Notes under the pieces: generated by a model | What the model saw: only the letters and a program-made list of their open reading frames with translations | Database searches by the model: none | Told to the model about the DNA's origin: nothing | Part shown: positions 1 to 64,000 of the stretch, piece after piece | How positions within the stretch are numbered: the stretch's first letter is position 1 | Layout of the letters: the number at the start of each line of letters is the position of its first letter | Made by a program: the position numbers and the translations under genes | Origin: an uncultured Moraxella sp. | GTDB lineage: Bacteria; Pseudomonadota; Gammaproteobacteria; Pseudomonadales; Moraxellaceae | Direction: 5' to 3' | NCBI RefSeq assembly: GCF_945873075.1 | Contig: NZ_CAMCBS010000009.1 | Span: forward strand, 16,730 to 80,729 | Length of the DNA stretch: 64,000 nucleotides

Positions 1-2
1 CT

Positions 3-2606
3 TCGTATATCACCGATTTGATTGGTATTCGCACTTTGGCGATTGATGCGATTTTGAGTGAAATTTATCATGCTTTTGGCTTTGGGGATGAGCTGGCGTT
101 ATTTGCAGTTGGCGGCTATGGTCGAGCTGAGCTACTACCTGCATCCGATATTGATATTTTATTAATCGGTCAAAATCCCAATGCGCTCAAAACACAGATT
201 GAAGCATTTGTGGCGATGCTGTGGGACATCGGTATCACGCCTGCCATCTCGGTGCGTAGCCTAGATGAAACCAAGCTTGCCGCCACCGATCAGACCATCG
301 CCAGTGCCATGATTGAGTCACGGCTACTGGCAGGTAATGTGGCATGGGCAGATGTTCCTTATCAAGCGGTCAAGGAGACTTGGAGTGCCAAAGCGTATTA
401 TGACGCCAAAATGGCAGAATCCAAAGAACGCTATCTTACCCAAAACGCCACCGAATACAACCTTGAGCCAAACATCAAAAACGCGCCCGGTGGACTTCGA
501 GATCTGCACATGATTGGCTGGCTGGGTCGCTTTTATTTTGGGCATGGCAAAAGCTTTGATAACCTTGTAGCAACAGGCTTTATCAGTCCCGAAGAATGCA
601 CCATCTTACAAAATGCACAGCGATTCTTGTGGTGTATCCGCCATCATCTGCATATGCAGACCGCTCGCCACGAAGATCGACTGCTATTTGACCATCAAAA
701 AACCGTCGCTCAGCGATTTGGCTATTATCTCGACTCATCGAATGCCACCCACAGCGATGTCAAAACCGCCCTTGAAGCGATGATGCGTCTGTATTATCGC
801 CATGCCATGCGTGTGGCGGCGCTATCCGAGATGCTGTGTGCGTATTTTTATGAAACTTATCTATCACCTGCCATCAGCACCACACCGATTGATGATGATT
901 TTTGTCTGATTCAAGAGAGTGATACCCATGATGGGACTTGTGAAGTCAATAATAAACAATCCGATACCGCGCCGCCCAAAATCGCCATCACTCGCCCTGA
1001 TGTTTTTTTGGCAAATCCTGCCAATTTGCTGAAGATTTTTTTGATGATGGGTCAGCTTGGCATCAAACAAATCACCGCAAGCACCCTGCGAGCCATTTAT
1101 CAAGCCAGCACCCATATTGATGATAATTATCGTGCCGATAGCGAACATCGACGCTTATTTTTGGCGAATTTACAAGAAGGCAATTATCTGTTTCACCGCC
1201 TACGACTGATGAAGCGCTTTGGCGTGCTTGGCAATTATCTGCCTGCCTTTGGCAAAATCATGGGGCTGATGCAGTATGATTTGTTCCATCGCTATACGGT
1301 GGATGCGCATACTTTGCTGCTCGTGCGGATTTTGCATCGCTTTGGTGATGATGCTCGTGCGGATAATTTTGGGCTGGTATCTGAAGTCTATCAAAAAATC
1401 GTCCGCAAAGACATCTTGGTCATCGCCGCCATCTTTCATGACATCGCCAAAGGTCGTGGCGGTGACCATAGCAAGCTGGGGGCGGTGGACGCTTATGAAT
1501 TTTGCCAAAGTCATGGCATGAGCGAAGCGGATAGCCGACTGGTCGAATGGCTCGTGCTTGAGCACCTGACCATGTCATTGACTGCCCAAAAACAGGACAT
1601 CTCAGACCCTGAAGTCATTGCACACTTTGCCGAATTTACCGGTAGTATCACACGGCTCAATCACCTATATGTGCTGACCGTCGCCGATATGAACGCCACC
1701 AATAGCCAGCTGTGGAATACTTGGCGAGCCGCCCTACTCAAGCAGCTATACATCTCGGTGCACCGTGTGCATAGTCTTGGTGCTCATGTCACCGACAAAG
1801 ATGTGGTGATCGAAAACCGCAAAAACAAAGCCTGCGACATCCTACCTGATGTCGAGCGAGAAAAGCTGGATGCACTGTGGGCGAATTTTGGCGAAGAATA
1901 TTTTCTTAAGCAAAAACACTTTGACATCGCTTGGCAGTCAGATGAAATCATCAAAGCCAAAGCCAAACTTGCAAGCGGTGAGCCGATCATCGCCTTGCGT
2001 GCGCACAGTGATCTAAGTCATGGCGGTATCCAGCTACTCATCTGCGCCCCTGATCAGGACAATCTATTTGCCACCACTGTCTGCATCCTTGACCAGCTTG
2101 ATTTGAGCGTGCTTGATGCCAACATCTTGACCGCCACGATTGACGGTATCTCGGTTGCGCTTGATTCTTATGTAGTGATTGACCGCTTGGCGACCACAGG
2201 CGATCAGGTGGATTTGTTGTCCAATCCCGAACGCATTCAGACGGTGATGACACGGCTGATTGATGGGCTCAAGCAAGGCGGCTGCAAAGTTCCGCCACGC
2301 ACTTATGGCTTTAATACCAAGCTTAAGCACTTCACCGTGCCGACGACCGTGCAATTTAGTAGCGCCACACCGCTTGCACATCAAGGACATCATCAAATGC
2401 AGCTCATTACCAAAGACCGTCCGTCCCTACTTGCCAAAGTCGGCGCTGTCTTTAGTCAGCACCACATCGAAGTGCATGGCGCACGCATTACCACACTTGG
2501 CGAGCGTGCCGAAGATATGTTCTATGTCAGCGATCGTCATGGTGGTGTACTCAGTGATGATAAATTAGCGAAACTAAAAACTGCCATCATCACGGCACTT
2601 AGCTAA
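3..2606 (+). CDS. glnD: [Protein-PII] uridylyltransferase / uridylyl-removing enzyme GlnD (5' end outside window)
   Basis: GlnD is the bifunctional nitrogen sensor that uridylylates PII proteins when glutamine is low and removes UMP when it is high. The frame stays open to the left edge and the tracked start is only an internal TTG, so the true start lies outside; about 30-60 residues are probably missing compared with the usual ~890. Visible domains in order: the nucleotidyltransferase motif GGYGRAELLPASDIDIL near tracked residue 32, an HD hydrolase motif (FHDIAKGRGGDHS) near residue 470, and two C-terminal ACT domains, the last beginning near KDRPSLLAKVGAVF. No frameshift or lost catalytic motif is visible. 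It is followed by a hairpin and then an unrelated secreted protein. Confidence 0.95.
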   Translation, partial: SYITDLIGIRTLAIDAILSEIYHAFGFGDELALFAVGGYGRAELLPASDIDILLIGQNPNALKTQIEAFVAMLWDIGITPAISVRSLDETKLAATDQTIASAMIESRLLAGNVAWADVPYQAVKETWSAKAYYDAKMAESKERYLTQNATEYNLEPNIKNAPGGLRDLHMIGWLGRFYFGHGKSFDNLVATGFISPEECTILQNAQRFLWCIRHHLHMQTARHEDRLLFDHQKTVAQRFGYYLDSSNATHSDVKTALEAMMRLYYRHAMRVAALSEMLCAYFYETYLSPAISTTPIDDDFCLIQESDTHDGTCEVNNKQSDTAPPKIAITRPDVFLANPANLLKIFLMMGQLGIKQITASTLRAIYQASTHIDDNYRADSEHRRLFLANLQEGNYLFHRLRLMKRFGVLGNYLPAFGKIMGLMQYDLFHRYTVDAHTLLLVRILHRFGDDARADNFGLVSEVYQKIVRKDILVIAAIFHDIAKGRGGDHSKLGAVDAYEFCQSHGMSEADSRLVEWLVLEHLTMSLTAQKQDISDPEVIAHFAEFTGSITRLNHLYVLTVADMNATNSQLWNTWRAALLKQLYISVHRVHSLGAHVTDKDVVIENRKNKACDILPDVEREKLDALWANFGEEYFLKQKHFDIAWQSDEIIKAKAKLASGEPIIALRAHSDLSHGGIQLLICAPDQDNLFATTVCILDQLDLSVLDANILTATIDGISVALDSYVVIDRLATTGDQVDLLSNPERIQTVMTRLIDGLKQGGCKVPPRTYGFNTKLKHFTVPTTVQFSSATPLAHQGHHQMQLITKDRPSLLAKVGAVFSQHHIEVHGARITTLGERAEDMFYVSDRHGGVLSDDKLAKLKTAIITALS

Positions 2607-2620
2607 ACTGCCTCAAAAGC

Positions 2621-2658
2621 AATTTTGCACCTGTCAACTTTGGCAGTTGTGCAAAATT
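2621..2658 (+). terminator. Hairpin after glnD, possible terminator
   Basis: A perfect 10-bp inverted repeat (AATTTTGCAC / GTGCAAAATT) encloses a second weaker stem, starting 15 bases after the glnD stop. No clean T-run follows, so Rho-independent termination is only a possibility. Confidence 0.45.
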
Positions 2659-2768
2659 TGCTTAAGTTTTGCCACCAAATTGATACGAAATCATCGTCAA
2701 TGATGGTGGCATTTGGGCATTTTTTGTGTCAAAATGTGTCAAATTATCCATCGATACGGACCTATACC

Positions 2769-3593
2769 ATGACAACTTTATTAAAAAAAATCAGCATCGC
2801 AAGCCTAATCGGACTATCGCTCACCACCCTGCCTGCGATGGCAAATGATGACACGCTTGGCACTTATGGCTTTGATGATGAAGAAGCTCCTGCCTGTGCC
2901 AGCACGCCACTACCAACCGGCGCAAGCTTTGCCGTCGTTTATCCTGACTGCGGTTATACCCAAGGGCTTGCACTCATCAAAAAAGACGACAAATACGGCT
3001 TTGTGGATGAATCAGGCAAGCTTGTTATCCCTGCTATTTACCAAGAAGCACATCCGTTTAGCGATAATTTGGCGCTCATCAAACAAGCGGACAAATACGG
3101 ATATATCGACAAATCAGGTAAAATCGCCATCAAGCCACAATATACCGACGCTTGGGGTTTTTGGGAAGGTCGTGCCAAGATTGAACAAAATGGCAAATAC
3201 GGCTTTATTGACACCACAGGCAAGATTGTCATTAAGCCTACCTACGCAATGACAGGTGACTGGTTCGAAGATGGCTTGGTGCTATTCAAGCAAGGTAACC
3301 AATACGGCTTTTTGGACAAATCGGGTAAAGTCGCCATCAAACCACAGTTTGACTCTGCCAAAGATTTTGCCGAAGGTCGTGCTGCGGTCAGCAAAAAAAC
3401 CGGCAAAAAAGATGCCGACGGTGAAGAGCTGCACCAATTTGGCTTTATTGACAAGACGGGCAAAGTCGTTATCCCAATCAAATATGACTTGGCGTCTGAC
3501 TTTGTCGAAGGTGCGGCATTCGTCATCGAAGGTGAGCAGGTGTATTTTATTGACAAAGACGGCAAGCCAACCAAAATGCCAAACTACAACTGA
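2769..3593 (+). CDS. Secreted WG-repeat protein
   Basis: A 274-residue protein of unknown function. The tracked ORF begins far upstream, but ATG 2769 is preferred because it opens a clear signal peptide (MTTLLKKISIASLIGLSL..., cleavage near AMA-ND), so the protein is probably periplasmic or exported. The mature part holds five or six WG repeats of the type KYGFVDESGKLVIP, KYGYIDKSGKIAIKP, KYGFIDTTGKIVIKP, QYGFLDKSGKVAIKP, each about 45 residues. These repeats are known as beta-strand modules without a single assigned function. Two conserved-looking Cys residues lie just after the signal peptide. It stands alone between glnD and ssrA, and no enzyme motif is visible. Confidence 0.85.
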   Translation: MTTLLKKISIASLIGLSLTTLPAMANDDTLGTYGFDDEEAPACASTPLPTGASFAVVYPDCGYTQGLALIKKDDKYGFVDESGKLVIPAIYQEAHPFSDNLALIKQADKYGYIDKSGKIAIKPQYTDAWGFWEGRAKIEQNGKYGFIDTTGKIVIKPTYAMTGDWFEDGLVLFKQGNQYGFLDKSGKVAIKPQFDSAKDFAEGRAAVSKKTGKKDADGEELHQFGFIDKTGKVVIPIKYDLASDFVEGAAFVIEGEQVYFIDKDGKPTKMPNYN

Positions 3594-3629
3594 TACATAA
3601 ATTGAGATACGGCAAGTCTGGCAAAATCA

Positions 3630-3658
3630 TTGAGTTTTTGTACAAGACTTGCTATAAT
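3630..3658 (+). promoter_or_regulatory. Sigma70-type promoter of ssrA
   Basis: TTGAGT, 17-bp spacer, TATAAT, ending 11 bases before the predicted tmRNA 5' end. Near-consensus, as expected for a stable RNA gene. Confidence 0.8.
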
Positions 3659-3669
3659 CAAAAAACTAT

Positions 3670-4028
3670 GGGGATGTTCTGGCTTCGACGCTGGTAATGA
3701 AACTCAATAGTGCATGTCAAGAGCGTGTGACTCTTGTAAATCAACATACATTTAAAATAGTCGCAAACGACGAAACTTACGCTCTAGCAGCCTAAGGGCA
3801 GCTTGGGACGGTGCAGATTGCCTTTGGTCTGGTCACTCTCCCCGAAGCGAACGCACAAAGGATAGCATCTGTTAGCGTTGCGATGATGGGTGCGAAACTT
3901 TTAGCAAATCGTCCAATCCATCCTGACTGTCGGTTCGGTGCGGATTAAAGCCATAGACAGATTCTAAACATGTAGAGCTATGGGCGTAGTGCTGGCGGAC
4001 GCGGGTTCAACTCCCGCCATCTCCACCA
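3670..4028 (+). ncRNA. ssrA: Transfer-messenger RNA (tmRNA)
   Basis: tmRNA rescues stalled ribosomes by acting first as alanyl-tRNA and then as a short mRNA that adds a degradation tag. The 5' end GGGGATGTTCTGGCTTCGAC and the 3' end GGTTCAACTCCCGCCATCTC followed by CACCA form the tRNA-like ends. The tag reading frame at 3763-3795 encodes ANDETYALAA followed by TAA, ending in the hydrophobic ALAA recognised by ClpXP-type proteases. The ~359-nt length is normal. The last 14 bases are also the attachment core of the following mobile element, and integration has kept the RNA gene intact while replacing everything downstream, including the terminator. Confidence 0.97.
4015..4028 (+). repeat. attL core of the ssrA-integrated element
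   Basis: CGCCATCTCCACCA, the 3' end of ssrA, recurs exactly at 14475-14488. The flanking bases differ on both sides, so the exact match is 14 bp. Confidence 0.9.
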
Positions 4029-4058
4029 TACATATAACCACACACCACCACACACGAT

Positions 4059-4097
4059 AAAAAACCCTAGATAAATCAAGCATCTAGGGTTTTTTTA
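4059..4097 (+). terminator. Element-supplied terminator for ssrA
   Basis: Stem AACCCTAGAT / ATCTAGGGTT with loop AAATCAAGC and a following run of T. It lies 30 bases after the ssrA CCA inside the element and replaces the native terminator now at 14496-14536. Confidence 0.85.
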
Positions 4098-4138
4098 TTG
4101 CCTTATATTGCCACCTATTACCCCCTATATTATAATCA

Positions 4139-4256
4139 TTTTTGTATCTCTATTTGTATCTCTTTATGTTCACAAAAATAGAGATACAAAACAGATTAGC
4201 CAAAACCCCAGTTTACTTTTCAGAGATACAAGTTAGCTAAATTGAGAGATACAAGA
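4139..4256. promoter_or_regulatory. Clustered TTTGTATCTCT repeats upstream of integrase (candidate arm-type or Xis sites)
   Basis: Two tandem copies of TTTGTATCTCT lie at 4141-4163. Three inverted relatives (AGAGATACAA type) follow near 4180, 4222 and 4246, the last touching the integrase start. The tandem pair is repeated exactly in the same orientation at the other end of the element (14389-14413), as arm-type integrase or excisionase sites often are. They could also mediate integrase autoregulation. Confidence 0.6.
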
Positions 4257-5492
4257 ATGAAAAGAACCGATATTAAAAAACGCCCCCTATCTGATACGGT
4301 TATTGCCAACCTAGAACCCGAAATGACAGAGTACAATGAAAAAGATAGCAAAGGTTTATATTTGTTCGTCAAACCCACTGGGGCGAAATCTTGGAAAATG
4401 CGTTATAAGGATAGTAAGGGCAAATGGCGTTGGACTGGGCTGGGTGCTTATCCTGCCGTTACTGGGGCAATGGCTAGAAAGCTGGTGCAAGAAAAATTAG
4501 TAGAATTGGCACTTGGTGCAGATGAATTGACCGCCAAGCCTGCACCGCCCACCGCCCAAACTTTTAAAAGTGTGGCTTTGGAATGGTACAATGAGCCCAA
4601 CATTCAAAAGCTGGATAATGGCACAAAATCCAAATATCTTAGCCTACTAGAAAAACACATATTCCCCACCATGGGCAAAAAAGCCATTAGCGATATATCA
4701 CGCCAAGTATGGCTTACCTTTTTTAAAAGGCTACAAGAAACGCCAAACCCCCAAACGGGCAAGCCCATCATAGAAACCGCAAACAGAGCTTTGCAGGTGT
4801 GTAGCCGTATTTATCGTTTTGCCCTTACCCATGAATTAGCAGGGGTACAGTCTAACCCTTTGGAACACTTGCACGAACGATTGGAAAAGCACGAACCCAA
4901 ACAGCTTGCCCATGTTAGCGAACAAGATTTACAAAAGCTATTATTGGATATTCAAACCATCCCCAGCGAAATCACACGCTTAGGGGTGCAATTGCTTAGC
5001 CATCTATTTTTACGCCCAAATGAAGTGTTGGATGGTGAATGGGCGGAAATTGATTTTGATAATGGCATTTGGGAAATCCCAGCGGAACGCATGAAAAAAC
5101 GACGCCCCCACCTTGTGCCACTATCCAAACAGGCACTTGCCCTATTACAGCAATTGCATAGCTTGACTGGCTTTGATACCCATCTATTCCCCAGCCGTGC
5201 CAAAGACCGTAAAAACGCCCACCAGCGTTTTAGAATGGCATTAAACCGCCTTGGCTATCTTGATGAACAAACCCTACACGGTTTCCGTCATATCGCTAGC
5301 ACCAAACTAAATAACTATACAGATGAAAACGGTATGAAATTTGATGGGCGTGTGATTGAGTTTGCATTAGCCCACAAGGTGCAAGGGGTGGCAGGCGTTT
5401 ATAACAAGGCGGAATATCTGCATGATAGAAAAATCATCAATCAATGGTATAGCGATTTTTTGGATAGCCTTGTACAAGCTAATGATGATTGA
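4257..5492 (+). CDS. P4-type tyrosine integrase
   Basis: A 411-residue site-specific recombinase, presumed to integrate and excise the element at the ssrA 3' end. The N-terminal DUF4102-type domain (LSDTVIANLEP, GLYLFVKPTGAKSW, GLGAYP) covers about residues 8-85. A SAM-like core-binding domain follows, and then the catalytic domain with Arg in the LRPNEV segment, HGFRH, a further His in LAHK, and the tyrosine nucleophile probably in GVYNKAEYL. ATG 4257 is chosen over the tracked upstream TTG because it matches the usual N-terminus and starts right after the repeat cluster. No downstream partner lies on this strand. Confidence 0.93.
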   Translation: MKRTDIKKRPLSDTVIANLEPEMTEYNEKDSKGLYLFVKPTGAKSWKMRYKDSKGKWRWTGLGAYPAVTGAMARKLVQEKLVELALGADELTAKPAPPTAQTFKSVALEWYNEPNIQKLDNGTKSKYLSLLEKHIFPTMGKKAISDISRQVWLTFFKRLQETPNPQTGKPIIETANRALQVCSRIYRFALTHELAGVQSNPLEHLHERLEKHEPKQLAHVSEQDLQKLLLDIQTIPSEITRLGVQLLSHLFLRPNEVLDGEWAEIDFDNGIWEIPAERMKKRRPHLVPLSKQALALLQQLHSLTGFDTHLFPSRAKDRKNAHQRFRMALNRLGYLDEQTLHGFRHIASTKLNNYTDENGMKFDGRVIEFALAHKVQGVAGVYNKAEYLHDRKIINQWYSDFLDSLVQANDD

Positions 5493-5731
5493 TTATAAAA
5501 AGTCATAGAATAGTCATAACATAGTCATAAAATGAATAAATCCGCCCATGATGCAACATAGGCGGATTGTTTTTGGGCTTATGCAGGCTAATAAATAATA
5601 ATATAAAATATATATAATATAGAATATCTTAATAATATTTCAGATATATATAATAAGGAAAGGGGAAATTAAAAAAGCATTTATCAAATAAAATAAATCG
5701 CCATAAATCCGCCATTTGGATGACAACCGCC

Positions 5732-5922
5732 CACGCCTGCCACAATGCCACCAATAGCATGATGGCTGGTGGTGCTGGCATAGTACTAGTTACTTGGTGA
5801 TGCCATTGCCCACACTGGTAGCGGTGGTGGCAATTGGTGGCAGTGATACCGCTGGCATGATATTGGCAGTTGCCCCCGTTGGTGGCATCATGGCAAGTTA
5901 TCCAGCCATTGCCCATTATTGG
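5732..5922 (+). repeat. Imperfect direct repeat, partner at 6285-6471
   Basis: Starts CACGCCTGCCACAATGCCAC and runs about 190 bp in parallel with 6285-6471 (offset about 553 at the left end), with scattered substitutions and small indels. It is the right half of the repeat unit without the GGGAAAA iterons. Confidence 0.75.
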
Positions 5923-6133
5923 CATTGGCGGTTATCCAGTGTTGGCATGGTGCTGGTGATTATCGCACCCGCCACATTTGGCAAGATACCAGCAACCGCC
6001 CACGCCTGCCAAGCCCAGCACCCAAAGGCAACCCCAGCAAACCTATCACCAGCAACCGCCCAGCCATTAAATTTAGCTTGTGTGCTCGGCGTGTCGGCAC
6101 ATAATCATATAAAGATATACCAGCACCACCCCA

Positions 6134-6324
6134 CCCACAACAACACAAAGTTATAAAAACTGGGAAAATGGGGAAAATGGGAAAATGACACCAGCAAAGC
6201 TATATATAGCAAGGCTTGCCCCGTTTTCCCCTATTTTAGGCAAATGGGAAAATGGGGGAAAATAAGGGGAAAATGGGTAGCTATCACGCCTGCCACAATG
6301 CCACCAATAGCATGATGGCTGGTG
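6134..6324 (+). repeat. Iteron-bearing repeat, copy A
   Basis: 191 bp matching 6593-6783 with about two substitutions, and matching in inverted orientation at 13571-13837. It contains six direct GGGAAAA words (three before and three after the centre), one inverted TTTTCCCC, and a perfect palindrome GCTATATATAGC at 6199-6210. The architecture looks like a replication origin or a protein-binding array. Confidence 0.85.
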
Positions 6325-6572
6325 GTGCTGGCAGTGCTGGTTACTTGGTGATGCCATTGCCTACACTGGTAGCGGTGCTGGCAATTGGTGGCGGTGATAC
6401 CGCTGGCATGATATTGGCAGTTGCCCACTGGTGGCATTAGGGCAAGTTATCCAGCCATTGCCCATTATTGGTAATGGCGGTCATTTTGACCGTCGTTATT
6501 ATACCGCTGGTTACTTGGTGATGGCTGGCGGTGCTGGTGATTGGTGGTGCTATCGCCTAAGCTGGTAGCATT

Positions 6573-6783
6573 GCTGGCTATCCAGTCATTAACCCACAAC
6601 AACACAAAGTTATAAAAACTGGGAAAATGGGGAAAATGGGAAAATGACACCAGCAAAGCTATATATAGCAAGGCTTGCCCCGTTTTCCCCTATTTTAGGC
6701 AAATGGGAAAATGGGGGAAAATAAGGGGAAAATGGGTAGCTATCACGCCTGCTACAATGCCACCAATGGCATGATGGCTGGTG
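6573..6783 (+). repeat. Iteron-bearing repeat, copy B
   Basis: Nearly identical to copy A over 6593-6783. On its left it extends with GCTGGCTATCCAGTCATTAA, which is shared with the inverted copy C but not with copy A. Confidence 0.85.
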
Positions 6784-6834
6784 TTTGGCTTGCTTGGTGA
6801 TGGCTGGTGGTGCTGGTGGTAGGCTATGCCAAAG

Positions 6835-6865
6835 AAAAAAGCCCCTGCAATGCAAAGGCTTTTTG
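6835..6865 (-). terminator. Terminator of the replication gene cluster
   Basis: On the minus strand, AAAGCCTTTGC pairs with GCAGGGGCTTT (including G-U pairs) and is followed by a T-run. It lies just after the DUF3987 gene stop. Confidence 0.7.
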
Positions 6866-6875
6866 GGCGGTAGGC

Positions 6876-8954
6876 TTAGGCGGTCAATAACTTTGGGTTA
6901 ATCTCAATAAATCTACAATCATCTTGATAGGCTAGGCGGATATGCTGTTTTTCTAGCAAATAATCTATCGCCAATTCAAAAACCGCCTTTTGTCTAAGTA
7001 CTTTTGGGCTAATGGTGCTTTGTACTTCTGAATAACCAAAGCTTGCTGTATTTCGCATCTTGGCACGCTTAACAAGCCATTCTATCAATAGTTCTGCATC
7101 CCCTTTGTTGCCATCTGTAATATCACAATATTTCAAGCGTTCTGCAATGGAAAAATCCACCAGCTTACTAGCATTGATGATATGTTCTTTGCTTACTGCC
7201 TTTTCGCCTTGGAATAATGCCAGCAGGCAAGCGATACGGGCGGTATTTTCGCCCATACGCCCAGCAAATGCAGGGATTTGGGCGTATGGTTCGCCAGTGC
7301 GTTGCTTGGTTTCTACATCCTGCATATAATCCGCCAAGGCTTGCTTTGCACTTTGGTCTTTAAATGGCATATTTACACGCTCTATAGGTTTATCAATCAG
7401 TAAATCCCTACATTTTTTATAATACTTGGTCAAATGCCAATCTTGGCTAGGGCTAGCGTTCATGCGGTCGGGCGTGTTGTATTGTCTGTACCCTTGGAAA
7501 CTCTTTGGGCAAGCCAATAACGCCCTAGGCAAAAAGCCTTGATTGATTAATACGGGGTCTGTCATGGCAGGTTCTAATATCACCCGTTGCCCCATAACAT
7601 CCAGCGTTAGGCGTGCATCATAGGCATTTGTTCTATCTTGCCCAGTTTTACCCCTTTGACTTCTAATTTTACTGACTGGGCTACCATCCCAAAGCTTGGT
7701 TAAGCTTGAAATGCTACTACCAGCGGTATCAGATTTCATGCTATACCCATTAAAAAATTGCCCAGCTTCATCCGTATTCCAATAAACATCCTTTTGTTCA
7801 TCCAAAATAAACTTATCCGTAACCGCCTCTATCGTGCCATCTGATACCATGTAAGTGTAGCTTTTTGGCTTTGGGTTGTTCGCTTTTTCTTTTGGTGGCT
7901 GGCGTTCCCATTCATTGAGTACTGCCAAATAGTTTAAATAGTTTTCTTTTTCCCATTCTGCCAATTCATGGTTAGCCAATTTGGTTGCCTGTGATTTGCC
8001 TTGACCGCTGGGAAATTCGGTGATTAAAAACAAGCTGGCAGGGATATGGGTGTTTAAAAATGGGGCGTTTGCCATACGCTGACCAATGGCAGATAACACG
8101 CCCAGCACACTTTGCCCAGCTACCGCCAAAGGGACTTGTGCATAATAGGCGATTTGTGTGATTACATCCGCCAATTCACTGCCAAAGCTATCAAGCGGAT
8201 AATCATTTTCTTTGTGGTACTTGTCATCCAGTGGTAACGGTTCGCCCCATGGTTCATCCTGTTTTGGTACAGGCGTGGCGGTTGCTGGCTGGTTGTTTGG
8301 TGCTGTTTTGGCGGTGCTGGTAGCGTGTAAAAGCTGTTGCAAGCGGTCATTATCCAGCATTGGCAAAGCCTGTAATTTGGCGTGCATGGTGGCAATGTCG
8401 CACCCTTGCATATAATCGACAATATCGCCTTTTTCTACCAAGCCCAGCTTATCTACATCTACAATACGGATTGTGGGCGGTGGTGATAGTGCTTGCAAGG
8501 CTTGAATAAAGGTATCCAGCCATGAAATGCCAGCGGTATCATTATCACGCCATAATACACATTCTTTACCTGCCAAGGGCTGTAAATCATGGGCGGTAAT
8601 GGTATTGCTACCGCCTGTTGTGGTGGCGATATAGCCCAAATTGTCCATTAAATCCGCTTTTTGTTCACCTTCAAAAATCCATACGGATTGTGATTGGCTA
8701 AGCTTATGCAGGTAATACAAGGGTTTTTGGTTGGGCGTAAAGACTGGTTCGCCCATTTTCCACTGATTATCCACACCAAAAAAGAATGGGCGGATATGTT
8801 TTTTGCCTTGAGCGTTTTTTAGGCGTGCTTTGGCGTAAATCGTGTTCCCCTGTGCATCGGTGTACTGGTGAATGGTGATGGCATCATAGCCTTGATTTAT
8901 CAGTTTGCCAAATAAACCTTTGGCAATGGGGGTTAATTCGTTTGGATTGTACAT
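6876..8954 (-). CDS. TOPRIM/DUF3987 replication protein (primase-helicase-like)
   Basis: A 692-residue protein likely to replicate the element. The N-terminal ~200 residues resemble a TOPRIM-like primase domain (VWIFEGEQKADLMDNLGY near residue 92, then VLWRDNDTAG with the acidic DND). The middle and C-terminal part resembles the DUF3987 family of mobile-element P-loop proteins, with a Walker A-type FPSGQGKS near residue 317. The zinc-binding part of a primase is missing here but is encoded by the gene immediately upstream (9019-9603), so the primase seems split in two. The C-terminal ~60 residues look like a winged-helix DNA-binding region. DUF3987 is a recognition by eye. Confidence 0.8.
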   Translation of the reverse strand: MYNPNELTPIAKGLFGKLINQGYDAITIHQYTDAQGNTIYAKARLKNAQGKKHIRPFFFGVDNQWKMGEPVFTPNQKPLYYLHKLSQSQSVWIFEGEQKADLMDNLGYIATTTGGSNTITAHDLQPLAGKECVLWRDNDTAGISWLDTFIQALQALSPPPTIRIVDVDKLGLVEKGDIVDYMQGCDIATMHAKLQALPMLDNDRLQQLLHATSTAKTAPNNQPATATPVPKQDEPWGEPLPLDDKYHKENDYPLDSFGSELADVITQIAYYAQVPLAVAGQSVLGVLSAIGQRMANAPFLNTHIPASLFLITEFPSGQGKSQATKLANHELAEWEKENYLNYLAVLNEWERQPPKEKANNPKPKSYTYMVSDGTIEAVTDKFILDEQKDVYWNTDEAGQFFNGYSMKSDTAGSSISSLTKLWDGSPVSKIRSQRGKTGQDRTNAYDARLTLDVMGQRVILEPAMTDPVLINQGFLPRALLACPKSFQGYRQYNTPDRMNASPSQDWHLTKYYKKCRDLLIDKPIERVNMPFKDQSAKQALADYMQDVETKQRTGEPYAQIPAFAGRMGENTARIACLLALFQGEKAVSKEHIINASKLVDFSIAERLKYCDITDGNKGDAELLIEWLVKRAKMRNTASFGYSEVQSTISPKVLRQKAVFELAIDYLLEKQHIRLAYQDDCRFIEINPKLLTA

Positions 8955-9018
8955 TTGTTGTTATTCCTAGTCATTCATCATCATAAATAAAGGGGTTGTT
9001 TGGCTGGTGCTGGCGTGA

Positions 9019-9603
9019 TTAGCGGTATAAATCCAAGTCTTTGCACGCCTGCACAAAATCCACCCCAAAGCGTGCCATATAAAAACCCACCATATCGCCA
9101 CTAGCACCGCATACATGGCAGATATAGCCCCCATGGTCTGTATTGATAGATAAGCTGGGGTGTTTATCACCGTGAAATGGGCAAAGTGCAGAACGCCACA
9201 CGCCACCGCCTTTAAGCGTTAGCCCATAAGTATGATAAAAATCTATCGGGCTTGGCAGGCGTGATAAATCCGCTCTTTGGCGTTGTTTTTGCTGGGGCTT
9301 GGCTTTGTGCTGGCGGTTTGCTTGGCTGGGTGCTTGGCGTGGCGGTTGCTGATTGCTACCCATGCCAAAGCTTGCCTTGTTTGCCCCTGTATTTGCCCCA
9401 TTTTGGGCGGTTTTTTGGGGGTTTTGGGTGTGGCTGGTGGTTTTGCCTTGCCATGTCATCCTGTGGGCGTGGCGTGGCTGATGGTGCGTGTGGCGGTAGT
9501 GGTGTGCTGGGTGGCGTTTGCCAATACCGCCCGTTGTACGCTTGGCAAATGGGGCGGATTGCCCCATTGCTGGATTGGTGGTGGCGTTAGTGTCTGTTGT
9601 CAT
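9019..9603 (-). CDS. CHC2 zinc-finger primase fragment with low-complexity N-terminus
   Basis: A 194-residue protein whose last ~80 residues are a CHC2-type zinc finger as in DnaG-like primases (ALCPFHGDKHPSLSI followed by YICHVCGASGDMVGFYM), providing the Cys-His-Cys-Cys ligands for template recognition. The first ~110 residues are rich in His, Gln, Asn and Ala and look disordered. Its ATG overlaps the stop of the upstream gene (ATGA), and the DUF3987 gene follows after 64 bases, so the two halves are probably made together. The 79-residue ORF in another frame here is a shadow. Confidence 0.82.
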   Translation of the reverse strand: MTTDTNATTNPAMGQSAPFAKRTTGGIGKRHPAHHYRHTHHQPRHAHRMTWQGKTTSHTQNPQKTAQNGANTGANKASFGMGSNQQPPRQAPSQANRQHKAKPQQKQRQRADLSRLPSPIDFYHTYGLTLKGGGVWRSALCPFHGDKHPSLSINTDHGGYICHVCGASGDMVGFYMARFGVDFVQACKDLDLYR

Positions 9604-10004
9604 GATTGCCCCTTATGGCTTGTGATAAGTGATATTGCTTGCTTTGCGACAATCTCACGGCTTAGCGTTTCGCAAAAGTCCTTGTAATGGCGTGTGCCTT
9701 TTAGGTGTTCATTTAGGCTTTGTGCATCACCAAACGCCAAATCCGCCAAATATTCGCCCTTGTTTATCACGCTTAGGGCTAGGGCAAATTTTTGTTTGGG
9801 TTCAAGCTGGGCGGAAATGTTGCCATCTGCCAGCACCTTGACCAGCTCTATCATGTTTTCCAATCCACCGCTAAGAAATAGCAAAAAACCCACCATATCC
9901 GCAAAATCGCACGCATTTATTTCAATGGTTGTAGGCGATTGCGATAATGCGTTAATTTCGGTGATACTGCTGGTGGTGTGGATGGTATGTTGTGTACTTT
10001 TCAT
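9600..10004 (-). CDS. Unknown element protein (134 aa)
   Basis: Not recognised. ATG 10004 is chosen over the tracked 10025 because AGGA lies just upstream of it. The protein is acidic to neutral, with a hydrophobic helix-like segment (FADMVGFLLFLSGGLENMIELV) that could be a buried helix rather than a membrane span. Its stop overlaps the start of the CHC2 primase gene, suggesting translational coupling and a role in the replication module. Confidence 0.65.
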   Translation of the reverse strand: MKSTQHTIHTTSSITEINALSQSPTTIEINACDFADMVGFLLFLSGGLENMIELVKVLADGNISAQLEPKQKFALALSVINKGEYLADLAFGDAQSLNEHLKGTRHYKDFCETLSREIVAKQAISLITSHKGQS

Positions 10005-10113
10005 AAATAATCCTAATTTGTTCATTCAATGCTGTTATACAAAAGCCAAATTTTGGGTAATAAAGCCCTAAGCGGTGCTATTCTTGGAATAAACCGCCTA
10101 ATTTGGCGTATGC

Positions 10114-10419
10114 TTAGTGTGGCACTTGCTCAATGCTAATGGGTGTTGCTGGATAGTCTTTGGCGATAAGTTCCGCCATGCTGACGGCTTGGCGTTGGCT
10201 ATCAAAAAGCCGTTTAATGCCAAGCTTTGGGGCGGTTAAGATATAGCCAGCTTGTTTGCTAGGGTTTAGGCTTTTAACTAGGCGGGTGATTTTTGATAAT
10301 CTGATATCCGCCTTTGGATTAGCCTGTTGTAGCTGGTAATACCGCTTGATGGCATCATATTCTTGGCTAAACACTTGCAAAATATCCAATTCTTTGCAGT
10401 AAATTTGAAAATGCACCAT
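10114..10419 (-). CDS. Unknown element protein (101 aa)
   Basis: Not recognised. It is small, basic and mostly helical, with a charged N-terminal half (EYDAIKRYYQLQQANPKADI) and no Cys or metal motif. It starts one base after the stop of the preceding ORF (10421), so it is probably translated by coupling. A 109-base gap separates it from the 134-aa gene downstream. Confidence 0.6.
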   Translation of the reverse strand: MVHFQIYCKELDILQVFSQEYDAIKRYYQLQQANPKADIRLSKITRLVKSLNPSKQAGYILTAPKLGIKRLFDSQRQAVSMAELIAKDYPATPISIEQVPH

Positions 10420-10420
10420 C

Positions 10421-10564
10421 TTATACCCCCATAACCGCTAAAATAGCGACAACAAGGCAAGCAATAGGCAAGCCAAGCACAAAGCCCAAAACAAGGCTTT
10501 CTACTGGGGTAAAAATGGAAAATTTTTGAATGGTGGTTGAAATGGTATGGGTGATTGCATTCAT
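10421..10564 (-). CDS. Small single-span membrane protein (47 aa), internal start
   Basis: This is the C-terminal part of the longer Ash-like frame, but ATG 10564 is preceded by AGGAG at good spacing, so it may be the main translated product. It has a short polar N-terminus (MNAITHTISTTIQKF) and one strong hydrophobic segment (LVLGFVLGLPIACLVVAILAV), giving a probable inner-membrane microprotein. The function is unknown. Confidence 0.55.
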   Translation of the reverse strand: MNAITHTISTTIQKFSIFTPVESLVLGFVLGLPIACLVVAILAVMGV

Positions 10565-10906
10565 GGCGAACGCTCCTATGTGTTTAGTTAGTGTTGCCAC
10601 CCATAATAAAGGGTGGCGGGGCTGAACTACCGCACATAAACGGCTGGGGCTATTTCCTAAAAAAGGTATTGTATTTACCCCCATCACCCCGCCATAACTG
10701 GTGATACTGTATGTATCTTGTAATGACGGAATATTTACGCTTGTGGGGCTGTTATCGCTAACAGTAGGCGTAAAAATAGCCAATGAATGACGGCTTGGCA
10801 ATGCCGTTATGTGTTTAGTAGTGGCGTTATTATCGCTATGCCAAGCAAAAAATTCAAGCGATTTTTGCAAATATTGCGATAATTGCGAAAAAATAGTAAA
10901 TTGCAT
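10421..10906 (-). CDS. Ash-like ORF (161 aa) of P4-type satellites
   Basis: The segment SYGGVMGVNTIPFLGNSPS followed by QPRHP resembles, from memory, the Ash/Icd-like ORFs found between the regulator and replication genes of P4-like elements. In those elements this region can act largely through RNA (leader and antisense immunity RNA), so the ORF may be partly or wholly non-coding. A hairpin (CCACCC / GGGTGG, about 10597-10616) lies inside it, upstream of the internal start at 10564. The family assignment needs a profile search. Confidence 0.45.
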   Translation of the reverse strand: MQFTIFSQLSQYLQKSLEFFAWHSDNNATTKHITALPSRHSLAIFTPTVSDNSPTSVNIPSLQDTYSITSYGGVMGVNTIPFLGNSPSRLCAVVQPRHPLLWVATLTKHIGAFAMNAITHTISTTIQKFSIFTPVESLVLGFVLGLPIACLVVAILAVMGV

Positions 10907-10937
10907 GATATAATTACCTTGTTGTTTTTCATCATCA

Positions 10938-10966
10938 CCCCTTGCCTAGTGTAAGGGGCTTTTTTA
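10938..10966 (+). terminator. Plus-strand terminator-like hairpin upstream of the Ash-like ORF
   Basis: CCCCTT, loop GCCTAGTGT, AAGGGG, then CTTTTTT. The T-run is on the plus strand, opposite to all nearby genes. It would end a transcript antisense to the Ash-like region, or act as a leader hairpin on the minus strand. Confidence 0.55.
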
Positions 10967-11080
10967 TTGGCGGTTGCGGTGATAAGTGTGCATTAGGGCG
11001 GTTTTTGTGCGTTTTTTTACCCTGTTGCAGGCGTGGGCGGTGCTTTGTACCAGTTCACGCCTGCACCGCTTAAACTCGCA

Positions 11081-11305
11081 CTAAAAGGCAGTGGGATAGC
11101 CATGTTTGACGCACATATTGCGACAATAAATTACCACTCCCACAAATGATAATTCTGCTTTTTCGCCATGGCGTATTAGCTTATTCAAGTAGGCGTTTTG
11201 GTTTAGGCGTCTGCCTTGGCGGTTGTAGGGTTCTACTTGCCACATGGTTTGTCGGTGGGTTTTGGCTTGTGGCGATAAAGTGGATTGTTGGTTTGAGTTT
11301 GTCAT
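11081..11305 (-). CDS. Unknown element protein (74 aa)
   Basis: Not recognised. It is basic and rich in Gln, Asn and Arg, with two Cys residues near the C-terminus (YCRNMCVKHG). It follows the winged-helix-like gene after 9 bases and probably shares a transcript with it and alpA. Downstream, 174 bases lack genes and contain the plus-strand hairpin. Confidence 0.55.
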   Translation of the reverse strand: MTNSNQQSTLSPQAKTHRQTMWQVEPYNRQGRRLNQNAYLNKLIRHGEKAELSFVGVVIYCRNMCVKHGYPTAF

Positions 11306-11314
11306 GATTAATCC

Positions 11315-11635
11315 TTATTGGTCATTGGTTGGATTGGTGGAATGGCTGGTATCCCATGGGCGGTTAGGGCTGTTTTGATGCCGTTTGATATAGTCCGCAT
11401 CTAGGTAGTAGCGTTTTAGGCGTTTGCCATTGCTGGTAAAGAAATAATCGCCATGAATAGGTACGCCGTAAATGCGTCTAAGTTCGCCCAGTCGCTGGGT
11501 AGTGCATAGACACCCAAACAACTGCACACCATCAAGGGCGGTTAGGCTGTTGCCCTTGAGTAGATACTCAAACATGCGCTTGGTGGTATCTGATAATGAT
11601 TTTTTGTGCTTTTGGGTCAATGGTGCTTGTTTCAT
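11315..11635 (-). CDS. Small helix-turn-helix-like protein (106 aa)
   Basis: Probable DNA-binding protein. The central part (KRMFEYLLKGNSLTALDGVQ followed by TTQRLGELRRIYGVPI) fits the winged-helix fold common in phage and island proteins: a helix, a turn near LTALDGVQL, a recognition helix TTQRLGEL, then a wing (HGDYFFTSNGKRLKRYYL). Its ATG overlaps the alpA stop (ATGA), so the two are coupled. A regulatory or replication-accessory role is inferred from position. Confidence 0.65.
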   Translation of the reverse strand: MKQAPLTQKHKKSLSDTTKRMFEYLLKGNSLTALDGVQLFGCLCTTQRLGELRRIYGVPIHGDYFFTSNGKRLKRYYLDADYIKRHQNSPNRPWDTSHSTNPTNDQ

Positions 11636-11832
11636 GCGTTTTCCCCTTGTGCTTTGTGCCAGTCAATCAATGCTTGATAGTCAAAATAAACAGATGATTG
11701 CATTTTGTTACCCGTTTTGTAGGGTCTAGGAAATGTTGGGTCATTCTCTACCAGCGTTCTAAGCTTTTCACGCCCAATTGCCAGTAGTTCGCACGCTTGT
11801 TTTTTGGTTACTCTGATAGGTTTTAAGGTCAT
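11632..11832 (-). CDS. AlpA-family transcriptional regulator
   Basis: A 66-residue protein with an excisionase-like winged helix: KKQACELLAIGREKLRTLV is the helix-turn-helix, then DPTFPRPYKTGNKMQSSVYF is the wing. AlpA proteins in P4-like elements activate or repress integrase and island genes and can serve as excision factors. No other excisionase candidate is seen, so it is the best candidate for Xis function here. It is the first gene after a strong terminator, so it should have its own promoter in 11833-11910. Confidence 0.85.
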   Translation of the reverse strand: MTLKPIRVTKKQACELLAIGREKLRTLVENDPTFPRPYKTGNKMQSSVYFDYQALIDWHKAQGENA

Positions 11833-11910
11833 ATTTCCCCCATTTGGTGATATTGGTTAAAGTCATGCCATGCTTGGCTGTGTGGGGATATGATAAAAAA
11901 TGAAAAGCAT

Positions 11911-11950
11911 AAAAAACCCTAGTTAGGATTTTGTTCATCCTAACTAGGGT
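11911..11950 (-). terminator. Strong terminator after the coiled-coil gene
   Basis: Perfect 14-bp stem ACCCTAGTTAGGAT / ATCCTAACTAGGGT, followed on the minus strand by a run of T. It separates the 11970-12698 gene from alpA. Confidence 0.85.
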
Positions 11951-11969
11951 TCATGGCGTGGCAGGGTAG

Positions 11970-12698
11970 TTACTTGCTCATTTCGTGGGCTATCTTTAAC
12001 CATGTGGCAACGGTGTCATCACTAAGGGTATTGCCTTGTAATTCCATGTTGGTGCGTATTTTTCTATTTGCTTCACCGTATGGCTGGGTTATATCCAATC
12101 CTAGCAATTCAACGGCTAAGGCTGAAATAATTTTACCTGCATTGTTTGCGGTTCTTGTAGGCAACTCTTTATCATTCGAATTAGTGGCAGGCTTGGCGGT
12201 TGCTTGTAACTGGTCAATTTGGGTTTGTAGTTCGTTAATTTTCTGCTCTTTTTGGTTTAGCTGGTCTTTTAGGCGGGCTATTTCATCATTTTTTTCTTGC
12301 AACTCATTTGATGATTTTGGGCGGTATTCAATGGCGGTTAATGGCTTTTCTGACAAACCAAACGCCATTTCCATTACAGTAATAAGACGGTTTTTTAGCT
12401 CATTATTTTCATTTTTTAAGTCTTTTATTTCGTTTTTTAGTTCTTTTTTGCTTTTGCCCGTGTTGCTAGGCGATTGTGCGGGTCGGGTTTCGCCTGTTTC
12501 ATGGTCAATTACAACGGGGGTAGGTTTGGCAGGAATAGCGTTTTCGCCAAATGGGTTTGCAAATGCTTTGGCTATACGCCCCAAATGTTCAATTTGTTCA
12601 AACATAGGGGCGGCAAGGCTCTCTAACCGCTCTTGAGATGCACGCAATCCTTGCATAAGATTGGTTAAGGGGGGTTTCTTGTTTGGGTTATCACTCAT
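11970..12698 (-). CDS. Coiled-coil protein of the element (242 aa)
   Basis: Function unknown. ATG 12698 (AGGTG upstream) is preferred to the tracked GTG three codons earlier. The middle region is a long charged coiled coil in two blocks, KKELKNEIKDLKNENNELKN and ELQEKNDEIARLKDQLNQKE, up to about residue 165. The C-terminal ~55 residues (KIISALAVELLGLDI, then ELQGNTLSDDTVATWLKIA) resemble a small domain seen at the C-terminus of many phage and plasmid accessory proteins, possibly DNA-binding. It is monocistronic with its own terminator. Confidence 0.7.
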   Translation of the reverse strand: MSDNPNKKPPLTNLMQGLRASQERLESLAAPMFEQIEHLGRIAKAFANPFGENAIPAKPTPVVIDHETGETRPAQSPSNTGKSKKELKNEIKDLKNENNELKNRLITVMEMAFGLSEKPLTAIEYRPKSSNELQEKNDEIARLKDQLNQKEQKINELQTQIDQLQATAKPATNSNDKELPTRTANNAGKIISALAVELLGLDITQPYGEANRKIRTNMELQGNTLSDDTVATWLKIAHEMSK

Positions 12699-12801
12699 AT
12701 TCCACACCTAACCACACCAAATATTTATAGGGTGCATGGCGTTGGCGTTATGGTGTGGATGGTAACGCCGTTCGGTAGCTACTCCTAGCCATGCAAAAAG
12801 G

Positions 12802-13266
12802 TTAAATTTGGCTAACTGGATAAACCAGCCTTAAGGGATTGGACACTAAACGAATAAAACCCAACTTGGCGTAATATTCTGCCAGCGTTTCGGTCTTGGC
12901 ATCTATCGCCACAAATGCCACGCCTGCCATTGTGCTAATACTTTTGGCTTGGTGCATGGCATGGCTAATTAGCTGATTGGCTAAGCCTTTGCCCTGCTCA
13001 CCGATTGCCACCCCCAAACGCCCAATCAATACCGCTGGTATCTGCTTGGGATAGCCTTTGATAGCTCCTTGGGTGTTATCTAGGCTTATGGCTGATAATG
13101 TATAAAATGCTTGTATGGTTACCCCGTCTGTCAAGGCGTGGACTTGTGCAATGCCCTTTTTGCAGTGCTGACTTGCTAGGTGTTGTAAATAGTGGTTAAT
13201 ACTGGCATTGCCACAATCAAAGCTTTGTTTGTCGTGCTGTTTGTTTAATGGCTGTATCTTAAGCAT
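12802..13266 (-). CDS. GNAT-family toxin (TacT/AtaT-like acetyltransferase)
   Basis: A 154-residue N-acetyltransferase likely to be the toxin of a type II pair. Toxins of this family acetylate aminoacyl-tRNA and stop translation. Visible features: N-terminal FDCGNASINHYLQHLASQ typical of these toxins, central VLIGRLGVAIGEQGKGLANQL (acetyl-CoA loop), and C-terminal EYYAKLGF with the conserved Tyr. The start overlaps the antitoxin stop by 8 bases; the tracked upstream ATG four codons earlier is less likely. The loop reads EQGKGLA instead of the more usual RGKGLG, so activity is not certain. Confidence 0.85.
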   Translation of the reverse strand: MLKIQPLNKQHDKQSFDCGNASINHYLQHLASQHCKKGIAQVHALTDGVTIQAFYTLSAISLDNTQGAIKGYPKQIPAVLIGRLGVAIGEQGKGLANQLISHAMHQAKSISTMAGVAFVAIDAKTETLAEYYAKLGFIRLVSNPLRLVYPVSQI

Positions 13267-13504
13267 GATTAGCCCCATGCAATGCTAATAACTCACGCAT
13301 GGCAGGGCTTGGCGGTGGTGGATTATCCAATAGTTCTTGTAATAACGCCCCATCTTGTACCCCAATGACAAAGCTTGTCGGGTCTGCATCTAACTGGGGT
13401 TCATCAAAAAAGGTGCGTTGTAACAACTCTGCCACGCTAACCCCTTGGGCTTGTGCCTTGGCGGTGATGGCTTGTTCTATTTGTGGTGGTAAGTCAATTA
13501 TCAT
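13259..13504 (-). CDS. RHH-like antitoxin of the GNAT toxin
   Basis: An 81-residue protein; ATG 13504 has AAGGAC upstream, while the tracked ORF starts 27 codons earlier without support. The N-terminus (MIIDLPPQIEQAITAKAQAQ, then SVAELLQRTF) fits a ribbon-helix-helix DNA-binding domain. The C-terminal half is acidic and proline-rich (NPPPPSPAMRELL), suited to wrapping the toxin. The overlap with the toxin start indicates coupling, and autorepression of the pair is expected from the family. Confidence 0.75.
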   Translation of the reverse strand: MIIDLPPQIEQAITAKAQAQGVSVAELLQRTFFDEPQLDADPTSFVIGVQDGALLQELLDNPPPPSPAMRELLALHGANHA

Positions 13505-13570
13505 AGGCTTGTCCTTATTGTGTTTTTTTTGGATTGTGTTTGTGGGTATTATATCATAGTTATTGCCATA

Positions 13571-13857
13571 TATCACCGCCACCAATTGCCAGCACCGCTA
13601 CCAGTGTAGGCAATGGCATCACCAAGTAACCAGCACTGCCAGCACCACCAGCCATCATGCTATTGGTGGCATTGTGGCAGGCGTGATAGCTACCCATTTT
13701 CCCCTTATTTTCCCCCATTTTCCCATTTGCCTAAAATAGGGGAAAACGGGGCAAGCCTTGCTATATATAGCTTTGCTGGTGTCATTTTCCCATTTTCCCC
13801 ATTTTCCCAGTTTTTTATAACTTTGTGTTGTTGTGGGTTAATGACTGGATAGCCAGC
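13571..13857 (-). repeat. Iteron-bearing repeat, copy C (inverted)
   Basis: The reverse complement matches copy A (6134-6399) almost base for base with a one-base indel in an A/T run. On the other side it continues with the extra ~20 bp found only in copy B, so it spans the full unit. It lies 66 bases upstream of the antitoxin start and may also carry the promoter of the toxin-antitoxin pair. Confidence 0.85.
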
Positions 13858-14388
13858 ACCATGCCAGCGGTATCAATACGCCTTATCCATCCCACCTAGT
13901 ATTACATAGACCAGCCGACACAGCCAAGCAAAGCTTAACAGGGTTAAAATAAGCAATTGTGTTATAAGATGCACATTAACCGCCAAGCCCTGCCATACTT
14001 GCTATAAAATCATGTTTGCTTGGTGGGATGGCTGGGGGGTGGTGAAAAAGTTTCAGACAGCACCCCCAGCGGACACCACGCCCCATCCCGTGCATAAAAA
14101 AATTTCCATTTTCCGAAATTTTTTCCGCTTTTCTCCAAAGATACCCCAAACAGGCGGAAATTATTGTATAAATCCCATCCCCATGATAAGATTGGTAATA
14201 CATGGGATAAATTAGGCGGAAAAACATTCAGACCGCCAAAGCCTATAGGGGTGGTTTCAAAGTGAAATTGTCTATCGCTAGAAACCCAGACCCGCAATAT
14301 TTTTTTCACACGGTCAAAACCCCATAGGGGGTATATCCGTTACAAAACTAGGATTTTTTGGGGCAATTGCCAAATCATAGCACCTTGT
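13858..14388. other. Non-coding right end of the element
   Basis: About 530 bases without a convincing gene. On the minus strand there is an inverted repeat GGCGG...CCGCC (about 14211-14243), and an AT-rich stretch with AAATTTCC and GGAAATT words lies near 14098-14125. The 99-aa minus ORF here has no start signal or family. A structured regulatory RNA is possible, by analogy to P4 immunity RNA, but not shown. Confidence 0.45.
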
Positions 14389-14413
14389 TTTTTGTATCTC
14401 TATTTGTATCTCT
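14389..14413 (+). repeat. Right-end copy of the TTTGTATCTCT tandem repeat
   Basis: A 25-bp exact direct repeat of 4139-4163, 62 bases inside attR. Candidate arm-type recombination site. Confidence 0.75.
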
Positions 14414-14474
14414 ACTAGGTACATTTTTTGATAACTGTTTATAAATCAATAAGTTATGATATTTGTTCAAGTAA

Positions 14475-14488
14475 CGCCATCTCCACCA
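14475..14488 (+). repeat. attR core
   Basis: CGCCATCTCCACCA, identical to the ssrA 3' end. The rest of ssrA is absent here. Confidence 0.9.
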
Positions 14489-14495
14489 ATTTTCC

Positions 14496-14536
14496 AATAA
14501 AAATCCTAAGTAAATCAGTTACTTAGGATTTTTATT
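14496..14536. terminator. Displaced native ssrA terminator, now terminating codA only
   Basis: Perfect 18-bp inverted repeat (AATAAAAATCCTAAGTAA and its complement) with loop ATCAG, with T-rich tails in both directions. It would lie 8 bases after ssrA in an element-free chromosome and also ends codA on the opposite strand. Confidence 0.85.
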
Positions 14537-14574
14537 GTTTATGCACAAGTGATTATTTGACGGTTTACTTCCTA

Positions 14575-15843
14575 TTATTCACTCAGAATCTTGCAATACT
14601 CTAGCTGTCTTTGCATAATCACCTTGCCATGTCTGACGCTCAGCATCACCTTGGCTTGATTGGCAAGTGCATCATAGTCATCTTTGGCATTTAGGATAAT
14701 AAAGTTGGCAGGCTTACCAATTTCAATGCCATAATCATTGTGAACATTGAGTGTTTTAGCACCATTGACCGATACAAAATCCAAACATCTGGACAAATCT
14801 TTATAGCCTAGCATATGGCAAATATGCAGCCCTGCATCCAAAATTCTCATGATATTGCCATTGCCCACTGGATACCAAGGGTCACGGATTGAATCTTGGG
14901 CAAAGCATACATTCATTCCCGCTGCATCAATCTCAGGCACACGGGTCAAGCCACGGCGTTTTGGATAACCATCATATCGCCCTTGCAAATGAATACTCTC
15001 GGTCGGGCAACAAATGAAGTTGATTTTTGATTGCTTAAGCAGGCGAAACAACTTAAAGCAATAAGCATTGTCATATGAGCCCATAGCGGTCGTATGACTA
15101 GCTGTTGTTCGCTCGCCCATACCACGCTGCAACACTTCATCCGCCAACACTTCCAAAAATCTTGAGCTTGGGTCATCAGTCTCATCGCAGTGCACATCGA
15201 TGAGCTTGTCATATTTATCCGCCAAATCCACCAAGAATTTGACGGATGATACACCTTTATCACGAGTATATTCAAAATGCGGAATACCGCCGACGACATC
15301 AGCACCCATCTGCACCGCTTTTTCGAGCAAATGTCTGCCATTATCAAATGATTCAATGCCTTCTTGGGGAAATGCCACAATCTGAATATCCATCAAATCC
15401 TTAACTTCATCTTTGATTTCAAGCAATGCCTGCATACCAATCATGGCAGGGTCTGTGGTGTCAGCATGAGTACGAACATATTGGATACCGTGACTAGCAA
15501 GCATCTCAACCACTTGTCTGGCTCGGCGCTTGGTATCTTCAATTTGATCGGTTTGAGATTTTTTAACCCATGCTTTGCGCTGACCCCAACGCTCAATCCC
15601 TTCAAATAATGTACCTGTCATATTCCACTCAGGTTCACCCGCTGTCAGCACATAGTCCAAGTGGATATGCGGTTCAACCAGTGGTGTCATGAGTAGGTTT
15701 TCATCGGCATCAATAAGCTGTTCATTTGGCTCAAGAGCAAGCTTACTCTCTTGTGGCGTGATGGCGGTAAATCTGCCATGCTCATATTCAACACTAAACA
15801 GTTCTGTTTGCTGACGCAGTCGTGCATTAATAATTTTCATCAT
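14575..15843 (-). CDS. codA: Cytosine deaminase-like amidohydrolase
   Basis: Hydrolyses cytosine (or a related amino-azine) to uracil and ammonia in the cytoplasm. The 422-residue protein aligns along its whole length with E. coli CodA: EPHIHLD metal site, GTLFEGIERW, FPQEG, IDVHCDE with the catalytic Glu, TASHTTAM, NIHLQGR-like SIHLQGRYD, and DPWYP. The E. coli GHDD motif reads AQDS here: the catalytic Asp is kept, but the neighbouring His and second Asp are Gln and Ser, so substrate preference may differ. ATG 15843 has GGAG upstream, so it is preferred over the tracked start. It lies 31 bases after codB in an operon. Confidence 0.88.
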   Translation of the reverse strand: MMKIINARLRQQTELFSVEYEHGRFTAITPQESKLALEPNEQLIDADENLLMTPLVEPHIHLDYVLTAGEPEWNMTGTLFEGIERWGQRKAWVKKSQTDQIEDTKRRARQVVEMLASHGIQYVRTHADTTDPAMIGMQALLEIKDEVKDLMDIQIVAFPQEGIESFDNGRHLLEKAVQMGADVVGGIPHFEYTRDKGVSSVKFLVDLADKYDKLIDVHCDETDDPSSRFLEVLADEVLQRGMGERTTASHTTAMGSYDNAYCFKLFRLLKQSKINFICCPTESIHLQGRYDGYPKRRGLTRVPEIDAAGMNVCFAQDSIRDPWYPVGNGNIMRILDAGLHICHMLGYKDLSRCLDFVSVNGAKTLNVHNDYGIEIGKPANFIILNAKDDYDALANQAKVMLSVRHGKVIMQRQLEYCKILSE

Positions 15844-15874
15844 TGATTCTCCAATTCGAATTTCATTCATTACA

Positions 15875-17152
15875 TTAAGATGATTTTGCCAAAGTTAGGT
15901 TAGTGGATTTGTTTTTGTAAGCTTGCTGCACTTTTACACCCACACCATATACCACTACTGAAGTTACGATGCCTACAATCGGCGCAAACCAAGGACTAAA
16001 ATACGCCACTGCTGAACCGATCACATAAGCCGTCAAGCCAAGGTAATTGAAATTTGGTAATTTAGTCCACAGTTCAGGATATTGTCCACGATGCTTAATC
16101 CAAAAGTCTGCCATAATCACCCCGCCAATCGGTGGCATAAAAGTGCCAAGCAATACCAAAAATGGAATCAACATTTCATACATACCGCCAACTGCCAATA
16201 CAATACCCACAATCGCCGCCGCAAAAGTCATCAGCTTATGGCGATCTGAACGCACCAGATGGCATGCAGCTGCCGAGACATTGTAAATCGTTGGTCCTTG
16301 AATAGTGGCAAGGTTTAGGCATAACATTACAACTGCCGCAATGGATAAACCTTGCAAAATCAGCACTTCCACAATATCCGCCTGCTGATAAGCAATCGCC
16401 ATCCAAGCACCTGCTAGCACCATCGCACCATTACCCACCACAAAACTTACCAAGCATACCCAAATGGCAGTTTTGCCATTTTTGGCAGTGCGAGTCCAGT
16501 TGGTGATTTGAGTTGCACCCGATGCAAAAGTACCAAAAACAATGGTCAGCGCTTGAGCGACTGTTAGCTTATCCGTTGGCATGGCAGCAAACAGCCCATC
16601 AAAACCGCCCACATCTTTGGTGGCAGTCACAATTGACCATACCAAAATCACACTCATCACAGGGATGGATAATTTGGCAAGCATAGCAAGCCCTTTTGAA
16701 CCAACAATAGCCGTCACTGCAAACGCCAAGCCAAAAGCAATCATCAGCGGTATGGTCAGAGATTCGGACAAATCAAGCAGCTTTACCAATGAAATAGCAA
16801 TCGTCGCCGTACCCCACGCATACCAACCAAGCTCAGCAAAACCAAGCACCATATCAGACAGCTTTGAGCCAATATTACCAAAGCAAAACCGCCCCATCAG
16901 CACTGTATTTAGACCACTTTTGGCAGAAATATAACCCAAAGTTGCCGCATAACTAGCAAGTAAAAAATTACCCAATATTGCAATCCACAGGATATCAATA
17001 AAATCAAAAGCCACACCGATTTTACTGCCTGCAAACATCGTACCTGTAAAAAAAGTAAACCCAAAAATAACCAAAGTAATGGGCAAAAATCCCTTTCGAT
17101 GAGATTCAGGTGTTTTTTCAAGCCAACTTTCATCATGTTCAACTGCTGACAT
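15875..17152 (-). CDS. codB: Cytosine permease (NCS1 family)
   Basis: A 425-residue inner-membrane transporter that imports cytosine by cation symport, feeding the CodA deaminase encoded next. About twelve hydrophobic segments can be seen, with the NCS1-like N-terminal part (GFTFFTGTMFAGSKIGVAFDF) and glycine-rich helix breaks (GRFCFGNIGSKLSDM). It is the first gene of codBA; the leader lies in the AT-rich gap before 17494. Length matches the family (about 420). Confidence 0.9.
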   Translation of the reverse strand: MSAVEHDESWLEKTPESHRKGFLPITLVIFGFTFFTGTMFAGSKIGVAFDFIDILWIAILGNFLLASYAATLGYISAKSGLNTVLMGRFCFGNIGSKLSDMVLGFAELGWYAWGTATIAISLVKLLDLSESLTIPLMIAFGLAFAVTAIVGSKGLAMLAKLSIPVMSVILVWSIVTATKDVGGFDGLFAAMPTDKLTVAQALTIVFGTFASGATQITNWTRTAKNGKTAIWVCLVSFVVGNGAMVLAGAWMAIAYQQADIVEVLILQGLSIAAVVMLCLNLATIQGPTIYNVSAAACHLVRSDRHKLMTFAAAIVGIVLAVGGMYEMLIPFLVLLGTFMPPIGGVIMADFWIKHRGQYPELWTKLPNFNYLGLTAYVIGSAVAYFSPWFAPIVGIVTSVVVYGVGVKVQQAYKNKSTNLTLAKSS

Positions 17153-17493
17153 TATTCATTCTCCGCATAATATCAAAATCATGAATTTGATTTATGATAA
17201 AATTTATAACAATGTTGAGACTTGATAGCGCTATCTTCTGGTGATTTGAATTATATATCTACAGGTAATTCAGTGTAAAATAGTTTAATTTTGTGAATTT
17301 GATATTATTTATCAGTTTTTATTATGATATGATAAGTTAATAATATTAATATTATTTATATGATATACGAATAAACTAATAATATTATATGATTATTAAA
17401 AGACTCGGCTTGCTTCATACAATCCCTAACAGACGCGCAAACTCATCTTGTGGTACAATAAATTCTTTGAAAAATTCTATCTTTTTTGACACC
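17153..17493. other. AT-rich divergent intergenic region codB / DedA gene
   Basis: 341 bases with no gene. The centre (about 17290-17390) is almost pure A/T with repeated TAATATTA. An extended -10 (TGTGGTACAAT) at about 17451-17459 could drive the DedA gene. No clear riboswitch pattern was found for codBA. Confidence 0.5.
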
Positions 17494-18114
17494 ATGATGA
17501 ATCAATTAAGCGACTGGGTGCTACTGACGATGGATAAGCTTGGCTTATTTGGCGTAGCGCTGATGATGTTTTTGGAAAACGTGTTTCCGCCGATACCGTC
17601 CGAGCTGATTATGCCAGCAGCAGGGTTTGCGGCGGCGATGGGTCGCATGGAGCTGTTTTTGGTGATTATCGCAGGGACGATAGGCTCGGTGCTTGGGGCG
17701 TTGCCACTATACTATCTGGGCACGGTCTTTGACGAACAGCGACTATATACATTGACCGAAAAATACGGCAAATATCTACTGCTCAAGCCTGATGACATCA
17801 TCAATGCTCAAGCCTGGTTTGCCAAATATGGCAAATCGGTGATATTCTTTGGGCGGATGATACCTGCCATTCGCTCGCTGATTTCCATTCCTGCTGGGAT
17901 GGCTCGGATGCCGATGTTGCCATTTTTGACTTTGACTGCATTGGGCTCGGCGATTTGGACGACGATTTTGGCGTATGCAGGCTTTGTTCTTGGTGTCAAT
18001 TATCAAGAAGTCGCTGATTTTATCGCACCGATTAGCAGCGCTGTTGGCTGGACGGTAGGTGTGATTGTGCTGTTTGTGGTATTAATCCGATTAAAAAGTT
18101 TTTTGAGAAAATAA
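17494..18114 (+). CDS. DedA/SNARE-associated family membrane protein
   Basis: A 206-residue DedA-family protein of the inner membrane. The family is implicated in membrane lipid scrambling or proton-motive-force homeostasis. The N-terminal FLENVFPPIPSELIMPAAGF motif is diagnostic, followed by YLGTVF, FFGRMIPAIRSLISIPAGM with the conserved Arg residues, and a C-terminal membrane span ending KSFLRK. The tracked start 35 codons earlier lies in the leader, and ATG 17494 opens the usual N-terminus. The stop abuts the start of the next gene, so the two are coupled. Confidence 0.88.
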   Translation: MMNQLSDWVLLTMDKLGLFGVALMMFLENVFPPIPSELIMPAAGFAAAMGRMELFLVIIAGTIGSVLGALPLYYLGTVFDEQRLYTLTEKYGKYLLLKPDDIINAQAWFAKYGKSVIFFGRMIPAIRSLISIPAGMARMPMLPFLTLTALGSAIWTTILAYAGFVLGVNYQEVADFIAPISSAVGWTVGVIVLFVVLIRLKSFLRK

Positions 18115-18939
18115 ATGAACCAAGCTGCCCAACTTCCCCACACACCCCGCCCAAAGATTGTCTTTTTTGACATCGATGACACCTTGTACATCAAAGATAC
18201 CAACCATGTGCCGCCATCTGTCGCCCCTGCCCTAAAAGCACTCAAAGCCACAGGCACACTCATCGCCATCGCATCAGGTCGCAGTCTAGGGGTGATACCG
18301 CCCGTGGTACGCACGCTGATTGATGATGTTGGCATTGAGCTACTACTGACCATCAATGGCGGGTATAATCTATGGCAAGGCAAGCCTTTTCTTGATTTCC
18401 CCTTAGCCACGGACAAGGTGCGTACCATCATTCAGACGCTCGATGCTGACGGTATCGGGCACGCCTGCATGACGCATGACACCATCTATGCGATGCGTGA
18501 TACGCCAAATCTGCGTACGGCATTGGCATCACTGCACATTCCTTATCGGTTTGTGTCGCATGATGATTTTGATGACACCCAAGCGGTGTATCAGATTTTG
18601 GCGTTTTATGCCGATGGCAAATACACGCCTGCACTGCCACCACAGACCAAGACAGTACGCTGGCATCAGGTTGCTGTCGATGTGCTTGATAGTGATGGTT
18701 CAAAGGCTCGTGCCATCGCACGAGTGCTTGATAAGCTTGGTATTGATGCCAAAGATGCCTGCGCATTTGGCGATGGGCTCAATGATGTTGAGATGCATAA
18801 GCTGGTCGGCACAGCGATTGCGATGGGTAATGCCCATGATGAGCTCAAACGCCACGCCGATATCGTCTGCCTACGCCATGATGAAGATGGCATCGCCAAG
18901 ATTTTGGGCAAGCTTGGCTGGATTGATGCTATTTTATAA
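18115..18939 (+). CDS. HAD-superfamily (Cof-type) phosphatase
   Basis: A 274-residue cytoplasmic hydrolase of the Cof/IIB class. Motif I is FFDIDDTLY (nucleophile and acid Asp), motif II is IASGR, and motif IV is AFGDGLNDVEM. The C2-type cap lies between residues about 85 and 190. Substrates in this group are sugar phosphates, nucleotides or PLP; this one cannot be told. It starts immediately after the DedA stop. Confidence 0.88.
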   Translation: MNQAAQLPHTPRPKIVFFDIDDTLYIKDTNHVPPSVAPALKALKATGTLIAIASGRSLGVIPPVVRTLIDDVGIELLLTINGGYNLWQGKPFLDFPLATDKVRTIIQTLDADGIGHACMTHDTIYAMRDTPNLRTALASLHIPYRFVSHDDFDDTQAVYQILAFYADGKYTPALPPQTKTVRWHQVAVDVLDSDGSKARAIARVLDKLGIDAKDACAFGDGLNDVEMHKLVGTAIAMGNAHDELKRHADIVCLRHDEDGIAKILGKLGWIDAIL

Positions 18940-19118
18940 ATAAGCTTATTAAGAGAATTGTAAAAATTAGCATCTGCCATTAGGCTAGTTTGAATGAATG
19001 TTTAAGAAATTTGCCACAAAATTTGACAATATCATCACGCCCAATTTGCTATCATCACCCACAGTGCAATCCGCCTTCTAAGCCATATTTCAAGCCACTT
19101 TCCAAGCCGTCTTTAGCT

Positions 19119-19949
19119 ATGCCAAAATCCATCATCCTACTACTGAGTATCCTTGCCCTGACAGGCTGTGCGACCACGCCATATTATCCCATTGACCGCA
19201 CGACTTATCATGCCATCGGACAATCCGAACGCATCGAATACATTATCCTACACTATACCGCCGAAGATTATGATGGCTCGGTCAATGTCCTAACCCAAGG
19301 GCGGGTCAGTAGCCACTATCTCATCCCTGATGGCGATGATGATAAGATATATCAACTGGTGGCTGATGATAAGCGAGCATGGCACGCAGGTGTCAGTAGC
19401 TTTGGTGGCAAATCATCACTCAATGACATCTCGCTGGGTATCGAAATCGTCAGTGATGGCATCACAGGCAACTATACAGGCTATCGCCCTTATGATGGCT
19501 ATGTCGATTATACACCCAAACAAATCGCCCAAACCGCCCAATTACTCAAAGAACTCAGTGTCAAATACGCCATTGACCCCACACGTATTCTTGGGCATTC
19601 TGACATCGCCCCGAACCGCAAAATCGACCCCGGCGCCAAATTCCCTTGGGAGTATCTATATCGCCATCATGGTATCGGCGCATGGTATGATGAAGCCGAC
19701 AAGCAGGCGTTTTTGGCGATGATGGATGGCGAAACGGATTTTAATCAGCCCGAGATGATTACGCAAATCAAATCGGCATTGCGTCGTTATGGCTACACCG
19801 TCAATGACACCGCCGAATGGGATAGACCGAGCCAAAATGTCATCTATGCCTTTCAGCTACACTTTCGCCCAAAACAGCCCACAGGCCTGATGGATGCTGA
19901 GACTTGGGCAATTTTACAAGCCTTGAACAAAAAATATCGCCCAAGCTGA
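19119..19949 (+). CDS. amiD: Outer-membrane lipoprotein N-acetylmuramoyl-L-alanine amidase
   Basis: Cleaves the amide bond between MurNAc and the stem peptide, probably on cell-wall turnover products. ATG 19119 opens a lipoprotein signal (ILALTGC lipobox), so the tracked start 43 codons earlier is rejected. The amidase_2 domain has zinc ligands in LHYTAEDYDGS, the WHAG segment and LGHSDIAPNRKIDPG. A C-terminal peptidoglycan-binding-like domain (RRYGYTV, AFQLHFRP) ends the 276-residue protein, as in E. coli AmiD. An 8-bp inverted repeat (AATATCGC / GCGATATT) overlaps the stop. Confidence 0.9.
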   Translation: MPKSIILLLSILALTGCATTPYYPIDRTTYHAIGQSERIEYIILHYTAEDYDGSVNVLTQGRVSSHYLIPDGDDDKIYQLVADDKRAWHAGVSSFGGKSSLNDISLGIEIVSDGITGNYTGYRPYDGYVDYTPKQIAQTAQLLKELSVKYAIDPTRILGHSDIAPNRKIDPGAKFPWEYLYRHHGIGAWYDEADKQAFLAMMDGETDFNQPEMITQIKSALRRYGYTVNDTAEWDRPSQNVIYAFQLHFRPKQPTGLMDAETWAILQALNKKYRPS

Positions 19950-19986
19950 CTTGAGCGATATTAATCATATCAATCATATCAATCAC

Positions 19987-20940
19987 TTAGCTACGCTGAT
20001 GAATCAATGCCAACGCATGATCAAGTAGTCCAAAGATGGTGCGGTGCTTGTCGCTGTCATCATCAAGCGTTGGGTTGAACTCAGTGATTTCAAACAATTT
20101 GACATTATCCAACATCAACACACGATCAAAAATCCGTCTGACTTCATCAGCTTGATAGCCATCAGGCTCAGGCGTACCTGTGGCAGGAATCAGCGTATCA
20201 TCGAGTGCATCGACATCAAAACTGACATAAACCGCATCTAGTCCTGCAAGCTTGTCAATCATCGCATCCAATATCACATCCAGTGATTGGCGATCGCCGC
20301 CGGCAATCGGCGTGCCTTTGGCAGAATAAGCAAACATCTGATGCTCTGTAATCAAATGCGCTTCAGGTGGCTCAAAGCTACGCAATCCCAAAAAGAACAC
20401 ATCGCTTGGCAAGATACCATCATGGCTTGAGAGTGATTTCAGCTTATGCCAATAATCTGCCGCCGTCTCATCAAGCGTGTTGATTTGGCAATCGACGTTA
20501 TCGAGTCTCAATGCTGTCGCTAGTGGCATCCCGTGCATATTGCCCGATGGCGTGGTCAATGCCGAATGTAAATCAGCGTGCGCATCAATCCATACCACGC
20601 CGATACGCTGATCACGATGATGATTCATAAACGCTGCCAAATTGCCAATGGCATTAGAATGATCACCGCTGATGATGACGGGAAAAGATTGACCATCCAT
20701 CTGCTGTAGGCGCTCACCCACCTGCGGCACGAGCGTCTGTTCAAAAAACGGCAACAGAGTTTCGATATATTTCGCCGATGGATGAGCAGGCGCAAGCTTA
20801 TCATGCTTGGCATAAATCTTGTGTACAGGCGCACTCGGATAATGCATTTCACAATGCTCGGATAACATCGCCACGCCATGCGTCGTGCCGTGTTTGCCTG
20901 CGCCAATGTCAGAATAAATTTCAATAAACTCAATCGTCAT
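19987..20940 (-). CDS. Arginase-family ureohydrolase
   Basis: A 317-residue binuclear manganese hydrolase, most like bacterial arginase (arginine to ornithine plus urea); agmatinase or formimidoylglutamase activity cannot be excluded. Metal motifs are all visible: SGDHSNAIG, IDAHADLH, SFDVDALDD, and EFNP near the C-terminus. It stands alone, converging with amiD, so context does not define the substrate. Confidence 0.85.
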   Translation of the reverse strand: MTIEFIEIYSDIGAGKHGTTHGVAMLSEHCEMHYPSAPVHKIYAKHDKLAPAHPSAKYIETLLPFFEQTLVPQVGERLQQMDGQSFPVIISGDHSNAIGNLAAFMNHHRDQRIGVVWIDAHADLHSALTTPSGNMHGMPLATALRLDNVDCQINTLDETAADYWHKLKSLSSHDGILPSDVFFLGLRSFEPPEAHLITEHQMFAYSAKGTPIAGGDRQSLDVILDAMIDKLAGLDAVYVSFDVDALDDTLIPATGTPEPDGYQADEVRRIFDRVLMLDNVKLFEITEFNPTLDDDSDKHRTIFGLLDHALALIHQRS

Positions 20941-21117
20941 GCAAATGTGTCCCTATTTGTCCGTTCGATGGGTGAGTTGAATAGACAAGTTAGTATAGCA
21001 CCGAACGCCATCACGATTTGCAAAAAATCCCAATGGCTTATTCGGTGTTTGTCATAAATTTGCATGATAAGTATGTCAATATCGCATCACATTGTCATAC
21101 TTCATGTGATATACGCA

Positions 21118-22191
21118 TTAAGCGGTATAATTGGTCGGATCTTTGGTGTCACAAGGGGTGGTAACTTCAGCAAAAAACGCCGCCTGTACCGATGCTTTGG
21201 CGTGTGCCCAATACGCAAACTGCTGACAAGTCGTCTCAAGATCGCCAAGCCATGTAGGGATATTGCCTTTCATCCGCCCAAAACGCTGATGCGGTAGCGT
21301 CTGCATCTGCTTGGCAGTCTCGATGGCAAGTAGCGCACCTGCTCGATCATTGCACACGAGCGCCATATCACAGCCAGCATCAATCGCCGCCCGCACGCGA
21401 GCATCCACCCCGCCTGCAACATGAGCAGCTTTCATGTTAAGATCATCCGAAAATAGCACCCCATCAAAGCCAAGCTTCTCACGGATAATCTCATGAATCC
21501 ACACGCTTGAGAACCCCGCAGGCTTATCATCCACTTGACTAAAAATCACGTGCGCCGGCATCAAAGCATCAAGCTTATCCAGTGTTTTGACAAAGGTTTG
21601 GGTATCAAAATTAAAAATCTCATCAAAACTGCGCTCATCAATGGCATCCGCCACATGAGAATCAGGCGCAATCGAGCCATGCCCCGGGAAATGCTTGCCC
21701 GTCGTCGCCATGCCAGCATCTTTCATCCCATCCATAAAGCGTGCCGACAGTGCCACGATCGCATCAGGCTTGGCATGAAACGCACGATCACCAATCACTA
21801 GGCTGACTCCATTAATATCAAGTACAGGCGCAAAGCTAAAATCCACACCCACCGCCAGCACTTCTGCCGCCATCAGATAGCCACAGTCATAAGCAAGCTG
21901 ACACGCCTTATCAGCATCGATGTCATACAGCTCGCCCAGTCGCCCCATCGCAGGCAATGGCGAAAAGCCTGTGCGAAACCGTGCCACACGGCCGCCTTCT
22001 TGGTCCACCGCAATCAGCACATCAGGATTGGCGGCACGCATCGCATCGGTCAAGGCACGCACCTGCTCAGGGCTTTCGACATTGCGTGCAAATAAAATCA
22101 TCCCGCCCACTTCAGGATTGGCAAGTAATGCCACATCGCTGTCATCGAGCACCTTGCCTGCCACATCCGCCATGATAATGCCTGTTGCCAT
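21118..22191 (-). CDS. nagZ: Beta-N-acetylhexosaminidase (cell-wall recycling)
   Basis: Removes GlcNAc from GlcNAc-anhydroMurNAc peptides in the cytoplasm, giving the muropeptides that signal beta-lactamase induction in some bacteria. This GH3 protein has the NagZ motifs VDQEGGRVARF, KHFPGHG (with the catalytic His-containing loop nearby, GSIAPDSH) and FSDDLNM with the nucleophilic Asp. ATG 22191 with AAGG upstream is preferred to the tracked TTG. The length of 357 is slightly above the usual ~340. The 303-base gap to prc contains no gene. Confidence 0.93.
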   Translation of the reverse strand: MATGIIMADVAGKVLDDSDVALLANPEVGGMILFARNVESPEQVRALTDAMRAANPDVLIAVDQEGGRVARFRTGFSPLPAMGRLGELYDIDADKACQLAYDCGYLMAAEVLAVGVDFSFAPVLDINGVSLVIGDRAFHAKPDAIVALSARFMDGMKDAGMATTGKHFPGHGSIAPDSHVADAIDERSFDEIFNFDTQTFVKTLDKLDALMPAHVIFSQVDDKPAGFSSVWIHEIIREKLGFDGVLFSDDLNMKAAHVAGGVDARVRAAIDAGCDMALVCNDRAGALLAIETAKQMQTLPHQRFGRMKGNIPTWLGDLETTCQQFAYWAHAKASVQAAFFAEVTTPCDTKDPTNYTA

Positions 22192-22512
22192 AGTTTTCGC
22201 CTTATTCAAGTGATTTTGTTGGATAAATAGCTTATTATGCCATGAATTGCCAAGATTTTTTAGTGCTGATTTGTTGCCGAATCATCCGTGATGGCGATTT
22301 TCCACTACTTACCAGCTTGCCTTAGCTAATGACTTATGACACTTTGGCTTGTCATCATGCCTTGCTTAATTCTTGCAAAAATCACCAAAACTTGCCCAAG
22401 TGTAACCCACCACCCAATTCCATCTACAAAAACTCTCATGAATGCAAAAAATATTTGGGAAAATTGTGCTAATATAGACAGACCCATTGATAACAATAGT
22501 TAGGATAATCTT

Positions 22513-24693
22513 ATGTCAAAACGCCAATATTTGCTTTCAGGCATCGCCACTGCGGTTGCAGGCGTTATTTTTGCCCAAAGTTATGTGACAGTTGCCAGCG
22601 CCGCTGACCAAGCCGCCTTTGAGCCGACACCAGCTCAGCGCATCACCGCGCGCCAAGTTGCCCTACTGCTCGACCGTGCGCACTATGTCGATGCTCGCAT
22701 GGATGCACAGATGAGCCAGAAGATTTTGGCAATGTATTTTGATAAGCTTGATCCAAGCCGTACGCTATTTTTGCAGTCCGACATTGACGAATTTACCGCC
22801 AAATATGGCAATAACTACGCTCAGCGTCTGTTGCGTGGCGATTTGAGCGCAGGCATTGAGATTTTTGAGCGTTATCGCACTCGCTCAAATGAGTATTATG
22901 ACTTTGCCAAAGCATTTTTGGCAAAACCCGTCAATCTCAACACCGATCAAAGCATCGTCATCGATCGTGAAGATGCGCCACGCTTTACCAGCACCGCCGA
23001 ACAGCGCACTTATTGGCAAAATCAGCTGACCTATTCACTCATCAATTTGACCATCAGCCAAGAAGATGACAAGGCAAAAGACCAAGCATTTTTGAATAAT
23101 CCTGATCTGTCTCGTGGTCAAGATTTGGTCAAGGCAGAATCTCGCACGCCAACTGAGATTCTGCAAAATCGCCTAAACCGCCAACAAGAACAATTAGCTC
23201 GCCTAAAAAATGATGAAATCATGGAATACATCCTTGATTCGGCGACGCTGACTTATGATCCGCACAGTAACTACTTTGCCCCTGTGCAAGCGCAAGATAT
23301 GCAGATCCAAAGCAGCCTACAGCTTGAAGGTATTGGCGTCTCTATCCGTCCCGACCGCAAAAATCCTGACTACATCCGCATCATCAGCCTAGTCGATGGT
23401 GGCCCTGCTGCCAAGTCAGGACAGGTGCGTGCCAATGATTTGATCATCGGCGTCGCCCAAGATGGTGAGCCGATGGTCGATACGGTCGGCTATACCACTC
23501 GTGAGATCGTCGCGCTGATTCGTGGTAAGCGTGGCACGAATGTCACCGTCAAGGTCAAACAGCCTAACACGCCCGATTCACAAGCTCGCACCGTGACGCT
23601 CACCCGTGATGTCATTCAACAAGAAGAGTCGGGCGTACAGCACCGAGTGATCGAGATACCATATGAAGGCGGCACCAAGCGTGTGGGCGTGCTTGAGATT
23701 CCATCATTTTATCTGAATTTCCAAGCTCGCCGAGAAGGGCTGGATGCCAGCCAATATCGCAGCGTCAGCAATGACACCGAAAAAGCCCTAAAAGACCTCA
23801 CCGCCCAAGGCATCGATGGCCTGGTGGTGGATTTGCGTAACAACCCGGGCGGCTCGCTCGATGAAGTGGCAAAGATGCTTGGCTTTTTTGTCAAAGAAGG
23901 CCCGCTTGTACAGATCCGTGACAACCGTGGCAATGTCCGAGTGTATCGTGATGGCGATGGTGGCAAGCAGCTGTATAATGGCGATATGGCGGTGCTTGTC
24001 AATCTTGGTTCGGCATCTGCCAGTGAGATTTTTGCTGCCGCTATCCAAGATTATGGACTCGGACTTATCGTCGGTAGTACCACCACAGGCAAAGGCTCAG
24101 CCCAAGCACAGCGTGATGATCTAGCGCTTGGTTCAATGACCATCACCCAAAACAAATTCTACCGTATCAATGGTGGCAGTACGCAGAACAAAGGCGTCGT
24201 CCCTGATGTCGAGCTTGTCAATATCTATCAAGGCGTAGAATTTGGCGAACGAGAATACAAGAATCCACTGCCTTGGGATACCATCGACTCGACCAACTAT
24301 GTCGCAGCCGGCAAATATTCTAAGGCGCTGATTGACACACTTCAAGCACAGTCAAAGGCTCGCCAAGCCAAAGATCCGCAGTTTGTTTTCTTAAATAAAC
24401 TCAATGACATTCGTGCGCTTGATGATGACAAAAAACCTGCCGAAGTAAGCCTGGATAAACGCCGCGCCAAGCTAACTTCGATCGAAAATCAGACCTTGGC
24501 GGCCGAAAATACTCGCCGTCAAGCCACTGGCGAAGCACCTTATACTGATTGGTCCACTTATCAAGCCAGTCTTGATGCCATCAGTGAAGAGCGTGGTGCA
24601 ATGAAAGAAAATGAACGCCCTAAGCTGCCCGAGAGCGAAGCCTATGTGCTTGAAACTGCTCGCTTGATGTTTGATGCCAAAAAAGCACAATAA
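22513..24693 (+). CDS. prc: Tail-specific periplasmic protease Prc
   Basis: A 726-residue S41 protease that degrades periplasmic proteins from the C-terminus and trims cell-wall hydrolases or lipoproteins. The signal peptide (ending ASAADQ) is followed by an N-terminal helical domain, a PDZ domain (about residues 255-340, GIGVSIRPDRKN), and the catalytic domain with GSASASEIF (Ser) and TTGKGSAQ (Lys). The C-terminal DUF3340-type helical region is present. The length is near E. coli Prc (682). It is monocistronic, ending at a strong terminator. Confidence 0.95.
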   Translation: MSKRQYLLSGIATAVAGVIFAQSYVTVASAADQAAFEPTPAQRITARQVALLLDRAHYVDARMDAQMSQKILAMYFDKLDPSRTLFLQSDIDEFTAKYGNNYAQRLLRGDLSAGIEIFERYRTRSNEYYDFAKAFLAKPVNLNTDQSIVIDREDAPRFTSTAEQRTYWQNQLTYSLINLTISQEDDKAKDQAFLNNPDLSRGQDLVKAESRTPTEILQNRLNRQQEQLARLKNDEIMEYILDSATLTYDPHSNYFAPVQAQDMQIQSSLQLEGIGVSIRPDRKNPDYIRIISLVDGGPAAKSGQVRANDLIIGVAQDGEPMVDTVGYTTREIVALIRGKRGTNVTVKVKQPNTPDSQARTVTLTRDVIQQEESGVQHRVIEIPYEGGTKRVGVLEIPSFYLNFQARREGLDASQYRSVSNDTEKALKDLTAQGIDGLVVDLRNNPGGSLDEVAKMLGFFVKEGPLVQIRDNRGNVRVYRDGDGGKQLYNGDMAVLVNLGSASASEIFAAAIQDYGLGLIVGSTTTGKGSAQAQRDDLALGSMTITQNKFYRINGGSTQNKGVVPDVELVNIYQGVEFGEREYKNPLPWDTIDSTNYVAAGKYSKALIDTLQAQSKARQAKDPQFVFLNKLNDIRALDDDKKPAEVSLDKRRAKLTSIENQTLAAENTRRQATGEAPYTDWSTYQASLDAISEERGAMKENERPKLPESEAYVLETARLMFDAKKAQ

Positions 24694-24716
24694 CACAGCA
24701 CGCCGATAGCAGACAA

Positions 24717-24752
24717 CAAAGCCACGATATTTATACATATCGTGGCTTTTGT
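24717..24752 (+). terminator. Terminator between prc and gor
   Basis: CAAAGCCACGATA pairs with TATCGTGGCTTTTG, and T-rich tails follow. It can act on both strands. Confidence 0.85.
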
Positions 24753-24805
24753 TTATTGTCGTGCTTGTTATCGTATTTGATATCAGCAGTCTTAACAGCG
24801 GACAA

Positions 24806-26158
24806 TCAGCGCATGGTTACAAACTCTTCTGCACCTGTTGGATGGATAGCGACAGTATTATCAAAATCTGCTTTGGTTGCGCCCATCTTGATTGCCACGC
24901 CAAAGCCTTGAATCATCTCATCGACACCAAAGCCAATGCCGTGCAGTCCGATGATTTTCTCATCATCACCAAGACAAACTAGCTTCATACGGCAAGGCTC
25001 ACGATGTGCTGTGATGGCACTATACATCGGCGTGAAGTTTGAGCGATAGACCTTGATGGCATCATCGCCATATTTTGCCCGAGCGTCCGCTTCACTCATG
25101 CCAATCGTACCAATCGGCGGATGGCTAAACATCACCGTCGGTATGAGCGAATAATCCAGTTTTTCGTTCGGTTTATTATTAAACAGTCGCTCAGACAGAC
25201 GGCGACCTGCCGCCACCGCCACAGGGGTTAGCTCGATACCGCCTGCGATGATATCACCCACTGCATAGATGCCATCGACCGATGTGTTTTGGTATTCATC
25301 GACGATGATTTGCCCACGCTCATTCATCGCTACGCCAACTTCTGCAAGCCCGATACCATCGGTGGCAGGCGTACGCCCAATCGCCCAAATCACGCAGTCC
25401 ACCACAAGACTTGCCCCATCCGCCATCATGATGGTGATGCTACCGTCATCGTTTTTGGTCAGTGATTGCGGATTGGCTTGGGTGTGTAGCTCGATACCAT
25501 CTTTTTTCATCACATCAACCAGTACATCGACGATATCAGCATCAAATTTACGCAGCGGCTTATCACCACGCACCACCAGATGCGTCTTTGCCCCAAGACT
25601 ATTGACCACACCTGCCATCTCTACAGCGATATAGCCTGCACCGACGATGGCGATACGCTGTGGCAATTCGGTCAATTCAAAAAATCCATCCGAATCAATA
25701 CCAAGCTCAGCGCCTGTGATATCAGGACGGCTTGGGCGACCACCTGTCGCAATCAAGATATGCTCAGCCGTGATACGCTCGCCACCAACTTCGATGGTAT
25801 TTTTGTCAATCAACTTGGCAAAGCCTGTGATGACATCCACCGAATTTTTGGCAAAGACATTTTGATAAGACTGATGAATACGCCCGATATACGCTTGGCG
25901 ATTGGCAATCAAAGTTTGAAAATCAAAGCGATTCACCGTCACATCAAAGCCATAATCAGGTGCGTATTTATGAATCGCATCAGCAATATGCGCCCCATAC
26001 CACATTACTTTTTTGGGGACACAGCCGATATTGACGCAAGTGCCGCCGATGTGCTTGGCTTCGATGATGGCGCATTTTTTGCCATAGCTGGCTGCACGGT
26101 TGATGGATGCGATACCGCCACTACCGCCACCGATGGCGATATAGTCATAATGTTTCAT
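24806..26158 (-). CDS. gor: Glutathione-disulfide reductase
   Basis: Reduces oxidised glutathione with NADPH. The FAD site [10 protein letters not shown] is near residue 8, the redox-active disulfide is in [13 protein letters not shown], the NADPH-binding site is [13 protein letters not shown], and the C-terminal HPTGAEEF carries the catalytic His. The length of 450 matches bacterial Gor. ATG 26158 has AAGGA upstream, so it is chosen over the tracked start. The residues around the NADPH site ([12 protein letters not shown]) include Arg typical of NADPH preference. Confidence 0.93.
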
Positions 26159-26252
26159 GGTTATCCTTGGGTTGTTAATCAATCAAACAGCAAAAACTGC
26201 CTGCTGATATCTATGATGGCATCACCTTTATCAGTTTGCAAGTTTTTTGGTG

Positions 26253-26287
26253 CAAAAAAACAGCCACCCTGTAGGATGACTGTTTTG
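26253..26287 (-). terminator. Terminator of ilvC
   Basis: On the minus strand, AAACAGTCATCC, TACA loop, GGGTGGCTGTTT (12 pairs including G-U) and then seven T. Confidence 0.85.
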
Positions 26288-26307
26288 GACAAATTAGAAC
26301 CGAGAAA

Positions 26308-27384
<1,077 letters not shown>

Positions 27385-27445
27385 TTACGGTGTATAAAGT
27401 ATAAATACACCAACAAGTTAAAATCAAACGATTCATTGATAAAAC

Positions 27446-27835
27446 TCACCAAAGAATTTTTGCATCAAATTGATAAATTTTATCATCTTTACTAATCAAT
27501 GTCAGTCCTTCGCTGATGGCTTGGGCAACCAACATTCGATCAAACGGATCAGCGTGTATTTGTGGCAATTCACCTGCCAATCTTGCATGAGCGGTAGTTA
27601 TGGATAATACATCAAAACTATTACTCATCGCCAAATGCTCAAAATCATCAATCATCAGCTTGGCAATTGGCAATTTGCCTTTGTGGTATTTAATACTCAT
27701 TTCCCACAAATTTATCGCACTGACAAAAATTTGGTTATGGGGATTTTCAATTGTTTGACGGACAGCTTCAGATAACTGCTTTGGATTTTGCCACCACCAA
27801 ATCAATACATGGGTATCTAGCAAATAGCCGTTCAT
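27446..27835 (-). CDS. PIN-domain toxin (VapC-like ribonuclease)
   Basis: A 129-residue PIN-domain protein, the probable RNase toxin of a VapBC-type pair. Acidic active-site residues are visible: Asp7 in LLDTHVLIWW, Glu in LWEMSIKY, and Asp in HADPFDRMLVAQA. The ATG overlaps the antitoxin stop (ATGA). It lies between ilvH and ilvC on the same strand and may share their transcript. Confidence 0.88.
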   Translation of the reverse strand: MNGYLLDTHVLIWWWQNPKQLSEAVRQTIENPHNQIFVSAINLWEMSIKYHKGKLPIAKLMIDDFEHLAMSNSFDVLSITTAHARLAGELPQIHADPFDRMLVAQAISEGLTLISKDDKIYQFDAKILW

Positions 27836-28104
27836 TGACTAAGCCCATACTCATCAGTATGATCGCCACGCCACCAAGCCAATTCTTCATCACTCATCGG
27901 CTCAAACCACACACTATCATCGGTTTGAGTATTCAGATGTGCCAATTGACCTGCCACTCTGGGTTTTAATCCTTGTGATTGCGGTAATTGTTGCGACAAA
28001 GGGCTGATATGCACCTGCCCATCTTTGATGACCATTTGCACTTGTTGCTCATTTTTGATGTATGCCTGCACAACAGGTGGCAAGCTTGCCAATTCCACAA
28101 TCAC
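27832..28104 (-). CDS. Antitoxin partner of the PIN toxin
   Basis: A 90-residue protein starting at GTG with AAGGAG six bases before it. The N-terminus (IVELASLPPVVQAYIK) could be a small DNA-binding fold; the C-terminal half is acidic (EPMSDEELAWWRGDHTDEYG), as expected for a toxin-neutralising tail. The family was not recognised with certainty. It starts only 15 bases after the ilvH stop, so it may be read through from the ilv promoter. Confidence 0.7.
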   Translation of the reverse strand: MIVELASLPPVVQAYIKNEQQVQMVIKDGQVHISPLSQQLPQSQGLKPRVAGQLAHLNTQTDDSVWFEPMSDEELAWWRGDHTDEYGLSQ

Positions 28105-28119
28105 AATTTGCTCCTTATC

Positions 28120-28635
28120 TTATAAAGATAAAGTCTTCTCACCACGAGCAATACCAATCACACCTGAGCGTACCACTTCTAGGATACGATCACGACCGAT
28201 GACATCAATAAAGCCATCCAGCTTACCGGCATCACCGGTGATCAAGATGGTGTAAAGATTTGGGGTGACATCGACGATTTGGGCACGGAAAATATCCGCC
28301 GTACGCTTGACTTCTTCACGGTGCGAGCCTGTAGCACGCACTTTGATCAGCATCAGCTCACGCTCGATTTGACTACCGCCACTAATTTCAGACAGGTTTT
28401 GCACCTTGACCACTTCGATCAACTTGTGTAGCTGTTTGGTGATTTGCTCAATCTTATCATTGGTAGTGATGGTCGTCAGCGTCAGACGAGAAATCGTCGG
28501 ATCGTCGGTTGCAGCGACATTGAGCGTATCAATGTTGTAGCCACGCTGTGAAAACAGACCAACCACACGAGATAGTGACCCTGCTTCGTTTTCCATCAAT
28601 ACAGAAATCAGATGTTTATGGACTTGATTTGACAT
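28120..28635 (-). CDS. ilvH: Acetolactate synthase small (regulatory) subunit
   Basis: The regulatory subunit that confers valine feedback on acetolactate synthase. The N-terminal ACT domain (HLISVLMENEAGSLSRVVGLF) is followed by a C-terminal ALS_ss domain (LMLIKVRA, GDAGKLDGFIDVI). ATG 28635 shares its A with the ilvB stop (TAATG), and GGGGAG is upstream, so the tracked start nine codons earlier is rejected. It is 171 residues, near the usual ~163. Confidence 0.95.
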   Translation of the reverse strand: MSNQVHKHLISVLMENEAGSLSRVVGLFSQRGYNIDTLNVAATDDPTISRLTLTTITTNDKIEQITKQLHKLIEVVKVQNLSEISGGSQIERELMLIKVRATGSHREEVKRTADIFRAQIVDVTPNLYTILITGDAGKLDGFIDVIGRDRILEVVRSGVIGIARGEKTLSL

Positions 28636-30440
28636 TAGGTGCGCTCCCCTTTTGATAGCCACATATCACGCATTGACTGGCCTGCCACTTGCATCGGATA
28701 GACATGCTCACTCTTATCGACATAGACATCGATAAATACAAGCTTATCATCCATCGCTAGCGCCGCTGCCAGCTCTTGTTCCATCGTCGCAGGGTTGGTA
28801 ATCTTGACACCCACATGACCATAGCTTTCGGCAAGCTTCACAAAATCAGGCAACGACTTCATATACGACTGTGCATGGCGTGCTTCGTATAGCATATCTT
28901 GCCACTGCTTGACCATGCCCAGTTGAGCGTTGTTTAGGTTTAGGATTTTTACAGGTAGATTGTATTGTAAGCAGGTTGACAGCTCTTGGATATTCATCTG
29001 AATCGAGCCTTCACCCGTGATACAGACGACTGTTTTTTCGGGACGAGCAAGCTTGGCCGCCATTGCATACGGCAAGCCGACACCCATCGTGCCTAGGCCA
29101 CCTGAATTCAGCCATTGGCGTGGTTCATCATATTTATAGTACAGTGCAGCGAACATTTGGTGCTGACCGACATCAGATGTGATGATGGCTTGACCTTTGG
29201 TTAGCTTATACAATGTCTCAACGACGTGCTGCGGCTTGATGGCGTGGATTTCAGCTTCCATATCATCAGCATCATAGTGTAGTCCGTGACGCTTACGCCA
29301 TTCGTTGATTTGTTGCCACCAGTCGTTCAGTGCGTGCTCATCGATACGCTTATCAGTTTCTTTGAGCAGTGATAACATCTCAGTCAGCACAAGCTTGACA
29401 TCACCGACGATTGGAATGTGTGCTGTGATGGTCTTTGAGATGCTTGCAGGATCGACATCGATATGGATGACGGTTGCATTTGGGCAGAATTTTTTGACAT
29501 TATTGGTCACACGGTCATCAAAGCGTGCACCAATCGCCAAAATCACATCCGCATGGTGCATGGTCATGTTGGCTTCATAAGTGCCATGCATACCCAGCAT
29601 ACCGATGAACTGCTCACCTGAACCTGGATACGCACCCAGACCCATCAAGGTATTGGTGACAGGCAGCTTAAGCATATCCGCTAATTGGCGTAATTCATCA
29701 CTGGCATTACCCAAAATCACACCGCCGCCTGAGTACAGTACTGGACGCTTGGCAGAAAGTAGGGTTTCGATGGCTTTTTTGATTTGACCGCCATGCCCTT
29801 TGTGTGTCGGTTGATATGAGCGCATCGCTACCGATTCAGGCATATGATAAGCGAATTTATCGCTTGGGTTGGTCATATCTTTTGGAATATCGACCACGAC
29901 AGGGCCTGGACGACCTGAGCCTGCGATGTAAAATGCTTTTTTGATGATTTCAGGGATTTCTTCGGCACTGCGTACTTGGAAGCTGTGCTTGACGATTGGG
30001 CGAGAGATACCCACCATGTCACACTCTTGGAAAGCATCATCACCGATGAGCGTGGTCGGTACCTGACCTGCTAGGATGACCATCGGGATAGAATCCATAT
30101 AAGCGGTAGCAATGGCGGTCACGGTATTGGTCGCACCTGGACCTGAAGTGGCGAGCACCACACCTGTCTTACCGGTGGTACGGCTATAGGCATCTGCCAT
30201 ATGACCTGCCGCCTGCTCATGGCGAACTAGGATATGCTCAATTTTATCTTGTTTGAAAAGGGCATCATAAATGTGCAGTACCGCACCGCCTGGATAGCCA
30301 AAAATGTACTCAACGCCTTCATCAATCAAGGCTTGAACCAACATCTCGCCACCAGACATCATCACCGTCTCACCACGGGCTAGGCGTTCTTGGGCTTCGT
30401 GAAAATGTGCAGTCGCATCTTTTTGGGTAATTTGCGTCAT
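28635..30440 (-). CDS. ilvB: Acetolactate synthase large (catalytic) subunit
   Basis: Catalyses the TPP-dependent condensation of pyruvate to acetolactate. The catalytic Glu is in [20 protein letters not shown], with FAD/pyruvate-oxidase-like central domain motifs (GARFDDRVT). The TPP motif reads [13 protein letters not shown]...NLNN, the GEG variant that I recall from pseudomonad enzymes, so it is not a defect. It resembles E. coli IlvI more than IlvB. ATG 30440 with AAGG upstream is preferred to the tracked start. It is first in the order ilvB-ilvH-antitoxin-toxin-ilvC. Confidence 0.95.
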
Positions 30441-30748
30441 CAGTTGCATCCTTTTGCCAATCATATCGGCAATATACAGACGAAATGGCGTAGCGTGGGT
30501 CAGTAACGGACTGTCAAATACAAGATGACTTCAAAGCAAGGGCATCATGACAATGCCAACAAGAAAGGAATTGGAATAATTTCTTGTGTCTTGCAGACCG
30601 ATAAGTCCTATTGCAATGTACAATCTTGCGTCATCGAACGGTAATCCGACGGCACCAATCGCACAAACGCAGCACCTGATAAATAGCTACGCCGACTCAT
30701 GATAATGCTTATAACTTTTAGTATGGTTTATAAGCGTCATCAAAACAA
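30441..30748 (-). promoter_or_regulatory. ilvB promoter and ~270-nt leader
   Basis: Promoter TTGTTT, 17 bp, CATACT at 30720-30748 (minus strand). The leader carries a 30-codon ORF (30608-30700), then two inverted repeats: ACAAGAAA / TTTCTTGT (30559-30587) and GGCAT / ATGCC (30541-30557). The layout suits attenuation or another leader-based control, but no clear terminator T-run is seen. Confidence 0.45.
30608..30700 (-). CDS. Possible ilv leader peptide (30 aa)
   Basis: An ATG about 13 bases after the predicted transcription start opens a 30-codon frame (MSRRSYLSGAAFVRLVPSDY...) ending TAG. It contains four Leu/Val codons in a short span (TTA, GTG, TTG, GTG) but no Ile, and has no obvious Shine-Dalgarno. 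This is too weak to claim attenuation by itself. Confidence 0.3.
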   Translation of the reverse strand: MSRRSYLSGAAFVRLVPSDYRSMTQDCTLQ

Positions 30749-30954
30749 TATGAATATCTTACCCCAAAAATCCGCCCTTGCCAAGCGTATTTTGCTATTT
30801 TTGGCGTTCTTTTTTAAATTTTGTAAAAATTGGCGCATTTTTGTCAAGTATGATAAATTTTAATTATTATCTATCCAATTTTATGACAAAAAATAAATAA
30901 TAAAGCCACCGAACGCATGATAAAATAGCCCTTTTGATTTGATAAATAAAACCC

Positions 30955-31311
30955 ATGCTCAAGCGATTATTTTGGCTGATTTTGCACACATCTTGGTTGT
31001 CAGGCATCTTTGCCACAGCCATCGCTGCACCTATTTATCAATATACAGGGCAATTTGGCGAGATGGTGTATAGCCAAACACCGCCCATTGGCAAGCCCTA
31101 TCAAGCCATCAGCGTGCTACACAGTGCCACCAAAAGCGACAAGATGCAACAAGACTGCCAAAAACTCAAAGGACATCTAACCACCCTAAACGCTGGCGGT
31201 GTCATCCATGAGATTGACGCATCAGGCAACAAAACACAGCTAAGCCCCGCTCAAGTCAGCGAACGCCAAGCACAAATCCGTGATGCACTCACGCAGTACT
31301 GCCATGACTAA
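30955..31311 (+). CDS. DUF4124-like exported protein (118 aa)
   Basis: A small protein with a signal peptide (MLKRLFWLILHTSWLSGIFA, cleavage near AIAA). The mature N-terminus (IYQYTGQFGEMVYSQTPP) matches the pattern of DUF4124 domains (Y-x-D/G-x-G-x-x-x-Y-S-x-x-P). Two Cys residues (QDCQKL, QYCHD) could form a disulfide. The function is unknown. Its end overlaps the queG start by 8 bases. Confidence 0.75.
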   Translation: MLKRLFWLILHTSWLSGIFATAIAAPIYQYTGQFGEMVYSQTPPIGKPYQAISVLHSATKSDKMQQDCQKLKGHLTTLNAGGVIHEIDASGNKTQLSPAQVSERQAQIRDALTQYCHD

Positions 31312-32473
31312 GCCATCATCGCCACCATCACCATCACAGCCATCACGCATAGACAGCACCACCTTGCCCGATGTCGATGATGTCAAGGACTGGATTCGTG
31401 CCAAGGCGTACGAGCTTGGCTTTGCTGATTGCGGATTCTTAAGCGTACATCATCCGCTCTTTGCCGAGCAAACCCAAGCGCTCAAAGCATGGCTCAATCA
31501 AGGACTGCACGGCACGCTGGATTTTATGCACGACAATCACGAACTGCGAGCCAATCCGCATAAGCTCGTTGATGGCGCAAAGACCATCATCAGTGTACGC
31601 ATGGATTATCTGCATACCCTGCCTGCACCACGACGCATCGAAGATAATGAACGCCCCAATCATGCCATCATCGCGCGCTACGCTCGGGGGCGAGATTATC
31701 ATAAGACCGTCCGCCAACAGCTCAAAAAACTGGCTCGTGCCATCGAATCGGAGCTGCCCAATTGGACACACCTATCCATCGGTGCTGATAAGCCCTTTGT
31801 ATTTCGGCCGTTTAGCGATTCTGCGCCGATTTTTGAGCGCCCGATTGCTGATGCCGCAGGGCTTGGCTGGACGGGCAAGCACACTTTGCTGATTAATCGC
31901 CAAGCAGGGTCGTTTTTTAACTTGGGCGAGCTGTTTATTAGCCTTGATTTGATGGGCGATACCGAGAGCCACCCTGTCAAGGTGCACTGCGGTAGCTGTA
32001 CCGCTTGCATTGACATTTGCCCGACCCAAGCCATCATCGCACCGCACACGCTCGATGCTGGAGCGTGCATTTCTTATCTGACGATTGAACACAAGGGCAG
32101 TATCGATGTCAAATACCGCAAAGCCATCGGCAATCGCATCTTTGGCTGTGATGACTGTCAGCTGATTTGTCCGTGGAATCGCTATGCCAAGATTGCCACT
32201 GTGACTGATTACGCACCACGACATGGGCTTGATGAAGTGCGTCTGCTCGATGTATGGGCGTGGGATGAAGATAAGTTTATGACCAAGACCGAAGGCTCAC
32301 CACTTCGGCGTACAGGCTATCTCAATCTACTGCGTAACACCGCTATTGCTCTTGGCAACAGTCAGCCTGATGACACCACCAAAATAGACACCATCACCGC
32401 ACTGCAATCACGGCTTGGCATGGATGCGATGCTTGATGAGCATATTTATTGGGCGATTGATGAGCTTAAATAA
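31304..32473 (+). CDS. queG: Epoxyqueuosine reductase
   Basis: The cobalamin-dependent last step of queuosine synthesis in tRNA. A DUF1730 domain (RADYH-like RGRDYHKTVRQQL, about residue 125) is followed by a 4Fe-4S region CGSCTACIDICPTQAI and CDDCQLICPWN, and a C-terminal HEAT-like part. ATG 31304 is chosen inside the preceding gene's end; the tracked start is a GTG eight codons earlier. The N-terminal ~20 residues are Ser/Pro-rich and probably disordered. Confidence 0.93.
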   Translation: MTKPSSPPSPSQPSRIDSTTLPDVDDVKDWIRAKAYELGFADCGFLSVHHPLFAEQTQALKAWLNQGLHGTLDFMHDNHELRANPHKLVDGAKTIISVRMDYLHTLPAPRRIEDNERPNHAIIARYARGRDYHKTVRQQLKKLARAIESELPNWTHLSIGADKPFVFRPFSDSAPIFERPIADAAGLGWTGKHTLLINRQAGSFFNLGELFISLDLMGDTESHPVKVHCGSCTACIDICPTQAIIAPHTLDAGACISYLTIEHKGSIDVKYRKAIGNRIFGCDDCQLICPWNRYAKIATVTDYAPRHGLDEVRLLDVWAWDEDKFMTKTEGSPLRRTGYLNLLRNTAIALGNSQPDDTTKIDTITALQSRLGMDAMLDEHIYWAIDELK

Positions 32474-32474
32474 A

Positions 32475-32502
32475 AATCCCCAAACCGCATGGCCTGGGGA
32501 TT
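32475..32502 (-). terminator. Terminator between queG and kbp
   Basis: AATCCCCA / TGGGGATT stem with a GC-rich loop; the T-rich tail (ATTTTTATTT) is on the minus strand, so it serves kbp. Confidence 0.75.
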
Positions 32503-32521
32503 GAGCGTTTATCGTGCCAAA

Positions 32522-33031
32522 TTAAGCAGGGATACGCAATACTTGACCAACATAAATCTTATCTGGATGGCTTAGCATTGGCTTGTTGGCATCAAAGATT
32601 TTCATATAATCATTGGCATTGCCGTACATTTCTTTGGCGATTTTTGATAGTGTATCACCTTTGACAACGGTATAAAAGCGTGATTCTTCAGCAGGCGTTT
32701 CTACTTCGATGTCATCAACGACAGTTTCGACATACTGCACATTACCCACCGCTAGGCGTGCACGCTCACGGTCTTCTTGGGTCTTAGCAGTGCCTGATAG
32801 CGTGACGGTGTCACTGTCGCTGTTATAATTCACTTTTAGACCTGCGATATTGACATTTTGTTCTTGGATACGAGCCAATAGCAGTTCGGCGATTTGCTGT
32901 GCGCTTGGTTCACTGCTTGTCGCTGGTGTAGTTGTGGCTGGTTCATTCGCCACTGGTGCGGTTGTTTGTGCTGATTTATCACGATTAAAAATTTTATCGC
33001 CGATGTCTTTGGCAAAACTAAAAATACCCAT
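32522..33031 (-). CDS. kbp: BON-LysM protein (potassium-binding Kbp/YgaU-like)
   Basis: A 169-residue cytoplasmic protein with an N-terminal BON domain (about 50-115, VTLSGTAKTQEDRERARLAV) and a C-terminal LysM domain (about 118-168, YTVVKGDTLSKIAKEMYGNA, GQVLRIPA). E. coli Kbp with the same order binds K+ and responds to osmotic stress. A ~30-residue Ala/Thr/Pro linker near residues 20-45 is extra compared with E. coli (149 aa). Confidence 0.88.
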   Translation of the reverse strand: MGIFSFAKDIGDKIFNRDKSAQTTAPVANEPATTTPATSSEPSAQQIAELLLARIQEQNVNIAGLKVNYNSDSDTVTLSGTAKTQEDRERARLAVGNVQYVETVVDDIEVETPAEESRFYTVVKGDTLSKIAKEMYGNANDYMKIFDANKPMLSHPDKIYVGQVLRIPA

Positions 33032-33173
33032 GTACTTTCTCCTACTGTTGTTAATAACTCATTGGATACCTTCATCATAAAGCACAATCCCAACAGAAAT
33101 CATCCGCAATATTAGTAGAAGTGTTAATTTATGTAGCATCAGCACTCAAGCTAAGCGATATTGTAACTCAACA

Positions 33174-33207
33174 AAAAACCGTTGATAATGATATCAACGG
33201 TTTTTCA
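33174..33207 (-). terminator. Terminator of acpP
   Basis: AAAAACCGTTGAT / ATCAACGGTTTTT stem with loop AATGAT, T-rich on both strands. Confidence 0.85.
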
Positions 33208-33222
33208 AGTATATAATCGCTA

Positions 33223-33459
33223 TTAAGCAACTTTTGCAGTTACATAGTCGATTGCTTTTTGAACTGTGGTCAGTTCTGCAGAATCTTCATCAGGGATGGT
33301 GATGCCAAAACTGCTTTCAAATGCCATCACTAGCTCAACTAGGTCTAGTGAGTCAGCGCCTAGGTCATCCATAAATGATGCGTCGTTTTTGATTTCATCA
33401 ACGCTTAGACCTAGTTGCTCAGCTACTGCGTCTTTTACTTTGGCTTCGATATCGCTCAT
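33223..33459 (-). CDS. acpP: Acyl carrier protein
   Basis: The 78-residue acidic carrier of growing acyl chains. The phosphopantetheine attachment serine is in [14 protein letters not shown] (Ser near 37). It has two tandem promoter candidates of its own (33531-33559 and 33592-33620) and a strong terminator, so it can be expressed independently of fabG, which lies 449 bases upstream rather than directly adjacent as is common. Confidence 0.97.
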
Positions 33460-33530
33460 GGGTAATTTCCTTTGAATAAAAGAGCCATCAGCACCACGCT
33501 GAAAGTTGGCTCATATGAAACTTGAATCGT

Positions 33531-33559
33531 ATCATAAAACATTTGCCCAAAAAGTGCAA
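33531..33559 (-). promoter_or_regulatory. acpP proximal promoter
   Basis: On the minus strand: TTGCAC, 17 bp, TATGAT. Confidence 0.7.
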
Positions 33560-33591
33560 GCGTTTATGAATACATATGTACACTTTTTTCA

Positions 33592-33620
33592 ATGATAATG
33601 GCAAACTTGTACTTTGTCAA
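33592..33620 (-). promoter_or_regulatory. acpP distal promoter
   Basis: On the minus strand: consensus TTGACA, 17 bp, TATCAT. The two promoters are 61 bp apart. Confidence 0.7.
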
Positions 33621-33766
33621 TGCTTTTAACTAATTTATGACATTAAGCAATCATCGCTTAAGTCCAATCAATGTTTGCCAAGCCATACCAACCGCTAAAC
33701 ACACGGAACAAATGGTTATCAAATATATTAGGTTTAGGCAATCGGGTTATCGAAGTGGCTGGCGTT

Positions 33767-33854
33767 TAGTGCTAGGCAGGCGAACGCAGGTGTATAAGCA
33801 CAATCCATCGTCACACTAATCGGGGCTAGTGCTAGGCAGACGAGCGATGGTGTA
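33767..33854 (+). repeat. Two imperfect 28-bp direct repeats in the fabG-acpP gap
   Basis: TAGTGCTAGGCAGG... at 33767-33794 and TAGTGCTAGGCAGA... at 33827-33854 differ at a few positions, 60 bp apart. A TGTACATTTAGTACA inverted repeat follows. Remnant of a dispersed repeat or a regulatory array; no ORF is supported. Confidence 0.6.
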
Positions 33855-33908
33855 CATTTAGTACATCGAGCGAGTCTAACGACGCAATAGCCACGATTAG
33901 CAAGACGA

Positions 33909-34637
33909 TTACATGTACATACCGCCATTAACTGCTAGCACCGCTCCCGTAATATAGCTTGCATCATCACTGGCTAGGAATGACACCGCTGCGGCGATTT
34001 CTTCTGGCTGACCCATGCGACCCATTGGCACGGCATCTAGCATTGAGTTGAGCAGGCGCTCATCCAGCTCTTCGGTCATGTCAGTTTCCACAAAGCCGGG
34101 TGCAACACAGTTCACCGTCACGCCACGAGAGCCGATTTCACGAGCGAGCGCACGGCTAAAGCCTTCGACACCTGCTTTGGTGGCGGCATAGTTGGTTTGA
34201 CCTGCATTGCCCATTTGACCGACGACTGATGTGATATTGATGATACGACCATGACGGGCTTTCATCATGCCACGCACCGCACGACGGCTCATGCGATAGA
34301 TAGAAGTTAGGTTGGTATCGATAACACTTGCCCAGTCTTCATCTTTCATACGCATCAACAGACCGTCTTTAGTGATGCCTGCGTTATTGACAAGCACATT
34401 GATACCGCCATAGACACTGTCAATTTCTTCAAACAGTTTATCCACATCTTCATCACTGCAGACATCCAGCACACGGCCGATACCGCCTGATTCGCTCAAG
34501 TATTCTGCGATGGCGTCAGCGCCTTTTTCGCTCGTGGCTGTACCGATGACAAAATGCCCTTCGTCGGCGAAACGCTGTGCAATTGCCTTACCGATACCAC
34601 GGCTTGCGCCCGTTACTAGTACAATTTTACGACTCAT
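33909..34637 (-). CDS. fabG: 3-oxoacyl-[ACP] reductase
   Basis: The NADPH-dependent reduction step of each fatty acid elongation cycle. SDR fold: TGASRGIGKAIAQRF cofactor loop, NNAGITKDGLL, catalytic Ser in ITSVVGQMGN, Tyr-Lys in NYAATKAG. The 242-residue length is typical. It overlaps the fabD stop (ATGA), so it is coupled to it. Confidence 0.96.
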   Translation of the reverse strand: MSRKIVLVTGASRGIGKAIAQRFADEGHFVIGTATSEKGADAIAEYLSESGGIGRVLDVCSDEDVDKLFEEIDSVYGGINVLVNNAGITKDGLLMRMKDEDWASVIDTNLTSIYRMSRRAVRGMMKARHGRIINITSVVGQMGNAGQTNYAATKAGVEGFSRALAREIGSRGVTVNCVAPGFVETDMTEELDERLLNSMLDAVPMGRMGQPEEIAAAVSFLASDDASYITGAVLAVNGGMYM

Positions 34638-35593
34638 ACCAAATTCTCCAATTTTTCTAATCGTGCCAATTTATCCGTTGGCAATGCTGTGATTGGGGTA
34701 GCTTGACGCTTGGCAAGGTTGGATAATACATTGCCCGGGCCACATTCGATAATCAGCTCAATCTCTTGGTCAGCAAGCTTTTGCATGGTTTTTGACCATT
34801 GGACAGGCATAGACAGCTGTTCGGTCAAAGCAAGCTTGATATCCGCTACATCGGAATGCACTTTGGCATGGCGGTTTTGGATAACGGCAATTTTGGCTTC
34901 ACCAAAGGCGGTTTGGTTTAGTAGTTCAGCCAATGCATCGCTAGCAGGATTCATCAGCTCACAATGCGATGGCACAGAGACTTTGAGCGGTACGGCTTTT
35001 TTGCCAAGTGCTTCAACAGCCGATAGCACACCTGCCACGCCCACTTCTGTGCCTGCGACCACGACTTGCCCCGGGCTATTAAAATTCGCCGCATTGACGA
35101 TGCCTGTGCTACCGCTGACTTCTTCGCATAGGCTTGCCACTTGTTCATCTTCAAGCCCCAAAACAGCCGCCATCTGCGTATCCATGCCCTTGACCGCTTC
35201 AGTCATCAGCTTGCCACGCTCATGCACAAGCTTGGCAGCATCGCCTAGGCTTAGCACGCCTGACGCCACAAGCGCACTATATTCACCGAGTGAATGTCCT
35301 GCCAAATACAGGGGCTTCAATGACTGCTTGGCAAGTAGCGGCTCAACAATACGCCAAATGGCAATGCTTGCGGTCAATAACGCAGGCTGTGTAAATTCGG
35401 TCTTGTTCAGACGGCTGTCATCTTGGGTCACTTCCCACAAATCAAAGCCAAGCGCACTGCTTGCTTCATCAAACGTCTTGTGCACCACATCATAAGTCTC
35501 AGCCAGCTCATTCATCATGCCGACTGTCTGCGAGCCTTGACCAGGGAAAACCACCGCCAATCGCTTGGCAACTGTGGTGATGTCTTGTGTCAT
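34634..35593 (-). CDS. fabD: Malonyl-CoA:ACP transacylase
   Basis: Loads malonate onto ACP for fatty acid synthesis. FPGQGSQTVGM is near residue 15, the nucleophilic Ser is in AGHSLGEYSALVA, and the catalytic His is in PSHCELM. It is 319 residues, close to the usual 310. AGGTG precedes the ATG. Tandem terminators separate it from rpmF, so plsX/fabH are not directly upstream as they are in E. coli. Confidence 0.96.
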   Translation of the reverse strand: MTQDITTVAKRLAVVFPGQGSQTVGMMNELAETYDVVHKTFDEASSALGFDLWEVTQDDSRLNKTEFTQPALLTASIAIWRIVEPLLAKQSLKPLYLAGHSLGEYSALVASGVLSLGDAAKLVHERGKLMTEAVKGMDTQMAAVLGLEDEQVASLCEEVSGSTGIVNAANFNSPGQVVVAGTEVGVAGVLSAVEALGKKAVPLKVSVPSHCELMNPASDALAELLNQTAFGEAKIAVIQNRHAKVHSDVADIKLALTEQLSMPVQWSKTMQKLADQEIELIIECGPGNVLSNLAKRQATPITALPTDKLARLEKLENLV

Positions 35594-35673
35594 AATTCAC
35601 CTATGTAAAATTTAGCCAACACACGCTTGGCTTGATTGGAAAATTCAATAAAAATATTTTGCCAATTTTATCA

Positions 35674-35704
35674 CAAAAAAATACATTTGTTTACCCAAAT
35701 GTAT
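35674..35704 (-). terminator. Second terminator downstream of rpmF
   Basis: ATACATTTG / CAAATGTAT (9 perfect pairs, loop GGTAAA) followed on the minus strand by seven T. The palindrome could also be an operator ahead of fabD. Confidence 0.7.
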
Positions 35705-35745
35705 CAACTGGCCGCACAATTCACAAAATCTTATTCCGACCCAAA

Positions 35746-35786
35746 TAAAAAACCAAGCCCATTGACTTGCAATGTTGGCTTGGCTT
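35746..35786 (-). terminator. First terminator downstream of rpmF
   Basis: AGCCAAGCC ... GGGCTTGGTTTTTT on the minus strand. Confidence 0.75.
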
Positions 35787-35805
35787 CATCATCACACAGT
35801 GATGC

Positions 35806-35988
35806 TTAGCTATCTTGGCTAACCTTGAATAGCTGACGACCACGGTAGAAACCGTCTTTGGTCGCGTGGTGGCGAAGGTGTTTTTCGCCAGTAGTAGAAT
35901 CGATGCTTAGCTCAGCAATAGCGATATGGTCGTGTGAACGACGCATGTCACGGCGTGAGCGGCTCTTGCGGTTTTGTTGAACTGCCAT
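35806..35988 (-). CDS. rpmF: 50S ribosomal protein L32
   Basis: A basic 60-residue protein with the L32 start [20 protein letters not shown]. There are no zinc-binding CxxC pairs, so it is the zinc-independent form. It follows yceD as in most gammaproteobacteria but has its own strong promoter in the 242-base gap. Confidence 0.96.
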
Positions 35989-36123
35989 GATAGCTCCTAA
36001 TTAAGTCAGTGGGCAGTTTGTGCCCATCAAGAAATAAACGGTTCGTGCGTCTTTGTCAATTTGTGTCAATGCGATTAAGCATCAATCGCCGTCCATCATA
36101 GACCTATGCACAATAAACGCTGT

Positions 36124-36152
36124 ATTATACGCAAAAATCTTGCAAATTTCAA
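36124..36152 (-). promoter_or_regulatory. rpmF promoter
   Basis: On the minus strand: TTGAAA, 17 bp, TATAAT. Confidence 0.8.
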
Positions 36153-36230
36153 AGCCTAATCGCAAAAATTTACAAAACTTTTCATCAAATTGTATTTTCA
36201 ATCACACTCAATCTCATTAAGTGATTGATA

Positions 36231-36773
36231 TTATGATAATTTACCCTTTAAGGCTGCCAGTGCTGCAAAGGGATTTTCTTGGATTTCTTCTTCGATTTCG
36301 TCACCGACCGACTCCACCAGCATCTCACAGTCGGCGTGGCGTGGCGATAATGGCAATGCCAAAATCAGCTCATCTTCGAGCAAATCTTTGACAGGTAGCA
36401 ATCGGCGAGCAGATTCACCAAGCTCATCAATCAGCACATATTCAGCGCCATCAACCAAGCCGATTTCGCTCTCATCACTCAATAACGCCAAGCGATATTC
36501 GCCCGATAAATCAATCGTAAACGGCTCAAGACAACGCTGACAGCCGACATTGGCACTGCCTGTTACTTGATAATCCAGCCACAATACGCCGTCTTGTTTT
36601 GCCAAATCAAACACCACCTGCAAAGCGTCGCCACCCACCATCTGCTCATTTAGGCGTGGCAATTCATCAATGGCAATCTCACCTTGCCAATGAAAGCCAA
36701 TATCCGCCCATTTTTCAAGCAGGATATTGTTTGGTAGCGTTTGATTATCGGGGTGTTTGTGCGTGTGTGTCAT
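36231..36773 (-). CDS. yceD: YceD/DUF177 family protein (23S rRNA accumulation)
   Basis: A 180-residue DUF177 protein; the family is linked to 23S rRNA accumulation and almost always precedes rpmF. Visible: CQRCLEPF motif, LPVKDLLEDELILALPLSP, and the C-terminal NPFAALAALK. The start is uncertain; ATG 36773 is taken, and the tracked ATG ten codons earlier is the alternative. Neither has a strong Shine-Dalgarno. Confidence 0.9.
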   Translation of the reverse strand: MTHTHKHPDNQTLPNNILLEKWADIGFHWQGEIAIDELPRLNEQMVGGDALQVVFDLAKQDGVLWLDYQVTGSANVGCQRCLEPFTIDLSGEYRLALLSDESEIGLVDGAEYVLIDELGESARRLLPVKDLLEDELILALPLSPRHADCEMLVESVGDEIEEEIQENPFAALAALKGKLS

Positions 36774-36895
36774 GGTCGTCAAAATCTTGGGATAAGCTAG
36801 CATTATGGCATATTTTTGCCAATTTCAAAAGTAAAATTTCTCAAACAAAATCAGCCAAAGATATTATAATAACAGTTTTTGACCTTTGATGAATC

Positions 36896-37642
36896 ATGAT
36901 TGACTTTAATCAGCTCTCGCCCGACATTGACATCTGTACAGCAGCCAGCGATACGACGCACGCCCATCGTATTCATACACTATGGCAAGCTTTTCACCAA
37001 AATAACGCCTTGATTGTTGATGCCGAGCATCTATTTGCCCAAATCAGCGCTGATGATTGGCAAAGTTTTTATCACACTTGGCAAGCCATCAAGCACGATA
37101 CGCAGGCCGAAGTCGCACTCACCGATTGGCTTATCCGATTGTTTGATACCCTGTTTAATAATGCACAGCTGATGCAAATGCCGACACGGCTCGTGCGTGG
37201 TGATGGCGAACCTGAATATTTTCCTGCCGATGAGCAGGATGTGGCACGCATTGAGTTTGCACATGGATTTTTTCAAAGTGCGCTACATGAGATTAGCCAC
37301 TGGTGCGTGGCGGGCAGACACAGACGCACGCTGAATGACTTTGGCTATTGGTACGAAGCAGACGGTCGCAATGAGACGACGCAGGCGATTTTTGAGCAAG
37401 TTGAAATCACCCCACAAGCCATCGAGTGCTTATTAAGCCTTGCACTTGGGCGTTATTTTTATGTCTCGCAAGACAATATCAATGCCGATTTTGACACATC
37501 CAAAAGCACCTTTGCCCAAGATGTCTATGCCAAAGCACTGCATTATCTGAATGAGCCACACACCCTGCCAAGAGATGCCAGACGGCTGTTGTGGGTGTTT
37601 TTGACACTGACGCACACGCCATTTTATCAATCCATCAACTAG
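36896..37642 (+). CDS. epmC: Elongation factor P hydroxylase EpmC (YfcM)
   Basis: Hydroxylates the beta-lysyl-lysine modification of EF-P. The core TRLVRGDGEPEYFPAD, FAHGFFQSALHEISHWCVAG (HExxH-like metal site) and FGYWYEADGRN matches E. coli EpmC closely. It is 248 residues, somewhat longer than E. coli (182), mostly at the N-terminus. The YciO-like gene follows after 8 bases with its own AGGA. Confidence 0.92.
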   Translation: MIDFNQLSPDIDICTAASDTTHAHRIHTLWQAFHQNNALIVDAEHLFAQISADDWQSFYHTWQAIKHDTQAEVALTDWLIRLFDTLFNNAQLMQMPTRLVRGDGEPEYFPADEQDVARIEFAHGFFQSALHEISHWCVAGRHRRTLNDFGYWYEADGRNETTQAIFEQVEITPQAIECLLSLALGRYFYVSQDNINADFDTSKSTFAQDVYAKALHYLNEPHTLPRDARRLLWVFLTLTHTPFYQSIN

Positions 37643-37650
37643 GAAACTGC

Positions 37651-38259
37651 ATGAACACCTACTATCCACACCCCGACAACCCACAAGAGCGCATCATCAA
37701 CCAAATCATTGATGCCCTGCAAAATGACAAACTGATCGTCTATCCAAGTCAGCACGGCTATCAGCTTGCCATGAGCCTATCTGCCAAAGATGCCCATACA
37801 CAAGCATCTCGTATGGGCAATTGGCAAACTATGCCGCACGCTGTGCTTATTTGCCAAAACTTAAGCCAAATCACCCACTATGCTGACATGGATAATTTTG
37901 CCCATCGCATCATGAAATCAAAGCTTGGCACGGGCATTGATTTTGCCCTTAATCCTACCAAGCTGACACCCAAAAAATTCATCCATGACAAAACCAAAAC
38001 CATCGCCGTACGACAAGCCACCACAGCCATTGAACAGGCATTGGTTGATAAACTTGGCGAAGCATTTGTGAGCCTACCCATCATCATCGATGGCGAGCCA
38101 CTTAATTATGACAGTAGCTATGAAGTGGAAATGGCAGTAGAAAATTTGGTGGATGGCTATATCAATGCCGGTGAAATTGCTCAAAGCACACCGACGCTTG
38201 TCAGTCTTATCGATGAGAGTGCCACCGTACTTATACAAGGTGATGCACAAATTGATTAA
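37651..38259 (+). CDS. Sua5/YciO/YrdC-family protein, YciO-like
   Basis: A 202-residue member of the threonylcarbamoyl-AMP synthase superfamily. The N-terminus HPDNPQERIINQ and general layout match E. coli YciO rather than TsaC. The function of YciO is unsettled (weak threonylcarbamoyl-AMP activity). The usual KRxxxKPF-like substrate motif is not evident; the corresponding VYPSQHGYQLA has Gln-His where others have Thr-Asp/Glu. ATG 37651 with AGGA is the start. It ends at a bidirectional terminator facing rplQ. Confidence 0.85.
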   Translation: MNTYYPHPDNPQERIINQIIDALQNDKLIVYPSQHGYQLAMSLSAKDAHTQASRMGNWQTMPHAVLICQNLSQITHYADMDNFAHRIMKSKLGTGIDFALNPTKLTPKKFIHDKTKTIAVRQATTAIEQALVDKLGEAFVSLPIIIDGEPLNYDSSYEVEMAVENLVDGYINAGEIAQSTPTLVSLIDESATVLIQGDAQID

Positions 38260-38283
38260 CAATAAGAAAAGTAAATCAAAGAT

Positions 38284-38320
38284 AAAACAAAACCCTGATT
38301 AAATAATCAGGGTTTTTTAG
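38284..38320. terminator. Bidirectional terminator of the YciO-like gene and the alpha operon
   Basis: AACCCTGATTA / TAATCAGGGTT stem with T-runs on both strands; lies between convergent YciO-like gene and rplQ. Confidence 0.85.
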
Positions 38321-38332
38321 CAGTGTGGTTGA

Positions 38333-38698
38333 TTATGGACGGTCAACCAACTCTACATATGCCATAGGTGCATTGTCACCATCACGGAAACCGCACTTGA
38401 TGATACGCAGATAACCACCTGGACGAGTTTGGTAGCGTGGACCAAGCTCAGCAAATAGTTTACCTACCATATCTTTGTTACGCATACGGCTGAATGCTAG
38501 ACGACGATTTGCAACGCTGTCTTCTTTTGCCAAAGTGATTAGTGGCTCAGCAACGCGGCGAAGCTCTTTTGCTTTTGGCAAAGTGGTTTTGATTAGCTCA
38601 TGCTCGAACAATGAGTTAGTCATGTTCTGGAACATAGCCTTACGATGGCTGCTGGTGCGACCCAGCTTGACTCCGCTTTTACGATGTCGCATGGTCAA
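38333..38698 (-). CDS. rplQ: 50S ribosomal protein L17
   Basis: Last gene of the alpha operon. The 121-residue protein has the L17 N-terminus [20 protein letters not shown] and the C-terminal [20 protein letters not shown]. It is 12 bases after rpoA. Confidence 0.97.
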
Positions 38699-38710
38699 GT
38701 ATCCTTAAAA

Positions 38711-39715
38711 TTAGCGGCTACGATAAGAGAAACGATCATCGACACGCAAATCACTTGGCGGCCAGTTTTCTAGACGCATACCAAGTTCAAGATTCTTAGA
38801 TGCCAACACATCTTTGATCTCGGTCAATGATTTCTTACCTAGATTTGGTGTCTTAAGCAGTTCAGTTTCTGAACGCTGTACCAAATCACCGATGTAATAA
38901 ATGTTTTCAGCTTTCAAGCAGTTTGCTGAACGAACCGTTAGCTCAAGATCATCAACTGGACGAAGTAGTACAGGATCAATCTCTTCTTTTTCTTTGATTG
39001 GCTCAGGTGCTTCTTCTGCTTCTAGATCTACAAAGATAGCGATTTGCTGTTGTAGAATAGTCGCAGCTTTGCGAATAGCTTCTTCTGGGTCGATCGTGCC
39101 GTTCGTTTCAAGCTCGATAATTAGCTTATCAAGGTCGGTACGCTGTTCAACACGAGCATTCTCAACATCATAAGCAACACGCAAAATCGGACTAAAGCTA
39201 GCGTCAAGTTTTAGACGACCAATCACCTTCGAATTTGCATCTTCACGACGCTGATTTGCAGGCTCATAACCACGACCAGTCACCACACGCAGGCGCATCT
39301 TCAGATGGCCACGCTCACTCAATGTACCAAGCACCAAGTTTGGATTGGCGATTTCGACATTATGTGGTAGTTCTAGGTCTGCAGCAGTTACAACACCTGC
39401 ACCCTTTTTATCCAAAGTCAAATAAGCTTCATTCTGGTCATGCAGGATAATTGCCAACGATTTTAGATTTAATAGCAAATCCAAAACGTCTTCTTGCAAG
39501 CCTTCTAGGGTAGAATACTCATGATCTACGCCTTCGATTTCAGCTTCAACTACCGCTGCACCAGACAATGAAGAAAGCAGAATGCGACGAAGAGCATTAC
39601 CAAGGGTATGCCCAAAACCGCGTTCTAACGGCTCGAGCGTGACCTTTGCAGTCGTTTCATTAACCGTGTCCACGTTAATCGCGCTCGGTGTTAGAAACTC
39701 AGTTGCATTTGTCAT
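38711..39715 (-). CDS. rpoA: RNA polymerase alpha subunit
   Basis: The 334-residue assembly and activator-contact subunit of RNA polymerase. The N-terminal domain includes [19 protein letters not shown]; the C-terminal domain DNA/activator-binding region is [20 protein letters not shown] and [14 protein letters not shown]. Standard position between rpsD and rplQ. Confidence 0.98.
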
Positions 39716-39739
39716 AGTGTCACCTCGATTTAATTCGGA

Positions 39740-40381
39740 TTATTTAGAATATAGCTCAACAATCAAGTGTTCGTTGATTTCAGCAGGCAATTCGCTACGC
39801 TCTGGCGCAGATTTGAAAGTACCTTGTAGTTTGCTGTGATCAACTTCCAACCATGCTGGAATGCCACGCTGAGTCGCAAGTTCAACTGCGTTTTTGATAC
39901 GAAGTTGTTCTTTTGATTTTTCGTGAACAGCAATCACATCACCGTCTTGAACTTGAATTGATGGAATGTTTACACGAACAAACTCATCACGACCTGCTTT
40001 TTTAAGCAAGATAGCACGGTGGCTAACCAACTGACGCGCTTCTGCACGAGTAGCACCAAAGCCCATGCGATATACAACGTTGTCAAGGCGACGCTCAAGG
40101 GTTACTAGTAGGTTTTCACCAGTAGCACCACGCTGACGAGCAGCTTCTTTATAGTAGTTAGAGAACTGACGCTCTAGTACGCCGTACATACGCTTAACTT
40201 TTTGCTTTTCGCGAAGCTGTGATGCGTATTCAGAAGTTTTATTTTGGCTGTTGCCATGCTGACCAGGTACACGACCTGCTTTCTTAGTCTTCACATCGTA
40301 AGCTTTAACGCCTGATTTCAATTGAAGATCAGTGCCTTCACGACGTGATAGTTTTAGTTTTGGACCAATATAACGGGCCAT
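39740..40381 (-). CDS. rpsD: 30S ribosomal protein S4
   Basis: A 213-residue primary 16S rRNA binder, often the autoregulator of the alpha operon. N-terminal [20 protein letters not shown]4 RNA-binding domain with [14 protein letters not shown]. It has no zinc-binding Cys set. Confidence 0.98.
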
Positions 40382-40393
40382 AAGTCTATCTCC

Positions 40394-40786
40394 TTAAACG
40401 CGGCGTTTCTTAGGTGGGCGGCAGCCGTTGTGTGGAATTGGTGTTACATCGCTGATGCTGTTAATTTTATAACCCAATGCACCTAATGCACGAACCGCAG
40501 ACTCACGACCTGGTCCTGGACCTTTAACCAAGACATCGACATTCTTAACACCATATGTTTCTTGAGCAGCTTTACCAGCTACTTCAGCTGCAACCTGTGC
40601 AGCAAATGGTGTAGATTTGCGTGAACCGCGGAAGCCTTGTCCACCAGAAGTGGCCCAAGCCAATGCATTACCTTGACGATCAGTAATCGTTACAATGGTG
40701 TTATTAAAAGACGCATGAATGTGGGCGATACCTTCAGATACCGAACGACGAGCCACTTTTTTGCGGCTACGAGTGTCTTTTGCCAT
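40394..40786 (-). CDS. rpsK: 30S ribosomal protein S11
   Basis: A 130-residue platform protein; motifs [20 protein letters not shown] and the C-terminal [15 protein letters not shown]. Spaced 12 bases from rpsD. Confidence 0.98.
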
Positions 40787-40806
40787 CTTTTAGCTTCCTA
40801 AGTTAG

Positions 40807-41163
40807 TTACTTTTTAATTGCTTTGCGTGGACCTTTACGGGTACGCGCGTTAGTTTTAGTACGTTGACCATTTACAGGCAGACCACGACGATGGCGAAGA
40901 CCACGGTAGCAACCCAAATCGACCAAACGCTTGATGTTCATTGAAACTTCACGACGAAGGTCGCCTTCAACTGTGTAGTTTGCAACTTCTGCACGAACAG
41001 CATCCAGTTGTGAATCATCTAACGAACCAATTTTGGTAGTTTCAGCGATACCAACTTTAGCAAGGATTTGCTTAGCAGTGGTACGACCGATACCAAAAAT
41101 GTAAGTTAGCGAAATCACAGCATGTTTGTTGTCCGGAATGTTTACACCGGCAATACGAGCCAT
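40807..41163 (-). CDS. rpsM: 30S ribosomal protein S13
   Basis: A 118-residue head protein that contacts P-site tRNA; N-terminal [20 protein letters not shown] and C-terminal [18 protein letters not shown]. First gene of the alpha block after a 127-base gap from rpmJ. Confidence 0.98.
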
Positions 41164-41290
41164 TGATTTCTCTCCATTAGCACAAATGCAAGTGCATTTG
41201 CTAAGTATTAACCGCTATCAAAAATGATAGCATGGCAAGAAGCGGATAATACATTATCCGCTACCAAATATCAAGTATTAATTTGTAAAA

Positions 41291-41407
41291 TTAACCTTGA
41301 CGTTGTTTATGACGTGGTTCCGCACTGCAGATCACAAGGACTTTGCCTTTGCGACGAACAATTTTGCAGCTACCACAGATTTTTTTGACAGATGCTTGAA
41401 CTTTCAT
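41291..41407 (-). CDS. rpmJ: 50S ribosomal protein L36
   Basis: A 38-residue gene absent from the ORF track because of length. Translation begins [20 protein letters not shown] and ends [12 protein letters not shown]. It is the zinc-binding form with CxxC, Cys and His ligands. It lies 22 bases after secY, its usual place. Confidence 0.97.
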
Positions 41408-41429
41408 GTCATGCTCCTAAAGCTCATCA

Positions 41430-42758
41430 CTAATGCGATGATTTGATTAACGCTTGATCATGGTATTGATGTGACATCAAGTGTGCTTGAATCTGCGAAA
41501 TAAAGTCCATCAGTACAACAACCATAATCAATAGCGAAGAACCACCCAATGGGATTGGTATATTGAATGAAAACTGAATAATCATTGGCATTAAGCAAAT
41601 GACAGTCATATACATTGCACCAATAAAGGTGAGTCGGTTTAAAACAAAATCTAGGTATCGCTTGGTTTGCATCCCTGGGCGGATACCAGGAATATAGGCA
41701 CCACTACGCTTCAAATTCTCAGCAACTTCTGCAGGATTAAACATCAATGCTGTATAAAAATAACAGAAAAAGATGATCATCAATGCAAAAAGCAACAAGT
41801 AAAGTGGCTGACCCGGCTGCAACACCAAAGAGATGTTTTGCAGAACCTCTTGGGTTAAGGTCGGATTATCAACACCACTAGTCCATTGTCCCAAACTTGC
41901 AGGCAAAAGCAATAGCGAACTTGCAAAAATTGCAGGAATGACACCAGCCATATTTAGCTTTAGTGGCAAATGTGATTGCTGCTGAGCATAGACCTTACGA
42001 CCTTGCTGCTGCTTTTGAGCATAATTTACAGGCACACGACGCTGTGCACGCTCAATAAACACAATTGCGGCAACCACAGCCAAGCCAAGTGCGGCAAAAA
42101 TCAAGATAACAATCATATTCATGTCTTGACTTAGAGCCTGTGAAATCATGCTTGGCGCTGAAGCAATGATGCTGGCAAAAATCAGCATGGAAATACCATT
42201 GCCAACACCTCGTTCAGTGATTTGCTCACCCAACCACATCAAGAACATTGAACCTGCCACTAAAGAAGCGACAGCAGGGATATAAAATCCAAGCCCCGAT
42301 GTAATGGTCAGACCACCAGCAATCAAACCTGTGCACATGCCAATCGCCTGAACCAACGCCAATGCTAAAGTACCTTGGCGAGTATACTTATTTAGAATGC
42401 GACGACCAGCTTCACCTTCTTTTTTAAGCGCATCAAGCGAAGGTATCACGGTAGACATCATCTGCACCACAATCGATGCAGAAATGTAAGGCATAATACC
42501 CAATGCCATGATTGACATGCGCTCCAATGCACCTCCCGAGAACATGTTAAACATGCCCAAGAAAGTGTTTTGATTGCGTTGGAAGAACTGAGCTAAACCA
42601 TTGGGATCCATACCTGGAATAGGGATATGCGAACCAAGACGATAAACAATCAACGCCCCAAGCAAAAAAAGCATACGATTCCACAGCTCATCGTATTTAC
42701 GAATGAAAGCCAGTGGATTTAAAGGCACGCCTCGGCGAGACGATGATTGCTTAGACAT
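41430..42758 (-). CDS. secY: Preprotein translocase subunit SecY
   Basis: The channel-forming subunit of the Sec translocon. It is 442 residues with ten predicted membrane spans; the N-terminal LGALIVYRLGSHIPIPGM, plug region following it, and the cytoplasmic loop with ENLKRSGAYIPGIRPG are typical. It is 3 bases after rplO and therefore coupled. Confidence 0.98.
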   Translation of the reverse strand: MSKQSSSRRGVPLNPLAFIRKYDELWNRMLFLLGALIVYRLGSHIPIPGMDPNGLAQFFQRNQNTFLGMFNMFSGGALERMSIMALGIMPYISASIVVQMMSTVIPSLDALKKEGEAGRRILNKYTRQGTLALALVQAIGMCTGLIAGGLTITSGLGFYIPAVASLVAGSMFLMWLGEQITERGVGNGISMLIFASIIASAPSMISQALSQDMNMIVILIFAALGLAVVAAIVFIERAQRRVPVNYAQKQQQGRKVYAQQQSHLPLKLNMAGVIPAIFASSLLLLPASLGQWTSGVDNPTLTQEVLQNISLVLQPGQPLYLLLFALMIIFFCYFYTALMFNPAEVAENLKRSGAYIPGIRPGMQTKRYLDFVLNRLTFIGAMYMTVICLMPMIIQFSFNIPIPLGGSSLLIMVVVLMDFISQIQAHLMSHQYHDQALIKSSH

Positions 42759-42761
42759 AGA

Positions 42762-43202
42762 TTACTCCTCGACGCTGCCACCAGCAGCTTCGATTGCTTG
42801 TTTTGCACCTTTAGTAACTTTTACGCCTTTAAAGGTCAATGCGCGAGTTACTTCACCTGATAGGATGATGCGTGCACGCTTCATATCACCACGAATGATG
42901 TTAGCAGCTTTCAAAGTTTCAACGGTAACTACGTCACCTTCAACTTTGTTTAGCTCAGATAGACGAACTTCAGCAGTTGTCATAGCAATCTTTGACGTAA
43001 AACCAAATTTTGGCAAACGACGGTAGATTGGCATTTGACCGCCTTCAAAACCCGCAGGAATGCTAGAGCCTGAGCGTGAAGTTTGACCTTTGATACCGCG
43101 GCCACCAGTCTTACCAATACCAGAACCGATACCACGACCACGACGAAGTGCTTTTTTCTTAGCACCTAGTGCTGGTGATAGTTCATTAAGCTTAAGACCC
43201 AT
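42762..43202 (-). CDS. rplO: 50S ribosomal protein L15
   Basis: A 146-residue protein with the Gly/Arg-rich L15 N-terminus ([20 protein letters not shown]). Its ATG shares a base with the rpmD stop (TAATG). Confidence 0.98.
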
Positions 43203-43381
43203 TACGCTTCCTCCACTTTAACCATGTAGATCACACGATTTACCATACCACGAGTTGAAGGAGTATCTTCCACTTCTACAGTATGACCAATGCGACGCAG
43301 TCCCAAACCTTTAAGACAAGCTTTGTGGCTTGCCAAACGATGGGCGCTCGACTTTACTTGAGTAACTTTCATTTTTTTCAT
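43202..43381 (-). CDS. rpmD: 50S ribosomal protein L30
   Basis: A 59-residue gene missed by the ORF track. Translation [20 protein letters not shown] ... [17 protein letters not shown] is typical of L30. ATG 43381 has AGGTGA upstream; the internal ATG three codons later is the alternative. It sits between rpsE and rplO. Confidence 0.96.
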
Positions 43382-43398
43382 CGTAACTCACCTATTTC

Positions 43399-43896
43399 TT
43401 AGCCCAAAATTTCTTCAACAGTTTTACCGCGCTTAGCAGCGATTTGCTCTGGTGAAGTCATATCACGCAGACCTTTGAATGTTGCTTGTACAACATTTGC
43501 TGCATTGGTTGAGCCATAGCATTTTGCCAATACGTTTTGAACGCCAGCAACTTCAAGTACAGCACGCATTGCACCACCAGCAATAACGCCGGTACCTTCT
43601 GATGCAGGTTGCATATATACTTTTGAAGCACCATGACGAGCGTTGATTGGGTGTTGGATGGTTGTGCCATCAAGATCAACAGTGATCATATTGCGTTTAG
43701 CAGCTTCTAGTGCTTTTTGGATAGCAGCAGGCACTTCACGTGCTTTACCACGACCAAAACCAACGCGACCATTGCCATCACCAACAACAGTTAGTGCTGT
43801 GAAAGAGAAGATACGACCACCTTTGACCACTTTTGCAACGCGATCAACGGCAACCAATTTCTCAACCAAACCTTCAGTTTGTTCTACTTTTGCCAT
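43399..43896 (-). CDS. rpsE: 30S ribosomal protein S5
   Basis: A 165-residue protein involved in decoding fidelity; N-terminal [20 protein letters not shown] and [20 protein letters not shown] are the S5 signature. It follows rplR after 2 bases. Confidence 0.98.
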
Positions 43897-43898
43897 GA

Positions 43899-44249
43899 TT
43901 AAAACTCCAATCCGTTCTCGCGAGCAGCGTCAGCCAAAGCTTTTACGCGGCCATGATATTTAAAACCACTACGATCGAATGCAACTTTGGTAATGCCAGC
44001 AGCTTTTGCACGCTCAGCAATTAGAGCACCAACAGCTTTAGCCGCTTCAACGTTGCCAGTTGAACCTGAACGTAGGCTTGCATCCAAAGTTGAAGCTTGA
44101 GCAACAACAACACCGCCAGTTGGCGAGATGATTTGAGCATAGATATGGCGTGGTGTGCGGTTAACAGTCAAACGGTTAACACCAAGATGACGGATATGAG
44201 CACGGGTTTTTTTGGCACGACGTAGGCGTGCTGATTTTTTATCAAACAT
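43899..44249 (-). CDS. rplR: 50S ribosomal protein L18
   Basis: A 116-residue 5S rRNA-binding protein; C-terminal [20 protein letters not shown] and N-terminal [20 protein letters not shown] are typical. Confidence 0.98.
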
Positions 44250-44261
44250 GATTACCCACCT

Positions 44262-44795
44262 TTACTTTTTCTTAGCTTCTTTACGAAGAACAACTTCATC
44301 GCTATAGCGAACACCTTTACCTTTATAAGGCTCTGGTGGACGGAAGCTACGAATTTTAGCAGCAGCTTGGCCAAGTTTTTGCTTATCGCTTGATTTTAGA
44401 ACGATTTCAGTTTGGCTTGGGCTTTCTGCGCTAACGCCTTCTGGAAGGGTGTATTCGATTGGGTGAGAGAAGCCTAAGCTTAGGTTAACTTTGTTACCTG
44501 CAACTTGTGCACGATAACCAACGCCGATCAACTGTAGGCGGCGTTCGAAACCTTCGCTAACACCTTTAACCATGTTGTTAAGAAGTGCACGCACTGTACC
44601 AGTGTGCATCCACGCTTCTTTAGTGTCAGCAACTGGAGATAGTGTTACGACACCTTCTTCTTGTTTTAGCTCGACCAATTCATGCAGGCTCAAAGACAGA
44701 GTACCGTTTTTGCCTTTGACCTCAACCTGCCGATCGTTCAAAGTAACGCTTGTACCAGCTGGTAGCGTTACTGGGGCTTTAGCCACACGAGACAT
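44262..44795 (-). CDS. rplF: 50S ribosomal protein L6
   Basis: A 177-residue protein; [14 protein letters not shown] start and C-terminal [22 protein letters not shown] 44795 has AAGGAA upstream, so the tracked start five codons earlier is dropped. A terminator-like hairpin sits between rpsH and this gene. Confidence 0.97.
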
Positions 44796-44821
44796 AGGAA
44801 TTTCCTTCAAATGAAAATTAA

Positions 44822-44911
44822 ACTACCAGAAATTGGTAGTCACAAAAAAACTAACAGGCATTAAAGCCTGCTAGTTTAACATATTTACGCTTAAGAGTAA
44901 ACCTTAAGTGT
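44822..44911 (-). promoter_or_regulatory. Terminator-like hairpin cluster between rpsH and rplF
   Basis: Read on the minus strand: a 9-bp stem-loop (44887-44911), then AAACTAGCAGGC TTTAAT GCCTGTTAGTTT followed by a T-run (44844-44877), then ACTACCA / TGGTAGT (44822-44840). The middle one has the form of an intrinsic terminator inside the spc operon, 49 bases before the rplF start. No good promoter is seen after it, so partial termination or a protein-binding site is likely. Confidence 0.65.
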
Positions 44912-44940
44912 AATAATTTTGTAAGCATCACGCTTAGGGA

Positions 44941-45339
44941 TTATGCAACTAGTGCAATAACCTCACCACCGATACCTGCAGCGCGAGCAGCACGATCACT
45001 CATGATGCCTTTGCTGGTAGAGATGATAGCAACACCAAGACCTTTTTTGACGCTTGGTAGCTCATCTTTACCACGATATTGACGAAGACCTGGACGGCTG
45101 AAACGCTTCAATTGCTCGATAACGCCTTTGCCTTGGTAGTATTTAAGTTCGATGGTTAGAACTTTTTTACCGTTTTCCACTTCGCTTACTTCTGCAGAAG
45201 TCAGATAGCCTTCAGCAACTAGTAGATCAGCGATTGATTTACGAAGTTTTGAAGCTGGCATCTGTACAGATGGTTTGTTTCGTGATTGTGCGTTGCGAAT
45301 GCGAGTTAACATATCAGCAACTGGATCTTGCATACTCAT
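44941..45339 (-). CDS. rpsH: 30S ribosomal protein S8
   Basis: A 132-residue 16S rRNA binder and, in E. coli, the autoregulator of the spc operon. [18 protein letters not shown] start (AGGAG upstream) and C-terminal [20 protein letters not shown]. Confidence 0.98.
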
Positions 45340-45350
45340 AGCTTAACTCC

Positions 45351-45656
45351 TTACCAGCTAGCTTTACGAACGCCAGGCACATCGCCTTGCATTACATATA
45401 GACGCAACATGTTGCGAGATAGACCAAATTTGCGGAAATAGCCGTGTGGACGACCAGTTACACCACAACGATTGCGTAGACGCACAGGTGATGCGTTACG
45501 TGGTAGAGCTTGTAGTGCTAGCATTGCATCTAGACGCTCTTCTTCGCTTGCATTTACATCACTGATGATAGCTTTTAGCTTAGCACGCTTTTCGGCATAC
45601 TTAGCGACGGTTTTTTCGCGTTTTAGTTCGCGATTGATCATGCTCTTTTTGGCCAT
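45351..45656 (-). CDS. rpsN: 30S ribosomal protein S14 (zinc-independent form)
   Basis: A 101-residue protein; long form without CxxC zinc pairs. C-terminal [18 protein letters not shown] and VRKASW are typical. Confidence 0.98.
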
Positions 45657-45667
45657 AACGTTTTACC

Positions 45668-46204
45668 TTATCTAAATGGGAAGCCGAATGCTTTTAGCAA
45701 TGCACGACCTTGATCATCGTTTGCTGCGGTAGTTGTGATAGTTACATCCAAACCACGGATACGGTCGATTTTATCAAAGTCTACTTCAGGGAAAACGATT
45801 TGCTCTTTGATGCCTAGCGAGTAGTTGCCACGACCATCAAATGCTTTTGCTGAAAAACCACGGAAGTCACGAATACGAGGAATTGCAATGGCAATTAGAC
45901 GATCTAGGAATTCGTACATTTGATCGCCACGCAAAGTAACTTTACAGCCAATTGGCCATTCTTCACGAATTTTGAAGCCTGCAACTGATTTGCGTGCTTT
46001 GGTAACAACAGGTTTTTGACCAGCGATAGCGGTCATGTCTGTCAAAGCACCTTCTAGTAATTTTTTATCTTGTGCTGCACCACCAACACCCATGTTTAGA
46101 GTGATTTTAGTGATTTTTGGCACTTGCATGACATTTTCTAAGCCAAGCTCTTCTTTGATTTGCTGCTTTAGCTTGTCATTGTATAAAGATTTTAATCTTG
46201 CCAT
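45668..46204 (-). CDS. rplE: 50S ribosomal protein L5
   Basis: A 178-residue 5S rRNA-binding protein; [20 protein letters not shown] start, [20 protein letters not shown] and the C-terminal [11 protein letters not shown]. Confidence 0.98.
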
Positions 46205-46224
46205 TACTATTTACCCTTAGTCTC

Positions 46225-46542
46225 TTATGCAGTCGCCACTACTTCACCAGTTGAACGATAGATGCGTTGTTTCACGCCTTCTGCATTCACTTGGTAAGCA
46301 ACACGATCTGCTTTTTGGGTTTTTGCGTTAAAAATCGCAACATTTGAAATGTGTAGGAAAGCTTCTTGCTTAACGATGCCACCTTCTTTACCTAGCATTT
46401 GGTTAGGTTTTTGGTGTTTAGTTACAATGTTAACGCCTTCAACTTTTACACGGTCCGCTTTCACCGCCAAAATTGTGCCTTGCTTGCCTTTATCTTTGCC
46501 AGCAATCACAACCACGGTGTCGCCTTTACGTAACTTTGCCAT
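46225..46542 (-). CDS. rplX: 50S ribosomal protein L24
   Basis: A 105-residue assembly initiator with the KOW motif VVVIAGKDKGKQGTILAV near the N-terminus. Confidence 0.98.
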   Translation of the reverse strand: MAKLRKGDTVVVIAGKDKGKQGTILAVKADRVKVEGVNIVTKHQKPNQMLGKEGGIVKQEAFLHISNVAIFNAKTQKADRVAYQVNAEGVKQRIYRSTGEVVATA

Positions 46543-46560
46543 AATAAGCCTCTAATACAA

Positions 46561-46929
46561 TTACAGTACTTCTGGTGCAAGTGATACAATTTTCATAAAT
46601 TGCTCACCGCGTAGTTCACGAGTAACAGGTCCAAAAATACGAGTAGCGATTGGCGCTTTGTTGTTGTTCAACAATACAGCAGCATTGTCGTCAAAACGAA
46701 GCACTGAACCATCTGGGCGACGAACGCCTTTTTTGGTACGAACTACAACCGCATTCATCACGTCACCTTTTTTAACACGGCCACGTGGAATTGCATCTTT
46801 TACTGTTACTTTGATGATGTCGCCAACAGATGCATAACGACGATGAGAACCGCCCAGTACTTTGATGCACTGTACGCGTTTTGCACCACTGTTGTCTGCA
46901 ACTTCCAGCATTGTTTCAGTCTGAATCAT
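46561..46929 (-). CDS. rplN: 50S ribosomal protein L14
   Basis: A 122-residue protein, first gene of the spc block; [20 protein letters not shown] start and [20 protein letters not shown] end. A strong promoter lies 79-107 bases upstream. Confidence 0.98.
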
Positions 46930-47007
46930 CGCATTACTCCATATAATAAAGCAATAAAAGCCATTCGCCGTCAGAGATCTGACAGATGAACACCTAAAAA
47001 GATGTAC

Positions 47008-47036
47008 ATTATACAGGCAAATGGCTTAAATTGCAA
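47008..47036 (-). promoter_or_regulatory. spc operon promoter
   Basis: On the minus strand: TTGCAA, 17 bp, TATAAT in the 112-base gap between rpsQ and rplN. A small stem GTCAG AGAT CTGAC lies in the leader. Confidence 0.85.
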
Positions 47037-47041
47037 ATAAC

Positions 47042-47311
47042 TTAAATTTTTACCGCAGCCTCAACCACATCTACCAAAGCCCAAGTTTTGGTCTTTGAGA
47101 ATGGACGGGTTTCTTTGATGCGTACGATATCGCCTTCTTGACAAACATTATTCTCGTCGTGAGCTTTTAGTTTGGTAGAACGGCGAACTTGTTTGCCATA
47201 CATAGGGTGACGGATTTGGCGCTCAACCAACACCACGATAGACTTGTCCATCTTGTTGCTGATTACTTTGCCAGTTACAACGCCAACTTCTTGAGTGGTG
47301 TTCTCGCTCAT
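47042..47311 (-). CDS. rpsQ: 30S ribosomal protein S17
   Basis: An 89-residue protein, last of the S10 block; [20 protein letters not shown] and the [10 protein letters not shown] end. Overlaps rpmC by 4 bases. Confidence 0.98.
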
Positions 47312-47505
47312 GCATCACCTCGTTGTTTTTCGTTGATCAGAGTCAAAATCTTAGCGATGGTACGACGATTCGCTTTGATTTCGTGAGTGTTGCCAAGCTG
47401 ACCCGTTGCTTTTGCCATACGCAGACGAAATGCATCAAGTTGCTTTTCGTCAAGCAATTGAGCCAACTCTTCTACTGATTTTTCGCGTAATTCGTTGGTT
47501 TTCAT
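47308..47505 (-). CDS. rpmC: 50S ribosomal protein L29
   Basis: A 65-residue protein at the exit tunnel; [20 protein letters not shown] and the [17 protein letters not shown] motif. Overlaps rplP by one base and rpsQ by four. Confidence 0.98.
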
Positions 47506-47918
47506 TACATAATCGTCCGTTTAACAATGGTGGTCTTGAATGGAAGCTTAGCAGCCGCTAGCGTTAGCGCTTCACGGGCTAGCTCTTCGCTAACACCTTG
47601 GATTTCATAAAGCATTTTGCCTGGCTTGATTTCTGCTACCCAGTACTCAACAGGACCTTTACCTTTACCCATACGAACTTCCAATGGTTTTTCGGTAATT
47701 GGTTTATCTGGGAATACACGGATCCAGATTTTACCACCACGCTTGATGCGACGAGTGATTGTACGACGAGCAGCTTCGATTTGACGAGCAGTCATACGAC
47801 CACGACCGATAGATTTTAGACCAATTTCACCAAAAGCAACTGTGTTACCACGCTGGGCTAGGCCAGTGTTACGACCTTTGTGCATTTTGCGAAACTTGGT
47901 ACGTTTTGGTTGTAACAT
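47505..47918 (-). CDS. rplP: 50S ribosomal protein L16
   Basis: A 137-residue protein; [20 protein letters not shown] start and [20 protein letters not shown]. The Arg that EpmC-like YcfD hydroxylates in this family lies in the GRMTA region. Confidence 0.97.
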
Positions 47919-47921
47919 ATC

Positions 47922-48644
47922 TTAACCTCTGTCTGTGTTGCGGCGGTTAGTACGGCCACGGCGTTTTGGTGCACGAGCTTTGTCTTCAACAACTGGGTTG
48001 TAAGCACTGTTCATGCCATCTAGGATTTCACCACGGAAAATCCAAACTTTAACACCGATAGTACCGTAAGTGGTTTCTGCACGAACTGTTGCATAGTCGA
48101 TATCAGCACGAAGTGTGTGTAGTGGCACACGACCTTCACGATACCACTCAGTACGAGCGATTTCAGCACCGCCTAGACGACCTGATAGTTCAACTTTGAT
48201 ACCTTGTGCACCAGCACGCATACTGTTTTGAACAGCACGCTTCATCGCACGACGGAACATCACACGACGCTCAAGCTGGCTTGAGATACCTTCTGCTACT
48301 AGACGAGCGTCTAGGTCTGGAGAGGTGATCTCTTGGATGTTAACCTGTGCAGGTACGCCCATCAACTTGGTCAATTCTTTTTGTAGGCTTTCGATGTCTT
48401 CGCCTTTTTTGCCAATGATGACACCAGGACGAGCACTGTGAATGGTGATTTTTGCTGCACCAGTAGGACGCTCGATATTGATGTGACTTACCATTGCACC
48501 TTCTAGTTTTTTGCGTAGGAAAGCACGAACTTGGAAGTCGTTTAGCAGATACTCAGAGTATTGCTTTGGGCTTGCATACCAGTTTGCATTGTGCTTTTTG
48601 ATAACGCCTAGACGGATACCAATTGGATGTACTTTTTGACCCAT
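47922..48644 (-). CDS. rpsC: 30S ribosomal protein S3
   Basis: A 240-residue mRNA-entry protein with KH domain ([20 protein letters not shown]). N-terminal [20 protein letters not shown]. Confidence 0.98.
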
Positions 48645-48646
48645 GA

Positions 48647-48976
48647 TTATTCCCCTACTTTAACAGTGATATGGCAAGTGCGTTTGCTGATGCGATCAGC
48701 ACGACCCTTGGCACGGGGCATAATACGCTTCAAAGTGATGCCTTCATCAACATAGATGGTAGTAACACGAAGCTTGTCGATGTCAAGACCATTGTTGTGC
48801 TCAGCGTTAGCAATCGCTGAATCTAGGCATTTCTTAACCAATTTAGCACCTTTTTTGTTGCTGAAGGTAAGAATGTCTAAAGCGCGTTCAATTGGCTTAC
48901 CACGAACTTCGTCCGCAACCAATCTTACTTTTTGTGCCGAAATGGCGGCACCACGTAATTTTGCAGTTACTTCCAT
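48647..48976 (-). CDS. rplV: 50S ribosomal protein L22
   Basis: A 109-residue tunnel protein; [20 protein letters not shown] and C-terminal [20 protein letters not shown]. Confidence 0.98.
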
Positions 48977-48985
48977 GGTAGCACC

Positions 48986-49261
48986 TTATCTCTTAGATTT
49001 CTTATCAACGCCATGACCGCGATATGAACGGGTCGGAGCGAATTCACCTAGTTTATGACCAACCATTTGTTCGTTCACAATCACTGGCACATGAGTGCGA
49101 CCGTTGTGAACTGCGATGGTTAGACCTACCATTTGTGGTAGAATCATCGAGCGACGTGACCAAGTTTTGATCGGTTTGCGGTTGTTGCTCTCTAGAGCGT
49201 CTTCAACCTTGGCAAACAAATGCGCATCGATAAATGGACCTTTTTTCAATGAACGAGGCAT
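48986..49261 (-). CDS. rpsS: 30S ribosomal protein S19
   Basis: A 91-residue head protein; [20 protein letters not shown] start and [15 protein letters not shown]. Confidence 0.98.
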
Positions 49262-49273
49262 GAAACTTTTCCT

Positions 49274-50101
49274 TTATTTCTTGGCACGACGGCGACGGAT
49301 GATCATACTGTCAGTACGCTTGTTAGAACGAGTCTTAAGACCCTTAGCTTTCTGACCCCATGGGCTAGTTGGGTGCTTACCGAAGTTACGGCCTTCACCA
49401 CCACCGTGTGGGTGGTCAATCGGGTTCATCGCAGTACCACGAACGGTAGGACGAACACCACGCCAGCGTGCTGCACCTGCTTTACCTAGTGATTTTAGGT
49501 TGTTTTCAGTGTTTGATACTTCACCAATTACCGCACGGCAGTTAGCGTGGATACGGCGAGTCTCACCTGAACGCAAACGAACGATCACATAAGCACCATC
49601 ACGACCTAGCAACTGAACTGCTGCACCAGCTGAACGAGCGATTTGCGCGCCTTTGCCGATTTTTAGTTCGATGTTGTGGATCACAGTACCAACAGGAATA
49701 TTCTTAAGTGGCAAGCAGTTACCTGGACGGATTGGCGCTGCTTCACCTGATACTACTTGGTCGCCTACGCTCAATTTCTTTGGAGCGATGATGTAGCGAC
49801 GCTCACCATCTGCATACTTAAGTAGTGCGATGTGTGCGGTACGGTTTGGATCGTATTCAATACGCTCAACAACAGCTGGGATACCGTCTTTGTTGCGTTT
49901 GAAGTCAACTAGACGATAGTGTTGCTTGTGACCACCACCGATGTGGCGAGTAGTAATACGACCGTTGTTGTTACGACCACCAGTTTTAGCTTTTGATTCA
50001 ACAAGCGGTGCATATGGACGACCTTTGTAAAGGTGTGGATGCACTACTTTCTCAACAAAGCGGCGACCTGGTGATGTAGGTTTTGCTTTTACGATAGGCA
50101 T
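49274..50101 (-). CDS. rplB: 50S ribosomal protein L2
   Basis: A 275-residue peptidyl-transferase-centre protein; [20 protein letters not shown] and the C-terminal [20 protein letters not shown] with the conserved His. Confidence 0.98.
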
Positions 50102-50112
50102 TTTGTTAATCC

Positions 50113-50442
50113 TTATTCGTTAGTCGCTGTTTCACTAGTGATTTCTTCACCAGCACCGATTTGTACGTCTGAACCAGCTTTTAGGGTTACATACGCTTTT
50201 TTGATGTCGTTACGCTTACCAACAACACGGCCAAAACGCTTAGTTTTGCCTTTGATGTTTAGCGTGTTTACTTTAACAACTTCAACACCTTCAAACATTA
50301 GCTCAACAGCTTGTTTGATTTCTTTTTTGGTAGCTTTGCCATCAACTTTGAAAACCTGCACACCAAGCGTATCACCTAGGCGTTGAGATTTTTCTGAAAA
50401 TACAGGTGCTTTTAGTACCTGATATAGTCTTGCGTTGCTCAT
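50113..50442 (-). CDS. rplW: 50S ribosomal protein L23
   Basis: A 109-residue exit-tunnel protein that docks trigger factor and [17 protein letters not shown] and [20 protein letters not shown]. Overlaps rplD by 4 bases. Confidence 0.97.
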
Positions 50443-51041
50443 GCAAGTGTCTCCTCAAATTGTTTGGCTGCTTCAACAGTCATAATTACTTTGTCAAAAG
50501 AAACCAAGCTTACTGGATCAACTTCACGAGTACCCAATACATTCACATATGGGATATTGCGTGCAGCTAGGTACAAGTTTTCGTCAACTTCGTGAGTTAC
50601 GATCAATGCACGCGGTGCGTTTAGGTCAGCCAATTTAGCAACCAATTCTTTCGTTTTTGGTGAAGAAACAGTGATGTCATCAACCAATACCAAACGCTCT
50701 TGACGCACTAGCTCAGCTAAGATGCATTGCATTGCACCACGGTACATTTTACGGTTCACTTTTTGTGACCAGTCTTGTGGCTTAGCAGCGAATGCACGAC
50801 CACCGCCAACCCAGATAGGGCTACGGATAGAACCAGCGCGTGCACGGCCAGTACCTTTTTGACGCCATGGCTTTTTGCCACCGCCAGAAACTTCGCCACG
50901 AGTTTTTTGTGCACGAGTACCTTGACGAGCACCAGCCAAATAAGCGGTAACTACTTGGTGTACCAAGGCTTCATTGAACTCACGGCCGAATGCGACCTCA
51001 GAAAGCTCAACCGCTGCACCTGTAACAGTTTTTAAATTCAC
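50439..51041 (-). CDS. rplD: 50S ribosomal protein L4
   Basis: A 200-residue protein, in E. coli the repressor of the S10 operon through its leader. [20 protein letters not shown] is the tunnel loop. The long S10 leader at 52056-52365 is where it might act here. Confidence 0.98.
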
Positions 51042-51052
51042 GTTTAATCCCC

Positions 51053-51691
51053 TTAGGCTTTAACTGACGGACGTACGATAACATCGCCACCGTTGGCACC
51101 TGGAACAGCACCCTTGATGACTAGTACACCTTTTTCGGCGTCAACTGAAACAATTTCCAAGCCTTGAACGGTAACACGCTTGTTACCCATTTGACCTGGC
51201 ATTTTTTTGCCTTTGAAAACGCGACCTGGGGTTTGGTTTTGACCTGTAGAACCCAATACACGGTGAGAAACAGAGTTACCGTGAGTTGCGTCTTGTGTGC
51301 GGAAGTTGTGACGCTTCACACCACCTTGGAAACCTTTACCCTTGCTTTGACCAGTCACATCAACCAACTGACCAACTTCAAAGATATCAGCTAGGATATT
51401 GCCGCCAACTTCGCGACCTTCTAGGTCAGCTTCTTCTGCGCGGAATTCCCAAACACCACGACCAGCGGCTACGCCAGCTTTTGCGAAGTGTCCTTTTTGA
51501 GCAGCAGTTACGCGGCTGTCACGACGCTCACCTGTGGTGATCTGAATCGCGTTATAGCCATCGGTGTCTACTGTTTTGATTTGCGAGATGCGGTTGGCAT
51601 CAACCTCAACCACTGTCACAGGGATTGAAACGCCTGCTTCAGTGAAGACTCGGGTCATGCCGCATTTTTTACCGACTAAACCAATCGCCAT
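51053..51691 (-). CDS. rplC: 50S ribosomal protein L3
   Basis: A 212-residue protein; [20 protein letters not shown] start and the central [20 protein letters not shown] with the Gln methylated by PrmB in relatives. ATG 51691 with GAGG upstream is preferred over the tracked start. Confidence 0.98.
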
Positions 51692-51743
51692 TTTAGACCT
51701 CATTTATATTAAAAGTTAATAGTTCAAACCAGACTTATGTTCA

Positions 51744-52055
51744 TTAGCCCAAAGCGATCTGAACATCAACACCAGCAGCTAGATCTAGCTTCATCAGTGC
51801 ATCGACAGTTTTGTCAGTTGGTTGCACGATGTCGATCATACGCTTATGGGTGCGAATTTCGTACTGGTCACGAGCGTCTTTGTTGACGTGTGGTGATGTC
51901 AATACGTTGAACCGCTCAATACGAGTCGGCAACGGTACAGGACCGCAAACTTGTGCACCTGTACGCTTTGCAGTATCGACAATCTCTTGTGCCGACTGGT
52001 CAATCAGACGATGGTCGAACGATTTTAGTCGGATACGGATTCTCTGGTTAGCCAT
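51744..52055 (-). CDS. rpsJ: 30S ribosomal protein S10
   Basis: A 103-residue head protein that also serves as transcription antitermination factor Nus[21 protein letters not shown] start and [20 protein letters not shown]. First gene of the S10 operon. Confidence 0.98.
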
Positions 52056-52365
52056 GCCAACAAGCTCCTAATTAAGTGCTTTATAAACTTCCATCTATGC
52101 GTTTATTGCGTTTTAGACTTCAGTTAAACCGTTAAAATTTGTTCTCGAAAATCTGAAAACAAAATAATCCTATCCCTGCCAACCTTGCATAAGAACGCTG
52201 GTAGCAGGGGTGTTTTGTTCAATAGTGCCAAAATCGATGCTTTGGCTGTGGCGTTGACTTGGTACTTCCTCAACTGTTGAACATTGGTTCATTCATGAAG
52301 TAAACTTTTGATTCATTTGGCAAATTCTGCCATCAAAAGCGCAACGCAATATAATGATGGTGCGT

Positions 52366-52393
52366 ATTATACACGAAAATTGGCACAATGCAA
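52366..52393 (-). promoter_or_regulatory. S10 operon promoter
   Basis: On the minus strand: TTGCAT, 16 bp, TATAAT. It implies a leader of about 300 nt (52056-52358) ahead of rpsJ. The leader has a GC-rich hairpin region around 52185-52215. The remaining 52394-52611 is AT-rich with no gene. Confidence 0.82.
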
Positions 52394-52611
52394 GGTATTT
52401 ATTGGCTTTTTGTGCGTTTTTCGCTAAGTTTTTTGTGGATTTTACAAAAGGCAAACAAAGTGTTGAATTTGGTTAAATTTTAATCAATTTGCCACTATCG
52501 TTATCAATGATTGTGTATATTGATACATTTATTAATTTAATAAAATTTCTCAATCTTTAAAACAATATTAATTTAACCAATTACTTTTTGTAATTTACTA
52601 TAAAATATTAA

Positions 52612-54246
52612 TCAATCCAGTGCAATGTTATACTGCTCTTGTTGGTACAAAGGTTCAATCTCAAAACGGATTGGCTTACCAATCAGATATTCCAAATCAG
52701 CCACGGTGTTCGCTTCGCTTGAGAGCATCAAATCAATCACGGCACTATGTGCGATGACGGTGAACTGTCGTGGTGCATTAAAGGTGCGTGCATAACGCAT
52801 GATTTCACGAAAGATTTCAAAGCAGACAGTCTCTGCGGTCTTGATATAGCCCTTGCCTTCACAGACGGGGCATGGCTCGCACAGCTGTTGTGGCAGCGAC
52901 TCTCGGGTACGCTTGCGTGTCATTTCAACCAATCCAAGCTCACTGACCTGCGTGATATTGGTTTTGGCATAGTCATACGACAGCTGTTCTTGTAAGCTTG
53001 CCAAGACATCCGCTCGGTGTGCTTCTTCGAGCATATCAATGAAATCTAGAATAATAATCCCGCCCAAGTTTCTTAGGCGAATCTGCCTTGCGATGACTTG
53101 TGTGGCTTCTAGATTGGTCTTATAGACTGTATCTTCGAGTGAACGCGCGCCGACATATGAGCCTGTATTGACATCGATGGTGGTCATCGCTTCGGTTTGA
53201 TCGATAATCAGATAGCCACCAGACTTGAGATCAACACGGCGTTTTAGGGCGTTTTGGACATCTTCTTCGACACGATACAGGTCAAATAACGGCACTTCGC
53301 CCGCATAATGCGCTACCATCGGCGCAATCGATGGTACAAACTCACGAGCAAAATGCGCCACTTCGTGATATACCGCTTCGTGGTCGATGAGCACTTTGGT
53401 GGTTTTTTCGTTTACTAGGTCACGAATACAGCGTAGCGGCAGGGACAGCTCTTGATAGATGAGTTCGGATTTTTTGTTTGAGTGTAATTTGGCGGCGGCT
53501 TGGCGTGCCAAAATCGTACGCCACAGTTGCACGAGATAATAAATATCTTCTTCAAGCTTAATGTCGCTGACCTTTTCGGCGGCGGTGCGCGCGATGAGTC
53601 CACCGTTCAGCTTGGCAGATTGCAACAGTTCGGTCAAGACAGTCTTGAGCCGTGTACGCTCATCACTCTCTTCGATACGAATGGAGACGCCGACATATTC
53701 ATCACTGGTCGGCAGATAAACCAAATAGCGTGATGGTAATGAGATATTGGTCGTCAGGCGAGCACCCTTTGTGCCGAGCTCATCTTTGATGACCTGCACC
53801 AAGATACGGTCGCCTTCTCTCAAGCGATATTGGATCAGATCTGTGCTTGGTATGGATTTTTTGACGACGGCAAGTGATTTGACATCAGTGACAGCACTGT
53901 GCCCTTGCTCAAGCTCGCTTTGGGCTTGGCTAGGGCTTAGGCTTGTAGGGCTTTGGGCGATGGCAAGCCGTGTGATGGCGGTCGTTGGCATCTCATCACT
54001 GCTGTCGGTGGCTCGCTTGGGTTTTTGCATATCATTGGCGTGCAAAAACGCGGTGCGTGCTTGCCCAATATCCACAAACGCCGCCTGCATCCCTGGTAGC
54101 ACTCGCACCACCGTGCCCAGATAAATATTACCCACCAAGCCAAGCTTTTGGTGGCGTTCGATTAAGATTTCGCTTGTAATGCCATCGGTAAGCACCGCTA
54201 CCCGAGATTCCATCGGGGTATAATTAATTAATAACTCTTCTGACAT
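52612..54246 (-). CDS. rng: Ribonuclease G with an insertion in the S1 domain
   Basis: An RNase E/G-family endoribonuclease that matures 16S rRNA 5' ends. Catalytic Asp residues are in TTIDVNTGSYVG and DFIDMLEE; the zinc-link is CEPCPVCEGKGY. At 544 residues it is longer than E. coli RNase G (489). The excess is a low-complexity Ser/Thr/Pro/Gln stretch of roughly 60 residues (about 76-135) inside the S1 domain, between FLHANDM and IQYRLREGDRILVQV. It is followed by an AT-rich gap before the S10 leader; maf lies upstream as in many relatives. Confidence 0.93.
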   Translation of the reverse strand: MSEELLINYTPMESRVAVLTDGITSEILIERHQKLGLVGNIYLGTVVRVLPGMQAAFVDIGQARTAFLHANDMQKPKRATDSSDEMPTTAITRLAIAQSPTSLSPSQAQSELEQGHSAVTDVKSLAVVKKSIPSTDLIQYRLREGDRILVQVIKDELGTKGARLTTNISLPSRYLVYLPTSDEYVGVSIRIEESDERTRLKTVLTELLQSAKLNGGLIARTAAEKVSDIKLEEDIYYLVQLWRTILARQAAAKLHSNKKSELIYQELSLPLRCIRDLVNEKTTKVLIDHEAVYHEVAHFAREFVPSIAPMVAHYAGEVPLFDLYRVEEDVQNALKRRVDLKSGGYLIIDQTEAMTTIDVNTGSYVGARSLEDTVYKTNLEATQVIARQIRLRNLGGIIILDFIDMLEEAHRADVLASLQEQLSYDYAKTNITQVSELGLVEMTRKRTRESLPQQLCEPCPVCEGKGYIKTAETVCFEIFREIMRYARTFNAPRQFTVIAHSAVIDLMLSSEANTVADLEYLIGKPIRFEIEPLYQQEQYNIALD

Positions 54247-54433
54247 TTTTTACTCAATTTTTATAATTTTAACATTCTAAATCGCTATTAATTATAGTAA
54301 GCGATATTGGGGATTTATGCAAGGTAAAGCGATACAGCTTGCGTACAGCGTGCATGGTGCTTGATTGGTGCTCAAGCGTATGACTTAAGCCACTATCGGT
54401 ACTTGTAATTGATGCTTGTGGTGTTTTACTTTA

Positions 54434-55051
54434 TTAATCCGCTTTTGGGCAGTCAAGCATATCATCTAGCGCCTGCACCACCTGTGCAAGTGGCAAGCCA
54501 ACCACATTGGTATAGCTACCGTGGATCGCTCGTACCCATGCTGCTGCACCGCCTTGGATGGCATACGCTCCTGCCTTATCTTGTGGCTCGCCTGACTGCC
54601 AGTAGCTTATCTTTTGGGCATCACTTAGGCGGACAAACTCAACCTGTGTCCGCTCGCACAAATAACGCTGATCAATGCACGCACCCTGTGAAAGGCGAGT
54701 CAAACAAACAGCCGTCCAAATCTCATGCGTCGTATCTGATAACCTATCCCACATCCGATAAGCATCTGCTTGATTGACAGGCTTGGTCAAGACTTCACCA
54801 TCATCAAGCACGCCAATGGTATCGGCAGTGATGACAATGCACTCACTTGGCAAAGTCGCATCCGCCATCACCGCATCGGCTTTGGTCATCACCATACGGC
54901 GAATATAGGCATCTGCCGTCTCGCCTGCCAGCCACGATTCATCGATATCCACACCCACCGTCATAAACTCAATCCCTGCTTGGCTAAGCAGCTCTCTACG
55001 GCGCGGTGATGTCGATGCTAGGATGATGGCTGGGCGTGTGACTGTGTTCAT
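54434..55051 (-). CDS. maf: Maf-family nucleoside triphosphate pyrophosphatase
   Basis: A 205-residue house-cleaning enzyme that hydrolyses dTTP/UTP or modified nucleotides. IILASTSPRRRELLSQAGI is the diagnostic N-terminus; the catalytic Asp is in VITADTIGVL; KPVNQADAYRMWDRLSD and KAGAYAIQGGAAAWV follow. Upstream of rng with 187 gene-free bases between, the usual neighbourhood (mre-maf-rng) without mreBCD visible. Confidence 0.92.
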   Translation of the reverse strand: MNTVTRPAIILASTSPRRRELLSQAGIEFMTVGVDIDESWLAGETADAYIRRMVMTKADAVMADATLPSECIVITADTIGVLDDGEVLTKPVNQADAYRMWDRLSDTTHEIWTAVCLTRLSQGACIDQRYLCERTQVEFVRLSDAQKISYWQSGEPQDKAGAYAIQGGAAAWVRAIHGSYTNVVGLPLAQVVQALDDMLDCPKAD

Positions 55052-55152
55052 GCGGATTAATCCAGTGTCGGCTTAAAAGTGTGGCAATTATCCACCTTTT
55101 CATAGACTTGGTCAAATCAAATCGTCATCAGCACAGATTTCTATCCATCTCT

Positions 55153-55180
55153 TTGTACTCATGGCAAGCTATGGTACAAT
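55153..55180 (+). promoter_or_regulatory. gatCAB promoter
   Basis: TTGTAC, 16 bp, TACAAT, about 41 bases before the gatC start. Confidence 0.75.
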
Positions 55181-55220
55181 GGTGCTGATTTTTTTCTTAT
55201 TTTTATCTCAAGGAAAAACC

Positions 55221-55511
55221 ATGAGCCAACTTACTTCGGACGATATCCTATCGGTTGCCAATTTGGCACGCCTAAAAGTGGATGACAACCTAGCAGCCGA
55301 CTACGCCAAAGACATCAGCAAAATCCTAGCGATGATGGATATCTTAAGCTCGGTCAATACCGACGGCGTCGCCCCACTTGCCAATATTCACGAATCTAGC
55401 CAAACCCTGCGTGCCGATGTGCCGACCACCGACATTGACCGCACCGCCAATCAATCCGTTGCACCAAGCACAGCAGATGGCTTGTACCTTGTACCACAAG
55501 TGATTGAATAA
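55221..55511 (+). CDS. gatC: Asp-tRNA(Asn)/Glu-tRNA(Gln) amidotransferase subunit C
   Basis: The 96-residue belt subunit linking GatA and GatB. SDDILSVANLARLKVDDNLA start and the RADVPTTDID segment are typical. ATG 55221 with AAGGA is the start; the tracked ORF starts 20 codons earlier in the promoter. Confidence 0.96.
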   Translation: MSQLTSDDILSVANLARLKVDDNLAADYAKDISKILAMMDILSSVNTDGVAPLANIHESSQTLRADVPTTDIDRTANQSVAPSTADGLYLVPQVIE

Positions 55512-55559
55512 TTGAATAGTTTGATTAAAATTCGTGATAATTAACACTTAGGACACTCC

Positions 55560-57038
55560 ATGTCAAATCTACACACCTTATCTGTTGCCGAAATCGCATC
55601 AGGTCTTGCCAATAAAGACTTTAGCAGTCTTGAGATTACTACACAGTTGCTTGGTCGTATTGATAAACTGAATAAAGAGCTAAACAGCTTTATCACCATC
55701 AGCGCCGAACAAGCCCTAGAAAACGCCAAAGCCGCCGATACCCTGCGTGCAGGTGGCGATACTCGTGCGCTACTTGGCGTACCGATGGCACACAAGGACA
55801 ATCTATGCACCCAAGGTGTCTTGACCACCTGTGGCTCAAAGATGCTGTATAACTTTGTCTCGCCTTATAACGCCACATTGGTGGACAATGTCGCCAATGC
55901 AGGCTTTATTAGCCTAGGTAAGCTGAACATGGATGAGTTCGCCATGGGCTCGGATAACGAAAAATCGTACTACGGTGCGGTGCACAATCCTTGGGATTTA
56001 AGCCGTGTACCCGGTGGCTCATCAGGTGGCTCGGCAGCAGCTGTGGCAGCAAGCCTAGTACCTGTGGCGACAGGCTCAGATACTGGTGGTTCTATCCGTC
56101 AGCCGGCAAGCTTTTGTGGTATCACAGGCATCAAGCCAACCTATGGCCGTGTCTCTCGCTATGGCATGATTGCCTATGCGTCAAGCTTTGACCAAGCAGG
56201 CTCATTTGGTAAATCTGCCCTAGACTGCGCCTATCTGCTCCAAGCCATGTCAGGCTATGATGCCAAAGACTCAACCAGCATCGCCAAAGATGTGCCTGAT
56301 TGGGTCGCTGAAATCCACGCATCACGCACTACCGACAAGCCATTGGCAGGTCTAAAAATCGGCGTGCCAACCGAATACTTCGGCGCAGGTCTCAATGATG
56401 AAGTAGCAAGCACTGTCAAAGCTGCTCTCGCTCAGTACGAAGCATTGGGCGCAACGCTTGTGGATATTCACCTAACCAGTCCTGAAATTACCCTTGCCAC
56501 TTATTATCTACTCGCCCCTGCTGAAGCCAGCTCAAACCTATCTCGCTTTGATGGTGTACGCTTTGGCTATCGCTGTGAGAGTCCAAAAGATTTGCAAGAC
56601 CTATATACACGCTCTCGCTCTGAAGGCTTTGGCTCAGAAGTACAACGCCGTATCATCATGGGCACTTATGCACTATCGGCGGGCTATTTTGATGCTTATT
56701 ATGTCAAAGCCCAAAAAGTGCGTCGTCTGATTGCCGAAGACTTTGCCAAAGCCTTTGCAGACTGTGATGTCATCGCAACGCCAACAGCGCCGACCACCGC
56801 TTATCAAATCGGTGCAAGTCTATCACCATCTGAAATCTACATGGGCGATGTCTATACCATCGGTGTGAACCTAGCCGGTCTGCCTGCCATCAGCCATCCG
56901 ATTGGTTTTGATACCAAAGGCTTGCCAGTAGGCTTACAGCTGATTGGCAATCATTGGCAAGAAGGCAAGCTTTTGACCACAACTGATGCTTATCAGCAAG
57001 TGACTGATTATCACAAGGCTGTGCCAACGATTGGCTAA
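55560..57038 (+). CDS. gatA: Asp-tRNA(Asn)/Glu-tRNA(Gln) amidotransferase subunit A
   Basis: The 492-residue amidase that releases ammonia from glutamine. The Ser-cisSer-Lys triad is visible: Lys in [10 protein letters not shown], cis-Ser in [13 protein letters not shown], nucleophile Ser in [14 protein letters not shown]. Standard length. Confidence 0.97.
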
Positions 57039-57071
57039 TCATCGATAACGAGCAACCACAAGGATAAGGAC

Positions 57072-57614
57072 ATGGGCAAAGAAGCGATAAGCACAAACAT
57101 CGTGGTTCGACCAACCGAACCCTACGACCATCAAGGGCTGTATGAGCTATATCAGCACCCTGCTGTCTATCGCCAGACGCTTGCTTTGCCTAGCCAATCC
57201 TTGCACAGCTGGGAAAAACGGCTGTCTGCCATCCCAAGCCATGTACATTCGTTCGTGGCACTATTTGATAATGATGACGAATATCGCATCGTGGGTAATG
57301 TCGCCTTGACCATCGAGACTGCCATGCGTCGCCGTCATGCAGGCTCAATCGTCATCGCCGTCAGCCCTGATAATCACGGACAAGGCATTGGCACGATGCT
57401 GATGCAGACCATCATTGATTTGGCGGATAATTGGCTTGGCTTATCCCGACTGGAATTGCAAGTTTATACCGATAACACGCCTGCGATTGCCTTGTACGAA
57501 AAATTTGGCTTTGTCAGCGAAGGCACACTACGACACTATGCCTACCGTGATGGCAAGCTGTGCGATTTATATATGATGGCGAGAACCAACACTCCGTCAG
57601 ATACCAATGAATAA
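57072..57614 (+). CDS. GNAT acetyltransferase inserted in the gat operon (YhhY/AaaT-like)
   Basis: A 180-residue N-acetyltransferase. The N-terminus [20 protein letters not shown] and VYRQTLALP, then [20 protein letters not shown] (acetyl-CoA loop) and [20 protein letters not shown] follow E. coli YhhY closely, an acetyltransferase of hydrophobic amino acids. AAGGA precedes the ATG. It starts 33 bases after gatA and ends 11 bases before gatB, so it must share the operon. Confidence 0.9.
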
Positions 57615-57625
57615 GAGAACCAACC

Positions 57626-59095
57626 ATGAGTAATCAAGCCCCCCTAATTGACGGCTATGAAGTCGTCATCGGCATTGAAATTCACTGCCAATTAAACACC
57701 GAAAGTAAAATTTTCTCAAATGCACCGACTGCCTTTGGTGCAGAGCCAAACACCCAAGCCACCATCGTTGATTTGGGCTTTCCGGGTGCATTGCCTGTAC
57801 TCAACGAAGGCGTGATTGAGCGTGCGCTCAAATTCGGTCTGGGCGTCAATGCCGAACTGGGTATGTACAACACCTTTGACCGCAAAAACTATTTTTATCC
57901 CGATTTGCCAAAAGGCTATCAAACCACCCAAATGGCAAATCCTATCGTCGGCAAAGGCTACATCGACATCCTAGTCAATGCCGGTGAAAAAAACGAATAC
58001 ACCAAGCGTATCGGCATCACCCGTGCCCACCTAGAAGAAGATGCCGGTAAATCCGTGCATGATGCTGTGCCTGCCATGACCGGTGTGGATTTGAACCGTG
58101 CAGGCACGCCACTTATCGAAATCGTCTCCGAACCTGATATGCGCTCGGTTGGCGAAGCGGTGGCTTATGTCAAAACCATCCATGAGCTCGTGACTTGGCT
58201 GGGTATCTCTGACGCCATCATGGCAGAAGGCTCATTCCGTGCTGACATCAACATCTCAGTACACAAGCCAAATACGCCATTTGGCACACGCTGTGAGCTT
58301 AAGAACCTAAACTCATTCCGCTTTATTGAGCGTGCCATCAAATCAGAAATCGAACGCCAAATCGATGTCATCGAAGATGGCGGTAAAGTCGTGCAAGCCA
58401 CTCGCCTGTATGACCCAGAGCGTGACGAAACTCGTGCGATGCGTACCAAAGAAGAAGCCAATGACTATCGCTACTTCCCATGCCCTGACCTATTGCCTGT
58501 GGTGATTAGTGATGAGACTTTGGCAAAGGTCAAAGCCGATATGCCAGAGCTACCAAGCGTGCGTAAAGAGCGATTTGTCAATGAGCTTGGCTTATCGACT
58601 TATGATGCCAATGTCTTAAATGGCAGCCGTGAATTGTCTGATTATTTCTTGGAGGTCATTGCCATTATTGGTAAAGACCATGCCAAGATTGGGGCAAACT
58701 GGGTCATGGGTGAATTGTCAGGGGCGTTAAATAAAAATGAACTGACCGTTAGCCAATCACCGATTAGCGCCGAGCGTCTGGCGGGGATGATTACTCGTAT
58801 CACGGACAACACCATCAGTGGCAAAATCGCCAAAGAAGTGTTCGGCTATCTGTGGGAATCTGACAAATCAGCCGATGACATCATCGCCGAGCATGGACTC
58901 AAACAAGAAACCGACACAGGCGCCATCGAAGCCATCATCAAAGAAGTGCTTGCAAACAACCAAGCGATGGTGGATGAATATAAAGGCGGTAAAGAAAAAG
59001 CCTTTAACGGCTTGGTCGGTCAAGTGATGAAAGCCTCTCGCGGCAAGGCAAACCCAGCCCAAGTCAATGAACTGATGAAAAAGCTGATTGGTTAA
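57626..59095 (+). CDS. gatB: Asp-tRNA(Asn)/Glu-tRNA(Gln) amidotransferase subunit B
   Basis: The 489-residue kinase/transamidase subunit that activates and amidates mischarged t[37 protein letters not shown] and the C-terminal YqeY-like tail ([20 protein letters not shown]) are typical. Confidence 0.97.
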
Positions 59096-59101
59096 TCAAC
59101 T

Positions 59102-59134
59102 AAGCCCCAAATACTGTGTGTTTGGGGCTTTTAT
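59102..59134 (+). terminator. Terminator of the gat operon
   Basis: AAGCCCCAA / TTGGGGCTT stem followed by TTTATT. Confidence 0.85.
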
Positions 59135-59156
59135 TAGAGTGAGTTTAAGGATTCTT

Positions 59157-59903
59157 ATGTCAAAAGAAAAATTGTGCCAATCCAATGATAAATTACCACA
59201 ATTTTTATCATTTGATTTTTCTAAGCATCAAATTTACCCAGAATTTCAAAATAATTACCCATCATTGGATGATTATTATTTAGCACTTGTCAATATCATT
59301 CCACATCATTTTGAAAGTTATGCAATCATTTTACATCCAATTGGTTATCATCAACATGAGCAATACATAGAACCAAAAACCAATAACAGAAAGTCAATAT
59401 TCAAAGCATTTGGCGTATTAACAAATGACGATATTAAATTGGATCATGCGGATGATTTGTATCGTATGGAAGGTGAGTTAATGGAAAACAATTGCAAAAT
59501 ATCTCGTCTTTCAAAATACAATTTACTGTATTTAGGTGAATGTTCTGATGTGCAATATAACTTTATTATCAATACTCTAAAAAAATTGGTTAATAATGAC
59601 ATCTACTATTATTATGAACTTTTGAAAATTATCTGTTATTCAGAATACGATTATCGCAACATATCCGAGCTATTATTTAAAGGCGAGATATTAACGCATC
59701 AAGAAGTGCAACAGTATTCAAAAATATTCACACAGCCAAGCATGCTGTTTGACAAGAGTGAAACATGGGTTATCGCAACTAATCACGATATACCCTATAC
59801 ATTTATTGGTGGGGACAAATCTTTTGTAGAGAAATTTTTGAATGCTGAATACGATATTTATCCGATTGAACCAAAATATCAATGGATTAAGAAAATTGAT
59901 TAG
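59157..59903 (+). CDS. Unknown AT-rich accessory protein (248 aa)
   Basis: Not recognised. ATG 59157 has AAGG upstream and lies after the gatB terminator; the tracked start overlaps gatB. The protein is rich in Asn, Tyr, Ile, Lys and Asp, quite unlike its neighbours, and has no signal peptide or membrane span. Phrases such as HFESYAIILHP and WVIATNHDIPYTFIGGDKSFV suggest a globular cytoplasmic protein of the kind found as immunity proteins of polymorphic toxins, but that is only a guess from style. Two decayed genes follow. Confidence 0.6.
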   Translation: MSKEKLCQSNDKLPQFLSFDFSKHQIYPEFQNNYPSLDDYYLALVNIIPHHFESYAIILHPIGYHQHEQYIEPKTNNRKSIFKAFGVLTNDDIKLDHADDLYRMEGELMENNCKISRLSKYNLLYLGECSDVQYNFIINTLKKLVNNDIYYYYELLKIICYSEYDYRNISELLFKGEILTHQEVQQYSKIFTQPSMLFDKSETWVIATNHDIPYTFIGGDKSFVEKFLNAEYDIYPIEPKYQWIKKID

Positions 59904-59946
59904 CATTGTTATACAATAAACGCTTTACCACCGACCTTGATTAATC

Positions 59947-60283
59947 ATGAAAAAGTTTAATTTTTGTACTTAACCTATTTTTATTCGTGTCATGCTGGTT
60001 AATTTATCCTAAATTACCCTTGTCACTGACACACTATTTGCAAATCAAACAAGGCGATCAACTAGTTGCAAATTTGCACAATTATCAAACACAACATTCA
60101 ATGCTGCCCGATGAATTTGATTGGCAGACTTTAGCCAATCTTGGGTTCGAGATGACCGATGGTACCAATCCTCAATATAAAAAAATCAGTAATACACACT
60201 ATCAACTAATTTTTATAAAAGGATTTGGCTGCCCGTATTTAATGTATGATTCCGATCAACAACAATGGAAAGTTTCTTGTTAA
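59947..60283 (+). pseudogene. Frameshifted small membrane or exported protein
   Basis: ATG 59947 opens MKKFNFCT and stops at 59971. Removing one T from the TTTTT run (59961-59965) joins it to the open frame ending 60283, giving MKKFNFVLNLFLFVSCWLIY..., a natural signal or anchor segment followed by ~85 residues (LTHYLQIKQGDQLVANLHNY, GFGCPYLMYDSDQQQWKV). So it is either a disrupted gene or a homopolymer-switched one. The tracked start at 59987 would remove the anchor. The family is not recognised. Confidence 0.7.
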
Positions 60284-60331
60284 TTTTAAACAAGTTTTGC
60301 TCAGATTCTTGATGAATACGACTTGGATTAT

Positions 60332-60730
60332 ATGGCAAAACATACCAACTCAATAGGACAACCTATGCCGCCACAGGACAGACTATGTACCATTTTTTGT
60401 TTAGATAAATCAGTGCATTTGGATGATGAATATACGCAAATGATTGATTGGGCGTATCAACACCCAAATAGCGATACTGTATTAATACTTAACGAATAAA
60501 CCGTTGCAGACTACGCACAAAAAGGTCTTTGGCATCTGATTGCCCAAGAAACCGACTATCAGTTGCTTGGTGCTTGGGAAGATGATTGGATTTTTGATGT
60601 TGATGTGATGACAGCCATCATTCAAGCGTTGGAGCATTCTGAATTTCAGCAAGATGAAATTGCCCTAAAAATCATACAAATACTTCGCTATGCGATATCT
60701 CATCAGCAGTCTGTTGTTTTTTATTTATGA
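60332..60730 (+). pseudogene. Gene interrupted by an in-frame stop
   Basis: From ATG 60332 the frame reads 55 codons (ends ...SDTVLILNE), meets TAA at 60497-60499, and then continues in the same frame for 76 more codons (TVADYAQKGLWHLIAQETDY ... ISHQQSVVFYL) to TGA 60728-60730. Both halves look like normal protein in composition, so a single CAA-to-TAA type change is likely. The same frame is open back to about 60290. The family is not recognised; perhaps an immunity-type protein. Confidence 0.7.
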
Positions 60731-60904
60731 CAATTCAAGCATCAGTATAATTATCAACCGCCCACAACTTTTTGGCATTACACCATAACAAATTTTCCAC
60801 CCCAAAAGCTGTCTTTGGCAATATTTCATGATACACTAACAAAAAGTTTGGAGATAAATTCCCAAAATTTTGATAGATAAATCAGATAGCCAAGGAGTGG
60901 AACT

Positions 60905-62374
60905 ATGTCGGCACTAGACACTTTATCCGTATTGCGAGCACACGGGGGTATGGTTTGTACAGGATTGGACGATGCGACCATTGAGCGATTTGCAAGCTGT
61001 ACGCCTGAACTCACCCAAGCCATCGATGATGCGCTCACTCGCTATCAAGACATCAAAGCCCATTATCCTGAGTTGCTCGCACTGGATGAGCAGGCGCAGA
61101 TTGACGCTATCCAAGATGGCTTTGTCAATTTTTATGCCAGTGATTCTGTCAATCCCTATGTTGCCCTATCTGCTTGTGGCTCGTGGATTATCACGCTCAA
61201 AGGCGCTGTGCTGTATGACACCGGTGGCTATGGGATGCTTGGCTTTGGGCATACGCCTGATGCGGTTATCCAAGCGATGGCAAAACCACAAGTCACCGCC
61301 AATATCATGACACCAAATCTTGCCCAATATCGGCTTATCCAAGCACTCAAACAAGAAATCGGACAAACCCAAAACGGCTGTCCTTATACTGGCTTTATGT
61401 GCCTAAACTCAGGCTCAGAAGCGGTCGGACTTGCTACACGCATCATCGATGCTCATGCCAAACGCCAAACCGACGCAGGGGCACGCCATGCCGGTAAGGT
61501 CATCAAGCGTCTGACCATCAAAGGCTCATTTCACGGACGCACCGACCGCCCTGCTCTGTACTCAAACTCAAGCCGTAGTAGCTATGACAAATATCTGGCC
61601 AGCTACAAAGATGAAGACAGCGTCATCACCGTCGCACCGTATGACATCGATGCACTCAAAGCAGTCTTTGCCGATGCTGATGCCAACGGCTGGTTCATCG
61701 AAGCGATGCTGATGGAGCCTGTGATGGGCGAAGGCAACCCAGGGCGTAGTGTGCCACGAGCATTTTATGATGCTGCACGAGCCTTGACCCGTGAGCATGG
61801 TAGCCTGCTACTCATCGACTCAATCCAAGCAGGTCTGCGTACCACAGGCTATCTGTCGATTGTGGATTCGCCTGAATTTGAGGGCATTGAACCACCTGAT
61901 TTTGAGACCTATTCAAAGGCCATCAACGCAGGGCAATTCCCCCTATCCATCCTAGCCATGACCGACTATGCCAGCGGTGAATATCAGCGTGGGCTGTACG
62001 GCAACACCATGACCACCAATCCACGCGCACTGGATGTCGCCTGTGCGGTGCTGGCTGGTATGACAGATGATGTGCGTGCCAATATCGTCCATCAAGGCAA
62101 ACAAGCGATTGCTAAGCTTAGCACCCTACAAACCAAGCTTGGTGATGCCATCACCAATGTGCAAGGCACGGGGCTACTGTTCAGCTGTGAGCTACATCCA
62201 CGCTACAAGGCTTATGGCACAGGCAGTGTCGAAGAGTGGCTACGCTTGCATGGTATTGGTGTCATTCATGGCGGTCAAAACGCCCTGCGCTTTACGCCAC
62301 AGTTTGGCATCAGTGATGACGAGCTCGATTTGGTGATGGAGAAGCTTGAGCAAGCCTTGCAAGCGATGGCATAA
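60905..62374 (+). CDS. Class III PLP-dependent aminotransferase
   Basis: A 489-residue fold-type I aminotransferase. Motifs: MCLNSGSEAVGLATRI (PLP phosphate loop), GSFHGRTDRPALYS, LLIDSIQAGLRTTGY with the PLP-binding Asp, and the Schiff-base Lys in YSKAINAGQFPLSIL. In most class III enzymes the Asp segment reads DEVQ(T/S)G; here it is DSIQAG. It could act on ornithine, lysine or an omega-amino acid; the closest class cannot be decided by eye. A lone gene between the decayed patch and tRNA-Pro, with its own terminator. Confidence 0.85.
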   Translation: MSALDTLSVLRAHGGMVCTGLDDATIERFASCTPELTQAIDDALTRYQDIKAHYPELLALDEQAQIDAIQDGFVNFYASDSVNPYVALSACGSWIITLKGAVLYDTGGYGMLGFGHTPDAVIQAMAKPQVTANIMTPNLAQYRLIQALKQEIGQTQNGCPYTGFMCLNSGSEAVGLATRIIDAHAKRQTDAGARHAGKVIKRLTIKGSFHGRTDRPALYSNSSRSSYDKYLASYKDEDSVITVAPYDIDALKAVFADADANGWFIEAMLMEPVMGEGNPGRSVPRAFYDAARALTREHGSLLLIDSIQAGLRTTGYLSIVDSPEFEGIEPPDFETYSKAINAGQFPLSILAMTDYASGEYQRGLYGNTMTTNPRALDVACAVLAGMTDDVRANIVHQGKQAIAKLSTLQTKLGDAITNVQGTGLLFSCELHPRYKAYGTGSVEEWLRLHGIGVIHGGQNALRFTPQFGISDDELDLVMEKLEQALQAMA

Positions 62375-62418
62375 GCATCGCTTTGGCATCTTGTTAATCA
62401 TTTCAATCCAATCATATC

Positions 62419-62454
62419 AAGACCAAGCCAATATATCCGCTTGGTCTTTTTATT
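62419..62454 (+). terminator. Terminator of the aminotransferase gene
   Basis: AAGACCAAGC / GCTTGGTCTT with T-rich tail. Confidence 0.85.
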
Positions 62455-62528
62455 GGAATTATCAATCATCCTGCCGATGTCAATTGATCAATCACTCAAC
62501 GACTACGCACGAAAATCGCATAAAACCC

Positions 62529-62556
62529 TTGCTAATTTGGCAAAATCCGCTACAAT
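62529..62556 (+). promoter_or_regulatory. tRNA-Pro promoter
   Basis: TTGCTA, 16 bp, TACAAT, ending 10 bases before the tRNA 5' end. Confidence 0.8.
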
Positions 62557-62566
62557 ATACGGCAAT

Positions 62567-62643
62567 CGGGGTGTAGCGCAGCTTGGTAGCGCACTTGCAT
62601 GGGGTGCAAGGGGTCGCGAGTTCAAATCCCGCCACTCCGACCA
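62567..62643 (+). tRNA. tRNA-Pro (anticodon GGG)
   Basis: A 77-nt cloverleaf with encoded CCA: acceptor CGGGGTG / CACTCCG, D arm AGCGCAGCTTGGTAGCGC, anticodon arm CTTGC-ATGGGGT-GCAAG (anticodon GGG), T arm CGCGAGTTCAAATCCCGC. The 3' end is the likely attachment site of the integrase encoded 163 bases downstream. Confidence 0.96.
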
Positions 62644-62655
62644 TATTACATTTTC

Positions 62656-62682
62656 AGGGTGTTGCATTATGTGTAACACCCT
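62656..62682 (+). terminator. Terminator after tRNA-Pro
   Basis: AGGGTGTT / AACACCCT stem followed by TTGTATTT. It lies inside the presumed element. Confidence 0.7.
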
Positions 62683-62707
62683 TTGTATTTCAAGGCTTTT
62701 AGCGGTT

Positions 62708-62806
62708 TTGTGGTATCTATGATACAGTATGCAACCATTGTAAACAATGAAAAATGTTGGTATCATCGTTGGTATCGGTTTTTGTGATACCAACAAAGGG
62801 GCTAAA
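62708..62806. promoter_or_regulatory. GGTATC/GATACC repeat cluster upstream of integrase 2
   Basis: GGTATC occurs three times forward (near 62710, 62759, 62772) and GATACC or GATAC occurs inverted (near 62716 and 62786), in the 100 bases before the integrase start. This parallels the GTATCTCT cluster of the ssrA element and suggests integrase arm or operator sites. Confidence 0.5.
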
Positions 62807-63994
62807 ATGCTGACTGATACCGCCATTAAAAAGCTGAAACCATCCGACAAATGCACACATGGCAAAGTAGATAAATACACCGATGGGAACAGCTTACAAT
62901 TATGGGTAAGACATACAGGCGTAAAGTCATGGGTGATTGCCTACCGATGGCATGGCAAACAGCAAAGCATGACCATTGGCACATATCCAACTATCAGCCT
63001 ACAGCAGGCACGCATACACGCCCTATCAATCAAAGAGAAAATCAAACAAGGCATTGACCCAAAGCACGCCAAGCCAACAGCGGTGCTATTTGGTGATGTG
63101 GCAAATGATTACCACGCCAAAAGAAACCCCAACAACCCCGACAATGCAGGCAAACACACCGTAACTATTGGCACATACAACAGGGATTACAGAGCGTATA
63201 TTAACGACATAGCCCCAAAGCTTGCCCATATCGATATACAAGCCATCACGCCTGCAATGGTGCTAGATGTGGCAAAGACGATAGAGAAACGGGGAGCGGG
63301 TGACATGGCAAGCCGTTCAATACGCCAAATAGGGGCGATATACCAACACGCCATACACAAAGACCAATTCAACGGCGTATCACCGCATACAGGGCTAGAA
63401 AAGCAACTAGGCAAACGCCAAAAGCGTAACTATGCACGCATTGAATTTCATGAACTCAACGCCCTATTTGCTGATATTGAAAATTCCAACTGCCAACCAT
63501 TAACCAAGCTTGCTTTTCGGTTTCTTTGTTATACCTTTGTGCGCACCAAAGAAATGCGGTTTATGACATGGGGCGAAATTGATTTGCAGGCGTGTTTGTG
63601 GCGTATTCCTGCCAAGCGTATGAAAATGCGTAAAGACCACATTGTCCCACTATCAAGCCAAGCCATACAGATACTACAGACCATCAAGGCTATGGGGCTA
63701 AGTGATGAATTTGTTTTTTTCAATCCATCATCACGCAATGTTATCAGTGAAGCCATTTTGACAGCATCACTCAAAAGGCTAGGTTGGCAGGACAAAATGA
63801 CGGGGCACGGCTTTAGGGGATTGGCAAGCACCACACTACACGAACGCCAATACAATCACGATGCCATAGAATTGCAGTTAGCACACACAACAGGCAATGC
63901 CACTACACAAGCCTATGACCACGCCAAACACATCCCCTACCGCCAACTGTACCGGTCAACTATTTTCAAACAACCCCTAAGAGGGTTTTGTTAA
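62807..63994 (+). CDS. P4-type tyrosine integrase of the second element
   Basis: A 395-residue recombinase, presumed to act at the tRNA-Pro 3' end. DUF4102-type N-terminal domain (LTDTAIKKLKPSDK, SLQLWVRHTGVKSWVIAYRW, TIGTYPTISLQQAR), then core-binding domain, then catalytic residues: Arg in FVRTKEMRFM, HGFRGLAST, LAHTTGN, and the Tyr nucleophile in TTQAYDHAKH. ATG 62807 has AAAGGGG upstream; the tracked start lies 20 codons earlier inside the repeat cluster. It is only distantly similar to the ssrA-element integrase. Confidence 0.93.
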   Translation: MLTDTAIKKLKPSDKCTHGKVDKYTDGNSLQLWVRHTGVKSWVIAYRWHGKQQSMTIGTYPTISLQQARIHALSIKEKIKQGIDPKHAKPTAVLFGDVANDYHAKRNPNNPDNAGKHTVTIGTYNRDYRAYINDIAPKLAHIDIQAITPAMVLDVAKTIEKRGAGDMASRSIRQIGAIYQHAIHKDQFNGVSPHTGLEKQLGKRQKRNYARIEFHELNALFADIENSNCQPLTKLAFRFLCYTFVRTKEMRFMTWGEIDLQACLWRIPAKRMKMRKDHIVPLSSQAIQILQTIKAMGLSDEFVFFNPSSRNVISEAILTASLKRLGWQDKMTGHGFRGLASTTLHERQYNHDAIELQLAHTTGNATTQAYDHAKHIPYRQLYRSTIFKQPLRGFC

Positions 63995-64000
63995 AAAACT

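Follow-up and report, generated by a model that had tools for sequence, protein, structure and literature searches.

What do three near-identical repeats, each built of short iterons around a palindrome, do on both sides of the replication genes of a small genomic island in Moraxella? We analysed a 64-kb stretch of Moraxella DNA (hereafter, the window) by comparison with related loci. Our reading, to which we give a probability of roughly 0.84, is that a PICI-like satellite carries its replication origin in triplicate, as these repeats (named A, B, and C), and that they would be bound by the helicase encoded at 6876-8954 through its winged helix.

A PICI-like island at tmRNA

From its sequence, the island is best read as a PICI-like phage satellite integrated in the Moraxella chromosome at the tmRNA gene. 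The features needed for the argument are as follows.

3670-4028: tmRNA, whose 3′ end (4016-4028) is the attL core
4016..4028, + strand: attL core GCCATCTCCACCA, equal to the tmRNA 3′ end
4242..5492, + strand: tyrosine integrase with an Arm-DNA-bind_3 domain
6133..6324, + strand: putative origin copy A, iterons +++-+++ of GGGAAAAT, palindrome at 6199-6210
6592..6783, + strand: putative origin copy B, directly 3′ of the DUF3987 gene, where PICI origins canonically lie
6876..8954, - strand: predicted initiator helicase, Toprim + DUF3987 + winged helix
9019..9603, - strand: CHC2 zinc-ribbon half of a DnaG-type primase, as a separate protein
11632..11832, - strand: small AlpA/excisionase-like HTH protein, with weak matches to phrog_7338, phrog_668, and phrog_66
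12802..13278, - strand: GNAT acetyltransferase, second operon gene behind copy C
13259..13504, - strand: small protein upstream of the GNAT gene, its start about 190 nt from the copy C iterons
13571..13858, - strand: putative origin copy C, inverted relative to A and B and upstream of the first leftward-operon gene
14476..14488, + strand: attR core GCCATCTCCACCA

The positions of the two att cores give the island a length of about 10.46 kb. As in PICIs, an integrase is combined with a specific att site, here the tmRNA, and the arm-like sequence TTTTTGTATCTCTATTTGTATCTCT occurs at both island ends, near 4139 and again near 14390. The leftward operon comprises, in order, the small protein, the GNAT acetyltransferase, a coiled-coil protein, the AlpA-like protein, several unknowns, the CHC2 protein, and the Toprim-DUF3987 helicase, whose gene ends at 6876. 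The AlpA-like protein shares 97% amino acid identity with its counterpart in L156, an IMG/VR contig that carries a close relative of the island. The 13259-13504 protein has no family match but is 85% identical at the amino acid level in another locus (L022), and its position and sequence would fit an antitoxin-like protein.

The gene slot behind the distal origin varies, from the small protein and GNAT gene (window 12802-13504 and M. cuniculi) to an ATPase and another ORF (L156:2133-4366), and is possibly a cargo site. In L023 and L156, related islands and prophage lysis and tail genes share one att site in a tandem arrangement; these adjoining prophages can only be suggested as candidate helpers. 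The last 280 nt of one M. cuniculi contig (L149, G003:C5) hold a tmRNA 3′ fragment and the arm sequences of the island left end, joined straight to chromosomal genes, possibly as a deletion remnant or through a second att event.

Three copies of one repeat

Copies A and B are direct repeats of 192 nt each, 99% identical, and are placed between the 3′ ends of the helicase and integrase genes. Positions 6155-6399 of A are the reverse complement of 13571-13815 of C, with 100% identity over 245 nt; C matches A at 99-100% across the same stretch, and the similarity between B and C extends to 13858. The initial annotation, made from the sequence alone, had described A and B as direct and C as inverted across the replication genes, with six direct words arranged three and three and one inverted word. 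Both descriptions were borne out: a word scan allowing one mismatch finds seven ATTTTCCC sites in A, and likewise in B, in the pattern +++-+++. The copies are thus real, but the repeated unit is longer than was claimed. Indeed, the duplication extends into the sequence between the copies (5732-5935 and 6285-6484), and A and B therefore look like a tandem duplication with a unit of about 459 nt.

A perfect palindrome had also been assigned to each copy. Each copy has one exact GCTATATATAGC, and these three are the only ones in the window, where shuffles predict 0.00. The palindrome is not strictly kept, as M. cuniculi has GCTAGATATATC instead; conservation around it is strongest in CAAAGCTA-ATAT--CAAGGCTT and in the iterons. 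In its own genome (2.09 Mb), the repeat is not scattered but confined to A, B, and C and a 40-nt piece at about 5732-5771 of the window. An Rfam scan of 3500-15000 matched the tmRNA alone, so no known RNA family covers the repeats. Exact scans of viral contigs found the iteron 26-mer in one contig, the palindrome core in one, and the M. bovoculi-type origin in none.

An AT-rich spacer, as in PICI origins, found no support in the window, where the spacer between the iteron groups is 55% AT compared with 56% for the island; among relatives, the spacer reaches 79% in L090 and 82% in L096, and many others are not AT-rich. An inner motif, AAGGCTTAC/CAAGGCTT, lies in the origin spacers (e.g., window 6187-6244) and is common to origins with different iteron words. 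The exact AAGGCTTAC is present in 9 of 48 origins/loci, with about 0.02 expected per locus, and no known host-factor site could be established for it.

Iterons behind DUF3987 genes across the family

DUF3987 proteins have so far been only predicted helicases (PMC5862659). Relatives of the island helicase were found with an alignment query, a search with a single-protein query having found none. The family-wide sample comprised 48 DUF3987 loci, most from other Moraxellaceae. With a cluster defined as five or more identical 7-mers in a span of 180 nt, the first 300 nt past the helicase stop codon contain an iteron cluster in 34 of 46 loci, whereas only 36 of 2787 other 300-nt bins do (1.3%). Homologous elements therefore carry iterons of their own, although several loci (L068, L072, L083, L084, L086, and L089) have no clear cluster at the threshold used. 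The iteron words vary among elements and include TGCCTAAA, TGCTTAAA, GCTAAAGT, GGGAAAGT, and TGACTAAA, among others, and the iterons often form two opposed arrays within about 220 nt. PICI origins are described with the same plan, directly 3′ of the initiator gene (rep) and with their iterons in two sets (PMC6092414).

Two side observations concern loci with additional replication features. In L058, six GCTAAAG-type iterons lie directly behind the integrase, some 5.8 kb upstream of the stop codon of the helicase gene, and the helicase-side iterons are of the GTGAAA type, another class. The Psychrobacter plasmids pA52P5 and pA37P2 (L056 and L057) are circular and encode RepM, an integrase, and a DUF3987 protein whose gene has its own iterons; each is apparently a satellite-type replicon fused to a RepM plasmid.

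A match between iterons and helicase

The 6876-8954 helicase consists of a Toprim domain (about aa 88-200), a DUF3987 AAA+ domain with an MCM-like fold (aa 273-605), and a C-terminal winged helix (aa 617-692) with its recognition segment at about aa 639-662. The C-terminal 75 or so residues are confidently predicted as a winged helix (pLDDT 90), and Foldseek pairs this domain with winged helices, each match being weak on its own (best E 0.02). For the AAA+ part, the top PDB matches are all MCM, with E 3e-5 but a TM of about 0.3, and the helicase profile matched no PDB chain by sequence.

Across 34 dereplicated loci, the similarity of the iteron sets tracks the similarity of the recognition segment (aa 639-662), with a partial Mantel rank correlation of 0.465 (0/2000 permutations) after control for similarity of the helicase core (aa 250-430); the safeguard of this permutation test, in place of a full phylogeny model, is the helicase-core control block, which gives -0.005 (997/2000 permutations). 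When aligned, PKPM pairs with TGCCTAAA, PNPM with TGCTTAAA, and AQS..PK.LR with GGGAAAGT-type words, the last pairing occurring in loci whose cores share only about 35% identity. This covariation of iteron words and winged-helix segment makes it very probable that the DUF3987 protein binds the iterons, and we regard it as the strongest evidence that this protein would read them. The initial proposal that the DUF3987 protein binds the repeats and that they act as origins is well supported by the position behind the helicase gene, the covariation, and the predicted C-terminal winged helix. Neither of the two observations named beforehand as refuting it was made, as homologous elements do have iterons and the chromosome has no scattered copies of the repeat.

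We propose that a helper phage would induce the island, that the winged helix of the helicase would bind the GGGAAAAT iterons, and that the helicase would melt the spacer between the iteron groups and load itself. The helicase and the CHC2/Toprim primase pair would then start replication of the excised circle. Copy B would occupy the ancestral position, directly behind the helicase gene, copy A would derive from the tandem duplication, and copy C, which is inverted, lies where the replication operon has its 5′ end. Of this scheme, comparison directly shows the position, covariation, and duplication. Recombination among the copies would keep them identical and could flip the operon with respect to the integrase.

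The inverted distal copy

Of the loci examined, only the window, M. cuniculi, M. oculi, M. bovoculi, and G010 have a whole inverted origin at the far end of the operon. The identity of the distal copy is 99% in M. cuniculi, 93% in M. oculi and M. bovoculi, and 99% in G010, which has three copies. As M. oculi, M. bovoculi, and G010 form one lineage with the word ACTTAGC, these are two lineages and not five independent cases. Moraxella elements with both ends assembled carry the extra inverted copy, in two lineages with different iteron words, a count that leaves out G011 (Moraxella, cut by its contig) and M. caprae (a helicase pseudogene without iterons).

The M. cuniculi (G003) helicase is 79% identical to that of the window, and the same repeat lies at both ends of the same gene cluster, where contigs C38 and C37 begin or end within repeat copies. 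Its two copies are 99% identical to each other over 105 nt and 84-85% identical to the window copies. The flanks diverge beyond this core, which indicates that copies are homogenised within an element, and this appears to hold in two lineages. The initial annotation had attributed the near-identity of the copies to recent conversion or functional constraint; both probably apply. G010 closely mirrors the window, with a tandem pair behind the helicase at a spacing of 451 nt (459 in the window) and one inverted copy about 9 kb away. As G010 is assembled in only three contigs, the inverted duplication itself is independent of the mis-joining caveat discussed below. The M. oculi and M. bovoculi elements have a single copy flanked by direct repeats, which are what is left of a tandem like that of G010.

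What the distal copy does can be read in more than one way. Copy C lies directly upstream of the first operon gene in the window and in M. cuniculi, and a matching copy is found there in the M. bovoculi-type elements. It is possible, if tentatively so, that C is regulatory and that the initiator bound in front of the operon represses its own transcription or handcuffs the origins, as in iteron plasmids. However, instead of an operator subset, the distal copy comprises the entire origin and is kept at 88-99% identity with the other copy. A two-site replicon of the P4 type seems more doubtful. P4 has two separated iteron-bearing sites, ori and crr, one itself with direct repeats, and crr is needed for replication. 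By analogy, B (with A) would be the origin and C a crr-like second site in cis, with the initiator binding both, both being needed, and the DNA looping between them. Two separated iteron sites are indeed kept in two Moraxella lineages with different iteron words, and tandem direct copies with a distant copy resemble crr and ori. However, in about 40 relatives outside Moraxella, the sole site is behind the helicase gene, so a second site is no basic requirement of the DUF3987 initiator family, and the proteins scanned include no alpha-type match.

Orientation of the operon

In nearly all homologues, the integrase lies upstream of the helicase in the same direction, and the unidirectional transcription typical of PICIs is seen in L156 and the M. 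bovoculi-type elements. In the window, by contrast, the integrase is on the + strand and the operon on the - strand, so that they face each other. L156, whose integrase is 92% identical to that of the window, has the order integrase, origin, origin, and operon running the way of the integrase; its orientation is thus opposite to that of the window, and an origin copy forms the junction. As the window operon opposes its integrase whereas L156 and nearly all homologues are co-directional, the inverted origins probably allow inversion of the operon, with the serious caveat that the window and L156 are apparently drafts in which mis-joining at repeats of 150-245 nt is possible. M. cuniculi is outside this comparison, its contigs ending inside repeats, and no close integrase was found in it.

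These orientations bear on a further explanation, namely, that the inverted origins are kept for the sake of recombination in the replicating circle. The opposite operon orientations in the window and L156 and the homogenised copies would favor such a role, and inverted repeats with double-rolling-circle replication are described as recombinogenic in chloroplast and HSV-1 systems (PMC3147054). However, the orientation isomers rest on draft assemblies, and all three M. bovoculi-type elements share the same orientation. We consider this role unlikely, as we do the fuller scheme in which flipping of the operon by origin-origin recombination also turns theta into double-rolling-circle replication and amplifies concatemers for packaging. 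If true, this would make the element an invertible replicon in a phage satellite, with an effect comparable to that of the 2-micron plasmid or of herpesvirus inverted repeats.

That the repeats are a mobile or selfish (MITE-like) repeat or a packaging site and not an origin is very improbable despite a 91.5% copy in the tail region of a prophage, Mcat24; the MITE reading was rejected because the copies in the own genome are confined to the island, and the family-wide position behind the helicase gene despite different words and the covariation with the recognition segment also argue against it. In Moraxella phage Mcat24 (KR093648; L151:11328-12210), this origin copy, accompanied by fragments, sits in the tail-gene region between inverted copies of a 173-nt phage sequence (98.8%). 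Nothing else of the island matched in the stretch compared, and the copy may be an insertion or an assembly fault.

Comparison with known systems

Among known replicons, the PICI/SaPI origin, and not P4, is the design nearest to that of the island. The initial annotation had drawn on P4, and the likeness stands as far as the presence of two separated iteron-bearing cis sites, one holding direct repeats. It is an analogy only: the layout is that of PICI/SaPI, the second site is absent outside Moraxella, and Pfam, PHROGs, and NCBIfam scans of the main proteins gave no match to the P4 alpha primase-helicase or to P4 marker genes.

The Vibrio PICMI satellites are also small int-AlpA-DUF3987 elements, but they are located at fis with a fis regulator (PMC10803314), whereas the window island is at tmRNA and no Fis regulator matched among the scanned window proteins. 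The word “iteron” is absent from the main text of the PICMI paper (PMC10803314). A functional parallel is offered by the self-loading helicases SCCmec Cch2 and SaPI Rep, which bind iterons directly downstream of their own genes through a C-terminal domain, as predicted here (PMC7581432). They differ in type, as Cch2 and SaPI5 Rep are D5/Primase-Cterm proteins and SaPIbov1 Rep is a DUF927 protein (PMC7581432), and the helicase here is a DUF3987 protein. For this widespread mobile-element family, our comparison indicates a likely origin and a likely origin-binding domain, and winged-helix residues can be read against iteron bases in a way open to swap tests. Why some satellites use two sites also becomes directly testable.

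With PICIs and SaPIs (PMC6092414), the island shares an origin that directly follows the initiator gene on its 3′ side, a pair of short-iteron groups flanking a spacer, an initiator helicase with a C-terminal DNA-binding domain (predicted here), and a small int-bearing island with a dedicated att site. It differs in its initiator, Toprim and DUF3987 with a separate CHC2 protein, in a window spacer that is not AT-rich, in an operon that faces the integrase, and in having two or three origin copies, of which one is inverted and lies at the opposite end of the operon. Seen beside PICI/SaPI, the Moraxella elements suggest that satellites can multiply and invert an origin around its operon while recombination maintains the identity of the copies.

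What the first reader, a model, noticed from the sequence alone, without database searches (positions are those of the whole stretch)
10421..10966. Ash-like region with an internal microprotein start and an opposing terminator
The 161-aa frame contains a well-placed AGGAG-ATG for a 47-aa single-span membrane protein, a CCACCC/GGGTGG hairpin just upstream of it, and a plus-strand terminator hairpin at 10938-10966 with no plus-strand gene to terminate. In P4 and P1 this locus is controlled by short antisense RNA. Inference: an antisense or immunity RNA may be made here and the translated product may be only the microprotein.
Basis: partly seen in the sequence, partly recalled or inferred. Interest (0 to 1): 0.52.

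Follow-up and report, generated by a model that had tools for sequence, protein, structure and literature searches.

The report
Self-silencing immunity RNA of mobile element
A small mobile element in a Moraxella-like chromosome carries an RNA that is predicted to switch off the element's own first gene (a 47-amino-acid membrane peptide) by pairing with its ribosome-binding site, and the same 'address' matching recurs in most of 66 related loci, which suggests how a widespread RNA family of unknown mechanism (sRNA-Xcc1) works.

Summary
The minus strand at 10693-10607 encodes an Rfam sRNA-Xcc1-type RNA (RF02221, 52.8 bits, cut-off 53, E 2.4e-8). Its P3 loop (UUUAUGUG) is complementary to two flanking direct repeats (ACTAAACACATA; the only copies in the window). 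The downstream one runs into the AGGAG of the 47-aa microprotein. Across 66 distinct RF02221 loci the loop matches its own flanks on both sides far better than other loci's flanks (0 of 20,000 permutations each). This is the seqA-CI-seqC layout of satellite P4 and the layout of P1 C4; in P4 the C4-type RNA also lies inside a Phage_ASH frame with an internal AGGAG-ATG. The upstream part of the 161-aa frame shows no amino-acid selection (55 synonymous changes, 56 expected) yet has no stops (8.5 expected). The microprotein shows normal coding selection and stands alone in a relative. Best reading: an antisense RNA cut from the element's own leader transcript blocks the microprotein and, by coupling, the replication operon. 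Rfam does not class sRNA-Xcc1 with C4. The plus-strand terminator remains unexplained. Nothing here is tested by experiment.

The parts
10607..10693 (-). sRNA-Xcc1-type (RF02221) antisense/immunity RNA; P1 arms 10693-10687 and 10621-10615, P3 loop UUUAUGUG 10640-10633
   Evidence: Rfam 52.8 bits, E 2.4e-8; consensus fold with 10 pairs changed on both sides; coordinates
10803..10822 (-). upstream target copy ACTACTAAACACATAACGGC (seqA-like)
   Evidence: complementary to the P3 loop and the following joining region, duplex -23.0 kcal/mol; own-flank match across 66 loci
10573..10592 (-). downstream target copy ACTAACTAAACACATAGGAG (seqC-like), ending in the microprotein ribosome-binding site AGGAG 10577-10573
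   Evidence: duplex -15.3 kcal/mol; own-flank match across 66 loci
10421..10564 (-). 47-aa single-span membrane microprotein, the first controlled gene
   Evidence: codon-position differences 46/24/66 in 4 copies and 2/3/9 against L099; separate frame in L016
10565..10906 (-). leader part of the 161-aa frame; probably translated but without amino-acid constraint
   Evidence: 0 stops against 8.5 expected, 55 synonymous against 56.1 expected; SD/ATG AAGGTAATTATATCATG identical in L099 and similar in L038 and L055
10596..10617 (-). GCCACCC/GGGTGGC hairpin at the 3' edge of the RNA, between RNA and downstream target
   Evidence: sequence and fold
10114..10419 (-). 101-aa ORF whose start is one base after the microprotein stop (TAAGATG); predicted to be coupled
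   Evidence: sequence
10938..10966 (+). terminator-like hairpin with T run on the plus strand; role unexplained
   Evidence: hairpin and A run kept in L099
4015..14488 (.). integrated element bounded by a 14-bp repeat of the tmRNA 3' end (4015-4028 and 14475-14488), with integrase, primase and helicase genes

Best explanation
The locus is the immunity region of a P4-like integrated element. A minus-strand leader transcript contains an sRNA-Xcc1-type RNA whose P3 loop carries a 7-8-nt address. The address is complementary to two target copies in the same transcript, one about 110 nt before the RNA and one on the ribosome-binding site of the first gene. The RNA, cut from the leader, blocks translation of the 47-aa membrane microprotein and, through coupling (TAAGATG) or polarity, expression of the replication operon. 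A resident copy would silence itself and any incoming element with the same address. The stop-free leader frame would be translated so that ribosomes reach, couple to or protect the transcript, not for its peptide. Shown by sequence: RNA fold, complementarity, covariation, coding status, element context. Inferred: expression, processing, repression, immunity, translation of the leader.
For: RF02221 match on the minus strand with compensatory pairs. Loop matches its own flanks on both sides in 66 distinct loci, 0 of 20,000 permutations, with null controls. The downstream site abuts the start-site SD in many loci. Near-identical copies change loop and both flanks together. All four microprotein copies are preceded by a matching triad. 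P4 shows the same plan, with its C4 RNA inside a Phage_ASH frame. Antirepressor and SymE cargo in relatives, including the phage record Mcat14. Integrase, primase and helicase context.
Against: No expression data. Score just under the RF02221 cut-off. Some distant loci (e.g. L073, L078, L087, L091, L092) show no clear downstream match. The window's own downstream match is only 6 nt in the loop plus a short second block. No helper phage or exclusion phenotype is known. The plus-strand terminator is not explained.
Confidence: 0.8

Rival explanations
1. Type I toxin-antitoxin: the RNA is an antitoxin against a toxic membrane microprotein that stabilises the element, rather than an immunity factor.
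For: Small hydrophobic cargo here; SymE toxin as cargo in relatives. The molecular mechanism would be the same.
Against: Cargo in other loci is often an antirepressor; two target copies and a replication operon downstream fit P4-type control better.
Confidence: 0.3
2. The 161-aa frame is a real functional Ash-like protein and the internal ATG is incidental.
For: Open frame kept in 10 of 10 copies, P about 1e-4; ribosome-binding site at 10920-10904 kept in L099.
Against: No Pfam or PHROG match. No synonymous excess in the leader. The microprotein is in another frame than the leader in L016, and the cargo differs between copies.
Confidence: 0.08
3. A separate antisense RNA is made from the plus strand and ends at the 10938-10966 terminator.
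For: Terminator-like hairpin with T run, kept in L099.
Against: No plus-strand promoter-like site between 10050 and 10938 in the consensus scan; the conserved RNA and its covarying targets are on the minus strand.
Confidence: 0.1
4. The RNA is a trans-acting regulator of host genes (the published reading of sRNA-Xcc1 as virulence-associated), and the flanking matches are secondary.
For: Published predicted targets and HrpG/HrpX control (PMC2996969; PMC12189769).
Against: The loop covaries with the adjacent gene's ribosome-binding site across loci; different addresses occur within one genome.
Confidence: 0.05

Closest known systems
Satellite phage P4 immunity: CI RNA with seqA and seqC inside the 'cI' (Phage_ASH, PF10554) frame
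   Same: Same-strand RNA between two target copies (TTCACAGG at 8651 and 8384); RNA embedded in an Ash-type frame; internal AGGAG-ATG of a small protein on the downstream target; replication gene alpha downstream. CI RNA pairs with seqA and seqC (PMC4825925).
   Different: P4's RNA is of the C4 family (74.9 bits); here it is sRNA-Xcc1 type (C4 only 22.3 bits). The cargo is an unrelated membrane microprotein. The 161-aa frame does not match PF10554. P4 acts by transcription termination; here that is not known.
C4 antisense RNA of phages P1 and P7 (RF01695)
   Same: Three-stem RNA with two recognition blocks (loop and joining region), one occluding a ribosome-binding site; described for C4 in PMC5320573 and PMC12197685.
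   Different: Below the C4 cut-off. Cargo here is not an antirepressor, though antirepressors are cargo in many sRNA-Xcc1 relatives.
sRNA-Xcc1 (RF02221) of Xanthomonas
   Same: Best Rfam match here; 11 of 22 genomes of the genus hold a match above the cut-off.
   Different: Published as a trans-acting, virulence-linked RNA without proven target; no flanking targets described in the passages I read.
Acinetobacter baumannii Group 1 sRNAs
   Same: Many chromosomal C4-type copies with a variable target loop, apparently processed from larger transcripts (PMC5320573).
   Different: C4 family; the authors leaned to host targets.

Membership tests
sRNA-Xcc1 (RF02221) | Covariance model score at or above the gathering cut-off (53 bits) | tested here: inconclusive
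   52.8 bits, E 2.4e-8, full-length model match; same-scaffold relatives score 55-56
sRNA-Xcc1 (RF02221) | P1-P2-P3 fold with conserved AAUACAAuACC and CCACCC 3' end | tested here: met
C4 antisense RNA (RF01695) | Covariance model score at or above the gathering cut-off (45 bits) | tested here: not met
   22.3 bits
C4/CI-type mechanism (not the Rfam family) | RNA flanked on the same strand by two target copies complementary to its variable loop | tested here: met
C4/CI-type mechanism (not the Rfam family) | Downstream target overlaps the ribosome-binding site of the first controlled gene | tested here: met
   CACATAGGAG, AGGAG 10577-10573, ATG 10564
C4/CI-type mechanism (not the Rfam family) | RNA processed from the leader transcript and repressing in trans | not testable with these tools
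   needs RNA-seq and reporters
Phage_ASH (PF10554) | Pfam match of the 161-aa frame | tested here: not met
   no family at E up to 1; P4's cI frame does match, 4.3e-16
P4-like satellite | Integrase plus primase/helicase plus immunity region, no capsid genes, helper dependence | tested here: inconclusive
   integrase and replication genes present; the element was not scanned in full for structural genes; helper dependence not testable
c4-2 (RF02944) | Covariance model match | tested here: not met
   no match in the genome at E up to 10

The most novel reading that the evidence does not exclude
The whole sRNA-Xcc1 family is an address-coded self-silencing and immunity system of mobile elements. 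A 7-8-nt address is written three times (loop, upstream target, ribosome-binding site), changes in concert to create new immunity groups, is stacked in tandem arrays, and in satellite-like elements is carried inside leader frames that are kept open for ribosomes although the Ash-like peptide itself does not matter.
Probability: 0.55. Interest if true: 0.75.

Novelty: new variant of a known kind. Interest (0 to 1): 0.64.

Why it matters
sRNA-Xcc1 is an Rfam family annotated in many proteobacteria and discussed as a virulence RNA, with no proven target in the papers I could read. If the covariation reflects pairing, the target can be read off next to each copy, and SymE genes, phage antirepressors and satellite operons share one control device. 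It also suggests that some annotated Ash/Icd-like 'proteins' are leader frames laid over an immunity RNA, and gives a sequence rule for predicting which elements exclude each other.

Tried and rejected
Unrestricted duplex-energy ranking was too noisy: only 3 of 68 own downstream sites ranked first. I replaced it with exact complementarity of the P3 segment and a permutation test; this change of statistic was made after seeing the sites, so the controls and the split by taxon matter. A model from 56 RNAs aligned by sequence lost the base pairs and was not used. Searches of phages and plasmids with the window DNA gave nothing, nor did genome contigs with the 161-aa frame. An Ash-family protein was rejected. 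A plus-strand RNA was rejected as the main reading. c4-2 was excluded. The 2011 sRNA-Xcc1 paper (PMC3256417) and the paper I looked up for c4-2 (doi 10.1093/nar/gkx699) are not held, so I cannot exclude that the target link has been noted there.

Full report
WHAT IS THERE. The window lies in a Moraxella-like genome: the tmRNA tag is ANDETYALAA, and an RNA region from the same genus group matches Moraxella phage Mcat14 at 86%. An integrase (4242-5492) sits beside the tmRNA gene. The last 14 bases of tmRNA (CGCCATCTCCACCA, 4015-4028) recur at 14475-14488, so the element is about 10.5 kb. Its minus-strand genes include a small HTH-like ORF (11632-11832, weak matches only), the region in question, a 101-aa and a 141-aa ORF, a CHC2 primase protein and a DUF3987 primase/helicase.

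THE RNA. With the gathering threshold Rfam reports nothing here. With an E-value threshold it reports sRNA-Xcc1 (RF02221) at 10693-10607 on the minus strand, 52.8 bits (cut-off 53), E 2.4e-8, and C4 (RF01695) at the same place and strand with only 22.3 bits. In 17 relatives the three-stem fold is kept, with 10 pairs that changed on both sides.

THE TARGETS. The minus strand carries ACTAAACACATA twice, at 10819-10808 and 10588-10577, and nowhere else in the window. The RNA's P3 loop UUUAUGUG (10640-10633) is complementary to CACATA(A) in both. The downstream copy runs directly into AGGAG, 8 nt before the ATG of the 47-aa frame. Predicted duplexes are -23.0 and -15.3 kcal/mol.

COVARIATION. I collected 68 RF02221 loci from the genus, family and class (listed). 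For 66 distinct RNAs, the longest exact complement between the P3 segment and the locus's own downstream 80 nt averages 6.65 nt; random pairing of RNAs with other loci's flanks never exceeded 5.39 in 20,000 permutations. Upstream the values are 7.03 and 6.27. The result holds inside the genus (z 11.6 and 8.7), in 13 loci with the same joining region (z 6.9 and 6.4) and outside the genus (z 9.8 and 6.7). A second block, after P3, also matches outside the genus (z 5.7 and 8.6). Controls: P2 against downstream z 0.3, P3 against +120-200 z -0.6; P2 against upstream shows a weak z 2.3. In many loci the downstream site ends in the AG of GGAG; some distant loci show no clear downstream site. Near-identical copies differ in the loop and in both flanks together, e.g. 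TCTTTTCG with CGAAAAG twice and TCTATTGT with ACAATAG twice. One relative (G010, L015) has four tandem units with four addresses, three of them with clear matches on both sides, in one 452-codon frame.

WHAT IS CONTROLLED. Cargo genes in relatives include P22_AR_N, KilA-N, AntA, Rha and Bro-N regulators or antirepressors and SymE toxin, plus small orphans. The phage record Mcat14 (KR093638) has the triad upstream of a Bro-N-like ORF (the Bro-N assignment is by resemblance to L036). In the window the cargo is the 47-aa membrane microprotein. It has four detectable copies including the window's in 199 genomes of the family, all in this genus, each preceded by a matching triad; a fifth, near-identical copy is in the viral contig L099. 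Its stop is one base before the next start (TAAGATG), so repression should reach the next gene; this step is inferred.

CODING STATUS OF THE 161-AA FRAME. Between the targets, 10 copies show 213 distinct substitutions spread evenly over codon positions (77/72/64), with 55 synonymous against 56.1 expected, so there is no sign of amino-acid selection. Yet no copy has a stop in this frame, where 8.5 new stops are expected (P about 1e-4); the other two frames have 4-13 stops per copy. In contrast the last 30 codons of the microprotein differ 46/24/66 by codon position, and 2/3/9 between the window and the close relative L099. In L016 the leader frame stops at TAATG and the microprotein follows in another frame; in L034 the overlap is ATGA. 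In the genus loci with antirepressor-type cargo no open leader frame was seen. Inference: in the satellite-like elements the leader is translated for passage or coupling, while the RNA and its targets set the sequence. Caveats: the copies are related, some are tandem paralogs, and the test uses changes from a consensus.

COMPARISON WITH P4. In P4 (X51522, L098) the C4-type RNA (74.9 bits, 8507-8420 minus) lies inside the 137-aa 'cI' frame, which matches Phage_ASH at 4.3e-16. TTCACAGG occurs upstream at 8651 and downstream at 8384, the latter as TTCACAGGAGG before an internal ATG of a 65-aa frame, which I take to be kil (from memory). The window shows the same plan with another RNA family and another cargo. 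PMC4825925 describes CI RNA pairing with seqA and seqC in P4.

LITERATURE. sRNA-Xcc1 was found as an 88-nt RNA in Xanthomonas campestris with only predicted targets (PMC2996969). Later papers connect it to virulence regulators, to five clustered copies in a Xylella island (PMC12189769) and to symE cassettes, where 'a divergent regulatory mechanism' is suggested (PMC12444791). None of the passages I read connects it with C4 or gives a proven target; Rfam lists it without a clan. The 2011 paper on it is not held, so priority is unverified.

VERDICT. Observation confirmed; interpretation partly supported. The RNA is same-strand, as in P4. The plus-strand terminator is present as a sequence and its hairpin survives in L099, but it has no assigned role. 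Pairing and repression are inferred from sequence; no expression or functional data were available.

Noticed in passing
window 10938-10966; L099: Plus-strand terminator-like hairpin kept in the close relative L099 despite changes in both arms, with the T run intact; similar GCCCCTnA..TnAGGGGC hairpins precede the leader in L033, L035 and L042. No plus-strand gene or promoter found.
   Followed up: partly
L015 (G010:C1:1555691-1558996): Tandem array of four RNA units with four different addresses inside one 452-codon open frame, ending in a copy of the microprotein.
   Followed up: partly
G019:C3:2123-2489; G004:C1:831966-832333 and 845122-845791: A C4 RNA (RF01695) lies directly beside an sRNA-Xcc1 RNA on the same strand, as if two immunity RNAs were stacked.
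   Followed up: no
L066, L068, L083, L084, L093: sRNA-Xcc1 copies upstream of SymE-like genes (L066 confirmed by Pfam); in L068, L083, L084 and L093 the loop matches the symE ribosome-binding site by 7-9 nt, a possible explanation of the published symE cassettes.
   Followed up: partly
window 5629-6855 and 13560-13852: Near-identical translated stretches (e.g. MGENKGKMGSYHACHNATNSMMAGG) on both sides of the element in opposite orientation: repeated, probably non-coding DNA.
   Followed up: no
window 12802-13585: GNAT acetyltransferase with a small ORF just upstream, resembling a TacA/TacT-type toxin-antitoxin pair; the upstream ORF had no Pfam match.
   Followed up: no
window 10872-10752 against L099: About 120 nt around the upstream target are fully identical while the rest of the locus is about 90% identical: strong constraint or recent recombination.
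   Followed up: no
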